Shown here piece by piece: positions 1 through 64,000 of a stretch of DNA of 64,000 nucleotides. The notes under the pieces are model-generated. The model did not search any database, had not been told where the DNA came from, and worked only from the letters and a program-made list of their open reading frames with translations. A program made the translations under genes and the position numbers. The number at the start of each line of letters is the position of its first letter. Positions within the stretch are counted from its first letter, which is position 1. Source of the stretch: an uncultured Saprospiraceae bacterium (GTDB lineage: Bacteria; Bacteroidota; Bacteroidia; Chitinophagales; Saprospiraceae); assembly GCA_937951615.1 (NCBI GenBank), contig CALFBH010000006.1, forward strand, positions 36,326 through 100,325. The letters are read 5' to 3'.

Positions 1-3000
1 CAGTCCTATTCCTTGAATATCGAGTGTGCTTACGCATCCATTTTCATTAAGACTTACACCATTCCAGGTATCCATCGCTTGCGTCAGATCCCAGGGGATT
101 GACCAATTGGCTCCATCACTGGTATTATACAAAGCGACTAAGGCAATAGAATCATTTTTATGACAGAAAAAATCGGAGATACAAGAGCCTGCGCCTGTAC
201 TACAAAAATCTTCCCAGTTTGCATCAAAATTATTCCCACTATTGATCTTATAGTTGTCGATTTCTGGTATGGCACACCAAGCCTCTAATTCAACAGGATA
301 ACATCCACTTAATTGATTACTACTTATGGACAAATATTGCAAGCTATCTAAATCAGCTAATTCAGCAGGAATACTGCCGGTCAGTTGATTCTGAAGCAGT
401 AATAAATTTTGGAGATTGCTTAAAAGTCCCAATTCTGGTGGAATTTGTCCAGTCAATGCGTTTTCACATAAATTCAAATAGGTCAGGTTGAGCATGATAC
501 CCAATTCTGGCGGAATTTGTCCAACGAGGTTGTTGTCACCCAAATCCAGTTCAACAAGATTGCTTAGACTGCTCAATGCTGCGGGGATAGTACCAGTTAA
601 GGCATTTTCATTAAAATCCAATTTAGTCAGACTACTTAGATTGCCGAGTTCGGGGGGGATGTTTCCGTTTATGCCCTCGTCGCTTAGTTGCAATTCAGTC
701 ACGCAGCCCTCCGAGTTCAGTGTCACGCCATACCAGCTGTCCAATGGCTGTGTTAGGTCCCAGTTGATGGTTGTGTTATTGTGTAAAGCGACGAGTGTAA
801 GCGAGTCTCTTTCCTGGCAGGAAATATTATAGAGACAGGAGCCAAATTCGACAATACAAAAATCTTCCCATGCGGCATCAAAATTATTACCTGCATCTAT
901 ATCCACAAGACTTAATTGCTCACAAAGACTGCTGAGTTCTGGAGCATAACAGCCACTCATTTGATTATTGTATAAAATTAAAACAAAGAGGTTATCTAGT
1001 TCGCTAAACGCTGCTGGAATAGAACCCGTAAACTGATTATCACTTGCTGACAAATAGCTCAAATTACTCAGATTGCTGAGTTCGGCGGGGAGTTCGCCAC
1101 TGAGTTGGTTGCCCTCTAATTGAAGGTAAGCCAGGTTACTCATATTGCCCAATTCAGGCGGGATTATACCTGTAAGGTTATTATTACTCAATTCCAAATA
1201 AAGCAATTCATTGAGGTTGCTGAGTTCTGTTGGAATATTGCCAGCCAGTTGATTTTGTCCTAGCCGTAGATTTGTCAGATAAAATAAATTACCCAATTCA
1301 GCGGGAATACTGCCCGTCAGGTTGTTCTGTCTTAGGTGGAGATTATTCAAATTATTCAGATTGCCCAGTTCTGATGGAATTTCGCCACTCAGTTGATTTT
1401 GTCCTAGCCGTAGATTTGTCAGATAAAATAAATTACCCAATTCTGGAGGAATATTGCCTGTCAGAAAATTTTCATCCAATTCTAAGTTAGTCAGGTAAGT
1501 CAGATTACCCAACTCAGGCGGAATAGTTCCGCCATTCAACTCATCAGACAAACTGATGGAGCTTACACAACCATCGGCATTTAATGTTATGCCATTCCAG
1601 GTGTCCATTGGCTGGCTCAAATCCCAATTGGTGTTAGTAGAATTATTAAAAACGACGAGTGCTAATGAATCATTCGTTCTGCATGCTAAAGCTGGTGCAG
1701 CACAGATTCCTACGCCTACTGCACACCAGGCGGCTTCCGTTTGTTCTACTTCATAAGAATTAGCACCGTAGAGGTCGGTGGCAGCTTGTACTGCTCCTAT
1801 TCGGGCATCTGCATACTGAGAAATCGGGGTGAGATAAACATTCAAATTGCGATAAGCAATAGCCGCTGCCTTTTCCATTCCTATGCCCTCAATATGATAA
1901 GCATTGCCATTATCATTGACGCCGATACCGCCTTCTGAAAGTAAATAAAACCAATAATTTTGCACCCCACTATTGATATGTACCCCTCCATTATCGGCAA
2001 AGCCACTGTACCAATAATTTCCTAAATAAGTGTCGGGTTGTTGCCTGATCATCGTCGGGTCATTGGGATTCATAAGGCTTCTCATGCCATTCTTGGTATT
2101 GTCATTGACAATATCTCCCATGAAAATCCAGTCATTTTCATTTTGGCGACAAGCCGCTTCCACGACTTCTCCAAAAATATCTGAAAAGGATTCATTGAGT
2201 GCGCCTGCTTCATCGCGGTATTGAAGGTCTGCTGAGAAATCGACAATACCATGCGTCATTTCGTGTCCTACAATATCGGGAGAAGAAAAAGAATTGAATG
2301 TAATGCCATCTCCTGCACCATAAGTCATCCAACTGCCGTTCCAAAATGCCTGATTGGTATTTGTGCCATAGCGCACCCAACTTTCTAAAGGCATCCCGTT
2401 ATTGTCGAGGCTGTTTCTATTGTGTGTGTTTAAAAAATACTCGTAAGTTTTTTGTGTTGCCCAAAACACCTCTGTAGCCATAGGGTCATTCATGAAAGAA
2501 CTATTTGTACTGGTCACAGGAATCTGTGGATTGGAATTTGCATAATTTGCATCAAAGACTTGTATGCCTCCTCCGATATTGTTTTTCAAGGTGAAAACAT
2601 TATAGGCAATACAGGCAGTAAAATTACATATTCCGGAGTAATTGGTATTGCCAGTAGCGGGTACGTCTGTACAATTATGGATTTTTTCTCTGCTGGATAA
2701 TATGTCCCCCGTATGCGCATCCACATAGACAATTTGACGGGTCAGTGGTGTGATTGCATAAATGTCAAATTTATATGCCAGGTGAGGATTTGCAACTTTT
2801 TTATCAAAACCAGAGTCAATAATAACAAGTTTGCCCGATGGATAAAAAGTGGCATTGGATTTTTTTTCAATGGTTTTTAACTTATTTTCGTAGTTTACAT
2901 CATTCCAGGCATATTGCGTGGCATTGATGTTTTGAAGGGCAGCCTGCAAAGCAATTGACTCATCTATACTGGGATTTGTATTGATATTCAGACCTCGTAT

Positions 3001-3336
3001 AAGTTTGCCATTTGCATGCTGTACACGGGTATCTTTTTCGTGTACCATAAAAATAGCATGCTCTATTGGAATACCCTTATAGGTTTGCTGATAACGATAG
3101 TGGCGGAAACCAAGTTGGTCGGTATCCTCAGACTTCAATAATAAGTCATCGTGTATATCGAGGTCAAGATTTGCTTTATCCTGAGTCAGTTGTTGTACAG
3201 TATATTGCTTCTTGGCATCAAAAGCCCTCCACTCCAGATGTTCTGTTTGTAAAATATCGGCTGGGGTAGGGGAAGGTTGGGCGTAAATTTGGGAGACGAG
3301 CAGGCAATATGCCAGGATTTTGAACGTGGTTTTCAT
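1..3336 (-). CDS. Secreted M4 (thermolysin-like) metallopeptidase with C-terminal leucine-rich repeat modules; 3' end beyond window
   Basis: Continuous minus-strand frame from ATG at 3336 to the window edge; HEMTHG zinc motif at about 2251-2265 (PDIVGHEMTHGIVDFSAD); plant-type LRRs (LTGxIPxELGNLxxLxxLxLxxNxL) in repeated modules each starting DSLALVALYN...TWNGV. Confidence 0.85.
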   Translation of the reverse strand, partial: MKTTFKILAYCLLVSQIYAQPSPTPADILQTEHLEWRAFDAKKQYTVQQLTQDKANLDLDIHDDLLLKSEDTDQLGFRHYRYQQTYKGIPIEHAIFMVHEKDTRVQHANGKLIRGLNINTNPSIDESIALQAALQNINATQYAWNDVNYENKLKTIEKKSNATFYPSGKLVIIDSGFDKKVANPHLAYKFDIYAITPLTRQIVYVDAHTGDILSSREKIHNCTDVPATGNTNYSGICNFTACIAYNVFTLKNNIGGGIQVFDANYANSNPQIPVTSTNSSFMNDPMATEVFWATQKTYEYFLNTHNRNSLDNNGMPLESWVRYGTNTNQAFWNGSWMTYGAGDGITFNSFSSPDIVGHEMTHGIVDFSADLQYRDEAGALNESFSDIFGEVVEAACRQNENDWIFMGDIVNDNTKNGMRSLMNPNDPTMIRQQPDTYLGNYWYSGFADNGGVHINSGVQNYWFYLLSEGGIGVNDNGNAYHIEGIGMEKAAAIAYRNLNVYLTPISQYADARIGAVQAATDLYGANSYEVEQTEAAWCAVGVGICAAPALACRTNDSLALVVFNNSTNTNWDLSQPMDTWNGITLNADGCVSSISLSDELNGGTIPPELGNLTYLTNLELDENFLTGNIPPELGNLFYLTNLRLGQNQLSGEIPSELGNLNNLNNLHLRQNNLTGSIPAELGNLFYLTNLRLGQNQLAGNIPTELSNLNELLYLELSNNNLTGIIPPELGNMSNLAYLQLEGNQLSGELPAELSNLSNLSYLSASDNQFTGSIPAAFSELDNLFVLILYNNQMSGCYAPELSSLCEQLSLVDIDAGNNFDAAWEDFCIVEFGSCLYNISCQERDSLTLVALHNNTTINWDLTQPLDSWYGVTLNSEGCVTELQLSDEGINGNIPPELGNLSSLTKLDFNENALTGTIPAALSSLSNLVELDLGDNNLVGQIPPELGIMLNLTYLNLCENALTGQIPPELGLLSNLQNLLLLQNQLTGSIPAELADLDSLQYLSISSNQLSGCYPVELEAWCAIPEIDNYKINSGNNFDANWEDFCSTGAGSCISDFFCHKNDSIALVALYNTSDGANWSIPWDLTQAMDTWNGVSLNENGCVSTLDIQGIGL
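1246..1443 (-). repeat. Intragenic 144-bp-period duplication inside the LRR coding region (54-nt exact copies at 1246-1299 and 1390-1443)
   Basis: cagttgattttgtcctagccgtagatttgtcagataaaataaattacccaattc occurs twice, offset 144 nt. Confidence 0.9.
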
Positions 3337-3485
3337 ATTTTTATATTGTCAGGTTTAGTGCGAATATTAATAGTTGCTTGTTTCTAGTACAAATTTATGT
3401 AGTATTTTTATCAGTTTCTTACACGATTTTCTTCGGAAGTAAATATAAATATTGAAAAAATAGTTTCACAAAATTCTCATTATAA

Positions 3486-4976
3486 TTGAATTACGGCAAA
3501 AAAAATAAAAAAGAATCTACAGAAAACCATCAATCGCTTTGTGTTGAGCTTTTGAGTGTTTTCTCCGAAAAAGAAGTGAATAATTTGATTCACTTTATAA
3601 ACTGTCGATATTTTAATACAGACCGTTATGTTATTAAGTTATTAGACGTTTTAAAAAAGCAAGTGGTGGGTAGGCGGCAATTTGGAGAAGCTGTAAAAGC
3701 TGATGTTTATGAAAAAGTGTTTACGGATACTGTAAAATCGAAAGGACTGAATGTGATACAAAAGAAGCGACTCGGGGCCAAATTAAATGCACTAACCCGC
3801 TTGACAGAACAGTTTTTAGCGACCGATGCTTTTCGACAACACGAAATATATCAGAATGACCTCCTGCTTCAGGAATTATTGGATAAAAAGCAGTATCAAC
3901 TTTTCAATCGGCATATCAATAAAATGCTAAAGAAACAGGAGACGGATACACAGAAAAATACAGACCATTACGAGCATAACTATAAAATAGAATATAATCG
4001 CCTTAATTATCTGTATCGTAGTGGTAAAATAGTGAATAAGGAAGATAATCTGTCTGAGTTGATTTATCAATTGGATCTTCATTATTTATTGAACAAGTTG
4101 AGCCTTTACATTACTTTATTGTCCATGGAATTATCCACTTCGAAGACTTATGACAAGGCTTCTATGGAGGCTATTACGTCCCTACTTGATTTGCCTCAAT
4201 ATGCAGGACATCCCTTCGTTTCTGTTTGTAGGGCAACCGTAGATTTGATGAAATTCCAAACGGAGGAAGCTTATCATAATTTATTGAAATTATTAGATGT
4301 TCAGGCTTCTTCGATTCCCAAGGCAGAGCTAAATGGTATTTATATTACCATTACCAATTTTTGTGCTCAACAAATAAAAAAAGGTGGATTTGATCATAAT
4401 GAGTTGTTTAACCTCTATCAGATGATGGATAACAGAGGTCTCTTCATTGAGGGGAATTTTATGTCAGAGGTGAGGTTGAAAAATGTTGTAGCCACAGCCT
4501 GTAGGGTAGAAGAATATGAATGGGCAGTGAATTTGGTAGAAAAGTATCGCCCGTTCATTCGTAAACCAGTTCGAGAGAGTGTCTGTCAGCTCAATTTGGG
4601 TATCATTGCTTTTTATCAAAAAGACTATAAGGTCGCGATACATCACTTTATTCGTGTGGACAATGTTAATTTGAATTATGACATCAATTGCAGGATTATG
4701 ATGATGAAGTCCTATTATGAGATAGACGAGGATTATGATGAACGCACGATGCAGATATTTCGTTCTACGGAAAAGTTTTTTAACGAAAATAAAGCGCTGC
4801 CGCAAAAAACGAGGAAGGGCTATAAAAATTTTATTCGCACGCTCATCAATTTATACCGCATTCGCCACCGCGCGACAAAAATGAAGCTGGAGCAAATTAA
4901 TGAAAAATTAGAACAACAGGAGGTGAATAGTGATAAGTACTGGCTGCGGGAAAAGATAATGGAGATTGGTGGGTGA
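3486..4976 (+). CDS. Hypothetical helical (TPR-like) protein
   Basis: 496-aa ORF with TTG start in the ORF track; Leu/Lys-rich helical repeats; no family recognised. Confidence 0.7.
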   Translation: MNYGKKNKKESTENHQSLCVELLSVFSEKEVNNLIHFINCRYFNTDRYVIKLLDVLKKQVVGRRQFGEAVKADVYEKVFTDTVKSKGLNVIQKKRLGAKLNALTRLTEQFLATDAFRQHEIYQNDLLLQELLDKKQYQLFNRHINKMLKKQETDTQKNTDHYEHNYKIEYNRLNYLYRSGKIVNKEDNLSELIYQLDLHYLLNKLSLYITLLSMELSTSKTYDKASMEAITSLLDLPQYAGHPFVSVCRATVDLMKFQTEEAYHNLLKLLDVQASSIPKAELNGIYITITNFCAQQIKKGGFDHNELFNLYQMMDNRGLFIEGNFMSEVRLKNVVATACRVEEYEWAVNLVEKYRPFIRKPVRESVCQLNLGIIAFYQKDYKVAIHHFIRVDNVNLNYDINCRIMMMKSYYEIDEDYDERTMQIFRSTEKFFNENKALPQKTRKGYKNFIRTLINLYRIRHRATKMKLEQINEKLEQQEVNSDKYWLREKIMEIGG

Positions 4977-5044
4977 TTAGGATGGTTTCATTGCTACGCA
5001 AAAAAATCATAATAATAATTTAATAATCATAGCAATAGAGCAAT
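4972..5044. repeat. Short repeat array starting on the stop codon (GGTGATTAGGATGGTTTCATTG ... AGCAATAGAGCAATGC)
   Basis: 22-nt block exactly repeated in inverted orientation at 54943-54964. Confidence 0.7.
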
Positions 5045-5047
5045 GCT

Positions 5048-5893
5048 CTACTGCTGATGAAATTCCACCAGTCGATCCAGTGGATTGCGAATAAAACGCC
5101 CTGGCTTCATGTTCAGTTCTTCCATAAGCTGTATCAGTATGTCCTGAAAATAAAAGGCGACAGAGCCAATATAATGAATGGGCCATTTTTGAGCGTTCTC
5201 ATATTTTGTTACATGGCGAACCAGAAACTCTTCAAAATTTTCTCGCAGCAATTTTTGTATAAAAGGATGTTCTTTATAATCCGTACAAAAACGAGAAAAC
5301 TGTGCCGAATAACGACTCGGCATAGGTTTATGATAAATATTGGAAATCAGTTCGTCTTTTGTTAGTCCGTACTGTTTCTCAAAAGACTTCACTATATCTG
5401 CCGGCATTTCCCGATAAAAATAAGTCTTCAGCAAAGCCCTGCCCAAATGCGCCCCACTTCCCTCATCACCCATGATAAATCCAAGCGAAGGCACACCATC
5501 AACAATATTTCCACCATCATAAGCACAGGAATTTGACCCCGTTCCTAAGATACAGGCAATACCCGGTTTTCGGCCACAAGCCGCCCGCGCAGCAGCCAGC
5601 AAGTCATGGTCAACATTATTGGAAGCTTTCGGAAATACGGCATTCAAGGCATCCCGTACAGTTTTATTTTCGCGTTTTGAAGAACAGCCCGCCCCATAAA
5701 AATGCACTTCACGTATCAGTTGTGGAGCGAATCCCAACTGCGTAAGTAGCGTCTCTTCCAAACTTTTACGTATCTCTGCCGTTTCAAAGTAATGCGGATT
5801 ATATCCTATAGTAGAAAAATCCCGTGCGGATTTAGCGGCATCAATTAACCGCCAACTTGTTTTTGTGGAACCACTATCTGCTATCAGTAACAT
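5048..5893 (-). CDS. BadF/BadG/BcrA/BcrD-type ATPase / N-acetylglucosamine kinase-like protein
   Basis: MLLIADSGSTKTSWRL phosphate-1 motif, GTGSNSCAYDG, GDEGSGAHLGR; internal ATG at 5893 preferred over the ORF-track start. Confidence 0.8.
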   Translation of the reverse strand: MLLIADSGSTKTSWRLIDAAKSARDFSTIGYNPHYFETAEIRKSLEETLLTQLGFAPQLIREVHFYGAGCSSKRENKTVRDALNAVFPKASNNVDHDLLAAARAACGRKPGIACILGTGSNSCAYDGGNIVDGVPSLGFIMGDEGSGAHLGRALLKTYFYREMPADIVKSFEKQYGLTKDELISNIYHKPMPSRYSAQFSRFCTDYKEHPFIQKLLRENFEEFLVRHVTKYENAQKWPIHYIGSVAFYFQDILIQLMEELNMKPGRFIRNPLDRLVEFHQQ

Positions 5894-6000
5894 TTTAATT
5901 CTTATTTTTACGCTTTCAATATAATGATAAATGATAAACGATGAATGATAATGCTTAAAAAGCGACAAAAATACATCATTTCTCGTTACAACATATTACA

Positions 6001-7665
6001 ATGACAACTTCTTCTGAAAAACAACCGACTAAAAAACTAAACACCTGGCTTCCGCTTCTATTCTCGATAGTGGCTGCTATAGGCATCCTAATTGGTTTCA
6101 AATTGCAGGATAGTATCAAACCAACAACTGCAAAACCCTCTGTTTTTCCGATTACAGGAAAACAGGAAGTTGGCAAGATAGAGGAAATATTGCGATTTAT
6201 CGAAGCCAAATACGTCGAAGATGTTGACCAGGAAGAAATAGTCGAAGGCATTATCAACGAAGTGCTACAGGAATTGGATCCACATTCCACTTATATTCCG
6301 GCAGAAGATCTTAAAGGAATCAATGACTCGCTGGAAGGCAGTTTTGATGGTATCGGTGTACAATTCCTGATTATCAATGATACTATTCTGGTCGTTTCTC
6401 CTGTAGCTGGCGGCCCTTCTGAGAACCTGGGTATTCGTGCTGGCGATAAAATTGTAGCCATCAATGATACGAGTGTTGCTGGTATAGGTATTACCAATGC
6501 TGCAATCATGGCAGAACTAAGAGGCGAAAAAGGTTCGGAAGTCAAAGTCGGTATTATGCGTGGCAATAATCCTGAAATCATTCCTTTTACCATCGTTCGG
6601 GATAAAATTCCAGATTATAGCGTAGATGCCAGTTATATGCTCGATGAAGAAACCGGCTATGTCAAAATTGGTCGTTTTAGCGGCACAACTTACGAAGAGT
6701 TCATGAAGGCTATTGAGAAAATGAATGAAGCGGGCATGAAAGATTTGGTGATTGATTTACGACAAAATCCAGGCGGCTATTTGCAGGCAGCCACCAAAAT
6801 AGCCGGGCAGTTATTTGCTGAAAAATTATTGCTCGTTTATACCGAAGGGCGCACACAGCGTCGCAGCGAATACAAATCCACGGGGCGTAATTTTTACGAT
6901 ATTTATGAAGTTGTGGTGCTGATTGACGAAGGTTCTGCTTCTGCCAGCGAAATTCTGGCTGGTGCTGTGCAGGACTCCGACCGAGGCAAAATCATCGGCA
7001 GACGGTCTTTTGGGAAAGGACTGGTACAGGAACAATATAATCTATCTGACGGTTCTGCCCTTCGACTCACTGTAGCGCGATATTATACACCCTCTGGGCG
7101 TTCTATTCAGAAGCCCTATAAAGGAGAAGACAATGCTTATGATAATGATATTGTCAAACGCTATGAAAATGGAGAACTGGAAGATTCTGATAAAGTTCCT
7201 GTCAATGATTCTACACAGTACTATACGAGAGGCGGTCGCGTCGTCTATGCAGGCGGCGGCATCAGCCCAGATATCTTTGTGCCATTAGATACTGTTGTTA
7301 ATAACGCTTATTTTACGAAGAGTTCGCAGTATATCGTGGAGTTTGTCTATGATTATCTGGATGGAAATCGCCAGCAGTATGAGCAATATGAGTCGGCCAA
7401 ATTTTTTGCCAATAGCTATAAAATATCTGACCAACTACTGCGTCAATTCACTGATTTTGTTGCTAAAAAAGGTGTCGAAAAAGACAGTCGACGTTTCAAT
7501 AAATGCAAGTCATTATTGTCCAATCGCATCAAAGCTTATATCGCTCGAGATCTGTTTCAGTCGGAAGGTTTTTACACGGTATTGCATAAAAACGACCGCG
7601 TACTGGAAAAGGCGATGGAAGTCATCAAGAAGGAAGGTAAGGCGAAGCCGCAGGCTTCTTTTTAA
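6001..7665 (+). CDS. S41 family C-terminal processing peptidase
   Basis: PDZ domain; DLRQNPGG, EGSASASEILAGAVQDSDRGKIIGRRSFGKGLVQ catalytic region. Confidence 0.92.
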   Translation: MTTSSEKQPTKKLNTWLPLLFSIVAAIGILIGFKLQDSIKPTTAKPSVFPITGKQEVGKIEEILRFIEAKYVEDVDQEEIVEGIINEVLQELDPHSTYIPAEDLKGINDSLEGSFDGIGVQFLIINDTILVVSPVAGGPSENLGIRAGDKIVAINDTSVAGIGITNAAIMAELRGEKGSEVKVGIMRGNNPEIIPFTIVRDKIPDYSVDASYMLDEETGYVKIGRFSGTTYEEFMKAIEKMNEAGMKDLVIDLRQNPGGYLQAATKIAGQLFAEKLLLVYTEGRTQRRSEYKSTGRNFYDIYEVVVLIDEGSASASEILAGAVQDSDRGKIIGRRSFGKGLVQEQYNLSDGSALRLTVARYYTPSGRSIQKPYKGEDNAYDNDIVKRYENGELEDSDKVPVNDSTQYYTRGGRVVYAGGGISPDIFVPLDTVVNNAYFTKSSQYIVEFVYDYLDGNRQQYEQYESAKFFANSYKISDQLLRQFTDFVAKKGVEKDSRRFNKCKSLLSNRIKAYIARDLFQSEGFYTVLHKNDRVLEKAMEVIKKEGKAKPQASF

Positions 7666-7724
7666 TTACGAATTACGAATGATTCATGTAATTGTCTTGA
7701 TTCGTAATTACACGATTCGTAATT
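7664..7724. repeat. Inverted pair of AATTACG heptamer arrays filling the gap between two convergent stop codons
   Basis: aattacgaattacgaatgattcatg...gattcgtaattacacgattcgtaatt; left arm overlaps the TAA of the S41 peptidase gene. Confidence 0.8.
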
Positions 7725-7726
7725 AA

Positions 7727-8401
7727 CTATTCTCCAAATCCATCCAAAAAATAAATGTAGCCAATCTGAAATCCGAGGACACGATTATTGACAGCCTCAT
7801 AGCCATCGGGTAATTGGCTGTCGGGGAGGTCATTCAGGTCAGATAAACCGAGACTGTACCGAGCTTCTAGGAACAAGGCATTTTCAAAACCAATCCTGAC
7901 CACTGCACCAAAACCTGCATGAATGGACAAATCCAATCGCCGAAGGTCGGCTGTACTGAAGTCTATTTTTTCTTTTAAAATACCGTTGGACGTCTGTGTT
8001 TTATCACTGCCAGACAAGAGATAAGCCGCGCCCGGACCAAGCGCAATATAACTCTGAAAATTTTCACTATTGATTAAAGTCGTTTTTCCCAGAAAATTAA
8101 ATTCCAGATAATTGAGGCTGCGCTTAGCGAGCAAATTTCCACTATCGACATAACGCATTCCTTTCTGAGCAAAATTCAATTCTGGTTGCATAGAAAAAAG
8201 TCCACCACCAGAAATGGTATAAAAAATCCCCGCCTGAATGCCGAGGTGTTTGCCCGCTTCTTCCGACGTTCCCATGCTATCCAATTCGTAATTTGGATTA
8301 TAATCCGCAAAATTGAGTCCTGCGCGGAGGCCGTAGCCACTTTGGGCGATTGCCATTATGGGAAGTAGGCAGACAATGATGAGTGTTATGTAGTTTTTCA
8401 T
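7727..8401 (-). CDS. Outer-membrane beta-barrel protein (PorT-like)
   Basis: Signal peptide MKNYITLIIVCLLPIMAIAQ; GLRAGLNFADYN...; C-terminal FQIGYIYFLDGFGE; start set at ATG 8401. Confidence 0.75.
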   Translation of the reverse strand: MKNYITLIIVCLLPIMAIAQSGYGLRAGLNFADYNPNYELDSMGTSEEAGKHLGIQAGIFYTISGGGLFSMQPELNFAQKGMRYVDSGNLLAKRSLNYLEFNFLGKTTLINSENFQSYIALGPGAAYLLSGSDKTQTSNGILKEKIDFSTADLRRLDLSIHAGFGAVVRIGFENALFLEARYSLGLSDLNDLPDSQLPDGYEAVNNRVLGFQIGYIYFLDGFGE

Positions 8402-8467
8402 AGAAAAATTTAAAACCAACGTACCAGTGACTTATTGATTTTTAAAAATTAACCGCCTATTTTTGCA

Positions 8468-8540
8468 CGTAGGACTGAAGTCCTACGCTTTTGTGAAACA
8501 CACGTAATTGTTCGCAAAAGCGGTGGGTTTCAACCCACCG
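8468..8540. repeat. Three abutting hairpins (two GAA-core palindromes flanking a CTTTTGTGAA/TTCGCAAAAG stem)
   Basis: CGTAGGACTgaAGTCCTACG (8468-8487), CTTTTGTGAA...TTCGCAAAAG (8488-8520), CGGTGGGTTtcAACCCACCG (8521-8540). Confidence 0.8.
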
Positions 8541-8701
8541 TGTGTATAAATTTCAAAGGCTATTGATAGCTTAGCGAATTTGGATAAGCAAAACATTTAA
8601 TGTATTTTTACTTGTGCAATAACTTCAAAGACAGACTACAAGATTAAAAAACCCTTGAAGTCCAAATTTGAAACAATTATAAACTATTTCAACCAAAAAT
8701 C

Positions 8702-9298
8702 ATGCAAAACATTCAATTTCCTGTAAAATTTCAATTTAAAATTTCTTCGCTTGCCAATGATTTCACAGCAACTGATGCCAGTGGAAGATCCCTTGCTTAT
8801 GTACGGCAAAAAATGTTCAAACTCAAAGAAGACATCCAGATTTATAACGACGAATCAAAAACAAAAGTCAATTACAGCATCAAGGCCGACAGGTGGCTGG
8901 ACTTTTCCGCAGCGTATGCTTTTTTTGATGAAAATGAAAAAGAATTTGGCAAGATTGTTCGCAAAGGCTGGCGGTCTATCTGGAAAGCAGAATACCAGAT
9001 TATTGATCAATTCCAAAAAGAACAATACACCATCAGCGAGGAAAATGGCTGGACGAAAGTCTTTGATTCTCTATTAGGGCAAATTCCGGTTATTAGCATG
9101 TTTACGGGCTACCTCTTTAATCCTTCTTATATCGTCAGCACGCCCGACCAACAGCCTATCGTCCGACTCAAAAAAATGCCTTCCTTTTTTGGAAGAGATT
9201 TTGAACTAGAAAAAATCGGCACAATGGATTCGGATGATGATGACCGAATTATGCTTGGGCTGATGATGATGATTTTGTTGGAAAGGCGGAGAGGGTGA
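8702..9298 (+). CDS. LURP-one/phospholipid-scramblase-like (Tubby C-terminal-like) protein, tentative
   Basis: 198-aa ORF; pattern FPVKFQFKISSLANDFTATDASGRSLAYVRQKMFKLKEDIQIY...NPSYIVSTPDQQPIVRLKKMPSFFGRDFELEKIG. Confidence 0.55.
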   Translation: MQNIQFPVKFQFKISSLANDFTATDASGRSLAYVRQKMFKLKEDIQIYNDESKTKVNYSIKADRWLDFSAAYAFFDENEKEFGKIVRKGWRSIWKAEYQIIDQFQKEQYTISEENGWTKVFDSLLGQIPVISMFTGYLFNPSYIVSTPDQQPIVRLKKMPSFFGRDFELEKIGTMDSDDDDRIMLGLMMMILLERRRG

Positions 9299-9449
9299 AT
9301 TAATAGAAGAGAGACCGCTTCGCTGAGGGAAGAGAGAAGAGGGATTTTTGCTTCTTTATAACGTGTTTAAGGCTACCCGTCTAACTTTGCCTTAGCAGCC
9401 CTTCAACTAAATTGCTTCGCAAAGTGTCATAGACACGATTTATCTGGTA

Positions 9450-9471
9450 GCCTACGGTTTCAACCGTAGGC
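9450..9471. repeat. 22-nt perfect GAA-core palindrome GCCTACGGTTTCAACCGTAGGC
   Basis: Direct reading; same core architecture as 8468-8540. Confidence 0.8.
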
Positions 9472-9576
9472 GAATGGGACGGCAAAATTATGCAATTGGT
9501 CATACACACATTGATTAAAGTTTAAACACGGTCTAAATTTAAAAGTCTATCTTTCCTACACTGAAATAAGTACCAA

Positions 9577-10350
9577 ATGAAAAAAATAATCATCCAAGGC
9601 ATACAATACGACGAAAAATCATCTTACCAAAGAGGGTCGGCACTCGCGCCTCCATTAATCAGAGAAGCCTTGAATGCTGGCTCGATGAACTTGTTTGCAG
9701 AAGATGGACGCTCCATAGAAAATGCTATGGAAGACAAAGGCGATTTTGAAATTTCGGACTATTTTGACATTGAGCAAATCACAAAAAAACATCTGGATTC
9801 CAATCATAAAATTTTCACCTTGGGTGGCGATCATTCTGTCACCTTTCCCATTATAAAAGCCCATCACGAGCAATATCCAACATTAGACATCCTTCATATT
9901 GATGCCCATGCGGATTTGTATGACGATTTTGAAGGCGACAAATATTCTCATGCCTGTCCGTTTGCCAGGATCATGGAGCATAAATTTGCAGCTAGGTTAG
10001 TTCAGGTCGGCATCAGAACCCTAAACACGCACCAAGCCGAGCAAGCAGATAAATTTGGCGTGGAGATTCATCAAATGAAAGACTTGGATTTGACTCGAAT
10101 TCGGCATTTTGACAATCCTTTGTATATTTCACTTGATATGGATGCCTTTGATCCAGCTTTTGCGCCTGGCGTGTCACACCACGAACCTGGCGGATTATCT
10201 TCCCGACAAGTCATCCAATTAATTCAGAACATAGATGCAGAAGTCATCGGCGCAGACATTGTAGAGTACAATCCCAGCAGAGATGTTCAAAAAATGACTG
10301 CTTTTCTGGCGGCTAAAATGATGAAAGAAATTTTAGCAAAAATGCTATAA
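9577..10350 (+). CDS. speB: Agmatinase/arginase-family ureohydrolase
   Basis: GGDHSVTFPI, HIDAHADLYD, SLDMDAFDPAFAPGVSHHEPGG metal-binding motifs. Confidence 0.8.
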   Translation: MKKIIIQGIQYDEKSSYQRGSALAPPLIREALNAGSMNLFAEDGRSIENAMEDKGDFEISDYFDIEQITKKHLDSNHKIFTLGGDHSVTFPIIKAHHEQYPTLDILHIDAHADLYDDFEGDKYSHACPFARIMEHKFAARLVQVGIRTLNTHQAEQADKFGVEIHQMKDLDLTRIRHFDNPLYISLDMDAFDPAFAPGVSHHEPGGLSSRQVIQLIQNIDAEVIGADIVEYNPSRDVQKMTAFLAAKMMKEILAKML

Positions 10351-10390
10351 GTGGAAATACAAATCCAAACGCCAAATACAAATTCAAAAA
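10351..10390 (+). repeat. AAATAC/CAAATT repeat array immediately after the stop codon
   Basis: gtggaaatacaaatccaaacgccaaatacaaattcaaaaa; related copies at 46361, 15179-15219 (rc) and 18561-18595 (rc). Confidence 0.75.
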
Positions 10391-10450
10391 CTGTTTTGGC
10401 AACATTCAATTGTGCCCAGAAATTGAATGGACTGGAGACGGTCATTATAA

Positions 10451-10641
10451 TTGAAACTGCCACTGAAACTATGGCAATCGCATAAAAATATTTTTTAAAC
10501 CACTAAGGGCACTAAAGGACACGAATGAATTTTCCTTCGTGTTCTTTTTATCCTGTTAGTTTTAGTGTTCCTTAGTGGTTAGAAAATGGACACGTATTAA
10601 GACTAATTTATTTTTATGCGATTGCCATACCACTGAAACTG
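10451..10641. repeat. ACTGCC-hexamer repeat containing a nested inverted-repeat (MITE-like) element
   Basis: 21-bp perfect IR tatggcaatcgcataaaaata (10470-10490) / rc (10609-10629); inner AACCACTAAGG...CCTTAGTGGTT stem; flanking direct repeat CCACTGAAACT at 10460-10470 and 10630-10640. Confidence 0.75.
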
Positions 10642-11412
10642 CTACTGCACACTTTCCACCCACTGCGTCAGTTCCACAAAATCGGCGACAGACAAAGTTT
10701 CTGGTCGGCGTTGAAAAAACGGATCTTCCTGTAGGCGTTCGTGTTTGGTGAAGGCTTTCATACTTTTGCGCAGCATTTTCCGACGCTGACCAAAAGTGAT
10801 TTTTACAATACTGCGAAACAAGGATTCATCGCAGCCCAAGTCCTCATTGTCTCGTCGCACCAGTCGGATGACTGCCGAATCTACTTTTGGTGCTGGAATA
10901 AATTCTTCTGGACCCAGCTCAAACAAATAATCCACTTTATACCAAGCCTGTATCAGCACACTGACTACCCCGTAGGCTTTTACGCCTGGTGCAGAAGCTA
11001 CCCGCTGTGCGACTTCTTTTTGAAACATGCCGACCATTTCCGGAATCAGGGTTTTATAATCCAGTATTTTAAATAAAATCTGCGAAGAAATATTATAAGG
11101 AAAATTACCAATCACAGCAAAAGGACTGTCAAAATGCTCGGCAAAATCTGTCTTCAATACATCTTCTGCAATAATTTTATCCTGCAATTGCCAAAAATTA
11201 TCCCGAATAAACTGCACCATATCACGGTCAGCTTCTACTACTTTCAAATCATAGGATTGGTCAATCAAAAACTGAGTGAGCATACCTTTTCCAGGCCCAA
11301 TTTCCAGTACCTGGTCATATTTGTCCTGATGTGCCAGACTTTCCGCAATTCGTTTCGCTACAGCGGTATTCCTAAGAAAATGCTGCCCATAAGATTTTTT
11401 AGCTTTCAACAT
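10642..11412 (-). CDS. rsmA: 16S rRNA (adenine1518-N6/adenine1519-N6)-dimethyltransferase
   Basis: KSYGQHFLRNTAVAKRIA, EIGPGKGMLTQFL, GNFPYNISSQILFKIL. Confidence 0.95.
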   Translation of the reverse strand: MLKAKKSYGQHFLRNTAVAKRIAESLAHQDKYDQVLEIGPGKGMLTQFLIDQSYDLKVVEADRDMVQFIRDNFWQLQDKIIAEDVLKTDFAEHFDSPFAVIGNFPYNISSQILFKILDYKTLIPEMVGMFQKEVAQRVASAPGVKAYGVVSVLIQAWYKVDYLFELGPEEFIPAPKVDSAVIRLVRRDNEDLGCDESLFRSIVKITFGQRRKMLRKSMKAFTKHERLQEDPFFQRRPETLSVADFVELTQWVESVQ

Positions 11413-11466
11413 TCAGCAAATTTAATTGTTTCAGTCTAATATACCACCACTTATTCCTAATTTGCA

Positions 11467-11474
11467 TATCTTTG
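11467..11474 (+). promoter_or_regulatory. Bacteroidota-type -7 element TATCTTTG upstream of pepA
   Basis: Matches TAnnTTTG; no convincing -33 TTTG at standard spacing. Confidence 0.4.
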
Positions 11475-11529
11475 GCCATTAATTTTACAGATTTTCCTAT
11501 TACCTCATTAAGTAGAATAAAAAAATCCA

Positions 11530-12963
11530 ATGATTCCTACGATAGCTGCAAGTAAATCCTATTCAGATAAAGACAATTTGATTGTATTATCCAATAGTGA
11601 CGATAAATTCAAATGGCTCGATGCCTACCTCGGAGCTGATTTTGAACTAAAACTGATGAGAGATGCGATAGAAGCAGAAACCTCTCACTTAGCTTTTCTT
11701 CAAAAGGGGCGAATTGTTATTGTTCAGTTTGTCAAAACATCGGACGATGCCAATACCGAACAGGAATATGCCCGAAGAGAAGGTTTTGAAATATTGGAAA
11801 CCGTTCGTCGGTATAATGTAAAAGAACTGACCATTACAGACAAAACAGATAGTAATCTGGCGATTAGTTATGCCGAAGGGATGGCTTTGGGGAATTACCA
11901 GTTTTTGAAATATTACAAGGATGCGGAGAAGAAAAAACATCCGCTGAAAAAGATAAAAGTAGCTGGCACGACTCCAAAAGAAATCACACGCCTAAAAGTC
12001 ATTATAGATGCTACGGCTAAAGCACGCGATCTAGTCAATGAACCTTTGTCTTATCTGACTGCTGTCAAATTGAGTGAGGAGATCAAGAAGATGGGCAAAG
12101 AATCAGGTTTCAAAGTAGAAGTTTTTGATAAAAAGAAAATCGTTGCACTCAAAATGGGCGGCTTATTAGCCGTTAATAAAGGAAGTTTTGACCCACCAAC
12201 TTTCAGCATTCTGGAATGGAAACCTGCTAAGGCAAAAAACAAACGCCCAGTGGTACTCGTCGGCAAAGGCGTAGTATATGATACAGGGGGACTGAGCCTC
12301 AAACCCACTGCACATTCCATGGATTTTATGAAATCTGATATGGGGGGAGCAGCAGCGGTTATTTGTGCCATGTATGCAGTGGCTAAAGCCAAATTACCGA
12401 TTCATGTCATTGCGCTGGTGCCTTCAACGGATAATCGTCCTGGAAACAATGCTTATGTTCCTGGAGATGTCATTACTATGTACGAAGGCTCAACGGTAGA
12501 AGTACTGAACACAGATGCAGAAGGAAGACTGTTGTTGGCAGACGGACTCCATTTTGCGAAAAAATACAAGCCTGAACTCGTGTTGGATTTTGCTACGCTA
12601 ACTGGCGCAGCCGCACGGGTTGTTGGCGGACAAGGAGTTGCTTATATGGGCAATGCCGATGAAAAAATCAAGGAAAAATTTGAAGCCAGCGGAAATGCCG
12701 TCCACGAAAGACTGATGGAATTTCCTTTATGGGAAGAATATAATGAAATGCTAAAATCAGACATTGCCGACATTAAAAATATCGGTGGTGCAGTAGCAGG
12801 AGCAACGACTGCCGGATTATTCCTCAAACATTTCACGGATTATCCCTGGTTGCATTTTGATATAGCTGGTCCTGCTTTTTTGCATACACCAGATTCTTAT
12901 CGCGGTAAAAATGGCACAGGCGTAGGCGTCCGTTTATTATTTGATTTTTTGAGTAATTATTAA
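11530..12963 (+). CDS. pepA: Leucyl aminopeptidase, M17 family
   Basis: VGKGVVYDTGGLSLKPTAHSMDFMKSDMGGAA and NTDAEGRLLLADGL motifs. Confidence 0.93.
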   Translation: MIPTIAASKSYSDKDNLIVLSNSDDKFKWLDAYLGADFELKLMRDAIEAETSHLAFLQKGRIVIVQFVKTSDDANTEQEYARREGFEILETVRRYNVKELTITDKTDSNLAISYAEGMALGNYQFLKYYKDAEKKKHPLKKIKVAGTTPKEITRLKVIIDATAKARDLVNEPLSYLTAVKLSEEIKKMGKESGFKVEVFDKKKIVALKMGGLLAVNKGSFDPPTFSILEWKPAKAKNKRPVVLVGKGVVYDTGGLSLKPTAHSMDFMKSDMGGAAAVICAMYAVAKAKLPIHVIALVPSTDNRPGNNAYVPGDVITMYEGSTVEVLNTDAEGRLLLADGLHFAKKYKPELVLDFATLTGAAARVVGGQGVAYMGNADEKIKEKFEASGNAVHERLMEFPLWEEYNEMLKSDIADIKNIGGAVAGATTAGLFLKHFTDYPWLHFDIAGPAFLHTPDSYRGKNGTGVGVRLLFDFLSNY

Positions 12964-13048
12964 TCGAATTCTAAGTTACTTATGCGGGCAGCCTTCCCTT
13001 TAGGGAATAAAAGGGTGCGTGTGAGCAATTATTGATTGAAATAAAAAC

Positions 13049-14158
13049 ATGGATAAAATAAAAATAGGGATAACCGTAGGAGATGTCAATGGAATTGGTC
13101 TGGAAATTATACTCAAGACTTTAGTAGATGACCGAATATTACAATTTTGTGTACCAGTCATTTATGGTTCATCCAAAGTACTGTCCTATCATAAAAACAT
13201 TGTGGGACTGGATAATTTTCAATATAAAAATACCAGTTCTGCCGAACGTGTTATACCCGATGCGGTCAATGTCGTCAATTGCTGGCAGGAGAATGTCAAT
13301 ATCCAATTGGGCAGAGTCAATGACGAAGGTGGAAAATATGCCATAAAAGCCCTTCATGCTGCGGCTTACGAACTGGAATCCGGTTTCATTGATGCGGTTG
13401 TCACTGCGCCTATCAACAAGCAGGCGATGCAGATGGCAGGATTTGAATATCCAGGTCATACCGAGTTTTTCACCCAAAAATTTAAAGCAGAAGAAAGTCT
13501 GATGTTTATGATCAATGACGGACTCCGAGTTGGTCTGGTTACGAATCACATTGCAGTCAGTCAGGTGGCCTCTACGCTACACGAAGACCTCATTTGTAAG
13601 AAATTAATGATTATGAATGAGACCCTGAAAAAAGATTTTGGCATCGACAAACCCATGATTGCCGTTCTTGCACTCAATCCACATGCCAGCGATGGCGGAC
13701 TGATTGGCAACGAAGAAGAAAAAATTATCCTGCCTGCTTTGGCTACTGCCAAACAAATGGGCATTTCAGCTATCGGACCTTATCCAGCAGATGGATTTTT
13801 TGGCTCTGGTCAGTTCAAGCAGTTTGATGGGGTATTGGCGATGTATCACGATCAAGGATTAGTGCCCTTCAAGGCTTTGTCTTTTGGTTCTGGAGTCAAT
13901 TATACGGCTGGTTTGCCGGTCATCCGCACTTCACCCGACCACGGCACAGGACACGATATAGCAGGTCAGAATATTGCCGATGCAACTTCCCTGCGAAAAG
14001 CAATTTTCCTGGCAATTGATATTGTTAAAAATCGCCGCAATTATTTCGATATGTACAGCAATCCACTGGACAAGCGGAAATTGGTCAAAATGGAACAAAC
14101 TAAAGAAGATGAAGTAGATGCTGCGGAGGAAGATGCTAGTATTGAGCGCGACGAGTAA
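13049..14158 (+). CDS. pdxA: 4-hydroxythreonine-4-phosphate dehydrogenase
   Basis: KIGITVGDVNGIGLEIILK, VTAPINKQAMQMAGFEYPGHTEFF, MYHDQGLVPFKAL, RTSPDHGTGHDIAGQNIAD. Confidence 0.93.
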   Translation: MDKIKIGITVGDVNGIGLEIILKTLVDDRILQFCVPVIYGSSKVLSYHKNIVGLDNFQYKNTSSAERVIPDAVNVVNCWQENVNIQLGRVNDEGGKYAIKALHAAAYELESGFIDAVVTAPINKQAMQMAGFEYPGHTEFFTQKFKAEESLMFMINDGLRVGLVTNHIAVSQVASTLHEDLICKKLMIMNETLKKDFGIDKPMIAVLALNPHASDGGLIGNEEEKIILPALATAKQMGISAIGPYPADGFFGSGQFKQFDGVLAMYHDQGLVPFKALSFGSGVNYTAGLPVIRTSPDHGTGHDIAGQNIADATSLRKAIFLAIDIVKNRRNYFDMYSNPLDKRKLVKMEQTKEDEVDAAEEDASIERDE

Positions 14159-14196
14159 AGTCTGGTAGAAGTTAAGGATAAGAGAATAACGAATAA

Positions 14197-14402
14197 TGAA
14201 TGTCGAACACCGAATATCGAAGTATTATACGTTAAACGGTGAAAATCAGTATTCCAGTTGTACTTGACATTTCTTCCTTCCTAAATGTTCATCATTCATC
14301 TTAACTACTACTTCGATATTCGATATTCATCTGTTCGATATTCGATATTCGATATTTTCCTATTTTGCTAATATGCACTAAAACTTAGTGCTGAAAGCAC
14401 TA
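14197..14402. repeat. Composite element: CGATATT/GAATATC heptamer arrays in inverted orientation plus GAA-core palindrome TAGTGCTGAAAGCACTA
   Basis: tgaatgtcgaacaccgaatatcgaagtatta... and ...cttcgatattcgatattcatctgttcgatattcgatattcgatatt; paralogous copy at 39955-40173. Confidence 0.8.
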
Positions 14403-14413
14403 GTACACGTTTC

Positions 14414-14980
14414 TTACTTATCCTGCTCGTCAGTCATACCCGAAGCATCTATTTCTCCAGTCACCTGCGTAATGCGTGGTCGATTAAATTCCAAATCAGA
14501 TGTAAAACCATAGCCATAAAGAATACGTTCTGGGGTTGATATTTTTACAAATTCTTCTGAATATACTTTTTGCTCCTTTTCATCCCAAGTCAATTCTTCT
14601 GCTTCTATTCGCTCGCCTTTTGTGTTCCAAATGACGACACTGTCCTGCATGTATATTTTGCTTTCATTGATGTATTGCATGGCATAATTGGCAGATAATT
14701 TGCCCGTTGAGCGTTTGCGTTCATTGAAAAAATAGACAATAAAACCTTGTGGAAATTCGCGTTTGGGTTCTTTTTTATCCAAATGATTAATCATCGTATA
14801 AGCCTGTATCCGAACCCTGACGACTGCCGAATCGCTGTACAATATCTCTACATCTCGCGCTCGTTCCAAGGTCTTTTCTTCCTGAGAAACAATGCGCTGG
14901 ACTTCCGTCATATCGTTCTCGCAGGCTATGATGCCCATGAGAACGATAAGCGACAGGAATGTATATTTTAAAGTGGACAT
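14414..14980 (-). CDS. lptC: LPS export periplasmic protein LptC-like (lipoprotein)
   Basis: Lipobox LMGIIAC; EILYSDSAVVRVRIQAYTMINHLDKKEPKREFPQGFIVYFFN; ERIEAEELTWDEKEQKVYSEEFVKI. Confidence 0.8.
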   Translation of the reverse strand: MSTLKYTFLSLIVLMGIIACENDMTEVQRIVSQEEKTLERARDVEILYSDSAVVRVRIQAYTMINHLDKKEPKREFPQGFIVYFFNERKRSTGKLSANYAMQYINESKIYMQDSVVIWNTKGERIEAEELTWDEKEQKVYSEEFVKISTPERILYGYGFTSDLEFNRPRITQVTGEIDASGMTDEQDK

Positions 14981-15023
14981 AGATTTTAAATTCAAAAATA
15001 AATTCAATTGTGTGTTAGTGTTT

Positions 15024-15060
15024 TAGTTGGGTCGATGGTCGATGGTCCATAGTCCATGGC
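15024..15060. repeat. GATGGTC-type heptamer array
   Basis: tagttgggtcgatggtcgatggtccatagtccat, exact 34-nt match to 63827-63860. Confidence 0.85.
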
Positions 15061-15178
15061 AGAGTACTCGTTTATTTAGATTCCTTGTATCCAAGGAAGG
15101 AGAATTCTGATTTAATATCTTCTTCAATTATATCAACCATAATTATTGGTTTTTATTCATGGTTTCATGACTAATTTT

Positions 15179-15219
15179 TTGAATTTGAATTTGACGTTTG
15201 TATTTGTATTTGTATTTTC
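15179..15219 (-). repeat. AAATAC/CAAATT repeat array just 3' of the SprB-like gene stop codon
   Basis: rc: gaaaatacaaatacaaatacaaacgtcaaattcaaattcaa. Confidence 0.8.
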
Positions 15220-15221
15220 TC

Positions 15222-18200
15222 TTACTTCACTACCGTCACCGACCCTTTATAATCTATCACCACACCATCAATGTATTCTACTTTTGCAATATAGACATAC
15301 ACACCATTATTGACCGCCTTGCCTTTCACACTACCGTCCCAGCCAAATTGTGAATCATCAGTTGGAACATTTTCTGCCTGAAAAACTAAGCCGCCCCAGC
15401 GGTCAAAGACATTAAATTCTAGTACCTGTGAAACTGCCAGTCCGCCGTGTACCATGAAGACATCATTGGTGCCATCATAATTTGGAGAAAAGACATTGGG
15501 AATATAAACAGGGCGCACATCATTGACGGTAATCGTCAGCGAATCGGTTGCCGTACATCCCTGCACGGTCGTAATCGTGGCCACATAATTTGTTGTCTGT
15601 ACCGGCGTAGCAATCGGGTCAAAGCAATCCGTACAACTCAGTCCGGCAGCCGGCGTCCATTCTATGGTATGCTCTACATTGGAGTTCAGCAGAACGGCAT
15701 CAATATTTGCGGAATAGCCAAGGTCAACTTCCTGATCGTAACGCGCATCCAAGATCAACTCAAATGGCTCGGAAATAGAGGCGGTTGAAGAAAAATCACA
15801 ACCAAAAATATCGCGTATAGTAATCGTATAAGTTCCGGCTTCCAGTCCAGTCAATAGAGAGTCCGTCTGAAAATTGATACCATCTGAGCTATATTCAAAA
15901 GGCGGATTACCTCCAAAGGCATATACCGTCATTTGTCCATCGGACGCACCAAAACAAACATTATCCTGTACGATGATAGAATCAATACCCACTTCTGCGG
16001 GTTCTATAATCATGGCGTCAGCCGTTGCTGCACAGCCATTTTCATCCGTTACCGTAAGGAAATAATCACCAGGAACCAAATCGGCAATCATAGACGTATC
16101 ACCAAATGCCGGACTCCAATTATACGTATAATCACCTGTGCCGCCCATTGCATCGGCAGAAATCATTCCGTCATCATAACCAAAACAACTGATATCCATC
16201 ACCAGCAAATCGACAATAAGGGAGTCGGGTTGCTGGACTTCTATTTCAAAATTGCCAAAGCAAAAATTAGCATCACGTACCGTGACCATGTAGGTGCCTG
16301 CGGCCACGCCTGCAATAACATTCGCGCTGGTAAAGCCATTGCCATCATTCAAATCATAAGCATAAGGTGCTAGCCCGTTGGCTATCGTCACCTGAATCGT
16401 ACCATCCGATTCTCCATAACAACTGGGCGAAGTAATCACATTAGCATTGGGATCTAAGATGAGTTCGAGTTCCCGCACTTCAAAATCACGGGTAATCTGG
16501 CAATTATTAGCATCCGTTATCACAACGGTATAATCTCCAATTGGGATATTATTGAGGTCTTCGTTTGTTCCTAAAGATGTGCCAGTATTGGTATCTGTCC
16601 ATTGGAAGGAATAGGGGGGTGTTGCTCCGCCAATGGTAAGATTGACCGCTCCGTCCATTCCGCCATTACAGGTCGGCATCGTGATATCTTCGGCATAATC
16701 GAAAGCTGGAGGACCAGTCAGTGTTACATTAAAAATAGTGTCACAACCAATCTGATCTTCTATGGTCACAGAGTAATCGCCAGGCGCGAGTCCAGTAAGG
16801 TCTTGTCCAACATCTCCTGTAGACCAATTATAAATAAAAGGCGGTGTACCACCTGTCACTTCTACATCTATAAAACCATCAAGGTCATCTGCACAAATGA
16901 GATCCATTGAGGTATAAGAAGCAAACATCTGATTAAGACTATTACAACAAGGTTCTACCTGAAAGACACCGACTTCAGTAACAATACAACCGAGGTCAGT
17001 TTCTACCGTGAGTACAACAGATGCTTCGCCTGGCTCAGTGAAAACGACATTATGTGGACCTTGTCCGCTGGCAGTCGCTGGAGTCGCGCCTACACCAAAA
17101 TTCCATTCCCAGCCTGTCACCATGCCGAGAGAGAAACTAGAAGCATCCTGAAAAGTAACCGACTCACCTGCACAGAGGATGTCGTCAGGATCATTATCTG
17201 TGAAACTAGCAACTGGGCCAACAAACTCACCTGTGCCTCCCCAGGAGATAGAAAAACCATTTCCTGTAGAGGTAAAGTTATTAATCAGCAGACCATAACT
17301 CACACCTGCCAGCATATTGAGTGGTTGCAGAAAATTATTATTTCCAGGGTCGCAGCCAGGGTTTTCGACGGTATCTGTGTCGCCTGCCATCAGTCCGGTT
17401 GGTCCCATACAAGGCGCATTGGATGTACCAAATTCGCCAGAAGCCATGCAGAGTATAGGATTTTTACCAGAGCAATTATTGACGCCATTTGGCAATTCGA
17501 AAATTACAAAATCAAGGTCATCAGCCGGATTGGTGGGCGTCAGCGTGAAGGTCAGTGTACCATTGGTCGCGGCTGTCCAGGTAAACCAGGTCGAGTTGGA
17601 TTCAGAATTGCCCTGTGCACCAGCATCCAGACAAGTGCCGTCTGCTTCATCGGTGTCATTTCCAGCACCTACGACACTTTGTATGGCAAAAGGCGATTTA
17701 TCGCAAAGGATAGCCGCCGTCGGGCAATCAGATCCCGGTTCTACAGGCGGATAAAAATTATTGATACACAACTCGAACGTTCCGGTATTCCCTGCACGTC
17801 CATTGATGCGAATGAGGTAGGTTTCCCCAACGGTGAGTCCGCCTTTATACAATTCGACAATATTATTATTGACTGCATCAGTCTCACATTGAAACTGGCC
17901 GATAGTACCTGCGCAAGTGCCATCGTATAAGGCAACAGATGGATTGTTTAGCGTTCCACCGCCACCAATAGACTGGTCGCCGATGACAGTAATCACCACA
18001 TCAGTCGCGATAGCAGTAAAGCTAAACCACACATCATTATTGGCACTGTCGAAACAGGAAGCCGGTCCGAAACCGGAGGCTGTCGCGCCTACATTGGTGT
18101 AAGTAGCTGCGGCAGAACACCAGTCCGATACATCAGGAATATTGATTGCGGTATCACATTCATCATTGGCAGGTTGCGCGATGGCAAGAACGCTGCAGAG

Positions 18201-18236
18201 CAGTACAGCAAGTGTAAATAAGTATCTTTTAATCAT
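15222..18236 (-). CDS. Secreted multidomain protein: PKD domain, SprB-type repeats and gliding-motility-associated C-terminal (T9SS type B) domain
   Basis: Signal peptide; PPFIYNWSTGDVGQDLTGLAPGDYSVTIEDQIGCD repeats; C-terminus YIPNVFSPNYDGTNDVF...FDRWGGLVFQ...GWDGSVKGKAVNNGVYVYIAKVEYIDG. Confidence 0.9.
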   Translation of the reverse strand: MIKRYLFTLAVLLCSVLAIAQPANDECDTAINIPDVSDWCSAAATYTNVGATASGFGPASCFDSANNDVWFSFTAIATDVVITVIGDQSIGGGGTLNNPSVALYDGTCAGTIGQFQCETDAVNNNIVELYKGGLTVGETYLIRINGRAGNTGTFELCINNFYPPVEPGSDCPTAAILCDKSPFAIQSVVGAGNDTDEADGTCLDAGAQGNSESNSTWFTWTAATNGTLTFTLTPTNPADDLDFVIFELPNGVNNCSGKNPILCMASGEFGTSNAPCMGPTGLMAGDTDTVENPGCDPGNNNFLQPLNMLAGVSYGLLINNFTSTGNGFSISWGGTGEFVGPVASFTDNDPDDILCAGESVTFQDASSFSLGMVTGWEWNFGVGATPATASGQGPHNVVFTEPGEASVVLTVETDLGCIVTEVGVFQVEPCCNSLNQMFASYTSMDLICADDLDGFIDVEVTGGTPPFIYNWSTGDVGQDLTGLAPGDYSVTIEDQIGCDTIFNVTLTGPPAFDYAEDITMPTCNGGMDGAVNLTIGGATPPYSFQWTDTNTGTSLGTNEDLNNIPIGDYTVVITDANNCQITRDFEVRELELILDPNANVITSPSCYGESDGTIQVTIANGLAPYAYDLNDGNGFTSANVIAGVAAGTYMVTVRDANFCFGNFEIEVQQPDSLIVDLLVMDISCFGYDDGMISADAMGGTGDYTYNWSPAFGDTSMIADLVPGDYFLTVTDENGCAATADAMIIEPAEVGIDSIIVQDNVCFGASDGQMTVYAFGGNPPFEYSSDGINFQTDSLLTGLEAGTYTITIRDIFGCDFSSTASISEPFELILDARYDQEVDLGYSANIDAVLLNSNVEHTIEWTPAAGLSCTDCFDPIATPVQTTNYVATITTVQGCTATDSLTITVNDVRPVYIPNVFSPNYDGTNDVFMVHGGLAVSQVLEFNVFDRWGGLVFQAENVPTDDSQFGWDGSVKGKAVNNGVYVYIAKVEYIDGVVIDYKGSVTVVK

Positions 18237-18498
18237 TATCAGTTTAAGTATAAGATTATCCCGATGGATATCGGGAAAGTTTAAAATGCCTTAATCGGTA
18301 TTTTTCTTTGATTTCTTAACAACGTTAAAAAAAGTAATATTAATATGTGGGGCAAAACATTTCTGATAAAATGTCAGCCTATATACAGACACAGTTTTGG
18401 GTTTTAACCATTAGTTTAAAACCATACAAATACTATACCTCTATTTCTTATAAAAGTTTCCTATCTGTTAAGACTTTTTATAAACGAAAGGGTAACAA

Positions 18499-18531
18499 TA
18501 AAAAACCACTTCTGTTGAAGTGGTTTTTTAT
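18499..18531. terminator. Hairpin with flanking A/T tracts (bidirectional terminator-like)
   Basis: aaaaaaccacttc-tgtt-gaagtggtttttt. Confidence 0.75.
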
Positions 18532-18560
18532 TTGATCATTAGACTAAAGTCTACTAAATT

Positions 18561-18595
18561 CTTGAATTTGAATTTGACGTTTGAATTTGCGTTTA
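18561..18595 (-). repeat. CAAATT repeat array abutting the stop codon of the next gene
   Basis: rc: taaacgcaaattcaaacgtcaaattcaaattcaag. Confidence 0.75.
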
Positions 18596-19633
18596 TTATT
18601 CTCCATTTCCACCAAACATAAAGCGTGCACCGATGCTGATATTGATTGTGCTAAAAGAAACATCTTGGCGTGTTTTCAGTGCAGGTAGGTCTTTTGATCC
18701 GTAAGTGGTATAAACATTATCTGAATCGCCTAGTCCAAAAGCATTGGCTAGGAATACTGCATTATCAATGACATCAGGATAATCTGTTGGATTAGCATTA
18801 TATTCATTGATACCTTGTTCCAGTATTGCAGCAAGATCAGCAGCAGAAATTTCATCTACATACTCTTCATAGGCATACACATCACTAGCACTTCCATTAT
18901 TGCCCAAAGCGAGTAAAGGGAGAATGTCAAGCTCTGTACCGTCTTCAAAGAATAGGGTAGCAGAAGGAACTTCATAGCTTTTTCTGGCAATTCTTAATCC
19001 TGTATAACCTACTGAACCAAAAATGCTAATCATTTCATTGAGTTGGTAACGCAAACCAATCGCTGCATTATATCCAAGAGAAAATTGTCCTTTTGCAATA
19101 GATTCAGCTTCAAATCCATTAGCATCAGAGAATAAAGTAGGAATAGCAGAACTAACCATAGCTGGATTGTTGGATTCGCGCAGTCCGTCAGTCTGACCAG
19201 CTACTGGAATCAGCAGTCCAAAACGAGCGAAAGGGCTAAGCGTCTCATTTCCAGCATCCACCACAAAAGCAGGACTCAGAGTCAGGCGTTGGTTGGTGGC
19301 ATAAGAACGATCATAGCTACTGCCATCTGTAAACTCTTCAATCAATGTTTGTTGTCCCATGACATAAGAACCACCGATTTCAAAACCAAAATTGCGACTC
19401 AGCATATAACCGACCGTTAGATCCAGTCCGACGCCTGAACCATAAGAACCTACAAGGCTGCTGCTTATTTCAGAACCAGGTGTGAGAGAATTATCTATTT
19501 TAGGTCCAAGTACTTCATTGGTCGTTGGTGCCAGGTAAGTCACACCGGGTTGTATGTACAATCCCTGTGCATTAGTGGAAATTGCTGCTCCAAAGACAAA
19601 AAGAGCTAGCATTGCTAGTTTTAAGTATTCCAT
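18596..19633 (-). CDS. Outer-membrane beta-barrel protein
   Basis: Signal peptide MEYLKLAMLALFVFGAAISTNAQG; alternating amphipathic strands; C-terminal ISIGARFMFGGNGE. Confidence 0.75.
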   Translation of the reverse strand: MEYLKLAMLALFVFGAAISTNAQGLYIQPGVTYLAPTTNEVLGPKIDNSLTPGSEISSSLVGSYGSGVGLDLTVGYMLSRNFGFEIGGSYVMGQQTLIEEFTDGSSYDRSYATNQRLTLSPAFVVDAGNETLSPFARFGLLIPVAGQTDGLRESNNPAMVSSAIPTLFSDANGFEAESIAKGQFSLGYNAAIGLRYQLNEMISIFGSVGYTGLRIARKSYEVPSATLFFEDGTELDILPLLALGNNGSASDVYAYEEYVDEISAADLAAILEQGINEYNANPTDYPDVIDNAVFLANAFGLGDSDNVYTTYGSKDLPALKTRQDVSFSTINISIGARFMFGGNGE

Positions 19634-19651
19634 AGCTTATAGTTTTTAAAA

Positions 19652-20593
19652 TTAAAATTCGAATCCGATTTGTAGTTGAATGTTGAAATTAACATCTTTA
19701 TCCTCGCGGGAAACAGGTGAATAATCGCCTATTGCTCCATCTGTTGGAGCTACTTTGGAGTAGTCATAAAAATTATTGGTCACATCCATGAGTCCATAAG
19801 TGCCGCGTAGTCCAAAGACCAATCCTGTGTCAAAACGAAATTCCACACCAGCCACAACACCTGCATCAAGGCTGTTATAAAAATTGCCGTCTTTTGTATC
19901 AAAATCGGTATAAGCACCAGTAACAGAAGGGTAAGTAAATGAGCCAAATTGTTCTACACCACCAGCAATACTTTGGTTGAAGACAGGCGAGGAAATGCTA
20001 TTTTCATTACTTACACCAGCTTCGTCTGTACCGTAGTTGTGGTCAAGTTCTGTTCTGATAGGCAGTAAATTGGTCTGGACACCATTGAATTTTTTTTCAT
20101 CTGCGTCAAAAGTCAATTGACCAGAGCCGGTAGAATTGAGCAGAAAGCCGACATAGCCACCACCATATAGGCTAATGCTTCCAGTCGCTTTATAATAAAA
20201 CATCAAAGGGACATCCAGATAGCCATTATTGATATTGATAGATTCTGTACGATCTCCTTCAAATAAGAAAGTGGAGTTGAAACCCTGCTGACTCAAGAGG
20301 TAATAAGCCTCGCCATCGTAGACATATTTTTCTCCTTTTTGAGAATATAAAACTTCCAGCATCAGACCATTTTTGTCTGTAATGGCATATTTGAAAGTTG
20401 GGCCAAGGTGAAATCGTGTGATGGCTGCACCAGACTCCACGTTGCCGCCTGCTGAATCTTTTTCTTTTGGTCCCAATATAGAAGCGAAGTTCAGCCCGGC
20501 TTTGATGCCGACCATAAAATCACCTGCTTCCTGTGCCTGCGTAGCAGTGAAAGAGAAAAGTAAGGTGATGGAGATTATAATAATTTTATTCAT
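19652..20593 (-). CDS. Outer-membrane beta-barrel protein (PorT-like)
   Basis: Signal peptide MNKIIIISITLLFSFTATQAQ; VGIKAGLNFASILG; C-terminal FNIQLQIGFEF. Confidence 0.75.
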   Translation of the reverse strand: MNKIIIISITLLFSFTATQAQEAGDFMVGIKAGLNFASILGPKEKDSAGGNVESGAAITRFHLGPTFKYAITDKNGLMLEVLYSQKGEKYVYDGEAYYLLSQQGFNSTFLFEGDRTESININNGYLDVPLMFYYKATGSISLYGGGYVGFLLNSTGSGQLTFDADEKKFNGVQTNLLPIRTELDHNYGTDEAGVSNENSISSPVFNQSIAGGVEQFGSFTYPSVTGAYTDFDTKDGNFYNSLDAGVVAGVEFRFDTGLVFGLRGTYGLMDVTNNFYDYSKVAPTDGAIGDYSPVSREDKDVNFNIQLQIGFEF

Positions 20594-20760
20594 ATTTTCT
20601 TATTAAGTTTAAGTTTAAGTCGAAGGTTAAGTCTAAATTGCTCTGAACAAAGTAAGGAACAACAAGTATATGATTTTAAGTCTAAAAAAAAATTTGTCCA
20701 AAATAAAACGCCAAGATAGCCCAAGCCGTCCAACATTTTATATAATTTAACGGTTTTTTA

Positions 20761-20779
20761 TTCATTACGAATTACGAAT
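20761..20779. repeat. AATTACG heptamer copy upstream of the sorbosone-dehydrogenase-like gene
   Basis: ttcattacgaattacgaat; same family at 7664-7724 and 35820-35838. Confidence 0.7.
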
Positions 20780-20797
20780 AGATAAATTGCAAAAAAT

Positions 20798-21952
20798 ATG
20801 AAATACTATCTGCCTACACTTACCCTGTTGCTTTGTATGCTCATTGCCTGTAGCATAACAACCAGTAAAAAGCCAAAAGAGCCATTGGAAGCAAGTGAAC
20901 TGCCTTTGGATAAAATCAAGTTGCCGCCAGGTTTCCAGATTAGCGTATTTGCCGATAAGGTGACCAATGCCCGCTCTATGAGCCTGAGTCCGAATGGTAC
21001 TTTGTTTGTTGGTACACGTAAGGATGGTCGCGTGTATGCGATACGGGATGAAGATGGCGATTTTAAAGCCGATAAAACTTATACCCTGGATAGAGATTTG
21101 TTTATGCCGACTGGTGTGGCTTTTCGAAATGGCAGTTTGTATGTCGCAGAAGTCAATCGGATTTTGCGATACGATGATATTGAAAACCGACTGGACAATC
21201 CGCCTGAACCTGTTGTGGTGTACGACCAATATCCCGATGATAAATGGCATGGCTGGAAATATATTGCCTTCGGCCCGGACGATAAATTGTATGTACCCGT
21301 TGGTGCGCCTTGTAATGTGTGTGATGGAAAAGCCGAGGTGTACGCCACCATGACCCGCATGAATCCTGACGGAACAAACATGGAAATTTATGCCAAAGGC
21401 GTCCGCAATTCAGTAGGTTTCGACTGGCATCCTGAGACTGGAGATTTATGGTTTACCGAAAATGGGCGCGACTGGATGGGCGAGGATATGCCCGCCTGTG
21501 AGCTCAATCATGCGCCAAAAGCGGGTATGCATTTTGGATTTCCCTATTGTCACCAGGGCGATGCTCCAGATGATAAGTTTGCTGGTGACCGGACTTGCGA
21601 AGAATTTACACCACCTGCACAAAAGCTAGGACCGCATGTCGCGCCACTGGGCATGGAATTTTATGAAGGAGCGCAGTTTCCTGCAAAATATAAACATCAG
21701 ATTTTAGTAGCAGAACATGGTTCATGGAATCGAAAAGACCGGATTGGCTATCGAGTGATGTTGGTGGGCATGGAAGGTAATAAGACCGTCAGTTACGAAC
21801 CTTTTGCAGAAGGCTGGATGGAAAATAACGAAAATCCCTGGGGACGTCCTGTAGATTTAGAGCATCTGCCAGATGGCTCTATGCTGGTGTCGGATGATTT
21901 TGCGGATGCGATTTATCGGATTAGTTATGATGAAAGGCGTATTGGAAAATAA
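20798..21952 (+). CDS. PQQ-dependent sugar (sorbosone-type) dehydrogenase lipoprotein
   Basis: LPPGFQISVFADKVTNARSMSLSPNGTLFVGTRKDGRVYAI; DLWFTENGRDWMGEDMPACELN; FGFPYCHQGD. Confidence 0.85.
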   Translation: MKYYLPTLTLLLCMLIACSITTSKKPKEPLEASELPLDKIKLPPGFQISVFADKVTNARSMSLSPNGTLFVGTRKDGRVYAIRDEDGDFKADKTYTLDRDLFMPTGVAFRNGSLYVAEVNRILRYDDIENRLDNPPEPVVVYDQYPDDKWHGWKYIAFGPDDKLYVPVGAPCNVCDGKAEVYATMTRMNPDGTNMEIYAKGVRNSVGFDWHPETGDLWFTENGRDWMGEDMPACELNHAPKAGMHFGFPYCHQGDAPDDKFAGDRTCEEFTPPAQKLGPHVAPLGMEFYEGAQFPAKYKHQILVAEHGSWNRKDRIGYRVMLVGMEGNKTVSYEPFAEGWMENNENPWGRPVDLEHLPDGSMLVSDDFADAIYRISYDERRIGK

Positions 21953-22123
21953 TGAAATCGACTATCATCAGTAGGCTTTTTTATATGTATGATACCTATT
22001 CGACTTTATTCTTCTTGATAGGATTTAAAGAATCAATTAAGGACATACTCATATACTAAAAGAAAGAGAAATAACATTATTCAATAAATAATTTTATTGT
22101 GAATATTCTGTTATATTTTTGTT

Positions 22124-22131
22124 TATCTTTG
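22124..22131 (+). promoter_or_regulatory. Bacteroidota-type -7 element TATCTTTG upstream of the nuclease-helicase operon
   Basis: tttatctttggacg, 25 nt before the GTG start; -33 element not clear. Confidence 0.4.
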
Positions 22132-22155
22132 GACGTTGTCGGCACTCTTAATTAG

Positions 22156-22992
22156 GTGCGGTATAATAAATTGAAATCTAAAATATTACAAATCCCATTG
22201 ACCACACTTTATCAACATATAGATACGAATACAAGAGGATATAAAGGCATTAAAATTGATGATGCTGAAATGACGAGCTATCTTGAAAATCCTGTTTTCG
22301 ACAATCTAATAGATATAGAACAAAAACAAGATAGCCTTTATGCACTCCTTGAACTTAAGGACACAGGCTTTAGTTCCGAAAATTTGCTTGCCGACATTCA
22401 AGCCCTTGAGAATCCTATGCCTGATGATTTGAGAACATGGAGAGTTGGCGAAGCTTTAGCAGAAGTAGTGCTTGAATCCCACTTTAATTGTAAGTTTCCT
22501 TGGAATGAGTTGAGAGATGCGAGAAATCCCAAAGGGAATAAAACGGGGGCTGATTTAGTTGGTTTTATGGAAGTAGATAACGAGGTAATGTTTTTATTTG
22601 GCGAGGTTAAAACATCCTCTGAATTAGCAAATAGGCCTCCACAAGTGATGACAAAATCAGATGGCATGGAGAATCAGCTCAAAGATTTATACCAAAACGC
22701 TAAGAAACGTCTAATACTGATAACCTATCTGCGAAGTAAAATACCGTTAATTCAAGATTCCTTTAAATTTGATTTCGATAATGCAGTAAAATCCTACTAT
22801 ACCGAAAAGTATGTGTTAACTGGAACACTTATTCGTGATGTAATTCCTGACGAAAGAGATGTCTCGGTGAGTTATAATAAACTCAAGACGAAAATTTTAT
22901 CACCAATAGGACTAAACTTAGTTGCAATATACACGTCTATAAAGAAAGAAAACTGGAGAAATATTGTCGAAGGTAATTCAGGAAATGAGTAA
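22156..22992 (+). CDS. PD-(D/E)XK-like nuclease, candidate HamA (DUF1837-like) of a Hachiman-type defence system
   Basis: GEALAEVVLE ... KTGADLVGF ... LFGEVKTSSE fits the E/D/ExK core; 278 aa; GTG start; overlaps the downstream helicase start. Confidence 0.5.
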   Translation: MRYNKLKSKILQIPLTTLYQHIDTNTRGYKGIKIDDAEMTSYLENPVFDNLIDIEQKQDSLYALLELKDTGFSSENLLADIQALENPMPDDLRTWRVGEALAEVVLESHFNCKFPWNELRDARNPKGNKTGADLVGFMEVDNEVMFLFGEVKTSSELANRPPQVMTKSDGMENQLKDLYQNAKKRLILITYLRSKIPLIQDSFKFDFDNAVKSYYTEKYVLTGTLIRDVIPDERDVSVSYNKLKTKILSPIGLNLVAIYTSIKKENWRNIVEGNSGNE

Positions 22993-25900
22993 TCAATCAA
23001 AATATCGCTATCTTGAAGCTGCATATCCTGATATGCTTAATGGGATTGGTGTGCTCATACAAAAAAGTAAAGTAGCAAATCGCTTTGAGGGAACAACAAT
23101 TGATGAGAGCGACATAATAATCTTGGGTAAAGCCAAGCACCTCTGCGAATTAAAAATCGTTGAACTTTGGGATAATCAAAACTCAGAAAAATTCAAAGCT
23201 TTATGTTCTACATATTTCGATATTGCCACTCAAATTGAAGTTGATGCTAAGGAAGATCATATAGCCTTTGAGTATTTAAAAACTATTGCTTTTGGTTATT
23301 TAGGAGAAGGTTGGCATTTAGTCCGACAATATTTAAAAAAAGAAGAACAAAAAATTAATGATATTCCAAATTCTGAAAAATGGAATTCAAGATTGCTAAA
23401 CACTTCATTCAAGGCTATTGTCGGTTTAGTCAGAAAACAGAACTGGCAAGACATAAATACCTCCGTCGAATTCATTGAGAAGTTACGTTCAGATCAAAAT
23501 GAGTTTGAACAAGCATTCCTAAATAGTGTAGATGAGTCAGGTCGCCCCTATGGTGCTGCGGAGTTGGTTTCCCTCTATCATTTTGCAAAATCTGTTGAAA
23601 TACTTGGGGAATACCTAATTGGAGGAAGACCACTAGATACTGAAAATCAAGTCAAGTATCATTTGGGGTACTCGAAAGATTTTGCTGTTAAAGCAGAAAA
23701 CATTAGTTTACAACTTCTAATTCAGTTTTTTGAATCCTTTGCTTCAAAATTGATAAAAAATACGATTTGGTATAATACAAAAGGTGTAAACTCAAGAATT
23801 TCTAAATTCAATGAATTTATCTCAAAACGAGAAGATAGAGGAATATTCGAATTACTTTATCCACAAAAAGAATCATTAAACGAAATATTCAATCCTGCCC
23901 ATAGTGCCATTGTAGTAAATCTTCCAACCTCTAGTGGAAAAACTATGATTGCAGAATATAGACTGCTTGCAGCACTTAATCAATTTGCCGCTGATGGTGG
24001 TTGGGTGGCTTATGTCGTACCTACTCGCTCTCTTGTCAATCAAACTTATAATCAATTAAATAAAGACCTTAGTTCAATTGGTATTCAAGTAGAAAAAGTA
24101 AGTGGAACATTAGATTTGGATGGTTTTGAAGAGGCACTATTAGAGCGAGATGCCCAAAACAAAGCTTTCGACGTACTAGTCACTACTTATGAAAAACTCC
24201 ATTTAATGGTAAGGCAAGGTTATGGAACATCCGAGAAGAGACCTCTAGTTTTAGCTATCGTTGATGAAGCACATAATATTGAGGATGAGACACGAGGTTT
24301 GAATTTAGAGTTTTTACTATCTACTATCAAAACTGATTGTGTAAACGCCAATTTTCTTTTAATGACACCCGATGTGTCTAATTCTGAGGAAATTGCAAAA
24401 TGGTTGGGAGGAGAAAGAGGGAGAGATGTGCACCTAAGCCTACACTGGTGGCAACCTAATGAAAGAGTAGTGGGAGCTTTAATAAAAGAGGGAAGCCGGA
24501 GAAATTATGAATTTAAACTAAAAACCTTACTAACAAATAAAGGAACTTATTTAACTGAAGATAATATTAAATTAGCTGATTCAAATGAAAGCGACCTTAC
24601 TGCATCCAAATTAAAAATTAAAAAACGGTTTGCAAGTACCTTAGCTGCAAAGTTACTTGACATTAAAGAACCAACTATAATTCTTGCAGGTGACCCAAGT
24701 AGCGCGTTTGATATCGCGAATGATATATGTTCTAAAATTGAAACTGAATTTGAACATGATATTGATATTGAACTCGTAAGACGATTCATTGAAGAAGAAC
24801 TAGGAGCTGACTTTCCTTTATCATCTTATTTAGGCAAAAGAGTAGGCGTACATAGTTCTGCGATTCCCGATGAAATAAAATTTTTAATAGAGGATTTGAT
24901 GTCTAAAGGGAAATTACAAGCACTTGTCGCTACTACTACAATCGCACAAGGAATTAATTTCCCTATATCTTCTGTAATTATGGCTACTTATAGATACCCG
25001 TTCAAGTTAATGCCGATTAGAGATTTTTGGAATCTTGCAGGTAGAGTGGGGCGCGCAGGACAACAGTCTCTTGGTTGGGTTGGATTGATTGCCAAAGATG
25101 ACAAAGATTTACTAAAAATAACTGGTTACGTAAAAAAAGCGGCGGACGACCTACAATCTCAGCTCGTTGGCGTTGTAAACACTGCATTGAGTAATCCTGA
25201 AATTGAATTTGAGCGGTGGCTTTTCAGAGACCCACGGTGGTCTGGGTTATTGCAGTACATCTCACATCTTTATACTCAAAGCGAGAACCTTAGTTCTTTA
25301 ATCGCAAGTTTAGAACAAAAACTTCAAGATACTTTAGGGTTTAAAAAATTAAATCAAGAACAAAAAAACTATTTACGAACGAATCTTAGAGGTTATATAA
25401 ATAAAATAAAACCACTTGATGCAAAACTTTCCGATGCTACTGGTTTCTCAACAGTATCCATTCGAAACCTTTTAGGTAGTTTGGGTAGTGCAGGGCTAAA
25501 AAGTTCTGATTGGAAAAGTAGCCAGCTTTTTTCAAACCAAAATCAGAGTTTGCAAAAGCTTATTGGAATGATGTTCAAAACTCCCGAAATACGGGAGTCT
25601 ATAAAAAAACTATCAAATAATAATAATTCTTTGGAGCATACAGCTATTTCAAAAATGATAGTTGATTGGGTAAATGGTAAACCCATAAAATTTATCGCCG
25701 ATAAATATTTTTCAACCGAAACCGATAGTAGAAAAAGAATTGAAAAATGTACTCGTGCAATGTATTCGTATTTACCTAATGCCGCTACTTGGGGACTTTC
25801 GGCTATTCAAAAAATGCCAAATAGTGGAGCAGATTGGGAAAACTTGAGCGATGTAGAGAAGAAACAGATGGCTAACTTACCTGCGCTAATACATTACGGA

Positions 25901-26140
25901 GTAAATACAGATGAGGCAGTTTTAATGAGAAAAAATAATATTCCAAGAAGCATTGCGAAAAAAGCAGGGGAATTATATAGTGCATCTATCGGCGGGGAAA
26001 TTTTTAATAACGATTCCAAAGTTATTGATTGGCTAAGCTCCTTAGAAGATAGGCAATGGGACACTTTTAAATCTATAAACTCAAAAATGACAGGAGCAGA
26101 GTACAAGAAAATTTGGGAAAAACTTAATGGGTTAAACTAA
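22985..26140 (+). CDS. Ski2-like SF2 DEAH-box helicase, candidate HamB
   Basis: NLPTSSGKTMIAEYR (motif I), VDEAHNIED (II), ATTTIAQGINFPISSVIMATYR and FWNLAGRVGRAGQ (V/VI); ATG at 22985 overlaps the upstream stop by 8 nt (ATGAGTAA). Confidence 0.8.
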   Translation: MSNQSKYRYLEAAYPDMLNGIGVLIQKSKVANRFEGTTIDESDIIILGKAKHLCELKIVELWDNQNSEKFKALCSTYFDIATQIEVDAKEDHIAFEYLKTIAFGYLGEGWHLVRQYLKKEEQKINDIPNSEKWNSRLLNTSFKAIVGLVRKQNWQDINTSVEFIEKLRSDQNEFEQAFLNSVDESGRPYGAAELVSLYHFAKSVEILGEYLIGGRPLDTENQVKYHLGYSKDFAVKAENISLQLLIQFFESFASKLIKNTIWYNTKGVNSRISKFNEFISKREDRGIFELLYPQKESLNEIFNPAHSAIVVNLPTSSGKTMIAEYRLLAALNQFAADGGWVAYVVPTRSLVNQTYNQLNKDLSSIGIQVEKVSGTLDLDGFEEALLERDAQNKAFDVLVTTYEKLHLMVRQGYGTSEKRPLVLAIVDEAHNIEDETRGLNLEFLLSTIKTDCVNANFLLMTPDVSNSEEIAKWLGGERGRDVHLSLHWWQPNERVVGALIKEGSRRNYEFKLKTLLTNKGTYLTEDNIKLADSNESDLTASKLKIKKRFASTLAAKLLDIKEPTIILAGDPSSAFDIANDICSKIETEFEHDIDIELVRRFIEEELGADFPLSSYLGKRVGVHSSAIPDEIKFLIEDLMSKGKLQALVATTTIAQGINFPISSVIMATYRYPFKLMPIRDFWNLAGRVGRAGQQSLGWVGLIAKDDKDLLKITGYVKKAADDLQSQLVGVVNTALSNPEIEFERWLFRDPRWSGLLQYISHLYTQSENLSSLIASLEQKLQDTLGFKKLNQEQKNYLRTNLRGYINKIKPLDAKLSDATGFSTVSIRNLLGSLGSAGLKSSDWKSSQLFSNQNQSLQKLIGMMFKTPEIRESIKKLSNNNNSLEHTAISKMIVDWVNGKPIKFIADKYFSTETDSRKRIEKCTRAMYSYLPNAATWGLSAIQKMPNSGADWENLSDVEKKQMANLPALIHYGVNTDEAVLMRKNNIPRSIAKKAGELYSASIGGEIFNNDSKVIDWLSSLEDRQWDTFKSINSKMTGAEYKKIWEKLNGLN

Positions 26141-26261
26141 CAAAAAAACGCATCACTGAAAGTGAAAGTCGTCTGTCCTATGAAATTCAACCATTTCACC
26201 AATGAAGCAATTAACAGTCAATTTCGGATAATGAGATTCTAATTTTCCAACATGATATTGC

Positions 26262-27623
26262 TTATTTATCAGTCTTTTTCGCTTCTTTATCTTTAGTAAA
26301 TCGCTGCCCATATCCACCTAAATCAATGCCATGACCAGACATAATATCTGAGCTGTCTAGACTGATAGAATCTGGAAGCGTCAGTTGTAGTTGAGCCAGG
26401 CGATCTTTTAATACATCTTCAGGGATGGGTAAGTCGAGCAATTCACAGACTTTGAAAAAGATGTCGGTATTGTCTATTGTGCCAGAGAATTTTTCTGCAC
26501 CAGGACCAGAAGAATACAAGGGAACCATAGCAGCCGTGTGATAATCATCTGTGAATTTGGTTTTTACTACGCCGTCTTTCAAGTTGCCATCATTGATACT
26601 GTAACCGCCAGTTTCGTGGTCGGAAGTGACAATGACCAGTGTTTCTCCATCTGCTTCAGCAAAATCCAGCGCTTCGCCTACACTGCGGTCGAAGTCCAGC
26701 ATTTCATTAATAATGAATTTGGAATTTCGGCTATGCCCGCCCCAGTCGATCTGTGCGCCTTCAATCACCATGAAAAAGCCTTTTTTATTTTGATTTAATA
26801 TCTGTGCTGCTTTTTTCGTGGCTTTTGGCAGGAAATCTCCGCGTCTGCTATAGCCTTTGGGCTGCATATCAGCAATCAGGCAAACCATTTTTTTGGGAAT
26901 TTTTTCGCCGACTTCATCCACATTATCTACTACGGTGTAACCTTTTTTCTTCAATTCATATAGTAAGTTTCGATTGTCTTTTTTACGGTGTTCTTTTTGA
27001 AAATAACGTTTGCCACCACCCATTAATACTTCAATACCTTTGGTCATAAATTCGGCAGATACTGCTCTGTTGATGCGGCTACGCTGAGGCTGGTGTGCGT
27101 AAAAAGCAGCAGGTGTAGCATGAGTGACAGATGAAGTAGTGACAATGCCTGTAGCCAGTTTAGCTTCCTCCGCAATTTCAATGATGGTTTTTAATTTATT
27201 GCCTTTAGAATCCTGAGCAATAGCACCATTATAGGTTTTTTTGCCAGTTGCCATAGCGGTTGCGCTGGCTGCGCTATCGGTAATAAGTTGGGTAGAAAAG
27301 GTTTTCATCAGCCCGACAAAAGGAAAACGTTCCAGATTGAGTTTATTGTTATTGGCAATCGTTGCAGCGGTGATGTGTGTGATGCCCATGCCATCGCCAA
27401 TCATCAGGATGATATTTTTTGGGCGTTTTTCCTCAGCAGGTTTTGCTACTGCTTTTGACGCAGGCTTGGTCTCTTCTTTTTTTGCCAGGCCCTCTTCTTG
27501 TGTGTCGGAATTGAGCGAAGTGTTTGTTTCTTGGTCGCCGTCTATTTGAAGCGCCATTAAAGCAAACATAACAGCAATAAAAGCCAAAGCTGTTAAAAGT
27601 AAACCGTAACCTTTGTGTAGCAT
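26262..27623 (-). CDS. phoA: Alkaline phosphatase
   Basis: KNIILMIGDGMGITHITAA, TDSAASATAMATGKKTYNGAI, VIVTSDHETGGYS. Confidence 0.9.
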   Translation of the reverse strand: MLHKGYGLLLTALAFIAVMFALMALQIDGDQETNTSLNSDTQEEGLAKKEETKPASKAVAKPAEEKRPKNIILMIGDGMGITHITAATIANNNKLNLERFPFVGLMKTFSTQLITDSAASATAMATGKKTYNGAIAQDSKGNKLKTIIEIAEEAKLATGIVTTSSVTHATPAAFYAHQPQRSRINRAVSAEFMTKGIEVLMGGGKRYFQKEHRKKDNRNLLYELKKKGYTVVDNVDEVGEKIPKKMVCLIADMQPKGYSRRGDFLPKATKKAAQILNQNKKGFFMVIEGAQIDWGGHSRNSKFIINEMLDFDRSVGEALDFAEADGETLVIVTSDHETGGYSINDGNLKDGVVKTKFTDDYHTAAMVPLYSSGPGAEKFSGTIDNTDIFFKVCELLDLPIPEDVLKDRLAQLQLTLPDSISLDSSDIMSGHGIDLGGYGQRFTKDKEAKKTDK

Positions 27624-27675
27624 AAATAATATTAATTAGTTGATTTAGAGGCTTAAAGATAGGGGAAAATGAAGG

Positions 27676-27730
27676 ATTAGTTAATGAATGGATGAATAAT
27701 ATTCTCTCATCCTCTCATTCTTTCATTCAT
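27676..27730. repeat. GAATGAATG/TCATTC repeat inverted pair overlapping the next stop codon
   Basis: gattagttaatgaatggatgaataatattctctcatcctctcattctttcattcat. Confidence 0.65.
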
Positions 27731-28299
27731 TTCACCAACTCAGCATCGTCCAAAATATAATTGAGATAATCTAAGTCATCAGCATTGAGACGCAATTTTC
27801 CTTTGAATGTAAGCCTTTGATCTGTCTTTAAGCGTCCTAGTTTTTCTTTAGGCAGAATATCAATCACTGTTTCCGGGCCTGCACCGCCACAGAAAAAACA
27901 CTGTAAATAAGGATAAGCAGACAAAACCACAAAGCTTTCATCGCCTGTTTCTTCAAATGGGATAACAAAGCCTTCAATTTGTATTTTTTTACCGCTTAAA
28001 GCTTTTAAAGTATCGCTGAATACTGGGAATAAGATGTACTCCTCTACGGATTCATTGTATTTATCTTCAAATTTTACTTGGGATAAGTCCTGCCATTTGA
28101 GCTGTAAATAGCCATCTTTAATTGTATAATCAGTTGGCTTGAATACATAAGGTTTGGAGGTGTCTTGTGTAGTCGTTGGTGCAATTATTTTCGCTTTATC
28201 ATCAGTATCAATCGGCACTTCTGCTGTTGAGGTATCACCTGTACAGGACATTTGTACTAAAAAGAATCCACCCAGTAAAAAAAGTAATGTACTTCTCAT
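27727..28299 (-). CDS. DUF3299-like lipoprotein
   Basis: Lipobox LVQMSC; ALSGKKIQIEGFVIPFEETGDESFVVLSAYPYLQCFFCGGAGPETVIDI. Confidence 0.7.
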   Translation of the reverse strand: MRSTLLFLLGGFFLVQMSCTGDTSTAEVPIDTDDKAKIIAPTTTQDTSKPYVFKPTDYTIKDGYLQLKWQDLSQVKFEDKYNESVEEYILFPVFSDTLKALSGKKIQIEGFVIPFEETGDESFVVLSAYPYLQCFFCGGAGPETVIDILPKEKLGRLKTDQRLTFKGKLRLNADDLDYLNYILDDAELVK

Positions 28300-28388
28300 T
28301 TATTGTTCATTTCATCAAACACAGCCGCAAATATAGCAAATAGACCTGATAGGGTCAGAGGACAAATTTGTAAATCGATTATTTTTCT

Positions 28389-28411
28389 CGCAAAGGCGCA
28401 AAGGCGCAAAG
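28389..28411. repeat. Octamer tandem repeat CGCAAAGG x ~3
   Basis: cgcaaaggcgcaaaggcgcaaag. Confidence 0.8.
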
Positions 28412-28475
28412 TTTATTCCAGACACGTTCCTTATCGAAAGAACTTCTTCTTGCCAAATTTTATGCTGATACCCTG

Positions 28476-29909
28476 TTAAGTTTTGGTGAGTGTTGTTGAA
28501 ATATCTGTACGGGCAGCTTGTATAGCAGGGAGTAAGGCAGCCAAAAAACCAATGCCTAGCGCAGCGGATATCAGCAGCCATTCTTCGCGTAAAAAATGCC
28601 AGGCAGAAAAGCTATAACGATAAGCGTCTTCTAAGGTCTGAGCTAAAAAATACATACCCAAATGCCCCAGCATTAAACCAGCAATACAACCCAAAATAGC
28701 AATCAATAGCCCTTCGAGAATAATCAGTAAAAATAATCGGGAAGCACCTGCACCCATCACGCGCATGAGTGCCAGCTCGTAACGGCGTTTTCGCAAAGAA
28801 GAAAATAAAGCAATAAATATACTGAGTCCCGACACAACGATAATGACACCTGCCAATACCCGCAAAGTCATTTCCGCATTGTGCATCAAGCTATACAAAC
28901 GATTGATTTCGATAGCTGGAGTGGCAGCCTGTAAACCTTCTACTTTATTGACTTTGCGCGGCATACTGAGTGCCTGAAAGTTGCGCCCTCTGAATTTGAC
29001 GAGCAGTGCGGTGATTTCGGCGTTGTCGGGGGCGGAGTGTAGTGTGTTGATGTGTTGCGGGTTGCGGGTTGCGGGTTGCGAGTTAGGGGTTACGGGTTGT
29101 GGGTTGTTCCCTTCGTCATTCGTTATTCGGTGTTCGATATTCGATATTCCTTCGTCATGTTGCGGGTTGCGGGTTGTGGGTTGCGAGTTAGGGGTTACAG
29201 GTTGTGGGTTGTTCCCTTCGATATTCGATATTCCTTCGTCGTGTTGTGTGTTATCGTGTTGATGTCCCTCTCCTCTCTCTTCTCCTTTCCCATGTGTCAG
29301 CCAAAAACTCTGTGGTGTGGTGAGTAATAACTGGTCGATGATAGCTCCAGTAGGTTGGAGGATGCCGACGATTTTAAAAGTCGTTTCGTCGTGAGTGGCA
29401 TGATCGCTATGATCGAAACCATGTGAACTGTGAAACTGATCGCCAATTTGTAAATCGAGGGCATCGGCTACGGCTGCGCCTGCGGTGACTTCTAGATTAT
29501 TGGAATATGATTGTCCGGTGGCAATTTTTGCTTTATATAAGTTGAAAAAATCGGGTGTTGTACCGACCAGCCGGTAGCCGCGATAGCTGTCGCCGAGCGC
29601 GAGTGGAATGGCTTGTTCTATAAAAGGATGATTGGGTTTTAAATATGGGCGGACGTCGGATAAACGAATATTACCAGTAGGTGCATCTATATGATACATA
29701 CTACTCATGACGAGCTGAAGTGGGCTGCCTTTCGCGCCAATAACAAGATCAATGCCTGCCAGATTTTTTTTAAAATTATCCTGTACCTGCTTTTGTAATA
29801 AGAGCAGAAAAGTAACTAGCCCGATACCCAATGCAAAAAGCAGTACGCTGAGTAAGGTCGCCCATGGTTTGTGCAGGATGCTTTTCCAGCTTAGGTTGAA
29901 CAGGTTCAT
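28476..29909 (-). CDS. FtsX-like ABC transporter permease with repeat-derived Asn/Pro/Gln-rich linker
   Basis: N-terminal TM MNLFNLSWKSILHKPWATLLSVLLFALGIGLVTFLLLLQKQV; C-terminal FtsX TM block VIIVVSGLSIFIALFSSLRKRRYELALMRVMGAGASRLF. Confidence 0.85.
   Translation of the reverse strand: MNLFNLSWKSILHKPWATLLSVLLFALGIGLVTFLLLLQKQVQDNFKKNLAGIDLVIGAKGSPLQLVMSSMYHIDAPTGNIRLSDVRPYLKPNHPFIEQAIPLALGDSYRGYRLVGTTPDFFNLYKAKIATGQSYSNNLEVTAGAAVADALDLQIGDQFHSSHGFDHSDHATHDETTFKIVGILQPTGAIIDQLLLTTPQSFWLTHGKGEERGEGHQHDNTQHDEGISNIEGNNPQPVTPNSQPTTRNPQHDEGISNIEHRITNDEGNNPQPVTPNSQPATRNPQHINTLHSAPDNAEITALLVKFRGRNFQALSMPRKVNKVEGLQAATPAIEINRLYSLMHNAEMTLRVLAGVIIVVSGLSIFIALFSSLRKRRYELALMRVMGAGASRLFLLIILEGLLIAILGCIAGLMLGHLGMYFLAQTLEDAYRYSFSAWHFLREEWLLISAALGIGFLAALLPAIQAARTDISTTLTKT
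29051..29290 (-). repeat. In-frame repeat insertion inside the permease CDS: two direct copies of (GGGTTGC)n + (CGATATT)n plus an AGAGAG-rich tract
   Basis: Protein shows NPQPVTPNSQPTTRNPQHDEGISNIE and NPQPVTPNSQPATRNPQH; DNA shows gggttgcgggttgcgagttaggggttac[g/a]ggttgtgggttgttcccttcg twice. Confidence 0.85.
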
Positions 29910-30245
29910 GGGGCAAATCTAGTGAAGTTTGTCGAGTTTATTAGGTGTATTGACTTTATTAAGTTTATTGGATTTGTTAAGCATAACAAACCAGTTGTTT
30001 GTTTTAAGTTCTCAAAAAAAACAATTTTTCGTACGCAGACAATCAAAATTTGAGTAGCTTTGGAGCTGTTTTTATTTAAAAAATATAAAGTCCATTTTTC
30101 TATATGGCTGATTTGCAGATATTTTTATAATAAAAATACATAAACATTTAAGAAATAAAGGGGCAAGGAAAAAAATAGCTTATCCAAATTGGCGTTTTAT
30201 TTTTTTCTTATTCCTTAAATAAGAAAACCCATTTTGAAGGGGGGT

Positions 30246-32657
30246 ATGAGACGTATCGTTCTAAGTTGGTTGTGGTTATTATCAGTAGTGTCGGTTTTCG
30301 GGCAAAGTGAGCGATTATACGTTAGGCTTTCTCGTCCGGCTGGACTGTATGAGAAATCTGTGGAGGTGAAAATCACCTGCAATGTGGAGGATGCTACCAT
30401 TTATTATACCATGGATGGCTCTGTTCCGTCCAATAGGTCTGTCCGCTACAAAAAGCCCTTGAAGCTCGATAACACCACAGTGGTACGAGCAATTGCGATA
30501 AAAAGAAAGGAGCGAAGCAGTATTGTGACCAACAGTTATCTGATAGATGTTAAATCTACTTTCCCAACAGTTTCCCTTTCCCTCAATTCTTCTTACCTCT
30601 TTGATGAGGAAATTGGTATGTTCCAGATGGGGCCAGATGCCGATTCTCTTCCACCTTACCATAATGCCAATTTCTGGTCGAGGAAAGAAATTCAAATTCA
30701 CACGGAGATTTTTGAAACTGATGGTGAACGTGTATTTGGTGCAAATACCGGAATGCGGTTGTTTGGTGGAATGAGTCGTTTGTTTCCACAAAAGTCTATG
30801 GCTATTATGACGAGGAGTCGTTATGGACCTACTCGTTTTCGGCATAAAATGTATGCTGATAAAGATATAAAAACCTATAAATACTTTGTACTGCGTAATG
30901 CGGGGAGTGATTATAGCAAGGCGCATCTGCGCGATCCTTTTGTGACAAGCCTAGTGGAGGGAATGGATATTGAGAAGCAAAGTTATCGCCCTTCTCATTT
31001 GTATTTGAATGGAGAATATTGGGGTATTTATAATATTCGCGAAAAAATCAACCGTTACTTTGTGGCTTCGCATACGGATACGCACAAGGACAGTATGGAC
31101 TTGATTGAGCATGAAAGCAGGGTGAGGCGTGGAAGCAATAAGCATTATAAAGCCATGTTGAAATACATGCGCGAAAATGACCTGAAAAAGAAAGAACATT
31201 ATGAGTATATAAAGACTCAGATGGAAGTGGAGAATTTTATGGATCTCCAGATTATCCAGATTTATATTGACAATAGAGATGCAGGTGGAAATATTAAGTT
31301 CTGGCGCCCCGCCATACCAAATGGTAGATGGCGGTGGATTTTATATGATACTGACTGGGGCTATGGATTACATAATAAAACAGCTTATAAATTCAATTCT
31401 CTGCATTTTCATACAGAACCTAATGGCCCGCGCTGGCCAAATCCACCCTGGACGACTTTTATTCTCCGGCATTTATTGAAAAACGATGAATTTAAGGCTG
31501 ATTTTGTTAATCGCTTTGCCGACCACATGAATACCTATTTTGATCCGCAACGAACATTGAGTCATCTGGATAGTATTGTTGCTGTGTATGAGCCAGAAAT
31601 TGAAAGGCAGTTAGATCGTTGGAATCTGAGTAAAAGGCGGCGTAATGACCACATAGAACGCATCCAGACTTTTGCGGTAGAGCGTCCGCCTTATATGCGC
31701 AATTTTCTAGATAGACGTTTTGATATTGGGGATACCATACGAGTCAATATTGCACAGTCGAACAGTGGACGTATTATTTATAATAATAATATTCAAATAA
31801 GTAAAGAAGATTTTACGGGCTTATACTTTGATAATTATCCGGTCAAACTTCAGGCTTTGCCGCATTTTGGTTACCGTTTTTCGCATTGGGAAGGCTTGAA
31901 TGACACCTCTTCCAATCCAATTGTCAGTGTGGATTTGATAAAAGACCGTTCTTATAATATCCGTGCAGTATATGAAAAATCAGAGCATCGACTGACGGGG
32001 AAAATCATGTTCAATGAAATCAGTTGCAATAATAAAACAACGGGTGACTGGGTAGAACTTTTTAATTATTCCAAAGAAGATATTAGTTTGAAAGGCTGGT
32101 TCTTTTTGGATACCAATAATGAATTTCAATTGCCAGACTCCACTCTGCGGGCTGGAGAATATATCATTGTTTGCGAAGACACAGCAGCATTTAAAAAAAT
32201 ATTTCCTTTTGAAACGCGCTACATTGGCAATTTTCCATTTGGACTGAGTAAGCGTAAAGAACGGATTGAATTATATAGCAATACAGGCGCACCAATTGAT
32301 AGCCTGAGTTATAAACTAGAGCCAGTGGACTCGGTGTTTACAATGAGCCTGGGCTTGCCTTATGCAGATAACAGCCGTCTGGAAAATTGGAAAATATCAG
32401 GCGGTTTTGGAACACCCAATGAACCCAATCCTACTTACGTCGTAGATTTGGAAGAGCGGCGAAAAAAGAATCGGCGCATCATGGGCGGCTGTCTGCTGGG
32501 CTTTTTACTGGTGGCTGGTGGCTGGTTGATTTATCGGAATCGACATCATTTCCAAACGGAGTCTTCAGCACTTCCAATTGTTGAAACCAAACCTGAACCG
32601 GAATCTATACCACGTCCGCAGCCGACCGTTGATGAGTGGGATGATGGGAAATTATAA
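30246..32657 (+). CDS. CotH-kinase family protein with chitobiase-like N-terminal and lamin-tail domains, C-terminal TM
   Basis: PAGLYEKSVEVKITCNVEDATIYYTMDGSVPS; YIDNRDAGGNIKFWRPAIPNGRWRWILYDTDWGYGL; NEISCNNKTTGDWVELFNYSKEDISLKGWFF; GGCLLGFLLVAGGWLIY. Confidence 0.85.
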   Translation: MRRIVLSWLWLLSVVSVFGQSERLYVRLSRPAGLYEKSVEVKITCNVEDATIYYTMDGSVPSNRSVRYKKPLKLDNTTVVRAIAIKRKERSSIVTNSYLIDVKSTFPTVSLSLNSSYLFDEEIGMFQMGPDADSLPPYHNANFWSRKEIQIHTEIFETDGERVFGANTGMRLFGGMSRLFPQKSMAIMTRSRYGPTRFRHKMYADKDIKTYKYFVLRNAGSDYSKAHLRDPFVTSLVEGMDIEKQSYRPSHLYLNGEYWGIYNIREKINRYFVASHTDTHKDSMDLIEHESRVRRGSNKHYKAMLKYMRENDLKKKEHYEYIKTQMEVENFMDLQIIQIYIDNRDAGGNIKFWRPAIPNGRWRWILYDTDWGYGLHNKTAYKFNSLHFHTEPNGPRWPNPPWTTFILRHLLKNDEFKADFVNRFADHMNTYFDPQRTLSHLDSIVAVYEPEIERQLDRWNLSKRRRNDHIERIQTFAVERPPYMRNFLDRRFDIGDTIRVNIAQSNSGRIIYNNNIQISKEDFTGLYFDNYPVKLQALPHFGYRFSHWEGLNDTSSNPIVSVDLIKDRSYNIRAVYEKSEHRLTGKIMFNEISCNNKTTGDWVELFNYSKEDISLKGWFFLDTNNEFQLPDSTLRAGEYIIVCEDTAAFKKIFPFETRYIGNFPFGLSKRKERIELYSNTGAPIDSLSYKLEPVDSVFTMSLGLPYADNSRLENWKISGGFGTPNEPNPTYVVDLEERRKKNRRIMGGCLLGFLLVAGGWLIYRNRHHFQTESSALPIVETKPEPESIPRPQPTVDEWDDGKL

Positions 32658-32663
32658 AATAGA

Positions 32664-32696
32664 AAAAGCCTCCACAATAAAATTGCGAAGGCTTTA
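32664..32696. terminator. Hairpin, terminator-like
   Basis: aaaagcct...aggcttt between the CotH stop and the convergent metalloprotease stop. Confidence 0.45.
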
Positions 32697-32719
32697 CATT
32701 TGTACATTGTTTTATTAGC

Positions 32720-34654
32720 TTATTGACTAATCGCTAATTTCTGAGTTCTAGTTTCCGTTCCTGCTTTCAGAATACAGTAATACATACCAGCCGGGAGGTT
32801 TCCAGCATTGAAGTTGATTTGGTGTTTGCCTTTTGTTCTGCTTTCGGCGTTCAGCAATTGAGCTACAGCTTGCCCGTTTAGATTGAAGACATGGAGGCTG
32901 ACATCTGTATCCTCTACAAGGTCAATTTCTATCGTTGTGGTCGTGCTGAATGGGTTGGGGAATACCCGCAATTCAGTCGCACTCATGGCTGTTAAAGCGT
33001 CCGTTGTAGCAAAATTATTCTTAGACACATCATCATCACCAGTTAAAGCTGCTCCGCCACATCCGTCGATAAAGGCATTAAAAATACCATCCTGTGCATG
33101 GAAACCAGCTTCGAGTGTGATTGATACACCTGCATCATAATCTACAGTTCCGCCACCTTCTATGATATTGGAAGCTGTAATGGTATTATCGGCTTCAATA
33201 TCAACATTTGCTCCTGCGCCATAAGTTATGGTAATGACGATATTATCTGGACAGCCTACCGAACAAGCAGTCAGACAGCTCGCAGCATAATAACGATCTC
33301 TAATAAGATTACCAGGCTGAGGCCCAAAACCTAAGGTAAAGTTAATCCCTACGCTATTCAGATGGCAGTAACTCATGATTGTTCCGCCGTCGGCAGGTAC
33401 GATCTGGTTGCCTGCGTTATAACAAGAAGCAGGAGAAGTACTTGGGTCACCGTCGTTAGCCCACCAGATATTTCCGCAATCGTCAATTTGTGTATTGCCA
33501 CCTGCATTCCAACTACATGCATGCGTGTGTCCTGAACCTAAGTTGTGTCCCATTTCATGCGTGAAGACCATTACATTCCAGCTATAAGTCGGAACAGCTG
33601 CTATGCTAGTACTCATGCCACCGCTGACTGCATACGGAGAACCACCACATAATTGATTGAGGTAAGCTCTTCCACCTCCGATACTTCTTGTGGAAATAAG
33701 ATGCGCCAGGTCGCCAGGATGATTTGGATTATTGTCGCGAAACGCTGGTAAAATAGCTGCTGTAGTCGTCATGTTTACATAAGGATCAGGAATCGTCCAG
33801 ACGCCATAAGTAGCCAGTGTTACAGTGATGCCTTCATTGGCATAAATAGTGCTGACTTCATTCATTAATGCGTTGATAAAATTAGCGACAGTTGCTATGC
33901 TAGAGCCATTTGCTATATACATGGCATTATCAGTTTCTACATATACAGAAACACAATCGCCCTGGTCTCTCGTACTTATCACGACTTCGTCATGTGGATT
34001 GGGTCTTGGGATGTCTGCATCTTCTACTTCACAAGTCATGTCAGGTGTAGCCGTCAGGTCTTTATCATTATACAAAATATAAGTATCCGTCTCTGCTGCT
34101 AATTTACCGAGTACATAATTTCCATTTTTGTCAGAAATCATACCATGTATCTGGTCTTCAAAAATGCTAATCGCTGCTACAGAGTTGGCTTTGTTTTTCA
34201 CAATGCCGCGATAAAACAAGCCAGGGAAAGCATCGTAAGTTTGCACATCACCGCCATTAATTATGACACCAAGGTCGTCTGCGGTTACTTGTACTCTGGT
34301 CAGTTCCAGTTCAAAACTCTGACCATCTGCTACTGGGATTTCTAGTGTAATATTGCTCGAACGACTGTTGTACAAAGCGTTCAATGTATTCTTGTCAAGA
34401 TTCAAAAAAGCTGCATCAGTTACATCTGCACTGTATTGTGTTGCGAGGTTTTTCTTTTCCGATACTGTAAAGGGCGACATAGCGTCAAACTGCCCACTGT
34501 TCTTTTGCGCTTCGATCATGCGATACAGGCGGTTGGGAGCTTCTATTGAAATGTCCTCAAATCCTGTCCGTGTATCTTTAATCAGGTCTTGTGCATCTAC
34601 TTGGAAGCATAGGGCGATCAAGACTGCGCTGATTATAATTTTTACAAATTTCAT
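32720..34654 (-). CDS. Secreted zinc metalloprotease (reprolysin/M12B-like) with T9SS type A sorting domain
   Basis: MVFTHEMGHNLGSGHTHACSW; C-terminal VFPNPFSTTTTIEI...LPAGMYYCILKAGTETRTQKLAISQ. Confidence 0.88.
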   Translation of the reverse strand: MKFVKIIISAVLIALCFQVDAQDLIKDTRTGFEDISIEAPNRLYRMIEAQKNSGQFDAMSPFTVSEKKNLATQYSADVTDAAFLNLDKNTLNALYNSRSSNITLEIPVADGQSFELELTRVQVTADDLGVIINGGDVQTYDAFPGLFYRGIVKNKANSVAAISIFEDQIHGMISDKNGNYVLGKLAAETDTYILYNDKDLTATPDMTCEVEDADIPRPNPHDEVVISTRDQGDCVSVYVETDNAMYIANGSSIATVANFINALMNEVSTIYANEGITVTLATYGVWTIPDPYVNMTTTAAILPAFRDNNPNHPGDLAHLISTRSIGGGRAYLNQLCGGSPYAVSGGMSTSIAAVPTYSWNVMVFTHEMGHNLGSGHTHACSWNAGGNTQIDDCGNIWWANDGDPSTSPASCYNAGNQIVPADGGTIMSYCHLNSVGINFTLGFGPQPGNLIRDRYYAASCLTACSVGCPDNIVITITYGAGANVDIEADNTITASNIIEGGGTVDYDAGVSITLEAGFHAQDGIFNAFIDGCGGAALTGDDDVSKNNFATTDALTAMSATELRVFPNPFSTTTTIEIDLVEDTDVSLHVFNLNGQAVAQLLNAESRTKGKHQINFNAGNLPAGMYYCILKAGTETRTQKLAISQ

Positions 34655-34699
34655 GGTAATGCTTTTTAAAAGTGAAAAAATATTTCCAAAAGGAAAGCA

Positions 34700-35641
34700 T
34701 TACTTACGAATAGCGGCTTTCAATGCCTCAATCTCAGTCTGCTGCTGCTCAATCAAATCCTGCTGCTCTTTGATGGCTTCTACCAAAATTGGGATCATAC
34801 CCATGTAGTTTACAGACTTGAATGTTGTTTCAGGCGTCATTTTATCTGCTGGAATATCACCTGACTCAATTTCTTCTTCTGTCAATTGATCTTCGATAGG
34901 TGTACCAGGAGATGTAGTGTTTTTTACCAGTTCAGGAAAAACCTGCTCTAGTTCCTGTGCCATAAAACCAAACTGTCTTCCAGTTGGTAAACTCATGTCC
35001 GTGTCGCTTTTGAAATTATAGCTTTTGCCTTCCAGTTGGCGAACCATTGCCAAAGCGCCTTCTACATCTTCTACGTCTTTCTTGGTACGCTCATCAGACG
35101 TTACTGTCATTACACCTGAGATGTAAACATCTCCTAGGAAATAACCTGCATAGCTGCCTACTTCACCTGCGATATTAGAATATACACCATATCGTGTGCC
35201 TGTTCCGGCGGATGAGATATACGAGTAAACACCATATTTTGTAGCTGTGGAGTTGGAATTAGGCGCCATGTAGTTATAGTTGCTATGGGCTGTACCTGTG
35301 CCAGCAGGGTAAACTCTGTTGTAAAAGCTGTAAGTAGCAGCACTAGAACCTGAATTTTGGTAAACGTAATTTCTAATACCATATTTAGTTCCTGTACCCT
35401 GGCTGCCTGTGTAATTATAAATGCCGTATTTGGTTCCTGTTGTGTTGTAATAGTTTCCTGTTCTCAAAGTATAGGGATTGGAGTTGTTATACACTCTGAG
35501 TTTTGCACTGGCAGTACTGGTTATTCCGATACCTACATCATTAGAAGAGTCAAGATGAATCTGTGCAAAAGTAGGAGTAGAAAAAAATGTGAATGCTGCT
35601 ACTACAACAAGAAAGGATAAAGTTTGAACAAAAGATTTCAT
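34700..35641 (-). CDS. Secreted protein with tail-fibre-type intramolecular chaperone (peptidase S74) domain
   Basis: SDERTKKDVEDVEGALAMVRQLEGKSYNF...FGFMAQELEQVFPELV; C-terminal coiled coil; repeated TKYGIYN/TRYGVYS. Confidence 0.82.
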   Translation of the reverse strand: MKSFVQTLSFLVVVAAFTFFSTPTFAQIHLDSSNDVGIGITSTASAKLRVYNNSNPYTLRTGNYYNTTGTKYGIYNYTGSQGTGTKYGIRNYVYQNSGSSAATYSFYNRVYPAGTGTAHSNYNYMAPNSNSTATKYGVYSYISSAGTGTRYGVYSNIAGEVGSYAGYFLGDVYISGVMTVTSDERTKKDVEDVEGALAMVRQLEGKSYNFKSDTDMSLPTGRQFGFMAQELEQVFPELVKNTTSPGTPIEDQLTEEEIESGDIPADKMTPETTFKSVNYMGMIPILVEAIKEQQDLIEQQQTEIEALKAAIRK

Positions 35642-35807
35642 TATTAAAATTTTTAAATGTTAGAAAAGTGTTTAAAATAGTGTGTAAAACATCGCTTCAT
35701 GAGTGCGCACAATATTGATGTTACACAACTATATCCTATGACTTGGGAAAAGGTCACCTTCCTACATATAAATAATTTGAACAGTATTTTAATTTTGAAC
35801 TTTTGTG

Positions 35808-35815
35808 TAGCTTTG
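35808..35815 (+). promoter_or_regulatory. -7-like element TAGCTTTG upstream of rlmD
   Basis: Matches TAnnTTTG. Confidence 0.35.
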
Positions 35816-35819
35816 TGGA

Positions 35820-35838
35820 GAATTACGAATTACGAATC
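35820..35838. repeat. AATTACG heptamer copy
   Basis: gaattacgaattacgaatc. Confidence 0.7.
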
Positions 35839-35851
35839 AAGGAATTAACAA

Positions 35852-37258
35852 GTGGGAAAAAAAATAAAGAAGATACTCAGCGATGTCGAAATTACAGGTA
35901 TTGCAGATAAAGGCAAAGCTGTAGGTCGGCATGAAGGCAAAGTTATTTTTGTGGAAGGAGCAGTGCCGGGTGATATTGTGGATGTACTTGCTTTACGCAA
36001 AAAAAAGGGCGTGATGCAGGGAGAAGTGGATTATCTAGTCCAGCCATCTAAGGATAGGGTAGAACCAGTTTGCCAGCATTTTGGGGTATGTGGTGGTTGC
36101 AAATGGCAGCACCTCGACTATGCAGCCCAGCTCCATCACAAACGACTACGAGTAGAAGATGTACTGACCAGAATTGGCAAAATACCCCTTCCCGAAATAC
36201 CAGCCGCTTTGGGAGCAGATGAAACAGAATATTACCGCAATAAGATGGAGTTTTCTTTTTCTAATAAGAAATGGATGACCCAGGAAGAGATTGATTCTGG
36301 CAAAGTATTCCGGCATCGTAATGCAGTGGGCTTTCACCGACCAGGTGCATTTGATAAAATTGTGGATATAGAACAATGTCATCTTCAGGCTGATCCTTCC
36401 AATGCGATTCGCAATACTATTCGTGCATTTGCGATAAAGAAGCGCTATACTTTTTTTGACATCAAAGAACAACAGGGTTGGCTGCGCCAATTATTTGTCC
36501 GTACTGCAAGCACAGGCGAAGTCATGGTGATTATGAGTTTTTTCTACGAGGATGAAAAAAATCGAGTGATTTTGATGGACTTTATAAAGGAATGCTTTTC
36601 GCAAATTACTTCATTAATGTATTTTATTAATGACAAGAAAAACGACTCTATTTTTGATCTGACTCCACACCTTTATCATGGACAAGATTTTATCTATGAG
36701 CAGTTGGGGCATGTGAAATTTAAGGTCGGACCAAAATCTTTTTTCCAAACCAATACTGCGCAGGCATTAAAACTATATAACATAGTTGTAGATTTTGCAG
36801 ATTTGAAAGGAGATGAAAATGTATATGACCTTTACACGGGATTGGGGAGTATTGCCTGTTTTATTGCCAATAAATGCAAGCAAGTAACGGGTATAGAAGA
36901 AAACGAAGCTGCTGTAGCGGATGCCGGTGAAAATGCCAAGCTCAACGAATTGGAGAACGTTACTTTTTATGCAGGAGATGTGAAAGATGTTTTGAATGAA
37001 AAATTTGCGGCAAAACATGGCAAACCCGATTTGGTCATCACAGATCCGCCTCGCGCAGGCATGCATCAGCATGTAGTGGAAACCTTATTAGCATTGAGCG
37101 CACCCAAAATTGTGTATGTCAGTTGTAATCCTGCCACACAGGCACGCGATTTACAATTATTAGGAGAACAATACACGGTAGAAAAAATCCAACCGGTCGA
37201 CATGTTTCCACATACTCATCACATAGAAAATATAATTTTATTGAAAAAAAATCAATAA
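35852..37258 (+). CDS. rlmD: 23S rRNA (uracil-5-)-methyltransferase RumA/RlmD family
   Basis: TRAM domain; CQHFGVCGGCKWQHLDYAAQ; TDPPRAGMHQHVVETL; YVSCNPATQARDL; GTG start. Confidence 0.9.
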   Translation: MGKKIKKILSDVEITGIADKGKAVGRHEGKVIFVEGAVPGDIVDVLALRKKKGVMQGEVDYLVQPSKDRVEPVCQHFGVCGGCKWQHLDYAAQLHHKRLRVEDVLTRIGKIPLPEIPAALGADETEYYRNKMEFSFSNKKWMTQEEIDSGKVFRHRNAVGFHRPGAFDKIVDIEQCHLQADPSNAIRNTIRAFAIKKRYTFFDIKEQQGWLRQLFVRTASTGEVMVIMSFFYEDEKNRVILMDFIKECFSQITSLMYFINDKKNDSIFDLTPHLYHGQDFIYEQLGHVKFKVGPKSFFQTNTAQALKLYNIVVDFADLKGDENVYDLYTGLGSIACFIANKCKQVTGIEENEAAVADAGENAKLNELENVTFYAGDVKDVLNEKFAAKHGKPDLVITDPPRAGMHQHVVETLLALSAPKIVYVSCNPATQARDLQLLGEQYTVEKIQPVDMFPHTHHIENIILLKKNQ

Positions 37259-37393
37259 GTTTAATTTTTTTCAATAACTTTAGAAAATATTCGTTCCAAA
37301 ACCCAACAATTTGGAATTATATACGTATTAACAAGTAGAAAGTCGAACAGGGCCTGTTCTTCTACAAATCCAACAACGACAATCATACCTAAA

Positions 37394-37747
37394 ATGTCAC
37401 AAGAATCAGTTTTAATTAAGGCCTTGCAAGACGAAATTAAGCGGTATCGCGGCGTGTTCACCGAAGGTGTGCAGATTATGCTAGACAAGGATGTATCCAA
37501 CTATCCTGTCTTCGTAGCTCATCACAACGGCATTGAACTAGGCATCGCTTTTATCAATCGGGAAAAATCGAGTACGATTTGGTCGTATAATATCACGACG
37601 TTGGAAGAACTTGTGGCAAAAAAAATCATCGGCACTGAAAAAATAGACGATTTTAAGCGGATTTATAAAGATCCGCTAAAATTTATTTGTCTGTTTATTG
37701 TGGAACAAAAAGGAGCTTCTTTTGTGTTCTATCCTTATGGAGAATAG
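37394..37747 (+). CDS. Hypothetical protein
   Basis: 117-aa ORF in an intergenic interval, no recognised family. Confidence 0.65.
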   Translation: MSQESVLIKALQDEIKRYRGVFTEGVQIMLDKDVSNYPVFVAHHNGIELGIAFINREKSSTIWSYNITTLEELVAKKIIGTEKIDDFKRIYKDPLKFICLFIVEQKGASFVFYPYGE

Positions 37748-37926
37748 GTTGAAATTACTCTTTATACTGTCACTTTTTTGAAAAAAAATGCCTTCGGGTG
37801 TTTAGAAAAAGTTATTTATTGAGTTGTGACAACACATATAGTGTGTGCTTTGCATCCGTCTTGGTGTGAAGTACGACACCGTTATTATAGTGCAATACCA
37901 TTAATCATCATAACAAGAAGAAAAAC

Positions 37927-39957
37927 ATGCACGAAAAGGAAGCACAATTTAAAATACTTTTGGTAGAAGATAATCCTGGAGATGTTCGTCTTGTTGAGAT
38001 ATTTTTGGGCGAATCTGACTTAAGAGACAGCGATATTGTCAATCACAAAACATTAGGCGGTGCGCTGGAAGCTTTGTCAAATATAGCTTATGACGTTATT
38101 TTGCTGGACTTCAATCTGCCTGATAGCAATGGTTTTGAAACCTTGTACAGTGTTCTGGAAGCCTACCCAAAGGCTAATGTTATTGTATTTACAGGTATGG
38201 AAGATAAACAACTGGGCATAAGAGCAGTACAAGCTGGTGCACAGGATTATCTGGTGAAGGGCGATTTTGGTGCAGATTTTCTGGTAAAAACACTCCGTTA
38301 TGCTATTGAGCGTAACCGAAACAAAATAAGACTGGAAGCTGCACAGAAAGAAGCCAATAAAATTAATGACCGATATACGAGGGTGTTTACACAATCGAAA
38401 GATACCATCTGTATTTCAACTGAAAGTGGAGAGTTTGTAGATTTTAATCAGGCTACTATTAAGTTGTTTGGCTATTCACAAGAAGAATTGAGTAATGGAG
38501 TTCGGATTGATGATTTATACCAAAATAAAGAAGATCGCTTGATCTTGTTGGAGAAATTGAAAGAAGATGGACATGTACATGATTACTCTTTAAAATTAGT
38601 TCGTAAAGACGGAGAAGTACGCCAATGTATCATCACTTCCAATCTGGTAAATACAGAAGACGGACATGTAGAATACCACAGTATTATCAGGGATATTACA
38701 GAACAGAAAGAAGCAGAAGAACTGAAAAAACAACAAGAACTGAAAGACAAAGAAAACAGACTGAAGGAACAATTGCTGACGACAGTCAGCCACGAAATGC
38801 GTACCCCTATGAATGCTGTGATGGGCATGGTAGGCTTATTGTTGAAAACGAAAGTTACTGGAGAGCAGCATGATTATCTGACTTCTGTACAACAGTCTTC
38901 CGAGCATTTGCAGAAAATGATCAATGATATACTAGAACATCAGAAAATACAATTTGATAAAATTAAACTGGAAAATGACAATTTCGATTTATATGATATT
39001 CTGACAAATCTGATCAATATTCAGCATTCGACAGAGAAAAATGTCTCGATTGAAACAATCATAGATCCGGCCGTAGAACGCTTTGTATATGGTGATCAAA
39101 AACGCCTGAATCAAATTCTGATTAATCTGGTAGGAAACGCAATCAAATTTACAGAAGAAGGTAAAGTATCTATTGCTGTAAAGACGCTGGAAACAAATGA
39201 TAAGAAAATTCGACTTGAATTTGCTGTTAGGGATACAGGAATCGGAATGCCGGAAGACAAACTCGAAACTATTTTCGAGCCTTTTGTCAGAGTGCGCGAT
39301 AAGCAGAAAAAATTCTATGAAGGTATCGGGCTTGGCTTGTCTATTGTGAAAATGTTGATTGAGAAAATGGACGGCAGCATCGTTGTAACGAGTCAGTTAG
39401 ATGTAGGTTCGGCGTTTACCTTCGATGTATTATTGGAAAAAGGACAGGAACAAAAAACAGTAGAAGTAAAAGCAGTCCTACCTGTAAAAAAACCACTGAA
39501 TGGTGGCGGCGGAATCAAACAAATTTTGCTGGTAGAAGACAATCGAATGAATCAGATTGTGGCGGTCAAACATATTGAAGGAGGCATAGACCACGTAAAA
39601 GTTGATGTAGCAGAAAATGGACAGATTGCCATTGATAAAATGCAGGAAAAAAATTACGACCTGATTTTGATGGACATTCAAATGCCGGTAATGGATGGTT
39701 TTGAAACCACAACTTATATCAGAAATAAAATGCCTGAGCCTCATGCAAGTCTCCCGATACTGGCGATGACTGCTCATGCTCATTTTTTGAATGAAAATAA
39801 GTATAAGGAGTATGATATGCAGGATTGTATTATAAAACCTTTTAAACCGGAAGAATTATGCGATAAAATCAATTACTATTTATATAAAGATGATGATGAG
39901 GGAGAAGAAGGGGGAGGGAATGAACAACAGCCCAATCCTTCATTTCAAACATACTAG
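37927..39957 (+). CDS. Hybrid sensor histidine kinase: REC-PAS-HisKA-HATPase-REC
   Basis: ILLVEDNPGDVRLVEIFL; TVSHEMRTPMNAVMGM; NLVGNAIKFTEEGKV; GIGLGLSIVKMLIEKM; ILLVEDNRMNQIVAVKHI. Confidence 0.93.
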   Translation: MHEKEAQFKILLVEDNPGDVRLVEIFLGESDLRDSDIVNHKTLGGALEALSNIAYDVILLDFNLPDSNGFETLYSVLEAYPKANVIVFTGMEDKQLGIRAVQAGAQDYLVKGDFGADFLVKTLRYAIERNRNKIRLEAAQKEANKINDRYTRVFTQSKDTICISTESGEFVDFNQATIKLFGYSQEELSNGVRIDDLYQNKEDRLILLEKLKEDGHVHDYSLKLVRKDGEVRQCIITSNLVNTEDGHVEYHSIIRDITEQKEAEELKKQQELKDKENRLKEQLLTTVSHEMRTPMNAVMGMVGLLLKTKVTGEQHDYLTSVQQSSEHLQKMINDILEHQKIQFDKIKLENDNFDLYDILTNLINIQHSTEKNVSIETIIDPAVERFVYGDQKRLNQILINLVGNAIKFTEEGKVSIAVKTLETNDKKIRLEFAVRDTGIGMPEDKLETIFEPFVRVRDKQKKFYEGIGLGLSIVKMLIEKMDGSIVVTSQLDVGSAFTFDVLLEKGQEQKTVEVKAVLPVKKPLNGGGGIKQILLVEDNRMNQIVAVKHIEGGIDHVKVDVAENGQIAIDKMQEKNYDLILMDIQMPVMDGFETTTYIRNKMPEPHASLPILAMTAHAHFLNENKYKEYDMQDCIIKPFKPEELCDKINYYLYKDDDEGEEGGGNEQQPNPSFQTY

Positions 39958-40173
39958 TGCCTTCGGCACTAAATAAATCAGTACATTTTGAATGTCGAAC
40001 ACCGAATATCGAACACCGAATATCGAAGTATTAATACCTTAAACTGCTAAAATGAAGAGGCTTTTTTAGCAGGATTAAAAATAAATAAATCACTGACTTA
40101 CAGCCTATTTTACTTTAAAATTAATTATACATACTTCGTAATTCGATATTCCTTGTTCGATATTCGATATTCC
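39955..40173. repeat. Composite element: palindrome TAGTGCCTTCGGCACTA (contains the stop codon) + inverted CGATATT heptamer arrays
   Basis: Paralogous to 14197-14402 (shared tgaatgtcgaacaccgaatatcga...agtatta). Confidence 0.8.
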
Positions 40174-40232
40174 ACTTTTTTCTGGAAAATATTAATAACA
40201 CAACTCATAAACATTTATAAAATTCAGTCACT

Positions 40233-40622
40233 ATGGAAAATAATTACAAGTACATTGATCTCAGTTATTTAGACCTGATGTCTGACGGAGATGCTGGAAT
40301 GAAAAGCATTTTGCTAGAATTATTGCTCAACGAACCAGCCGAAAACATTCAGTTGATGAATGAATACCTAAACGCCAGAAACTGGAAAGATTTCCAATTC
40401 GTTGCGCATAAACTGAAATCTTCTTTTCCTTATACAGGATACAAAAAGCTGATTGAAGAAAATGTGGAACTGGATCGTGTTTTAAAATCAAAGCTGGACG
40501 GAAATGCTACCGCAGATTTTGAAAGTAAAGCATCAGCTATGTTGGCTAATGTGAATCAGTATTATGCAGAAGCACTACCAGAATTACAGGACGCTTATAA
40601 TGGGGTAGCTAATGCGGTCTGA
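40233..40622 (+). CDS. Hpt-domain phosphotransfer protein
   Basis: 129 aa; WKDFQFVAHKLKSSFPYTGYKKL (His in a helical bundle). Confidence 0.75.
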   Translation: MENNYKYIDLSYLDLMSDGDAGMKSILLELLLNEPAENIQLMNEYLNARNWKDFQFVAHKLKSSFPYTGYKKLIEENVELDRVLKSKLDGNATADFESKASAMLANVNQYYAEALPELQDAYNGVANAV

Positions 40623-40694
40623 TCCGCTTTTAGGCCCTGAAAAATAACATCATCATTCAAAAAATAATTTGACACCCTCTAAATAACGTATCAA

Positions 40695-41069
40695 ATGAAA
40701 ATACTTATCTGTGAAGATGAAGAAATTATGCTAACAGCATTAGAATTTCGACTCAAAAAACAAGGCTTTGAAGTTATCCGTGCTGAAGACGGACAGGTAG
40801 CGATAGATAAAATTCGTACCGAAGACCCTGACCTCATCATTGCTGATATTATGATGCCACATGTCACCGGATTGGAACTGATTAAATTTGTCAGGGAAGA
40901 TCTGAGAAAAGATATTCCGGTTATCGTAATCTCTGCACTGGAACTGGACGAAGTAGTGCTGGAAGCCTCTAGGCTGGGTGCCAACGATTTTATCGCCAAA
41001 CCCTTCCGCCCGATAGAACTTATTATTCGTATCCGCAGGATATTTCAGGAATTAGAACTGTCCAGCTGA
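40695..41069 (+). CDS. Single-domain response regulator (REC)
   Basis: ILICEDEEIMLTALEFRLKKQG; DLIIADIMMPHVTGLELIKFVRE; DFIAKPFRPIELI. Confidence 0.9.
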   Translation: MKILICEDEEIMLTALEFRLKKQGFEVIRAEDGQVAIDKIRTEDPDLIIADIMMPHVTGLELIKFVREDLRKDIPVIVISALELDEVVLEASRLGANDFIAKPFRPIELIIRIRRIFQELELSS

Positions 41070-41077
41070 TGTTTTTG

Positions 41078-41186
41078 GTCGATGGTCAATAGTCGATAGA
41101 AAAGGCAATACATTTTGCTTTGCAAAATGCCTGAAAACGGAATGATTTATTTTACAGCTATCGTCTATCGACCATGGACTATCGAC
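41078..41186. repeat. Composite cassette: GTCGATGGTCAATAGTCGATAG / CATTTTGC-TTT-GCAAAATG / inverted CTATCGACCATGGACTATCGAC
   Basis: Arms 41078-41099 and 41165-41186; central palindrome 41111-41129. Confidence 0.85.
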
Positions 41187-41193
41187 TTTTTTT

Positions 41194-43980
41194 CTAAAAA
41201 ACAAAAGGATCGGCTCGATTTCGGGAATACGGAATTTTCAGAAAATCCAGCGAGGACGGCTTTACGCGAAGGAAAAAAGAATATGTTCGACGTTCTGGCT
41301 GCCAGCTAAAACCTGTCTCCCAGCAATGGAGATCACGGTAAAAGGATAAATCGGGATAGCTGACGCGCTTGCGCACAAAATCATAACCAATATTTCCGAC
41401 ATCCATACTGAGTTTATCCGTCAGGTTGAATTTAGTGCGACTAAGGTTGAGGTTGTTGGTCGTAATTTTGATGGTGTCTTTGCCATTTTCAAAAGCATTA
41501 CTCACACGGAAAGAATAGGAAAAAGTGAGCGAGCCGATGAATTGTTTACCTCGATTGGTATTAGGCTTATTGTCGCTTTCGGTCTTATCTTTCTTAAAGG
41601 CTTCTTCTATGTCGCGAGGATTGAGTCGGGTACTGAGATTGACAAATCCACCTGTAAAACGAGCCAATCGTTTATTGGCTTTCCATTCATAAATGTCCAC
41701 CGTTCTACCATCATTATCGCGGGAATAAGGATCAAAATTTGCACCAAAACGCAGATCCACGACTTTGAATAATTTGGTATTTCCATTCGCAGAAATCTGG
41801 CTTAAATTAAGCGAATCCGCAGCAAAATTATAAGCTGAACTGACATTAAAACTGTTCAGTAATTTGACTTTTTTGAGTTCTTGTGCCGTATCTCGTCGAG
41901 TCCGAAATTTACCTTCCAGTGTATTGGCTATACTGAATGACATGGATGATTGCCGCCCACCACGCGGCACTGTTCCATACAAGCCACCGTCAAAAGGCGA
42001 ATAAATAGCTACCGAATCCGGGTAACGATTGTCCACTTGCACTTCTTCATAATACTTCCAAAACTCCCTTTCGTAGTCCGGCGAAAAATTCATAGATACA
42101 GAAGGCCGCATTACATGCCGAATCGCCTGTCCTTTTTTGCCCAAAGGCAACATCCCATACAACGTCGTATTTATGCTCACCCCACCCGATACTTCCCGCA
42201 AGGAACGAAAACCAAATTTATCGCCATCTATAATCTGACCAAAATCCGTCGTGTCCATACTAATGCTGTTGATGAGCGTATCACCTTCAGCCGTAATCTC
42301 AAAAATGGTGTCTGTTTCTATGACGTTTTCAGCGTCGAAGGTACGAGCCAAAGTGTTGAAATACCATTTTTCGGAATAACGAACATTGGGCGTAACGGTA
42401 AAATATTTTGCAAGATTAAAACTCGCACTAACAGGCAAATCGTGGCGCACACCGTATTCCATATCATCAAAGACTTCTCTGGTAAAAAGCAGGGTGTCTT
42501 TGGTTTGAATCCGATTTTCCGCACGAGCGGTATAGCGCATATTTATTTTTTCGTACCAACGATCCTTGCCGATTTTGTTTTTTCTTTCAAATGGATTAAT
42601 CTGTGAAACCCGAAAATCAACTTGTGGGAAGTTAATCGTCATATCGCGGGTATTGGTATTTTGGCTATGCGAAAAACTGGTCGATAGGGAATAAGGTTTG
42701 CCAGGAAAACGTTTGCTCAAGGATACATTAGAACTCAGCGTATTGGTCAGAACGCTTTGCGCATCATTATAATTATTCGTGAAAAACGAACCCGTTCCCA
42801 AATTCAAACTTGCACTGAAAGTGCGTGTCGGATGCGCGCTGGCAGCCTGCGAATGGTTCCATCGGATATTAAAATCCTGTTCTCTACCATAACCAGGAAC
42901 ACCTTTGATGTCCAGTTTTCGATAAGAAAAACTCAGCCCAAACCCACCATTATATTTGTAGCGTTTGGTATAATTGGAACTGGCACTCAATCCCCAGCTT
43001 CCTCGCGTATATATATCACCAGTCACCTGCAAATCGAGATAATCATTAAGTGCTTTATAATAACCAATATTGCGTAAGCCAAAACCCAGCGTCGGTGAAA
43101 ATTCGTAATTGCGAGGAAAGATCAGCCCAGAACGTTGTCCTTGTTTTAAGGGAAAAAAACCAAAAGGCAGCCAAAGCGGAGTAGGAACGTGCTCAATTTC
43201 TACATTAGAACCACCAACCACAATCAATTTATTGGGAATAATTTTTGCCCGACTACTGCGAATACCAAAATGCGGATCTTCGGCATTACAAGTCGTGTAG
43301 AGTGTGCCTTTTGCGAAAGCAATGTCTTCATGGTCAGCATCTTTCTGACTCCGCAAATCGAATTTTACACTACTCGACAATAAATAACCATCACCTTCTT
43401 CTGTGCGGACATTATAGACCTTGCCCTTATTTGTCCTGTAATTATAGCGGATGGTGTCAGAGTTGAATTGCTGCTCACCATCTATAAATTCGGGACGACC
43501 GACATAATTACCCAGACTGTCTTCATATCCATAAGCGACTGCAATATCATTTGCCCAATCAAAAATAATGCGGTCGGCTTTGAGTGTCATGTCTTCATAA
43601 ACCAAAGAGGCATTACCAAATAAATATATCCGCTCTCCCGCCACATCGTACAACATAGAATCCGAGGCTTCATATTCAACCTCAGCCGACAAAGAATCAC
43701 TGGAATATTTAATCGATGTAGGGCGAAAAGCTGTTGTGGTGTCTGTATTGAAAGTTGGATTATTGGCTTTCTTCACAGCCGCCCGAGCTTCCTCAAATCG
43801 TTGTCGAATACTATCCGTAACTGGAATTTTATTGGTGCCTTTACCCGTACCGATGAGTTCTGTTTTCTCGGATTCATTAGCCGGCTCGCCAGTTTCCTGC
43901 GCATAGACGCCTATCGAACTGCATAAAAACAGAACAAATAATGCTTTAATAAATAAATTTGTACGGTATTTGTAAGGCAT
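41194..43980 (-). CDS. lptD: LPS-assembly protein LptD-like outer membrane protein
   Basis: OstA-like N-terminal domain (YEASDSMLYDVAGERIYLFGNASLVYEDMTLKADRIIFDW) then a large beta-barrel; PLWLPFGFFPLKQGQRSGLIFPRNYEFSPTLGFGLRNIGYY. Confidence 0.85.
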   Translation of the reverse strand: MPYKYRTNLFIKALFVLFLCSSIGVYAQETGEPANESEKTELIGTGKGTNKIPVTDSIRQRFEEARAAVKKANNPTFNTDTTTAFRPTSIKYSSDSLSAEVEYEASDSMLYDVAGERIYLFGNASLVYEDMTLKADRIIFDWANDIAVAYGYEDSLGNYVGRPEFIDGEQQFNSDTIRYNYRTNKGKVYNVRTEEGDGYLLSSSVKFDLRSQKDADHEDIAFAKGTLYTTCNAEDPHFGIRSSRAKIIPNKLIVVGGSNVEIEHVPTPLWLPFGFFPLKQGQRSGLIFPRNYEFSPTLGFGLRNIGYYKALNDYLDLQVTGDIYTRGSWGLSASSNYTKRYKYNGGFGLSFSYRKLDIKGVPGYGREQDFNIRWNHSQAASAHPTRTFSASLNLGTGSFFTNNYNDAQSVLTNTLSSNVSLSKRFPGKPYSLSTSFSHSQNTNTRDMTINFPQVDFRVSQINPFERKNKIGKDRWYEKINMRYTARAENRIQTKDTLLFTREVFDDMEYGVRHDLPVSASFNLAKYFTVTPNVRYSEKWYFNTLARTFDAENVIETDTIFEITAEGDTLINSISMDTTDFGQIIDGDKFGFRSLREVSGGVSINTTLYGMLPLGKKGQAIRHVMRPSVSMNFSPDYEREFWKYYEEVQVDNRYPDSVAIYSPFDGGLYGTVPRGGRQSSMSFSIANTLEGKFRTRRDTAQELKKVKLLNSFNVSSAYNFAADSLNLSQISANGNTKLFKVVDLRFGANFDPYSRDNDGRTVDIYEWKANKRLARFTGGFVNLSTRLNPRDIEEAFKKDKTESDNKPNTNRGKQFIGSLTFSYSFRVSNAFENGKDTIKITTNNLNLSRTKFNLTDKLSMDVGNIGYDFVRKRVSYPDLSFYRDLHCWETGFSWQPERRTYSFFLRVKPSSLDFLKIPYSRNRADPFVF

Positions 43981-44167
43981 ATATATTGTAATGATTGAAT
44001 TGGAGAATGATTGAATAAGAGAATGTTTTTGTTTTATCATTCACTCATTTCTCCACGACCACAAAAAACAGCATAATTTTGATGAAAAAAAAGTTGTTAG
44101 TACTTCATTTAACAAAAAATTGGCATAAAGTGTGGTGTTTTTAGACTACATTAACACAAATGAAACA

Positions 44168-44959
44168 ATGAGAAATCTGTTATTACTTATTTTACTGGTA
44201 TTTTGCATGTCTTTTTATATAGACGGCAAAAGTGATGCCTCAGTTGGGCAGACGCCTGGACAGGTCGTGCGCACAGTCGTCATTGACCCCGGACATGGAG
44301 GGAAAGACATGGGCTGTACTGGCGCACATTCAGAGGAAAAACACATTGTATTGTCTATCGCAAAAAAGCTGGGCAATATGATAGAAGCCAACTTTTCTGA
44401 TGTTCAGGTGGTTTATACCAGAGAGCAGGATGAGTTTGTGCCTTTATATGAAAGGGCGGAAATTGCCAATCAAAATCAGGGCGATGTATTTATTTCTATT
44501 CATTGCAATGCGGTGAACAAAAAGTACATCAAAGGTACAGAGACTTTTATAATGGGACTCGGCAAAGGCGGTTCGATTTCTGATGTTGCCCGTCGGGAAA
44601 ACGAAGTCATCACACTGGAAGAAAATTTCATCAACACCTACGGTTTTCATCCCGATTCAGATGAAGGCTATATTATTTTCAATTTGATACAAAACGCTTA
44701 CGAGGCACAAAGTATCCGGCTTGCCGCCAATATGGAAACAGAATTTAAGCAATCCACAGGACGGGAAAGTCGAGGAGTGAAAAAAGAACCTTTCATCGTC
44801 TTGCGCATGACAGATATGCCAAGCGTGCTGGTAGAATCAGGTTTCCTGACCAATACAGAGGACGAAAATTTTCTCCTGTCGGAAACCGGACAAACCCAAA
44901 TGGCAGAAGCCATGTGGCGGGCTTTTAGCAATTATAAAAAAGAAGTAGAAGAGCGTTAA
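44168..44959 (+). CDS. N-acetylmuramoyl-L-alanine amidase (Amidase_3)
   Basis: VVIDPGHGGKDMGCTGAHSEEKHIVLSIAKKLG; FISIHCNAVNKKYIKGTETF; PSVLVESGFLTNTEDE. Confidence 0.92.
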   Translation: MRNLLLLILLVFCMSFYIDGKSDASVGQTPGQVVRTVVIDPGHGGKDMGCTGAHSEEKHIVLSIAKKLGNMIEANFSDVQVVYTREQDEFVPLYERAEIANQNQGDVFISIHCNAVNKKYIKGTETFIMGLGKGGSISDVARRENEVITLEENFINTYGFHPDSDEGYIIFNLIQNAYEAQSIRLAANMETEFKQSTGRESRGVKKEPFIVLRMTDMPSVLVESGFLTNTEDENFLLSETGQTQMAEAMWRAFSNYKKEVEER

Positions 44960-44963
44960 ATTT

Positions 44964-45113
44964 GTCCATAGTCCATGGTCGATAGTCCATAGCTGATATT
45001 TGACAATGTGCCCACTTTTTAAGCTTCATACGCATTTTGCAAAGCAAAATGAAATACTAAAATGGCTTAAAAATTTAAAAATAGCCATCGACTATGGACC
45101 ATGGACTATCGAC
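44964..45113. repeat. Composite cassette: GTCCATAGTCCATGGTCGATAGTCCATAGCT / CATTTTGC-AAA-GCAAAATG / inverted arm
   Basis: Arms 44964-44993 and 45083-45113; central palindrome 45033-45051. Confidence 0.85.
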
Positions 45114-45274
45114 GAAGCCGAACATAATTGTAAGGTTAGCATCAACAAATTCATAGGTTTAACGTATAACAAATTTAATCTTTCAAAATGATTTTCTACT
45201 TTTACGCTCGTTTTGGAATGGAAATCTAAAAACATACTCCAAACTCTTGATCATCAAAAAATAAAAATAACACA

Positions 45275-46324
45275 TTGAAAATATCTAATGAAGTAAGAGT
45301 CGCGATCCTTGCCATACTGGCGATTTTTATTTTTGTATATGGTTTTAATTACCTGAAAGGTAAAGACCTGTTTAGCCGTACAAATTATTATTACGCCATT
45401 TACGATGATGTAGGTGGGCTAGGAAAATCTGCAATTGTAACGGTCAATGGCTATAATGTTGGTTCCGTCACCAATCTGGAACTAACAGATAATCTGAAAA
45501 TTATTGTCGAACTGAGTCTGGAACACGAGCTAAGTTTGCCCAAAGATGCGGTAGTGGACATATACAGCCCCGACCCACTTAGTGGGAAAGCTGTCCGACT
45601 AGTCTATGCTGGTAAGTGTAGCAGCAATTGTGCAAAGTCTGGCGACACCCTGAAAGGTCAAACAACGGGACTAGTTGCCTCTCTGACTGGCGATATGTCG
45701 GAATCATTAAACGATGCAAAAGATGCACTTTCCGGCGCAGTATCTGCTGGACTGGATTCGCTGAACAAGAAATTTGCCAGTGAAGGCGAAGCCATTGGCG
45801 ATAGTTTCAATGACATACAAAGCATCCTGAAAAACCTGAAACGCAGTACAGGAAAACTAGACAAACTGCTAGAAGGTTCGACTGATAATATTAAAAAGAC
45901 ACTAGATAATTTACAACTTGCCACTTCTAATCTCAAAACAACCAAAGAACAATTGGATCGCGTACTGAATAATGCAGAAACATTTACCGTAAAGGTAAAC
46001 GAAATAGACCTGAAAGGCACATTGAACAAAACAATGGGCGGCGTAGATGATGCAGTTTCACAGGCAACCAATACGCTCAAGAAAGCAGACGATGCCATTG
46101 CCAGCGTAGATGACCTGATGAAAAAAGTAAAAGACGGCAGCGGCTCTATCGCCGAATTGATGAACGATGAAGCCAAATTGTACAACAACCTAAACGAAGC
46201 CACCCTGGATTTACAATTGCTGCTTCAGGATGTCCGACTCAATCCTAAACGATATATCCGCCTGTTCCGCAAAAAGTCACCAGAATATGCATTACCAGCA
46301 GACGATCCTGCGAGAGGGGAGTGA
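45275..46324 (+). CDS. MCE/MlaD family lipid-transport protein
   Basis: TTG start; N-terminal TM; YAIYDDVGGLGKSAIVTVNGYNVGSVTNLELTDN; Ala/Asp-rich coiled coil. Confidence 0.88.
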   Translation: MKISNEVRVAILAILAIFIFVYGFNYLKGKDLFSRTNYYYAIYDDVGGLGKSAIVTVNGYNVGSVTNLELTDNLKIIVELSLEHELSLPKDAVVDIYSPDPLSGKAVRLVYAGKCSSNCAKSGDTLKGQTTGLVASLTGDMSESLNDAKDALSGAVSAGLDSLNKKFASEGEAIGDSFNDIQSILKNLKRSTGKLDKLLEGSTDNIKKTLDNLQLATSNLKTTKEQLDRVLNNAETFTVKVNEIDLKGTLNKTMGGVDDAVSQATNTLKKADDAIASVDDLMKKVKDGSGSIAELMNDEAKLYNNLNEATLDLQLLLQDVRLNPKRYIRLFRKKSPEYALPADDPARGE

Positions 46325-46580
46325 TTTGGGGTATTGAGTTATTAGTGATTGGTTGATTGAGTAAGTGGAAATACAAATCCAAACGTCAAATTAAAATTCA
46401 AAAAAGTATTGACAATAAGCCAATTATGTAAATTGAAAGTGGCGTTTAGTTGAGTCCAAGCACTTAATTGGTTGATTAAGTTGCTGCCATTGCGACTGAA
46501 ACTGCCACTGCTACTAAAATTAATAATTGAAACGACTATTGAAACTAAAACTGCTATTGCGACTGATACTGCCACTGCTC
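46322..46580. repeat. Tandem assortment of three repeat families (TGATTGG, AAATAC/CAAATT, ACTGCC hexamer) spanning the gap and entering the next CDS
   Basis: tgatttggggtattgagttattagtgattggttgattg; gtggaaatacaaatccaaacgtcaaatt; gcgactgaaactgccactgctact...attgcgactgatactgccactgctc. Confidence 0.8.
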
Positions 46581-48425
46581 GTCACCCCATTCTTCGCTGT
46601 GGCGCAAATCGGTCTCCCAGAAGCACCGCCACCCGACACCACAGGCAAGCGAGTGAAAATAGAAAACGCAAAAGTCGTGCAATGGGTCAGAGATGGCGAT
46701 GATGTGCAGGAACAACTAGTGGGCGATGTCGTCCTGTTTCACAAAGGCACACACATGTATTGCGACAGTGCGGTAATGACTAAAGATATTGCTCGGGCTT
46801 ATGGCAATGTCGTGATTGAACAAGACTCCCTCACCATATACGCCAATGCCTTAAGATATGCAGTCGATACCCGAAAAGCCACTTTCTACGATGAAGTCGT
46901 GATGGACAATGGAGATCAACGGCTCTTTACCGACAAACTAGACTACGATATAGATACCGAAATTGCAGAATACCATGAGGGCGCGAAGCTGGAAAGCGAA
47001 AACCTCAATATCAGTAGTCAGCACGGCTATTATCATTCCGAAACAGGGCAAGCTTACTTCAAAGGCGAAGTTGTGGTCGTCGATTCCAATTTTACCCTAC
47101 AGGCAGATACCCTGCATTACGATACCGAAAAAGAAATGTCCTACTTCCACGGCCCGACGGATATCGAAACTGAAACCGATAAAATATATTGTGAAGCTGG
47201 TTTTTACGATGCCAAAAACCAATATGCAGAGTTTGAAAAAAATGTACGGTTCAAAGGCGAAAACCGGGACGCCACAGCTGATAAGATTATTTACGATGGC
47301 GAAACGGGCAAAACCTATTTTGAAGGAAAAACCAATTTTCAGGACGAGAACCGAACCATCATAGCAGACGATTCGGGCTATGATGCTGACCAGCAAATAT
47401 CCAAATTTAGAGGCAGCGTACAAATTGCCGATTCTGTGCAGACGATTTATGCGGATAGCGTATATTATTACGAAGAAGAGGAATTTACAAGGGCCTGGGG
47501 TTATGTGGTGGTAGAAAGCGGCGACCAGACCATCTGGGCAGACAGCCTGAAATTCGACCAGGCAACGTCTTCTGGCAAAGCCTGGGGAAATGTGGTCATC
47601 AAAGACAGCACACAACACGTCTGGGCAGATCGCGCAGATTACAGACAAACCGACCGTTCCGGCACAGCAGAAGGGGATGTCCTGCTCATCAATCACGAAC
47701 AAGAAATCATTATAGACTGCGAGCGAGCAGTTTTTAATGACAGCACCTCCTATATCCATGCTACGGGGCGACCGCTCATGCGCTCTCTGGTCAGTGGCGA
47801 CACCTTATACCTCGCTGCCGATACGCTCTTATCCTTCAAGCCCGATATCAATAAAGACGAACGAACTTTGATTGCTAATAATAATGTCCGGATTTCCAAA
47901 AGCGACTTCCAGGCAGTCAGCGATTCGCTCATTTATTCCTCAGAAGATTCAGTTTTTCGTTTTTATAAAATAGACAACCATCCGGTCGTCTGGTCAGATA
48001 CCAGCCAGTTTTCGGCGGATACCATTTTCATTTTTCAAAAGAATGAAGAGATGGATAAAATTGACCTAATCCACAAGGCATTTATCATCAATGAAATGGA
48101 CTCCACGTTCTACAACCAAATCAAAGGCAAAGACATATTTGTCCGCTTCAAAAATAATGAAGTCCGCAAAATGGATGTCAAAGGCAATGGTGAAACCATT
48201 TACTACATCCGCGACGACGGAGGTGCCTATACAGGTGTCAATCAGACCGAATGCAGCGATATGCTCATCAATTTTGGAGATAATGAGGTGAAACAAATCT
48301 ACTTCTACCGACAACCGAAAGCCACCATATTCCCCATGAAACAAATCAACCACCAAACCCTCCGACTAGAAAATTTTGAATGGCTGGATACGTTGCGACC
48401 GGACTCGCCTTATGATGTGCGGTAG
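46527..48425 (+). CDS. OstA/LptA-like organic solvent tolerance protein
   Basis: TTG start forced by TAA at 46524; signal peptide MKRLLKLKLLLRLILPLLVTPFFAVAQ; repeated ADxxxYD...A.F.G.V OstA strands. Confidence 0.82.
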   Translation: MKRLLKLKLLLRLILPLLVTPFFAVAQIGLPEAPPPDTTGKRVKIENAKVVQWVRDGDDVQEQLVGDVVLFHKGTHMYCDSAVMTKDIARAYGNVVIEQDSLTIYANALRYAVDTRKATFYDEVVMDNGDQRLFTDKLDYDIDTEIAEYHEGAKLESENLNISSQHGYYHSETGQAYFKGEVVVVDSNFTLQADTLHYDTEKEMSYFHGPTDIETETDKIYCEAGFYDAKNQYAEFEKNVRFKGENRDATADKIIYDGETGKTYFEGKTNFQDENRTIIADDSGYDADQQISKFRGSVQIADSVQTIYADSVYYYEEEEFTRAWGYVVVESGDQTIWADSLKFDQATSSGKAWGNVVIKDSTQHVWADRADYRQTDRSGTAEGDVLLINHEQEIIIDCERAVFNDSTSYIHATGRPLMRSLVSGDTLYLAADTLLSFKPDINKDERTLIANNNVRISKSDFQAVSDSLIYSSEDSVFRFYKIDNHPVVWSDTSQFSADTIFIFQKNEEMDKIDLIHKAFIINEMDSTFYNQIKGKDIFVRFKNNEVRKMDVKGNGETIYYIRDDGGAYTGVNQTECSDMLINFGDNEVKQIYFYRQPKATIFPMKQINHQTLRLENFEWLDTLRPDSPYDVR

Positions 48426-48465
48426 TTGGTGATTGGTATATTGGGTGATTAGGGTATTGGGGCAG
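48422..48465 (+). repeat. TGATTGG/GGGTATTG repeat starting on the stop codon
   Basis: ggtagttggtgattggtatattgggtgattagggtattgg. Confidence 0.65.
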
Positions 48466-48655
48466 AAACCAAGAAGTCCAGTTTACAAGCGAAGCGATGT
48501 AAGCGCAGACGAAGTCACTCTACACCGAAGGAAGGAGAGGTTAGGTGAGGCAACAGGACAAAAACCACCTACCGACAAGCATCCAGCCATTTTTTTGCAG
48601 CCTGCGTATTCGGATGTGCTTCGCCTAGTGCATTTGAGAATATGCCATAGGCTTT

Positions 48656-48740
48656 CGGAATTGACCATTAATTGATTTGCGAAATAGGCGGATGGAAAGC
48701 TCATCTTTTTAGCACCTGAACCAATTAATGGTCAATTCCG
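48656..48740. repeat. 19-bp perfect inverted repeat with 47-nt loop
   Basis: CGGAATTGACCATTAATTG (48656-48674) / CAATTAATGGTCAATTCCG (48722-48740). Confidence 0.8.
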
Positions 48741-48915
48741 TAGGCTTTTTAAAACTTCCTTTGACAGGTATTAGGGAACGATACAGATTCCCGTATCGCT
48801 CAAATCCTATAATATTGATGCAAATTAAACACATTTTAATTCCAAAATAATATTTTTTGATTTAAAATCAACACAAATTGTTGATTTGGGTGTGTATTTT
48901 GCTTATATTGTTCAA

Positions 48916-48981
48916 CGTACCGCCGACTTCAGTCGCCGAGTGTACACTTTACTCAAGCGGCGACTGAAGTTGCCGATACGG
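48916..48981. repeat. Inverted pair of GAA-core palindromes
   Basis: cgtaccgccgacttcagtcgccg ... cggcgactgaagttgccgatacg. Confidence 0.75.
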
Positions 48982-49253
48982 AGAGAAATCCAAATATTTG
49001 TTTTAAAACAAATTGAATAAAAATAGTTTTGTTAATTTTTTAAACGTATTCCTTGTCGGAAAATGGTTCAAAAAATGCAAATATTCTTTTTGTCAAAATG
49101 CAATACAAATTAATGAAAATTGTAAATTGTTTGTGCTGCCTGCGAATCAAGCCTATTAGAATCAATAGTTTTTAAGGGCTTGAAAAACAATTTAAATAAA
49201 AAAATAATACATAAAATTTTGCACAAATTTTAAACAAAAAAACTCTTAACAAT

Positions 49254-49262
49254 TTATCCACA
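49254..49262 (+). promoter_or_regulatory. Consensus DnaA box TTATCCACA in AT-rich DNA upstream of dnaB
   Basis: Exact TTATNCACA match; only one seen. Confidence 0.4.
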
Positions 49263-49449
49263 CTTGTCAACATTATATTAACAAAGGGATAAGGATGCAC
49301 ATTTTGGTTGATGCCTGTTTTCGGACTTTTCGACTTAGTTTTGCAGTCCTGACAATGAGGGAATGAATGGGCGAGAGAATGGATGATTTTTTAATGCGTC
49401 ATTTTCTCATTCACACATTCTTGCATCCACTCATTCAATGTGATAAAAT

Positions 49450-52400
49450 ATGTCCGAACCTAAAGATTCCGCAGTAAAAAAAATAGTAGACTTACGCAAT
49501 AAGAACAAGCGTGAGGCAGATTTGTCCAATTATGTATTTGGCAAACTACCGCCCCAGGCCCGCGCCTTGGAGGAAGCCACGCTTGGTGCCATCATGCTCG
49601 ACAAAGATGCACTGACCGTTGTGATTGATACCCTGCGTCCGGATAGTTTTTATAGCGATGCCCACCAACTCATCTATAAAGCGATGCTCAGTTTGTTTGA
49701 GCGCACGCAGCCCATTGATTTGCTGACTGTTTCTGAGGAGTTGAAGAAAACTGGTGATTTGGAAAAAATTGGCGGTCCTTATTATTTAGTAGAACTGACC
49801 AATCGGGTAGCCTCTTCTGCCAACCTGGAATTTCATGCCCGTATTGTTGCACAGAAGTATATTCAGCGCGAATTGATTCGAGTTTCAAATGGCGTCATTA
49901 AAGATGCTTACGAAGACACGACCGATGTATTTGAATTATTGGACAAAGCCGAGCAGGGCTTATTTGAAATTACAGAAAAAAACCTCAGTCGTTCCTATGC
50001 CAGCATGAGTTCTTTATTGGGACAAGCCGTCAAGCAAGTCGAAGAAGCCTCTGAAACGGGTGAAGGATTGACAGGTGTTCCCACTGGCTTTATTGATTTA
50101 GATCGTATGACTTCGGGTTGGCAACCTTCTGATTTAGTGATAGTTGCGGCACGTCCGGGTATGGGTAAATGTCTGGGAAAAGGAACGAAGATTGTGATGT
50201 ATGATGGCACATTGAAAAATGTGGAGGATGTAGTTGTAGGAGATTTGCTAATGGGCGATGATTCTGCGCCTCGTACTGTTTTGTCCTTAGCAAGAGGAAG
50301 AGAAACGATGTATTGGGTACGCCAAAACAAAGGCATTGATTATCGTGTAAACGAAAGTCATATTCTTTCTTTGAAACGTAGTCGCAGAGAAGGTGGACAC
50401 GAGAAGGGGGCTGTTTTAAATATTACTGTGAAAGATTATTTATCTAAGTCCAATAAGTTTCAATCCAATTATAAAGGATATCGGGTAGCCGTTGAGTTTG
50501 AAGAAAAACCACTTGACCTTGCGCCTTATTTTGTTGGCTTGTGGCTGGGGGATGGGACTTCGGCAGCATCTACGATTACTACGCAGGATGAAGAGGTTAT
50601 TGATTACCTCCAAACTTATGCGAATGAGTTGGGTTTGCGTTTACATGAACAATCTTATGAAAACCGTTGTAATAATTATAGCATATCTGGGACTACATTT
50701 GTAGAAATGCGAACACAATCTCCCAAAATAAAACTACGCCATCTTAATCTTATTGACAATAAACATATTCCGCAGGATTATCTGATTAATTCTACTAAGA
50801 ATCGTCTGAAATTATTAGCTGGACTGATTGATAGTGATGGACACTATCTGGTACAATCTAATGGCTATGAAATTGTACAAAAAAATGAATACTTAAGCCG
50901 CCAAATTAAATTTCTTTGTGATTCACTTGGTTTTAGAACTTCCTTTAAAAAGAAAAAAGCTACAATAGCTTCTATTGGTTATGAAACAGAGGTGTATCGC
51001 TTAAGAATTTATGGAAATATTGACACGATACCCGTAAAGATAGAACGCAAAAAAGCCAATCCATGGGGAAGCCCAATAGACTGGCATGTAACAGGTATTC
51101 AGTTGGAAAACGACGGTGTAGGAGATTATTACGGTTTTGAAATTGATGGAAATCGCTTGTTCTTGCTGGAAGATATGACCGTAACGCATAATACCGCGTT
51201 TACGCTCGCCCTAGCCGCCAATGCCGCCAGTTTCGACAAACCAGTCGCCTTTTTCTCTTTGGAGATGTCGAGTATTCAATTGGTCAAAAGACTGATTTCT
51301 TATGAGACGGAAATTCCTGGTGAAAAGCTGAAAAAAGGTACGCTGGAAGACTACGAATGGCAACAACTCAATGCTGCCGTAGAAAAAATGAGCGAGAAAA
51401 AAATCTTTATTGACGATACACCTGCCATCAATATTTTTGAACTCCGTGCCAAGTGCCGACGCCTTAAAATGCAACACGATATTCAGATGGTGATGATTGA
51501 TTATCTCCAACTGATGTCGGGCAACATGGACAAAAATAAAAGTACCAACCGTGAGCAGGAAATCAGTTCTATTTCACGGGCTTTGAAAGGTTTGGCGAAG
51601 GAATTGAATATTCCGGTCATTGCACTTTCGCAGCTGAGTCGTGCGGTGGAGACGAGGGGAGGAACGAAGCGTCCGATGTTGTCGGATTTGCGGGAATGTA
51701 TTATTGGGGAAACCAAAATCTATATAGCAGACACAGGAGCGTACAAACGAGTAGATGAGTTGATTGGTCAAAATGGTTTCAATGTGTTGGCTATGGATGA
51801 CGAGTATATGTTGACAGAGGCAGAATGCCTCGATGTTTGGGCTACAGGTGAAAAAGAAGTCTATGAAGTAAGGACACAATCGGGTAATAAAATTACAGCA
51901 AGTCTGAATCATCCATTTTTTACGACTTTAGGTTGGCAGCAATTGGTGGATATAAAAGAAGGGGATTTTGTGGCAACACCAAGAACCATTCATTATAATA
52001 AACCAAGCGAGTTAAAAGACGAGGAAATTATTCTATTGGGACACATGATAGGTGATGGCTGTTATGTAAAACGCCAGCCGGTTCATTATACGAGTCAGGA
52101 TGAAGCATCATTAGATATTGTTTCAGAATCTGCCCAAGATTTGTGGAACATTCAACCACGAAAGGTTAAAGATGCAAGCTCAAATTGCCATCATATTTAT
52201 TTGCCTTCTCCTTATCATCTAACACACGGTGTAAGACATCCTTTTACCAATTTATTACATAAAGTAGGTTTAAAACAAGCACGTTCTCACGAAAAAGAGT
52301 TGCCCAAAACAATTTTCCAAAGTAGCCTTGAGCAGGTAGCTTTATTCATAAAACATCTATGGGCTACAGATGGTGGAATTTATATTAGAAAAGGAAAAGG

Positions 52401-53280
52401 AGCTTCTAAAATACATTATGCTTCTAATTCTTATGAACTGATAAAAGGTTTAAAATCCTTATTGTTGCGATTTGAAATTTCAAGTTCTATTCAAAAAACA
52501 CAAAAGGAAAATTATCGTCCGGGATACCATTTGAATATTACCGGAAAGGGAAATATTCTTCGTTTTGGAGCATCTATTGGCATATTCGGTAGTAAAGCAG
52601 TTCAATTAGAAAAATTAGTTGCGCTTTATCAGGACAAGACCTCGAATCCAAATGTTGATGTTATATCAAAACAAGTTTGGGATGAAATCAAAGTCTTGAA
52701 AAAGGAAAAAGGATTCACAGAGCGTAGTTTTCAAAAAGAATTGGGGACGCAGTATTCTGGAAGCTCGCTTTACAAGAGCAATTTGTCCAGACAACGATTA
52801 GCAAAAATTGCAGATATTCTGGAATCAGAAGAATTAAATTATTTGGCAAACAGCGACATCAAATGGGATAAGATCATCTCCATCAAACACATTGGAAAGG
52901 AAATGACTTATGATCTGCATGTTGCTGATTATCATAATTTTGTTGCCAACGATTTTATTATTCACAACTCAGGAGCCATAGAACAAGATGCAGATATGGT
53001 CACCTTCATCTATCGACCAGAATATTATCAGATTTTGGAAGACGAGGAGGGCAATTCGCTCAAAGGTAAAGCGGAGGTCATTATTGCAAAACACAGAAAT
53101 GGTGCTTTGGGTACAGTTGATTTACGATTTACTGGCGAGACGGCAAAATTCTCCAATTGGGCTGATGCTGGATTTGACGATTTTTCAGCTGCACCAACTG
53201 GCAATACAGACAGCCCAATGTCCAATATCATCACCCGTCCATCTAAGATGAATGACGGTTTTGATGATGTGCCGTTTTAA
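49450..53280 (+). CDS. dnaB: Replicative DNA helicase DnaB carrying two inteins (extein about 511 aa)
   Basis: LPPQARALEEATLGAIMLDKDAL; ARPGMGK|TAFTLALAANAA; DYLQLMSG; LSQLSRAVETRGGTKRPMLSDLRE|SGAIEQDADMVTFIYRPEYY. Confidence 0.95.
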   Translation: MSEPKDSAVKKIVDLRNKNKREADLSNYVFGKLPPQARALEEATLGAIMLDKDALTVVIDTLRPDSFYSDAHQLIYKAMLSLFERTQPIDLLTVSEELKKTGDLEKIGGPYYLVELTNRVASSANLEFHARIVAQKYIQRELIRVSNGVIKDAYEDTTDVFELLDKAEQGLFEITEKNLSRSYASMSSLLGQAVKQVEEASETGEGLTGVPTGFIDLDRMTSGWQPSDLVIVAARPGMGKCLGKGTKIVMYDGTLKNVEDVVVGDLLMGDDSAPRTVLSLARGRETMYWVRQNKGIDYRVNESHILSLKRSRREGGHEKGAVLNITVKDYLSKSNKFQSNYKGYRVAVEFEEKPLDLAPYFVGLWLGDGTSAASTITTQDEEVIDYLQTYANELGLRLHEQSYENRCNNYSISGTTFVEMRTQSPKIKLRHLNLIDNKHIPQDYLINSTKNRLKLLAGLIDSDGHYLVQSNGYEIVQKNEYLSRQIKFLCDSLGFRTSFKKKKATIASIGYETEVYRLRIYGNIDTIPVKIERKKANPWGSPIDWHVTGIQLENDGVGDYYGFEIDGNRLFLLEDMTVTHNTAFTLALAANAASFDKPVAFFSLEMSSIQLVKRLISYETEIPGEKLKKGTLEDYEWQQLNAAVEKMSEKKIFIDDTPAINIFELRAKCRRLKMQHDIQMVMIDYLQLMSGNMDKNKSTNREQEISSISRALKGLAKELNIPVIALSQLSRAVETRGGTKRPMLSDLRECIIGETKIYIADTGAYKRVDELIGQNGFNVLAMDDEYMLTEAECLDVWATGEKEVYEVRTQSGNKITASLNHPFFTTLGWQQLVDIKEGDFVATPRTIHYNKPSELKDEEIILLGHMIGDGCYVKRQPVHYTSQDEASLDIVSESAQDLWNIQPRKVKDASSNCHHIYLPSPYHLTHGVRHPFTNLLHKVGLKQARSHEKELPKTIFQSSLEQVALFIKHLWATDGGIYIRKGKGASKIHYASNSYELIKGLKSLLLRFEISSSIQKTQKENYRPGYHLNITGKGNILRFGASIGIFGSKAVQLEKLVALYQDKTSNPNVDVISKQVWDEIKVLKKEKGFTERSFQKELGTQYSGSSLYKSNLSRQRLAKIADILESEELNYLANSDIKWDKIISIKHIGKEMTYDLHVADYHNFVANDFIIHNSGAIEQDADMVTFIYRPEYYQILEDEEGNSLKGKAEVIIAKHRNGALGTVDLRFTGETAKFSNWADAGFDDFSAAPTGNTDSPMSNIITRPSKMNDGFDDVPF
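50170..51192 (+). mobile_element. DnaB intein 1 (341 aa), inserted within Walker A between GK and T; LAGLIDADG endonuclease
   Basis: Starts CLGKGTKIVMYDGT, ends DMTVTHN|T; DOD motifs FVGLWLGDG and LAGLIDSDG. Confidence 0.93.
51697..52968 (+). mobile_element. DnaB intein 2 (424 aa), inserted in MLSDLRE|SGAIEQ; LAGLIDADG-like endonuclease
   Basis: Starts CIIGETKIYIADTG; block B GNKITASLNHPFFTTLGW; ILLGHMIGDG and FIKHLWATDGG; ends NFVANDFIIHN|S. Confidence 0.93.
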
Positions 53281-53350
53281 ATTCCTAGGTAGAAAGTAGA
53301 TTTTTAACCAAAAGTGCATATTTTTTTATACTTTTGGTTAAAATGAGCTT

Positions 53351-54775
53351 ATGCTAATTGGAAGAAAAAAAGAAATACAGACCCTAAATACTGCATTAGC
53401 ATCTCCAAAAGGGGAAATGATTGCAGTGATTGGTCGTAGGCGTGTGGGCAAAACTTTCCTAATCCGTACTATCTATGAGAAAGATATTATTTTTGAACAG
53501 ACGGGCGTCAGAAATGCAAGCAATCAAGATCAGCTGAGGACTTTTGCTGGAGCTATCAAGAGATTGACTGGACAGCCTGTAACCGTGCCAGAGGATTGGT
53601 TGGCTGCTTTTTCTATGCTCCGCGACGCTTTAGAACCACAGCTTAAAACGGATAAAAAACAAGTTATTTTTTTTGATGAATTGCCTTGGCTTGCCGTTAA
53701 AGGGCATAAATTCTTAGATTTTTTAGGGCATTTTTGGAACAGCTGGGCGGCTCAACAGAACCTGCTTATTGTGCTTTGTGGTTCGGCTTCTTCCTGGATC
53801 ATTCAAAAGGTTATCAATGATAAAGGCGGTTTACATAATCGGGTAACAAGATACCTGCACCTCAAACCTTTTACACTTGCAGAAACAGAAAAATACCTCA
53901 AAACAAGACACATCACTTTTACCCGTTATCAAATCATACAAATATACATGGCTTTTGGCGGCGTCCCTTTGTATTTGGAAGCCATAGAACGTGGTAAAAG
54001 TGCTATACAGAACATCAATGATATTTGCTTTTCTGACACAGGACTGTTGAAAAATGAGTTTAACCGACTCTATCCCGCCTTATTTGAAAAGCCTGATAAA
54101 CACATCGCCGTTATTCGTGCCTTGGCTAAAAAACGGATCGGACTCAGCCGGACTCAGTTGATCCAGACAGCTAAAATACCGAATGGCAATTCTGCCACAA
54201 AAGTCCTTGAAGAGCTAGAACAATCTGACTTTATCATGGCTTATCATCCTTTTGGTAAAAAGAAAAAAGACAAGATCTATCGCCTGACTGATGAATATTC
54301 ACTGTTCTATTTGAAATTTATTGAACATGCAACTTATCAGGGGGAGGGAACTTTTATGCAACTGAGCCAGCTTCAGGAGTTTAAAATATGGAGTGGCTAT
54401 GCCTATGAAGGAATTTGTATGAAACATGTTGCACAAATTAAAAAAGCATTGGGCGTGTCTGGTGTTTATACGACGACTTTTTCTTATCTGAAAAAAGCCA
54501 CAGAAGATGAAAAAGGTTTGCAAATTGACATGCTTTTAGAACGTGCCGACCGTGTCATCAATCTTTTTGAAATTAAATTTTACAATACAGAGTTTGTGAT
54601 GAACAAAGCCTATGCAGAACAGTTGAGGGCGCGTATGCACTTGTTTATGCGATTGTCCAAAACCCGCCATCAGGTCTTGATGACCATGATGACTACTTTT
54701 GGCTTGAAACACAATATGCACAGCTTAGGGCTGGTCGAGCCAGTATTGACTTTGGAGGATTTGTTTTTGGAATAA
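53351..54775 (+). CDS. AAA ATPase with C-terminal DUF234 / PD-(D/E)XK-like domain
   Basis: FIGR-like start LIGRKKEIQTLNTAL; GRRRVGKTFLI; IFFDELPWL; C-terminal GLQIDMLLERADRVINLFEIKF. Confidence 0.85.
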   Translation: MLIGRKKEIQTLNTALASPKGEMIAVIGRRRVGKTFLIRTIYEKDIIFEQTGVRNASNQDQLRTFAGAIKRLTGQPVTVPEDWLAAFSMLRDALEPQLKTDKKQVIFFDELPWLAVKGHKFLDFLGHFWNSWAAQQNLLIVLCGSASSWIIQKVINDKGGLHNRVTRYLHLKPFTLAETEKYLKTRHITFTRYQIIQIYMAFGGVPLYLEAIERGKSAIQNINDICFSDTGLLKNEFNRLYPALFEKPDKHIAVIRALAKKRIGLSRTQLIQTAKIPNGNSATKVLEELEQSDFIMAYHPFGKKKKDKIYRLTDEYSLFYLKFIEHATYQGEGTFMQLSQLQEFKIWSGYAYEGICMKHVAQIKKALGVSGVYTTTFSYLKKATEDEKGLQIDMLLERADRVINLFEIKFYNTEFVMNKAYAEQLRARMHLFMRLSKTRHQVLMTMMTTFGLKHNMHSLGLVEPVLTLEDLFLE

Positions 54776-54870
54776 ATTCCTAATATATTCCTCAGTGGTT
54801 CTTCCAGTTTATCATGTCGGGTAAATTAAATTTTATATCTTTTGAGTCAGGTTTTGGTGCAAATTGTTCT

Positions 54871-54964
54871 ATTGCTATGATGGTTAAATTGTTATCGTGA
54901 TTTTTTGCGCAGCAAAAAACAATAGCCATGAAGCAATTTCAACAATGAAACCATCCTAATCACC
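54871..54964. repeat. Composite cassette: imperfect inverted arms around TTTTTTGC-GCA-GCAAAAAA
   Basis: attgctatgatggttaaattgttatcgtga / ttttttgcgcagcaaaaaa / aatagccatgaagcaatttcaacaatgaaaccatcctaatcacc. Confidence 0.75.
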
Positions 54965-54994
54965 AGACAATATTAACTTGGCTGACGACTAAGC

Positions 54995-55537
54995 CTAACT
55001 TTCCCGCTTCTTCTTATACCGATAAATACCAAAACCAATCATTCCTGCAAACAATAAAATGCCTGTTGCCAGATACAGGTAATTAATTGTATTACGAAAA
55101 ACAGCCAGTGAAGCAATGGTCAGCAAAAATACAGTAGGCACTTCATTCATAATACGAAAATGAATGCCGTCAAAACGTTCTGCAAATTCCTCTAAACGAA
55201 TAACAAAACGTTTGCAATATACCTGATAGCCCGATAGTAAAAGCAGGAAAAATAACTTGACATGCAGCCAGGGCAATTCCAGATAAGCTGGATTGAGTAC
55301 CAGCATACCAATACCACAAAACCAGGTGAAATTCATCGCAGGATTACAAATGATTTTATAGACCCGCTGTTCCATCAAACGGAATTGCGCACAAAGCACA
55401 CTGCGCTCCGGCTCTGCTTTGTCCATCGCTTCCCGGTGATATACAAACATCCTGACCAAATAAAACAGCCCTGAAAACCAAGCTACAAAACCTACGATAT
55501 GAAGCGTTTTGAAAATATAGAGTGCCGTGATACCCAT
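54995..55537 (-). CDS. hemJ: CopD/HemJ-like integral membrane protein (putative protoporphyrinogen oxidase)
   Basis: LYIFKTLHIVGFVAWFSGLFYLVRMFVYHREA; WLHVKLFFLLLLSGYQVYCKRF; RIMNEVPTVFLLTIASLAVF. Confidence 0.8.
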   Translation of the reverse strand: MGITALYIFKTLHIVGFVAWFSGLFYLVRMFVYHREAMDKAEPERSVLCAQFRLMEQRVYKIICNPAMNFTWFCGIGMLVLNPAYLELPWLHVKLFFLLLLSGYQVYCKRFVIRLEEFAERFDGIHFRIMNEVPTVFLLTIASLAVFRNTINYLYLATGILLFAGMIGFGIYRYKKKRES

Positions 55538-56042
55538 TACTTTGAATTTTTTAAAATTACTTGACAAAGATAGGCATAATAAAAGTTTTACAATATGGAA
55601 TTTGTTATACCACTGTGATGACAAAGGTTTACAAATCGTGCATATCATTGTAGAAATTAGTAAATTTGGGAAAACACCTCAACAAATTGAAAGTGATTTA
55701 GATAAACTGATTTACATCATGAAACAATCAGATACCATACAAGACAAGAAGCAATTACCTGGATTTGCACAAGAAGACTGGATAGCACAGGCACTAAAAA
55801 AGGTAGATAAAAGTAAAATGACGCCTGAGCAAAGGATGTGGTTTGAAATATCTATGGCTAAAAAAGGAAGTATCATCGAGATGGAGAGAGAAGAGCGCGA
55901 AAGACAATTAGAAGAGGGTATAGTGGAGGGCAAAAAACAAAAGGCTATAGAAACAGCTCTTATAATGATAAAAGAAAATATGCCGACTGAAAAGATCGCA
56001 CTATACACAGGCTTATCCATCGAAGAAATTGAGCAATTATAG
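55527..56042 (+). pseudogene. C-terminal remnant of an Rpn-family (PD-(D/E)XK) nuclease/putative transposase
   Basis: Only the C-terminal pattern is present: SDLDKLIYIMKQSDTI...EMEREERERQLEEGIVEGKKQKAIETALIMIKENMPTEKIALYTGLSIEEIEQL; catalytic N-terminus absent. Confidence 0.6.
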
Positions 56043-56081
56043 CATTGTATAATAAACCCAATTTTTTTGAGTTATATTAGC

Positions 56082-57866
56082 ATGGTGAAAATTATTTCTA
56101 CCATCCTGTTATTGCTCACGTCTCTTGCTGTATCTGCACAAGATAGCCTCTCCTTGTATATTACACCTACAGATAAAGACGATATTTTTATAAAAAAGAA
56201 TATCAGTTATTCCAGCTTTCAGAAGTCTGAAGCAGATTTCACCAAAACACTTCGTCAGGTGCTGATGCAATTGCATGACCAAAGTTATCTGGCAGCTTCG
56301 ATTGACAGCCTTGTTTCCGATGAAAAAAACTATACAGCTTATCTGCATACAGGCAAGGCTTATGAATGGGCCAATCTCGAGAACGGCAATGTAGCACAGG
56401 CATTTCTAGCACAAATTGGCTTTCGCGAACGCTTATATTCTGGCAAGCCTTTTCATTATAAAGAAGTCAAAACAATACAGGAAAAATTGCTGACCTACGC
56501 CGAGAATAATGGCTTTCCTTTTGCCAGCGTATGGCTGGACAGCATACATATAGACGAGCAGCAAATCTCTGCCCGATTGTATATGCAGAAAAACCGACTG
56601 ATGACTTTTGATGGCGTCAATGTCGTAACAGAAACCAATATTTCACCCACTTACCTGGCAGGTTATCTTGGGGTCAAGTCGGGAGCTTTGTATTCGGAAG
56701 AAAAGGTGAAAAAGATTCGTAGCCGTGTTCGTGAGATGGCATTCCTGTCAGAAGAACGCCCGCCCAACATTACTTTTGTAGAGGATAAGGCAACGGTGAA
56801 TATGTTTCTGAAAAACAAAAAAGCCAGCCGTTTTGATTTTCTGGTTGGTTTTCTGCCGCGCAATGCAGAAACAGGTGGTTTTGTCCTGACGGGAAATGCT
56901 GAAATTGACCTGAAAAATCCATTTGGCACCGGCAAGGAAATTCGGGTAGAATGGCAGCAGCTTCGTCCGGGTACACAAAGTCTGGAAGCCCATTTTTTAT
57001 ATCCTTATTTTATTGGTTTGCCTTTTGGCTTCGACTTGAATTTTAATTTGTATAAACGAGATTCCAGTTATCTGGACTTGGAGCAGGACATTGGAGTGCA
57101 GTATCATTTTGAAGGTGGCAATTATCTGAAAGTCTTCTGGAATAATACCAGCACAAATATCCTGGAAATTAATGATAATCAAATTATCAACAGCCGCAGC
57201 TTGCCTGCGAATATTGATGTCAGCAATTCTATTTTTGGCTTAGAATACCGACTTGAAAAACTGGATTATCGTTATAACCCGCGCAAGGGATTTGACACAA
57301 AAATACGAGCGGGTGCAGGTATAAAACGCATTAAAGAAAACCAACAAATCACCGCACTTACTGACCCCAATGACCCCATTTTTGATTATAGCAGTTTGTA
57401 CGATACGCTCGAATTGAGAAGTTTTCAATACCGTTTCGATGCTCAATTTGATAAATTTTGGGCAATTGGAAAACGGGGGACGGTGAAAACCGGACTCAAC
57501 GGTGGTTACATTCTTGCTAAAAATAACCTATACCAAAATGAGCTGTTTCGTATTGGCGGAAATCGACTATTGCGGGGCTTTGACGAAGAGGCATTATTGG
57601 TTTCTTTGTATGCTGTATTGACGGCAGAATATCGTTTTATCATTGGTCAAAATTCCTACATTTATACCTTTGCTGATTATGCCTATATAGAAAGTAAAAC
57701 CGTCTCTGCTCAAATCACTGACCAGCCGCTTGGCTTTGGTGCGGGAATGACTTTTGAAACAAAGGCAGGCATTTTCGGACTCAGCTACGCCCTTGGCAGG
57801 CAATTGAATAATCCTATTGATTTTCGGGCTGGGAAAATTCATTTCGGCTATGTCAATTTGTTCTAG
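56082..57866 (+). CDS. BamA/TamA-like outer membrane protein (surface antigen family)
   Basis: Signal peptide MVKIISTILLLLTSLAVSAQ; POTRA-like region; C-terminal barrel FRIGGNRLLRGFDEEALLVSLYAVLTAEYRF. Confidence 0.8.
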   Translation: MVKIISTILLLLTSLAVSAQDSLSLYITPTDKDDIFIKKNISYSSFQKSEADFTKTLRQVLMQLHDQSYLAASIDSLVSDEKNYTAYLHTGKAYEWANLENGNVAQAFLAQIGFRERLYSGKPFHYKEVKTIQEKLLTYAENNGFPFASVWLDSIHIDEQQISARLYMQKNRLMTFDGVNVVTETNISPTYLAGYLGVKSGALYSEEKVKKIRSRVREMAFLSEERPPNITFVEDKATVNMFLKNKKASRFDFLVGFLPRNAETGGFVLTGNAEIDLKNPFGTGKEIRVEWQQLRPGTQSLEAHFLYPYFIGLPFGFDLNFNLYKRDSSYLDLEQDIGVQYHFEGGNYLKVFWNNTSTNILEINDNQIINSRSLPANIDVSNSIFGLEYRLEKLDYRYNPRKGFDTKIRAGAGIKRIKENQQITALTDPNDPIFDYSSLYDTLELRSFQYRFDAQFDKFWAIGKRGTVKTGLNGGYILAKNNLYQNELFRIGGNRLLRGFDEEALLVSLYAVLTAEYRFIIGQNSYIYTFADYAYIESKTVSAQITDQPLGFGAGMTFETKAGIFGLSYALGRQLNNPIDFRAGKIHFGYVNLF

Positions 57867-57883
57867 TGACTTCAGACTTAAAT

Positions 57884-57921
57884 AAAAAAACCAGCGTATT
57901 TTTTAATACGCTGGTTTTTTA
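57884..57921. terminator. Strong bidirectional terminator hairpin
   Basis: aaaaaaaccagcgtatt-tttt-aatacgctggtttttt. Confidence 0.85.
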
Positions 57922-57961
57922 TTTCCTTATGTTGGACTGCCCAAGTAGCCTCTAAAATGCC

Positions 57962-58666
57962 CTAATGCGATCCCACAAAAACATAAGGGCTATTTCCTTT
58001 ACTGCCATGACAAAGCGCATCTGCATCCCAATCGCCCTTTGTTTTTTTCCATGTACCACACTTGCATTTGAAAGTCAGGTCACTCCAATGTACGCGGTTA
58101 CACTTAGGGAACACATATTTATTATGCGCTCCGCTGGGTATCTGGATGACGAGTCCGTCTTTTGAACCTCCGGGTAGCCTAAACTCAACCCAGGTGTGGT
58201 CGCTTCGGCTTCTGAATTTTTTAGCACCACATTTGCACTTCTGCTCGGCTGCGAGGGCATCGGCCGCTCTTTTTCTTTCTGCCTCTGCTTTTTTAGCAGC
58301 AGCTTCTGCTGCGGCTTTCGCTTTGGCTGCGGCTTCCGCTTTTTTTGTAGCTTCTGCTGCGGCTAATCTATCTGCTTCTGCTCTGGACTCGGCAGCTATT
58401 CTTTGTGCTTCTGATTCTCTTGCAGCAGCTTCGGCAGCGGCTTTTTCTGCCGCAGATTTTTCTGCATTGGCTGCTTCATCAAGTGTTTTTTGATTTTCTT
58501 CTTGCTGTAATTTCTCTGCCTGAAGTGCCAGTTTTTCATCTAAGGATAATTCCTTTGAAGGATCAGAATTGAGAGCTGTTTTCTCGTCAGAATTTTTGCA
58601 ACTTACAGCCAAAATCAGTAAAAGAATTAATAGGGTATGTTGAATGATGGTGGAATTTGTTTTCAT
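57962..58666 (-). CDS. Lipoprotein with TolA-like Ala/Glu/Lys helical stalk and Cys-rich C-terminal domain
   Basis: LILAVSCKN lipobox; AEAAAKAKAAAEAAAKKAEAERKR stalk; CKCGAKK...FPKCNRVHW...FKCKCGTWKK...LCHGS. Confidence 0.75.
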   Translation of the reverse strand: MKTNSTIIQHTLLILLLILAVSCKNSDEKTALNSDPSKELSLDEKLALQAEKLQQEENQKTLDEAANAEKSAAEKAAAEAAARESEAQRIAAESRAEADRLAAAEATKKAEAAAKAKAAAEAAAKKAEAERKRAADALAAEQKCKCGAKKFRSRSDHTWVEFRLPGGSKDGLVIQIPSGAHNKYVFPKCNRVHWSDLTFKCKCGTWKKTKGDWDADALCHGSKGNSPYVFVGSH

Positions 58667-58743
58667 AATGTGTTGAATTTTAAGTATAATGACAGAGCAT
58701 GAATGCATGAATGAATAAAATCAATTAGTCAGCATTTAAATTG

Positions 58744-58796
58744 GCGTTATTAGTGATTGGTTCAATACAATAAGCAACTAATAACCAATCACTAAT
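58744..58796. repeat. TGATTGG-family inverted pair (14-bp perfect arms)
   Basis: ATTAGTGATTGGTT (58749-58762) / AACCAATCACTAAT (58783-58796). Confidence 0.75.
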
Positions 58797-58817
58797 CAAC
58801 TAATTACTAAGCCCAAC

Positions 58818-61460
58818 TTAAAAGGGTAAAAAGAACTTAGAGATAAACCTGACCAAACCCGTCTTTCTTTTTATTTTGCCAGTATCTGCATCGACAATCA
58901 TTACATCACCATTGGTTTTTTTGAGATAAACATCACTGAAGTAGATATCGACCATGCGCAACTTTGTATCTACTGAAAACTGAGTGGTTTTTTGCCAACT
59001 TATAATCCTTTCCATCGGTACGCTTTTTACTTCGTGTCCTTCACCACTGACTACGGCGTCGCCTTGTGAGAGCAGTACCAGGCGACCTGGCCCTTTTGCC
59101 ACTCTAAAAAGTGTTTTGTCAAAAAAGGAAGAAGACAGACGGAAGCTGATGTGTGTATCCAGTGTCAGCGATTGGCTCATAGCTACGAGGTCTTTATAAT
59201 TGAAAATAACTTCTTCACCTTCTGCCAGATTCCATTCTATAAAAGAGGCTGTGCCGAGTGCGCTAAATTCTACAGGGTCTGCTCCTTCCTGCCCGGCTTC
59301 AATTTTATTCATGACGTAAGCCTTATTGCGCATTCTTGTGAGCATGGCACGATTCCAATAGGGCAGGACAACCTGCGGGGCTCTTCCCGAGGGGAAATAT
59401 TTTCGGGATATATACATATCCTCTTTATAGTCGGAAGCTATTTTGTATTGATTGGTGAATTGTTTGATGCTGCCATTTTTGAAATCTTTATCGGCTTGTT
59501 TTATATGAATATGAATGCCCGTTTTATCCGCGAAAACGACTCTGGCAAATACATATAAAAAGCTCTTGACAATAAGTATGGAAAAGAGGATATTCGACAA
59601 TATACTGGCAAAAAATATCCATTGATAAATCAGCATAAAACTGGTCCTTGTAATGGATTTGGCAGCTCTTGTACCTGTTATGATTTGAGCATTTGCCTGT
59701 TGGTTGAGTTGCCTGGATAAGTTGGCAAGATTACCAAGTTCCTGATTGATTGAATTGGAAGAAGCAATAGCCTGCTGGTTAGCCTCCTCAAATGCTTTGT
59801 TGGATGCAGTGGAGGCTTTGTTGGCACTGGCTTCGATGGCAGCAAGAGTGGAGGCTTCTGCTTTGTCCAAAGATTCATTGACCTGATTTCTCGCTTTATC
59901 TGCTGTTCTTTTCAACTTGGCATTGGAGTTGTCTCGGAATTGATTGGCTTTTCGCTCTACTGCTGCCCTCGCTTTTTTGCGTTTTTTGGCGTAAGCCGCT
60001 CTCACGATATCTTTCAGCTCATTCAATATTTTACAAATGAGCAGCCTAAGATTAAAACGACAATCTTCATCTTTAAAATCTTTACTAATATCTGTCAGAT
60101 GTTGAGGAACCGCAGCGTCAAATTGACCGAGCGAGAAGCTGGGAATTTTGTCGATCTCTTTTTTAGTGGCAGCCTCATTTGCGTCGATTTTACCGATGGC
60201 TGCTGTTCTGCTGGTTTGTATTTTGGTCTTGGTTTCATTGCTCAATCGTTCCTTGGTCGCGACTAATTCTGCGCCAGTTTGCCCTTGCATACTTTTTGAT
60301 TTTTCGAGTATGCTAATCAACTGATTATCCACTTTTTCCTGTCCTTCAAGGGCATTGGATTGTACATTATTGTCAAAATAATCGACTTGATCTGTGGCAT
60401 TGCCTTCTTGTGTGCTGTAATATTCATTGACAGACAATGCAATGTCCTGTTGAAATCTGGTGCGTCCGGGCAGAAAACGTTTGATTAAAACTTTCCTCAA
60501 TTCTCTCGACAATTGCTCTCTGACGAAAATGCTGCCTGTTGTATTGGCTAAGCCAAATTTGTCAGCATAGAGCCTGTAAACTTCTTTAAAATCATCGACG
60601 CCTTCTGTATAATCAAGGTATTGCAAACTGTCGGACCTAAACCTGACTACCCGCATGGAAACATTGACAATCTTCTGAATAGTTTCATGTCCTTCACTAT
60701 TGAGTTTTGGAAATTTATCCAGATTCTCTTTTACTGAATACTGCATCAGATGACGCATTTTTTTCCTCGTGTATTCATCATGTTTTTCTATAAACGTATG
60801 CTCATATACTGCATTCTGCGCTGTTTTTTTCATTTTATAAGACAGCACAAAACCTGGTATAGCAAACAATAAAATCGGACTCCAGAGCAATAAGGTTTTT
60901 AGCGAAAGCGAAAACAATTTTTTGGATGCTACCCCTGCAAACAAACTAATGTTTTGCGTCACGGCATAATATACCATGCGGAATAAAAGGGTAAACAGGC
61001 AGAAAAGAATGACCTGACCAACAGGCAAGACGAGAAGCATAAGGATGACAATAAACAGGAAATATGCTGATCTTGTGTGCCCCTTAATCGCAAAAACGAG
61101 GTAGGAGATTTTGTAGATGAGGAATAAAATCAGCGAAAAGAAAGGAATATTACCAAGTACACCAAACTGGGAGATGAGCAAAGACACTACACTAAATACA
61201 GCAGGCAATAAACCCAAAAACATCCATATTTTTCTCTTTATAAAAACAATAAAAAGCCCTATAGGAAGTAAAAAAACAGGAATTAAATTTAAAAATTTAT
61301 GTAGCTGGAATGGCTCGCCAAACAAAAAGTCCAGTTCGGAATAGCCCAATAAACGAAACAGAGAATTGTCAGCCACAGCAGGCAATAAGCCCAGTAATAA
61401 AATGACAAAATACAACTGTTCCCAGGGAAACACCTTTTTTGTTTTAACTGTTGTTTTCAT
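58818..61460 (-). CDS. Large multi-TM membrane protein with internal Ala/Lys/Asn coiled coil; function unknown
   Basis: 880-aa ORF; several N-terminal TM helices, central coiled coil, further TM (FMLIYQWIFFASILSNILFSILIV), soluble C-terminus. Confidence 0.8.
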   Translation of the reverse strand: MKTTVKTKKVFPWEQLYFVILLLGLLPAVADNSLFRLLGYSELDFLFGEPFQLHKFLNLIPVFLLPIGLFIVFIKRKIWMFLGLLPAVFSVVSLLISQFGVLGNIPFFSLILFLIYKISYLVFAIKGHTRSAYFLFIVILMLLVLPVGQVILFCLFTLLFRMVYYAVTQNISLFAGVASKKLFSLSLKTLLLWSPILLFAIPGFVLSYKMKKTAQNAVYEHTFIEKHDEYTRKKMRHLMQYSVKENLDKFPKLNSEGHETIQKIVNVSMRVVRFRSDSLQYLDYTEGVDDFKEVYRLYADKFGLANTTGSIFVREQLSRELRKVLIKRFLPGRTRFQQDIALSVNEYYSTQEGNATDQVDYFDNNVQSNALEGQEKVDNQLISILEKSKSMQGQTGAELVATKERLSNETKTKIQTSRTAAIGKIDANEAATKKEIDKIPSFSLGQFDAAVPQHLTDISKDFKDEDCRFNLRLLICKILNELKDIVRAAYAKKRKKARAAVERKANQFRDNSNAKLKRTADKARNQVNESLDKAEASTLAAIEASANKASTASNKAFEEANQQAIASSNSINQELGNLANLSRQLNQQANAQIITGTRAAKSITRTSFMLIYQWIFFASILSNILFSILIVKSFLYVFARVVFADKTGIHIHIKQADKDFKNGSIKQFTNQYKIASDYKEDMYISRKYFPSGRAPQVVLPYWNRAMLTRMRNKAYVMNKIEAGQEGADPVEFSALGTASFIEWNLAEGEEVIFNYKDLVAMSQSLTLDTHISFRLSSSFFDKTLFRVAKGPGRLVLLSQGDAVVSGEGHEVKSVPMERIISWQKTTQFSVDTKLRMVDIYFSDVYLKKTNGDVMIVDADTGKIKRKTGLVRFISKFFLPF

Positions 61461-61705
61461 AATTCAATCTTCCTTTATTAAAGTTGAATGGAGTCAGAAA
61501 TTATGCAAATGAAAGTGTTTTGGAGAAAGGAAAATGTATTTAATTTTTAAAACTAAACAAATATAGATTAAAATATTAACAAATGTAATTATGTATTAAT
61601 GTTTTTAGTTCAGATTACAAATATGAGTATTGTTTATGCGGTTATTTAGACCAATGGTACAGATGAAGATACGGAGGGTATAGGTGGGCAGATTTTTGGT
61701 ATAAA

Positions 61706-61747
61706 AAAATCCCCATGTTTATGCTCCTGCATAAACATGGGGATTTT
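61706..61747. terminator. 18-bp perfect stem, bidirectional terminator-like
   Basis: aaaatccccatgtttatg-ctcctg-cataaacatggggatttt. Confidence 0.8.
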
Positions 61748-61773
61748 GAAGTTTAGGAAAGATTACTTAGATT

Positions 61774-61850
61774 CAGTTACCAGTTACCAGTTACCAGTTA
61801 CCAGTTACCAGTTACCAGTTACCAGTTACCAGTTACCAGTTACCAGTTAC
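61774..61850. repeat. Perfect heptanucleotide microsatellite (CAGTTAC)11
   Basis: 11 uninterrupted units counted directly, 6 nt 3' of the parE stop. Confidence 0.97.
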
Positions 61851-61856
61851 CAATCA

Positions 61857-63707
61857 CTATTCCACCACCTGATCCAATTCTACTTTCAGGTTTTCGATAA
61901 TGAACTCCTGACGTTGTGGTGTATTTTTGCCCATATAATAGGAGAGCGTTTCCTGAATATTGGCGTCCTGCTGCACAATGACTGGCTCAAGGCGGATGTC
62001 TTCGCCAATAAAGCCACCAAACTCATCGGGCGAAATCTCTCCCAAACCTTTAAAGCGGGTAATCTCAGCTTTGCCAGACAGCTTCTCAACTGCCGCAAGC
62101 TTTTCAGTTTCGCTATAGCAATAATGCGTTTCTTTTTTATTCCGAACACGGAAAAGCGGCGTTTCAAGAATATATAAATGTCCCTGGCGCACCAAATCGG
62201 GAAAAAATTGGAGGAAAAAAGTCAGCAAAAGTAGGCGAATATGCATACCATCCACATCGGCATCCGTAGCAATCACGACGCGATTATAGCGCAAATCATC
62301 TAGCCCGTCTTCGATATTGAGCGCGTGTTGAAGCAGGTTAAATTCCTCATTTTCATAGACCACTTTTTTGCTCAAGTTGAAACAGTTGAGCGGCTTACCT
62401 CGCAGACTGAATACTGCCTGTGTCATCACATTTCGCGCCTTAGTAATCGAACCACTTGCCGAGTCGCCCTCTGTGATAAACAAGGTCGTCCCATGATGAT
62501 CATCTTTCTTTTTCTGGGTATAATGAACACGGCAATCCCTTAGTTTTTTATTGTGTAGATTGGCTTTCTTAGCACGTTGATTCGCCAGCTTTTTGACGCC
62601 TGCAATCTCTTTGCGTTCTCGCTCCGATTGCATGATGCGCTTTTGTAAAGCCTGTGCAGTTTCGGGATTTTTGTGCAGATAATTATCAAAATGCGTTTTC
62701 ACAAAATCATTGATAAACGTCCGCACCGTGGGACCATCCGGTCCCATATTTTGCGAGCCGAGTTTCGTCTTGGTCTGCGACTCAAAAACCGGCTCTTCTA
62801 CCCGCACACTAATCGCAGCTATAACAGAAGCCCGAATATCTGTAGCATCATAACTCTTATTATAAAAATCACGAACAGTTTTCACCAGTGCCTCTCGGAA
62901 AAACTGCAAATGTGTACCACCCTGCGTTGTGTATTGTCCATTGACAAAAGAGTAATACTGCTCGCCGTACTGATTGCCATGCGTCAGCGCAATCTCGATG
63001 TCTTCGGCAGCCAGATGAACAATAGGGTAGCGGAGTTGCTCTTTGCCCGTTTTGCGCTCCAGCAAATCCAGCAAACCATTTTTAGAATAAAAAGATTTAC
63101 CGTTAAAAAGAATTTTTAAACCAGCATTCAGATAAACATAATTCCACAACTGATTTTCCAGAAATTCGGGAATAAAACGATAATTTTTGAAAATAGACGG
63201 ATCGGGTCTGAACATCATCATCGTGCCATTTTCTTCCTTGCTTTTCGCAATTCTGGCATCATTAATCAACTCGCCTTTTTCAAATTCAGCGATTTTCGTT
63301 TTCCCATCGCGAATCGCCTGCACCTTAAAATAACCCGACAGTGCATTCACGGCTTTTGTACCCACACCATTCAGTCCCACCGATTTTTTAAAGGCTTTAG
63401 AATCATATTTTCCACCCGTATTGATTTTGGACACACAATCCACCACCTTGCCGAGCGGAATACCCCGACCATAATCGCGCACCATCACTGCACCATCTTC
63501 TATCTTAAGTTCTATCGTTTTTCCATGTCCCATGACGTATTCGTCAATAGAATTATCAATGATCTCTTTGACCAGAATATAAATACCATCATCAGGAGAA
63601 GAACCATCGCCAAGTTTACCAATATACATCCCAGGACGCATTCTGATGTGTTCTTTCCAGTCTAAGGAACGAATATTGTCTTCCGTGTAAGTGACTTGCT
63701 GAGCCAT
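61857..63707 (-). CDS. parE: DNA topoisomerase IV subunit B (type IIA ATPase subunit)
   Basis: [85 protein letters not shown]. Confidence 0.93.
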
Positions 63708-63826
63708 TTTTATTTTTAATCTAAATTCTGTAATAATTTGTTTGCAAAAGTAGTAATTTTACGGCAGAAAACCAAGTTTTAAAACAAATTGTTTTAATTT
63801 AAATTGCGATTAATTTGCAATGTATG

Positions 63827-64000
63827 TAGTTGGGTCGATGGTCGATGGTCCATAGTCCATAGACTAGACATAAAGAGCATTTAGTCGAGTGCCGAAAGGC
63901 ACTCGACCATCGACCATCGACCATCGACCATCGACCATCGACCATCGACCATCGACCATCGACCATCGACCATCGACCATCGACCATCGACCATCGACCA
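63827..64000. repeat. GATGGTC cassette: forward heptamer arm, GAA-core hairpin TCGAGTGCCGAAAGGCACTCGA, then (CGACCAT)n of at least 13 units running off the window
   Basis: Direct reading; forward arm 63827-63860, hairpin 63885-63906, array from 63904. Confidence 0.95.

Follow-up and report, generated by a model that had tools for sequence, protein, structure and literature searches.

Hairpin cassettes with a conserved apex and exchangeable inverted ends: a candidate REPIN-like family in a Saprospiraceae genome

The palindromic core TTTTGC-N3-GCAAAA is present in 384 copies in the 6.96-Mb genome of an uncultured Saprospiraceae bacterium (G000), compared with one copy of a reversed control, and stands between arms that belong to many unrelated but always inverted families. 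We read these cassettes, with moderate confidence, as REPIN-like, hairpin-capped non-autonomous elements of HUH/Y1 transposases, here with ends made of tandem heptamers; this reading is the best because of their structure, dispersal and placement, together with two direct links to Y1 elements. They are not classed as REPINs because two defining tests of that class gave a different answer: the ends are heptamers, and no cognate RAYT gene flanked by the core was found. On this evidence single-stranded DNA and a REPIN-type element are favoured over a small RNA, since the rule governing the loop is blind to gene orientation and REPINs and derivatives of Y1 transposons elsewhere are capped by the same core.

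Cassettes in the window and in related genomes

The window, the whole 64-kb stretch of DNA analysed here, contains three exact cores (0.05 expected), at 41113-41127 (loop TTT, or AAA on the other strand), 45035-45049 (AAA) and 54903-54917 (GCA). A first-pass annotation had proposed three cassettes in this DNA, and each was recovered in place. The features are as follows:

41078-41100, plus strand: cassette 1 left arm, GTCSATR heptamers (GTCGATG GTCAATA GTCGATA G), starting 9 nt past the response-regulator stop codon
41111-41129, minus strand: cassette 1 core, CATTTTGC-AAA-GCAAAATG as read on that strand
41164-41186, plus strand: cassette 1 right arm, inverted heptamers, ending 7 nt short of the final base of the convergent lptD stop codon
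44964-44994, plus strand: cassette 2 left arm (GTCCATA GTCCATG GTCGATA GTCCATA), starting 5 nt past the amidase stop codon
45033-45051, plus strand: cassette 2 core, CATTTTGC-AAA-GCAAAATG
45083-45113, plus strand: cassette 2 right arm, inverted heptamers
54815-54965, plus strand: cassette 3, with TTTTTTGC-GCA-GCAAAAAA at 54901-54919 and long conserved, weakly inverted flanks; outer boundaries approximate
63833-64000, plus strand: related cassette type 2, with a GTCSATR arm, a spacer, an apical hairpin GTCGAGTGCC-GAAA-GGCACTCGAC and then a perfect (TCGACCA)14 array running off the contig end
39990-40172, plus strand: inverted heptamer cassette lacking the TTTTGC core, GAATATCGAACACC... / ATTCGATATTC

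Cassette 1 occupies the gap separating the response-regulator and lptD stop codons. Its inverted arms (41078-41100 and 41164-41186) are 87% complementary, those of cassette 2 (44961-44994 and 45083-45116) 85%, and both cassettes fold much better than shuffled sequences, as DNA and as RNA (z -4.7 to -8.5). The heptamers of the window cassettes are tandem, not palindromic, and carry no GTAG guide. Cassette 3, located between convergent genes, shows weak arm pairing (z about -2), with no arm pair above the repeat-search threshold; it is a member of a separate, highly conserved subfamily with the same core, of which at least nine near-identical, clustered copies are found in the sampled genome. 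A search of the window with the Rfam 15 covariance models gave no match.

The first-pass annotation expected further arm-palindrome-arm copies in the genome, and the 384 core copies bear this out. The core is also abundant in congeners, with 44 copies in G001 (MAG-32), 62 in G002, 224 in G003 (Saprospiraceae MAG-183), 92 in G004 and 36 in G005, while other genera of the family and order usually have 0-4 copies (maximum 25), near background in most. Viral or plasmid carriage was considered and set aside, as the search returned just scattered single phage-contig matches embedded in unrelated sequence, as was a cis-encoded protein, given that no gene family recurs next to the cores.

Cassettes were analysed in detail in 1.95 Mb (28%) of the genome, sampled in pieces, with genes taken from crude ORF calls. 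Core neighbourhoods were convergent in 24 cases (15 expected by length), tandem in 56 and divergent in only 6 (23 expected, p 4e-6), and in cassettes with paired arms the outer arm edge lies a median of 9.5 nt from the stop codon. By these measures the cassettes are, as required of REPINs, extragenic, near 3' ends and rare between divergent genes; the same placement close behind stop codons has been described for REPs (PMC3733652).

The loop rule and DNA mini-hairpins

The three bases of the loop follow the pattern R-N-A in 365 of the 384 copies genome-wide. In the sampled 1.95 Mb this holds on one strand for 100 of 102 loops (AAA 33, GAA 24, GCA 14, GTA 13, GGA 6, ATA 6, AGA 3, ACA 1), compared with 35% of the triloops on other 6-bp stems. 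The rule extends to G003 (204/224), G004 (87/92), G002 (55/62) and G005 (34/36), while G001 has only 21/44. It follows from this pattern that the first and third loop bases are never Watson-Crick partners but instead G.A or A.A, as in the closing pairs of sheared DNA triloops. Cores with a GNA loop, read as single-stranded DNA, are the extraordinarily stable mini-hairpin d(GCGNAGC): a GNA loop on at least two G-C pairs forms such a structure, with a Tm of 78 C for GCGAAGC (PMC4686876). For the AAA triplet, a solved hairpin with a sheared A.A triloop is named in a title cited in PMC6479982. The energy model used here scores all triloops alike, without a GNA bonus, and support for the R-N-A preference comes from the literature.

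The cassettes thus resemble the d(GC-GNA-GC) and GNNA mini-hairpins in two ways, through the R-N-A loop that the core places on GC/GC (GC-RNA-GC below) and through the loops of the second cassette type. The latter has the apex GAGTGCC-GNNA-GGCACTC, at 63833-64000 and at eight other sites, and its loop is GAAA, GCAA or GCGA, of the stable GNNA class in 9/9. The difference is one of context: d(GC-GNA-GC) is familiar from physical chemistry and from aptamers, and the literature examined does not mention it as the apex of a mobile repeat.

The orientation of the rule is independent of the genes nearby. Between tandem genes the R-N-A loop lies on the coding strand in 27 cases and on the opposite strand in 29, so that gene direction is immaterial. 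A replication-strand bias was likewise rejected (53 vs 39 by GC skew, not significant in a binomial test). Nor could the rule be tied to the presence of Y1 genes: G001, with its relaxed loops, gave no PF01797 hit, but none was found in G004 either, which keeps the rule and whose 69% complete assembly bears on that absence; a later profile search for Y1 genes gave one weak match in G001 and two in G004.

Arm families and orthologous sites

The arms have no common alignment outside the core. They fall into many unrelated families, of which GTCSATR heptamers are the commonest; others are TTGAGTTGA, GTGTTGTC, GGTGATT, ATGATGA, TTTCATTGT, GGGTTGCG, GTAG-REPs and further types, in part tandem 7-9-mers. 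The first-pass view of the cassette as a structured unit, its central palindrome conserved and its arm families exchangeable, holds well beyond the window. A conservative arm score puts 70 of 122 cassettes above the 99% level of shuffled sequences, in keeping with the single hairpin into which a REPIN folds, although pairing strength differs among arms and some copies are chimeric and unpaired. Families share an arm polarity, the left arm being richer in G than C (42:10 by independent clusters) and the right in C than G (49:4, likewise), and the same polarity is seen in G003, G004 and G005. In an inner subfamily the copies have AACAGTTTA..TAAACTGTT in common outside the heptamers; no target-site duplication, which a DDE-type MITE has in addition to its terminal inverted repeats, was established, and no excision event or pair of filled and empty sites was seen.

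The left arm of a cassette matches its own right arm far better than it matches arms of other families (mean percentile 0.86, n=122, p 1e-18), a result repeated in a second set from three congeners (0.87, n=62, p 4e-11). Within a family, the cassette's own partner arm is no better than that of another member (0.45, not significant). Taken together, these results show that arms covary by block and not by base. The covariation anticipated in the first-pass annotation is thus real for families, left and right arms being of matching type, and fails for single-base changes within a family, which go uncompensated; where compensatory changes were looked for, block replacement was seen instead. When inverted GTCSATR pairs were picked irrespective of the core (n=46), 31 had the exact core, 2 had one mismatch and 13 had no core, 9 of these 13 being the second cassette type.

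One orthologous site supports the exchange of arms. Behind gcvH, the same exact core is found in G000, G002 and G003, with loops GCA, GAA and AAA and with three unrelated inverted arm families, so that at this one site the arms have been wholly swapped and the core kept, as the annotation's exchangeable arms would have it; the site can also be explained by independent re-insertion instead of in-place arm replacement. Another orthologous pair (G003 L342 and G004 L345, about 90% identical) has the same core stem in both genomes, with the loop ATA in one and GTA in the other, and arm substitutions are uncompensated. Among congener genes that have a core and whose ortholog falls within the sampled 1.95 Mb of G000, the core was present at the ortholog in 4 of 27 cases, two of the four being of uncertain orthology, and absent in 23; for control genes without a core it was present in 0 of 34 (p 0.03). 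As the core is absent at most G000 orthologs, most sites turn over.

Links to Y1 transposases and alternative readings

Two findings connect the core directly to HUH/Y1 elements. In MAG-183, a RAYT gene (C161) is flanked on both sides by a REPIN, a GTAG-REP doublet, with the identical core at its centre, GTAGCACGGTCTGTAGACCGTG-TTTCATT-TTTTGCGTAGCAAAA-AATGGGTG-CGGTCTACAGACCGCGCTAC; the far-side copy is broken by the contig end inside its left half. GTAG-REP arms are found on 12 of 22 additional sampled cores of this genome, so that the GTAG guide is present there in part only. The second link comes from Duganella and Massilia, where AAAGTCGGGGTCAGCTCTGGCAATCGGACATTT, a repeat that includes the TIRYT motif GGGGWSAS known from the literature, stands on both sides of a Y1 gene; the same genomes hold gene-less copies consisting of a TIR, TTTTGC-GNA-GCAAAA and the inverted TIR. 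Comparing the two arrangements, the core replaces the transposase gene. These betaproteobacterial elements were found by a core search, which confines the sampling to TTTTGC-type apices, and they differ from the window cassettes in that their TIRs are unique sequence and not heptamers. The same TIRs flank a Y1 gene in Duganella and Massilia only; in the Saprospiraceae genome no such pair was found, nor any TIRYT element with heptamer ends. The core is absent from the flanks of the Y1/RAYT genes found in this genome, on C31, C37, C38, C61, C111 and C123 with a fragment on C1. Mobilisation by these IS200/RAYT genes was rejected, as those on C31, C61, C111, C37 and C38 are flanked by palindrome families of their own, which recur elsewhere in the genome.

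Like REPINs and BIMEs with their RAYTs, the cassettes have two inverted ends in one hairpin, are extragenic and number in the hundreds, lie flush with 3' ends, are rare between divergent genes and have a counterpart in known hybrid dimers (PMC3116915; PMC3733652). The main differences are that published REPINs conserve their ends and vary the spacer, whereas the cassettes conserve the apex and exchange the ends, and that the window cassettes end in tandem heptamers in place of a GTAG guide. The cassettes may also resemble cyanobacterial repeats: in STRR heptamers and the heptanucleotide stem of the Nostoc tRNA-Leu intron, degenerate heptamer repeats pair across a stem. We know of no conserved mini-hairpin core in these cyanobacterial repeats.

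The position bias and structure would also suit a function at RNA 3' ends. That the cassettes are host-maintained RNA elements, either bidirectional terminators or 3'-end stabilisers of mRNA whose arms pair in the transcript and which sit where termination is needed, is possible but unlikely. Their position flush with stop codons, their avoidance of the gaps between divergent genes, the high stability of the RNA folds formed by either strand, the pairing preserved behind gcvH despite sequence replacement and the ability of REPs to act at the RNA level (PMC3733652) all speak for it. However, the T-tract expected of an intrinsic terminator was not found behind the arms (TTTT at 7% and AAAA at 16% of 96 outer edges), the loop rule is unrelated to the transcribed strand, the core is missing behind 23 of 27 G000 orthologs, base-by-base complementarity is not maintained within arm families, and pairing strength varies to the point of chimeric, unpaired copies. 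A 3'-end role in RNA could be a secondary use.

It is less probable still that the cassettes are neutral mutational products, in which stable single-stranded mini-hairpins provoke slippage and template switching and repeats with their mirror copies accrue without transposition. Arms made partly of tandem 7-9-mers, each seemingly drawn independently from a single repeat dictionary within its family, and the existence of coreless inverted microsatellite palindromes fit this idea, but it does not account for spacers and core common to dispersed copies, for near-miss cores in only 2 inverted GTCSATR pairs against 31 exact ones, for the same core in RAYT-linked REPINs and Y1-TIR derivatives or for placement strictly at gene 3' ends. 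Very improbable is a duplex site at which the core would serve as palindromic operator for a nucleoid protein, gyrase or recombinase: an exact 12-base palindromic stem recurs genome-wide, yet a duplex palindrome leaves unexplained why the loop shuns complementary first and third bases for R..A, and the arms would have no use.

Under the preferred reading as REPIN-like elements, the cassettes are presumably mobile in this genome. When a locus becomes single-stranded, the GC-RNA-GC apex would close first and pull both ends together, and a Y1-type HUH transposase of the RAYT, TIRYT or subclass-1.2 class may then act on the element as single-stranded DNA, cutting and copying it. Whatever inverted end pair the enzyme accepts would suffice, letting arms turn over while the apex stays; tandem 7-9-mer ends presumably lengthen by slippage and may be swapped between copies, and gene 3' ends may tolerate such insertions or profit from the RNA hairpins formed there.

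More tentatively, and with rather less confidence than for the cassettes themselves, the GC-RNA-GC mini-hairpin may serve across phyla, through convergence, as a general cap for non-autonomous HUH/Y1 elements whose ends can be swapped in place; the gcvH site offers a natural experiment on such arm replacement. If the cap is the conserved part, one genome can bear many end dialects on it, pure tandem heptamers included. REPINs and other hairpins mobilised by Y1 enzymes are known by their conserved ends, and a family with a conserved apex and interchangeable ends reverses that. It would give the GNA mini-hairpin, an in vitro curiosity, a natural role in the mobility of single-stranded DNA.

Heptamer arrays and a coreless cassette in the window

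Several heptamer arrays lie in the window apart from the main cassette family, which carries the TTTTGC-N3-GCAAAA mini-hairpin core at its apex:

28476-29909, minus strand: open reading frame of a MacB/FtsX-type permease gene
29054-29211: GTTGCGG and ATTCGAT heptamer arrays, inside this gene
39990-40172: inverted heptamer cassette, arms GAATATCGAACACC / GTTCGATATTC
61774-61852: perfect CAGTTAC array, 11.3 copies

The arrays in the permease gene are apparently in-frame insertions. The cassette at 39990-40172 has neither the TTTTGC core nor the usual polarity of the arms, with G over C on the left and C over G on the right.

The second cassette type and its long array

63833-64000: second cassette type, apex GAGTGCC-GAAA-GGCACTC; its (TCGACCA)14 array is perfect and is cut off by the contig end

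In the same assembly at least six contig ends (C6, C10, C11, C18, C25 and C34) terminate in the TCGACCA array, which is therefore too long for the assembler to have crossed. Second-type cassettes at other sampled loci (L058, 12491-12586; L013, 2263-2428; and similar ones) carry a degenerate four-unit array in one arm and a long perfect array in the other, which suggests recent expansion on one side.

Y1 transposase genes and intergenic palindromes

Three loci (L045, L046 and L241) hold 150-aa TnpA genes of the Y1 (HUH-type) transposase family that resemble subclass 1.2 (Y...Q..HH) of PMC6006769, for which that paper lists no REP structures. These genes have palindromes on either side (GCCCTGAAAGGGC; GCAAAAGCACAGGGTTTAAACCCTGTGCTTTTGC), relatives of which were found at further places in the genus. 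Another Y1 gene, on contig G000:C123 of the window's own genome (L047), adjoins tandem GGGGTCACAGG palindromes; this contig looks unlike the remaining genome in sequence character and is possibly a contaminant of the assembly.

In the sampled part of the window's own genome, inverted repeats were found in 208 of 759 intergenic regions, at a score that only 4 shuffles reach. Several of the strongest of these families resemble sequences that flank a Y1 gene on the genome, so a large share of the genome's intergenic palindromes may be Y1-derived.

Follow-up and report, generated by a model that had tools for sequence, protein, structure and literature searches.

A probable dispersed-repeat origin for the signal peptide of an OstA-like protein in an uncultured Saprospiraceae bacterium

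Introduction

Signal peptides accept diverse sequence, and few natural ones can be traced to the DNA from which they came. The question of such a source is raised by the 5' end of ostA, a gene for an OstA/LptA-like protein in the genome of an uncultured Saprospiraceae bacterium (G000), which we read here in the window, a 64-kb stretch of that genome. A first-pass annotation of the window had proposed that the signal peptide of this protein was derived from a hexanucleotide repeat that is non-coding elsewhere. Is the start of the gene made of repeat DNA, how much of the export signal does the repeat account for, and did the repeat come to the gene or spread from it?

Results

A hexamer array runs into the ostA coding sequence

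The Pfam OstA_2 and LptD_N matches of the ostA product are both above cut-off (Table 1). Because the match to the NCBIfam LptA equivalog (1.9e-16) scores 60.2 against a curated cut-off of 71.7, and so falls below it, the protein is OstA-like rather than LptA proper. It is the single OstA homologue found in the G000 genome and, going by family and copy number, is presumably essential. By inspection, MKRLLKLKLLLRLILPLLVTPFFAVA↓Q (arrow, predicted cleavage) looks like a Sec/SPase I signal, with a charged n-region, a hydrophobic h-region and an AxA site. On these features it is a putative functional export signal, and the protein would be exported.

A degenerate ACTGNN array occupies positions 46483-46580 of the window and continues unbroken from non-coding DNA across the start codon to codon 18. 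It is a single array of A[CT]TGNN units with one 1-base phase shift, and reads GCTGCC ATTGCG ACTGAA ACTGCC ACTGCT ACTAAA ATTAAT A ATTGAA ACGACT ATTGAA ACTAAA ACTGCT ATTGCG ACTGAT ACTGCC ACTGCT. The array has a chain score of 19. Dinucleotide-type shuffles average 2.8 ± 1.0 and never reach 19 in 5,000 trials, nor does any of 2,040 random 100-nt segments of the G000 genome. For the coding part by itself the score is 11 (null 2.6 ± 0.9). In the spacer upstream of the array, a stretch at about 46364-46410, GGAAATACAAATCCAAACG.CAAAT, was seen by eye to occur again at about 10353.

Table 1. Features at the ostA locus and related repeat stretches, numbered from the first letter of the window.
Feature	Position	Strand	Remarks
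mlaD-like gene	45275..46324	+	TTG start as listed; Pfam MlaD 4.4e-12; mlaD-ostA order also in the sister species G001
mlaD-ostA spacer	46325..46482	+	sequence comparison by eye
Non-coding part of ACTGNN array	46483..46526	+	last triplet is the in-frame TAA 46524-46526
Coding part of ACTGNN array, ostA codons 1-18 (MKRLLKLKLLLRLILPLL)	46527..46580	+	start, n-region, most of h-region
Candidate start TTG	46527..46529	+	within ATTGAA unit; context score 5.6, top 1.4% of window TTGs
Alternative start TTG	46539..46541	+	within ATTGAA unit; context score 6.3, top 1.1% of window TTGs
c-region VTPFFAVA	46581..46604	+	predicted cleavage AVA↓Q after 46604; A26, Q27 invariant in five congeners
Mature OstA/LptA-like protein and stop codon	46605..48425	+	Pfam OstA_2 5.5e-45, LptD_N 5.4e-23
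Non-coding ACTGNN array, same family	10450..10471	+	ORFs end at 10350, begin at 10642
Second ACTGNN stretch	10630..10649	+	10642-10649 inside 3' end of minus-strand ORF 10642-11412

The array belongs to a family expanded in one species

Four tandem ACTGNN units, allowing up to two mismatches, occur at 327 places in G000, against 24 for the reversed control. With at most one mismatch the count is 204, against 10 or fewer in each of 60 relatives, five of them of the same genus; among these relatives, the family is expanded in the species of G000 only. Although ORFs make up 87% of the sampled sequence, 51 of the 64 sampled arrays lie outside them, in a sample of about 2.0 of 7.0 Mb that is biased in array density and intergenic share because many early stretches were picked for holding arrays. 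The few arrays within other ORFs are mostly on the opposite strand and code for Ser/Asn-rich, linker-like stretches. The family is thus multicopy and mostly intergenic, with period-6 units A[CT]TGNN, and on these features the ostA array is one of its members. The description of the ACTGCC repeat as purely non-coding at 10451-10470 and 10630-10641 is borne out, both stretches lying outside the flanking ORFs.

Several other repeats were seen along the way. Between the two ACTGNN stretches, window positions 10470-10633 hold an element bounded by inverted ends (ATGGCAATCGCATAAAAATA...TATTTTTATGCGATTGCCAT) that looks like an insertion into the array. ACTGNN arrays often form divergent pairs, (CAGTNN)n followed by (ACTGNN)n, tens of bases apart or less (for example G000:C42:106416-106508 and C4:115132-115212). 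In G000 contigs C77, C110 and C10 (L114, L113 and L099), hexamer or heptamer repeats code for linker-like stretches (SSSGSGSG, NHQSPITNHQSPVT) within long ORFs. The window also carries heptanucleotide arrays of GTTGCGG, ATTCGAT, GTCCATA, CAGTTAC (11 units) and TCGACCA (14 units), with array positions at 29054-29211, 44964-45113, 61774-61852 and 63903-64000. Finally, the control motif GTCANN, in four tandem units, is found at 148 places in the relative G022, which is of the same family as G000 and appears to own a hexamer array with a different tetramer.

The closest described counterparts are the TAACTGA heptamer arrays of Beggiatoaceae, Cyanobacteria and Bacteroidetes, which are likewise short intergenic direct repeats, occasionally found in ORFs (PMC4679880). 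TAACTGA, however, is an exact 7-nt unit with stops in all forward frames, whereas ACTGNN has 6 nt with two variable positions. The ACTGNN array is open at ostA and so is translatable, unlike the stop-bearing heptamer. We rejected an assignment of the ostA array to the heptamer family on its period of 6 and its two variable positions. In other bacteria, TAACTGA arrays are frequently placed shortly before start codons (PMC4679880), and translation control or protein binding has been proposed as the role of these heptamers. The ostA array might likewise be a regulatory element, kept in place for such a role, with incidental coding overlap. The mostly intergenic placement of ACTGNN arrays, and the position of both candidate TTG codons inside array units, would fit such a role. 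However, the sampled arrays lie on both strands with no common placement before starts (listing read by eye), the ostA array has no special RNA fold (z = -1.4), and unrelated repeats hold the same place in congeners, as described below. We consider a regulatory element unlikely.

Codon choice exceeds what the peptide imposes

A signal peptide rich in Leu may look like a CTG repeat by its composition, so we kept the ostA signal peptide constant and redrew its codons by genome usage. The ACTG score of the actual codons, 27, was reached by 0.027% of the synonymous draws (null 18.9 ± 2.1; P = 3e-4). Across 1,350 sampled ORF 5' ends, that of ostA has a score of 28, against a runner-up of 24 and a mean of 14.8. 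The array likeness of the signal codons is greater than the peptide imposes, and chance is unlikely to account for it, though the synonymous test concerns one locus.

These results weigh on the view that nothing here is repeat-born, and that an ancestral Leu-rich signal happens to use CTG, CTA and TTG with A-ending partner codons beside a non-coding array. Signal peptides are Leu-rich, hence CTG-repeat-like by nature, and a weak alignment can be made with the sister species (RLVFLFLCLLPF versus RLILPLLV-TPF; shuffle P = 0.07-0.15). Against this stand the rarity of such a score among synonymous draws, the outlying position of ostA among ORF 5' ends, and the direct continuity of the array from the non-coding side, which together make a coincidence of codons quite improbable.

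The sister species has a different signal

Orthologues of ostA were found in four congeners, all draft MAGs, at 75, 64, 62 and 62% identity; the related-locus search returned no named ostA orthologues. In the sister species (G001), whose mature part is 75% identical to that of G000, there is no array, and the signal peptide is a different one, ...EEHLIRLVFLFLCLLPFTLKA↓Q. The G000 and G001 signal peptides align with a score of 30, against 22.6 ± 4.4 for shuffles (P = 0.07). As a control, the signal peptide of the neighbouring lptD is clearly homologous between the same two genomes (77 versus 18 ± 4 for shuffles). When the N-terminal 157 residues of the five congeners are aligned, every residue between M and A26 varies, and invariance begins with A26 and Q27, the pair that flanks the predicted cleavage site (-1 and +1).

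Thus the repeat-free sister does not have the Leu-alternating signal peptide, and the other congeners differ again. With the array excess and the species-limited expansion, the sister's different peptide supports the first-pass proposal that the signal derives from the repeat. In extent the proposal needs trimming: array units cover codons 1-18, which comprise the start codon, the n-region and the larger part of the h-region, and leave out the c-region VTPFFAVA↓Q. Because the ACTGNN expansion is confined to the species of G000, the repeat-coded signal is most simply the derived state. We infer that the array reached the gene once the two sister species had split, and was not lost from G001. 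Part of the G000 h-region might go back to a short ancestral stretch (R-L...P-F), given the shuffle P of 0.07-0.15 against the sister.

The direction of copying could also be reversed, with ostA as one founder of the family: Leu codons of the form ...ACTG... in the ancestral gene would have been copied outwards by slippage. The sister does have one aagACTGgtc at the matching place. However, most G000 arrays are intergenic, and the non-coding half of the array at ostA bears the common family units ACTGAA, ACTGCC and ACTGCT, so that we judge seeding from the gene to be very improbable.

Every standard start translates the repeat

We confirmed the first-pass reading of the sequence, with TAA at 46524-46526 followed by TTG at 46527. 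The accompanying claim that the TAA forces this TTG is right in that the TAA sets the upstream limit, but it goes too far in fixing the codon, since the context of TTG 46539 is equally good (6.3 versus 5.6; confident ATG starts score 4.2 ± 3.9 and background TTGs -4.4 ± 4.3). A further TTG at 46557 has a poor context. Initiation at GTG 46599, the next candidate downstream, would give a protein with no signal peptide, and between the array and the cleavage site there is no standard start that does preserve one. Translation probably begins at TTG 46527 or TTG 46539, and the repeat-coded hydrophobic core is translated from every standard start that ostA could use to make a signal peptide. Non-ATG starts may occur in G000: among the 935 sampled ORFs of 250 aa or more, 62 have a non-ATG start and no ATG in their first 40 codons.

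Although the gene offers no ATG and the congener genomes are drafts, a true start elsewhere or a misassembled locus, either of which would leave the repeat untranslated, is extremely improbable given the in-frame TAA, the loss of the signal from GTG 46599, the position of the locus within a 100-kb contig, and the repeats that two congeners independently show in the same translated region.

Other repeats occupy the same place in two congeners

In G003, the ostA codons for TYKVSKNLIGL, inside the signal peptide, are the palindrome AACCTATAAGGTTTnnnnAAACCTTATAGGTT, which we call PAL1. PAL1 has 14 copies in G003, 80 in G005 and 33 in G004, and none in G000 or G001; the reversed control has none. 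From PAL1 to the cleavage site, G003 ostA contains no ATG, GTG or TTG.

A 74-nt perfect palindrome in G005 contains both the start ATG and the n-region MHVTHVETQNFASLRASRALQF. It lies about 60 bases behind a REP-associated tyrosine transposase-like gene, whose match to the RAYT model (1.1e-16; 61 against a cut-off of 80 bits) is below cut-off, as is its Y1_Tnp match. The core of the palindrome, GTAGAGACGC...GCGTCTCTAC, is a REP-like sequence of GTAG type present in 6 copies. Five of the six copies have the core extended by a perfect palindrome of 15-26 nt that differs by locus (L010, L129, L131, L132 and L167 carry such extensions), suggesting an inverted-duplication mechanism. The arms are locus-specific, and therefore the second arm, part of the signal peptide, would be an inverted copy of its own upstream flank.

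By comparison, the best inverted repeats around the ORF start in 23 ostA orthologues of other genera have arms of at most 8, versus 15 and 37 here. Signal-peptide codons thus lie inside a copy of a dispersed repeat in G000, G003 and G005, and in the latter two the ostA signal appears to have been built from two further families of unrelated repeats. Although the signal peptides differ, the genomes keep the AxA↓Q site of cleavage and the mature protein.

Repeat-made signals are not universal in the genus: the signal regions of G004 and G001, two of the five gene-bearing congeners, were not multicopy repeats when tested. The G004 signal peptide aligns with that of G005 (44 versus 20 ± 4.3; P < 5e-4), and the two could possibly be decayed products of a shared palindrome/RAYT event.

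Two further observations concern neighbouring or comparable sequence. Downstream of ostA, window positions 49450-53280 hold a DnaB-like helicase ORF of 1,276 aa with, on reading, seemingly two intein-like insertions; the same slot has a dnaB-like ORF of 1,257 aa in G005 and one of 512 aa in G001. On G000 contig C7, a 453-aa ORF on the minus strand contains a 30-nt perfect palindrome, CATTTACAGCTTGTAAACAAGCTGTAAATG, that encodes the lipobox region FTACKQAVNV of a predicted lipoprotein.

PAL1 at other N termini

Among the matches listed, PAL1 is present in many Bacteroidota. Being palindromic, it is the same in both orientations, and its sole open frame is TYKV[SF][KRE]NLIG. In 19 of 148 distinct copies among the matches listed, it falls within an ORF, or precedes one, that continues for 110 aa or more. 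This frame forms the N termini of at least three further predicted exported proteins, the clear cases of a predicted export signal being an FG-GAP/ASPIC lipoprotein common to three genomes (L168, L199, L268), a DUF5686 protein (L170) and a PAP2-type lipoprotein (L205). A YCF48-like protein (L193) and an LptC-related protein of a Cytophagales MAG (L218) are weaker cases. Six others (L191, L198, L201, L202, L207 and L239) were set aside on account of a later start codon, with which the repeat is probably 5' untranslated. The enrichment of PAL1 in export signals is suggestive rather than proven, because stops in the other frames explain the identity of the frame and because signal peptides are the easiest N termini to recognise. 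Two MAGs, one of Cytophagales and one of Chitinophagaceae (L265, L266), also share an in-frame PAL1 at one position of an ORF that reads as methylase-like. A literature search for the PAL1 sequence found no description of it.

Discussion

Our analysis makes it probable that the 5' end of ostA in G000 was rebuilt from a dispersed, otherwise mostly intergenic ACTGNN repeat, giving a usable Sec signal that exports the OstA/LptA-like protein. In the model we propose, the ACTGNN array multiplied in the species of G000, would have reached the mlaD-ostA spacer and now extends into the gene. The six-base period would preserve the frame, so that the array reads as (CTG/CTA/TTG-NNA)n, mostly Leu-X dipeptides, with Lys or Arg at the amino end, and one ATTGAA unit would supply the TTG start in an A-rich context. 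Joined to the ancestral AxA↓Q region, the repeat-coded n- and h-regions would form a usable Sec signal peptide, and the protein would be exported to the periplasm for LPS transport. Selection may keep only generic properties, namely a start, positive charge, a hydrophobic run and AxA, so repeat DNA could be swapped in. How the repeats spread is likewise part of our reconstruction.

There are precedents for parts of this model. In Yersinia, part of the signal peptide of YPO1552 has been proposed to be made by the RU-2 MITE (Delihas 2007, PMC2759123; reviewed in PMC2229807). As at ostA, a small dispersed repeat there supplies the first ~30 codons of a predicted exported protein, including part of the signal peptide. 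However, YPO1552 is a small protein that its author proposes as new, whereas ostA is a gene of a conserved LPS-transport family with orthologues across the order. The source at ostA is also a degenerate tandem hexamer array, with two further repeat families in congeners.

Rickettsia palindromic elements (RPEs) resemble the ostA repeats as dispersed repeats in frame within protein-coding genes (PMC10969869), but they are ~150 bp long and sit in unrelated metabolic genes, whereas the cases here are mostly N-terminal export signals and linkers, and the focal ACTGNN repeat is not palindromic. Intragenic GTAG/CGTC REPs, some of them NH2-terminal, are known from several phyla, and many of the N-terminal ones have been suggested to be annotation errors (PMC3733652). 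The G005 core shares with them the initial GTAG tag and the adjoining RAYT-like gene, with 6 copies only. It differs in that the start codon itself lies in the palindrome, with no later start that leaves a signal peptide, and in that the arms beyond the core vary by locus.

As far as our literature searches reach, a degenerate tandem hexamer as the source of a signal, and the recurrence of such events at one conserved gene with different repeats, are new. We are evenly divided on a broader reading, in which the ostA 5' end is a hot spot, with at least three signal replacements by three unrelated repeat families within one Saprospiraceae genus, and in which PAL1, widespread in Bacteroidota, is a recurrent ready-made n-/h-region start for exported proteins.

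Taken together, these observations suggest that 'junk' repeats can readily become working protein in export signals. On the broader reading, signal peptides would be a general entry point into protein for repeats that are selfish or neutral. Translated repeats can also mislead the annotation of start codons and signal peptides in repeat-rich Bacteroidota. With apparently separate rebuilds in neighbouring species, ostA makes the origin of signal peptides, and the minimum that is conserved in them, directly testable.
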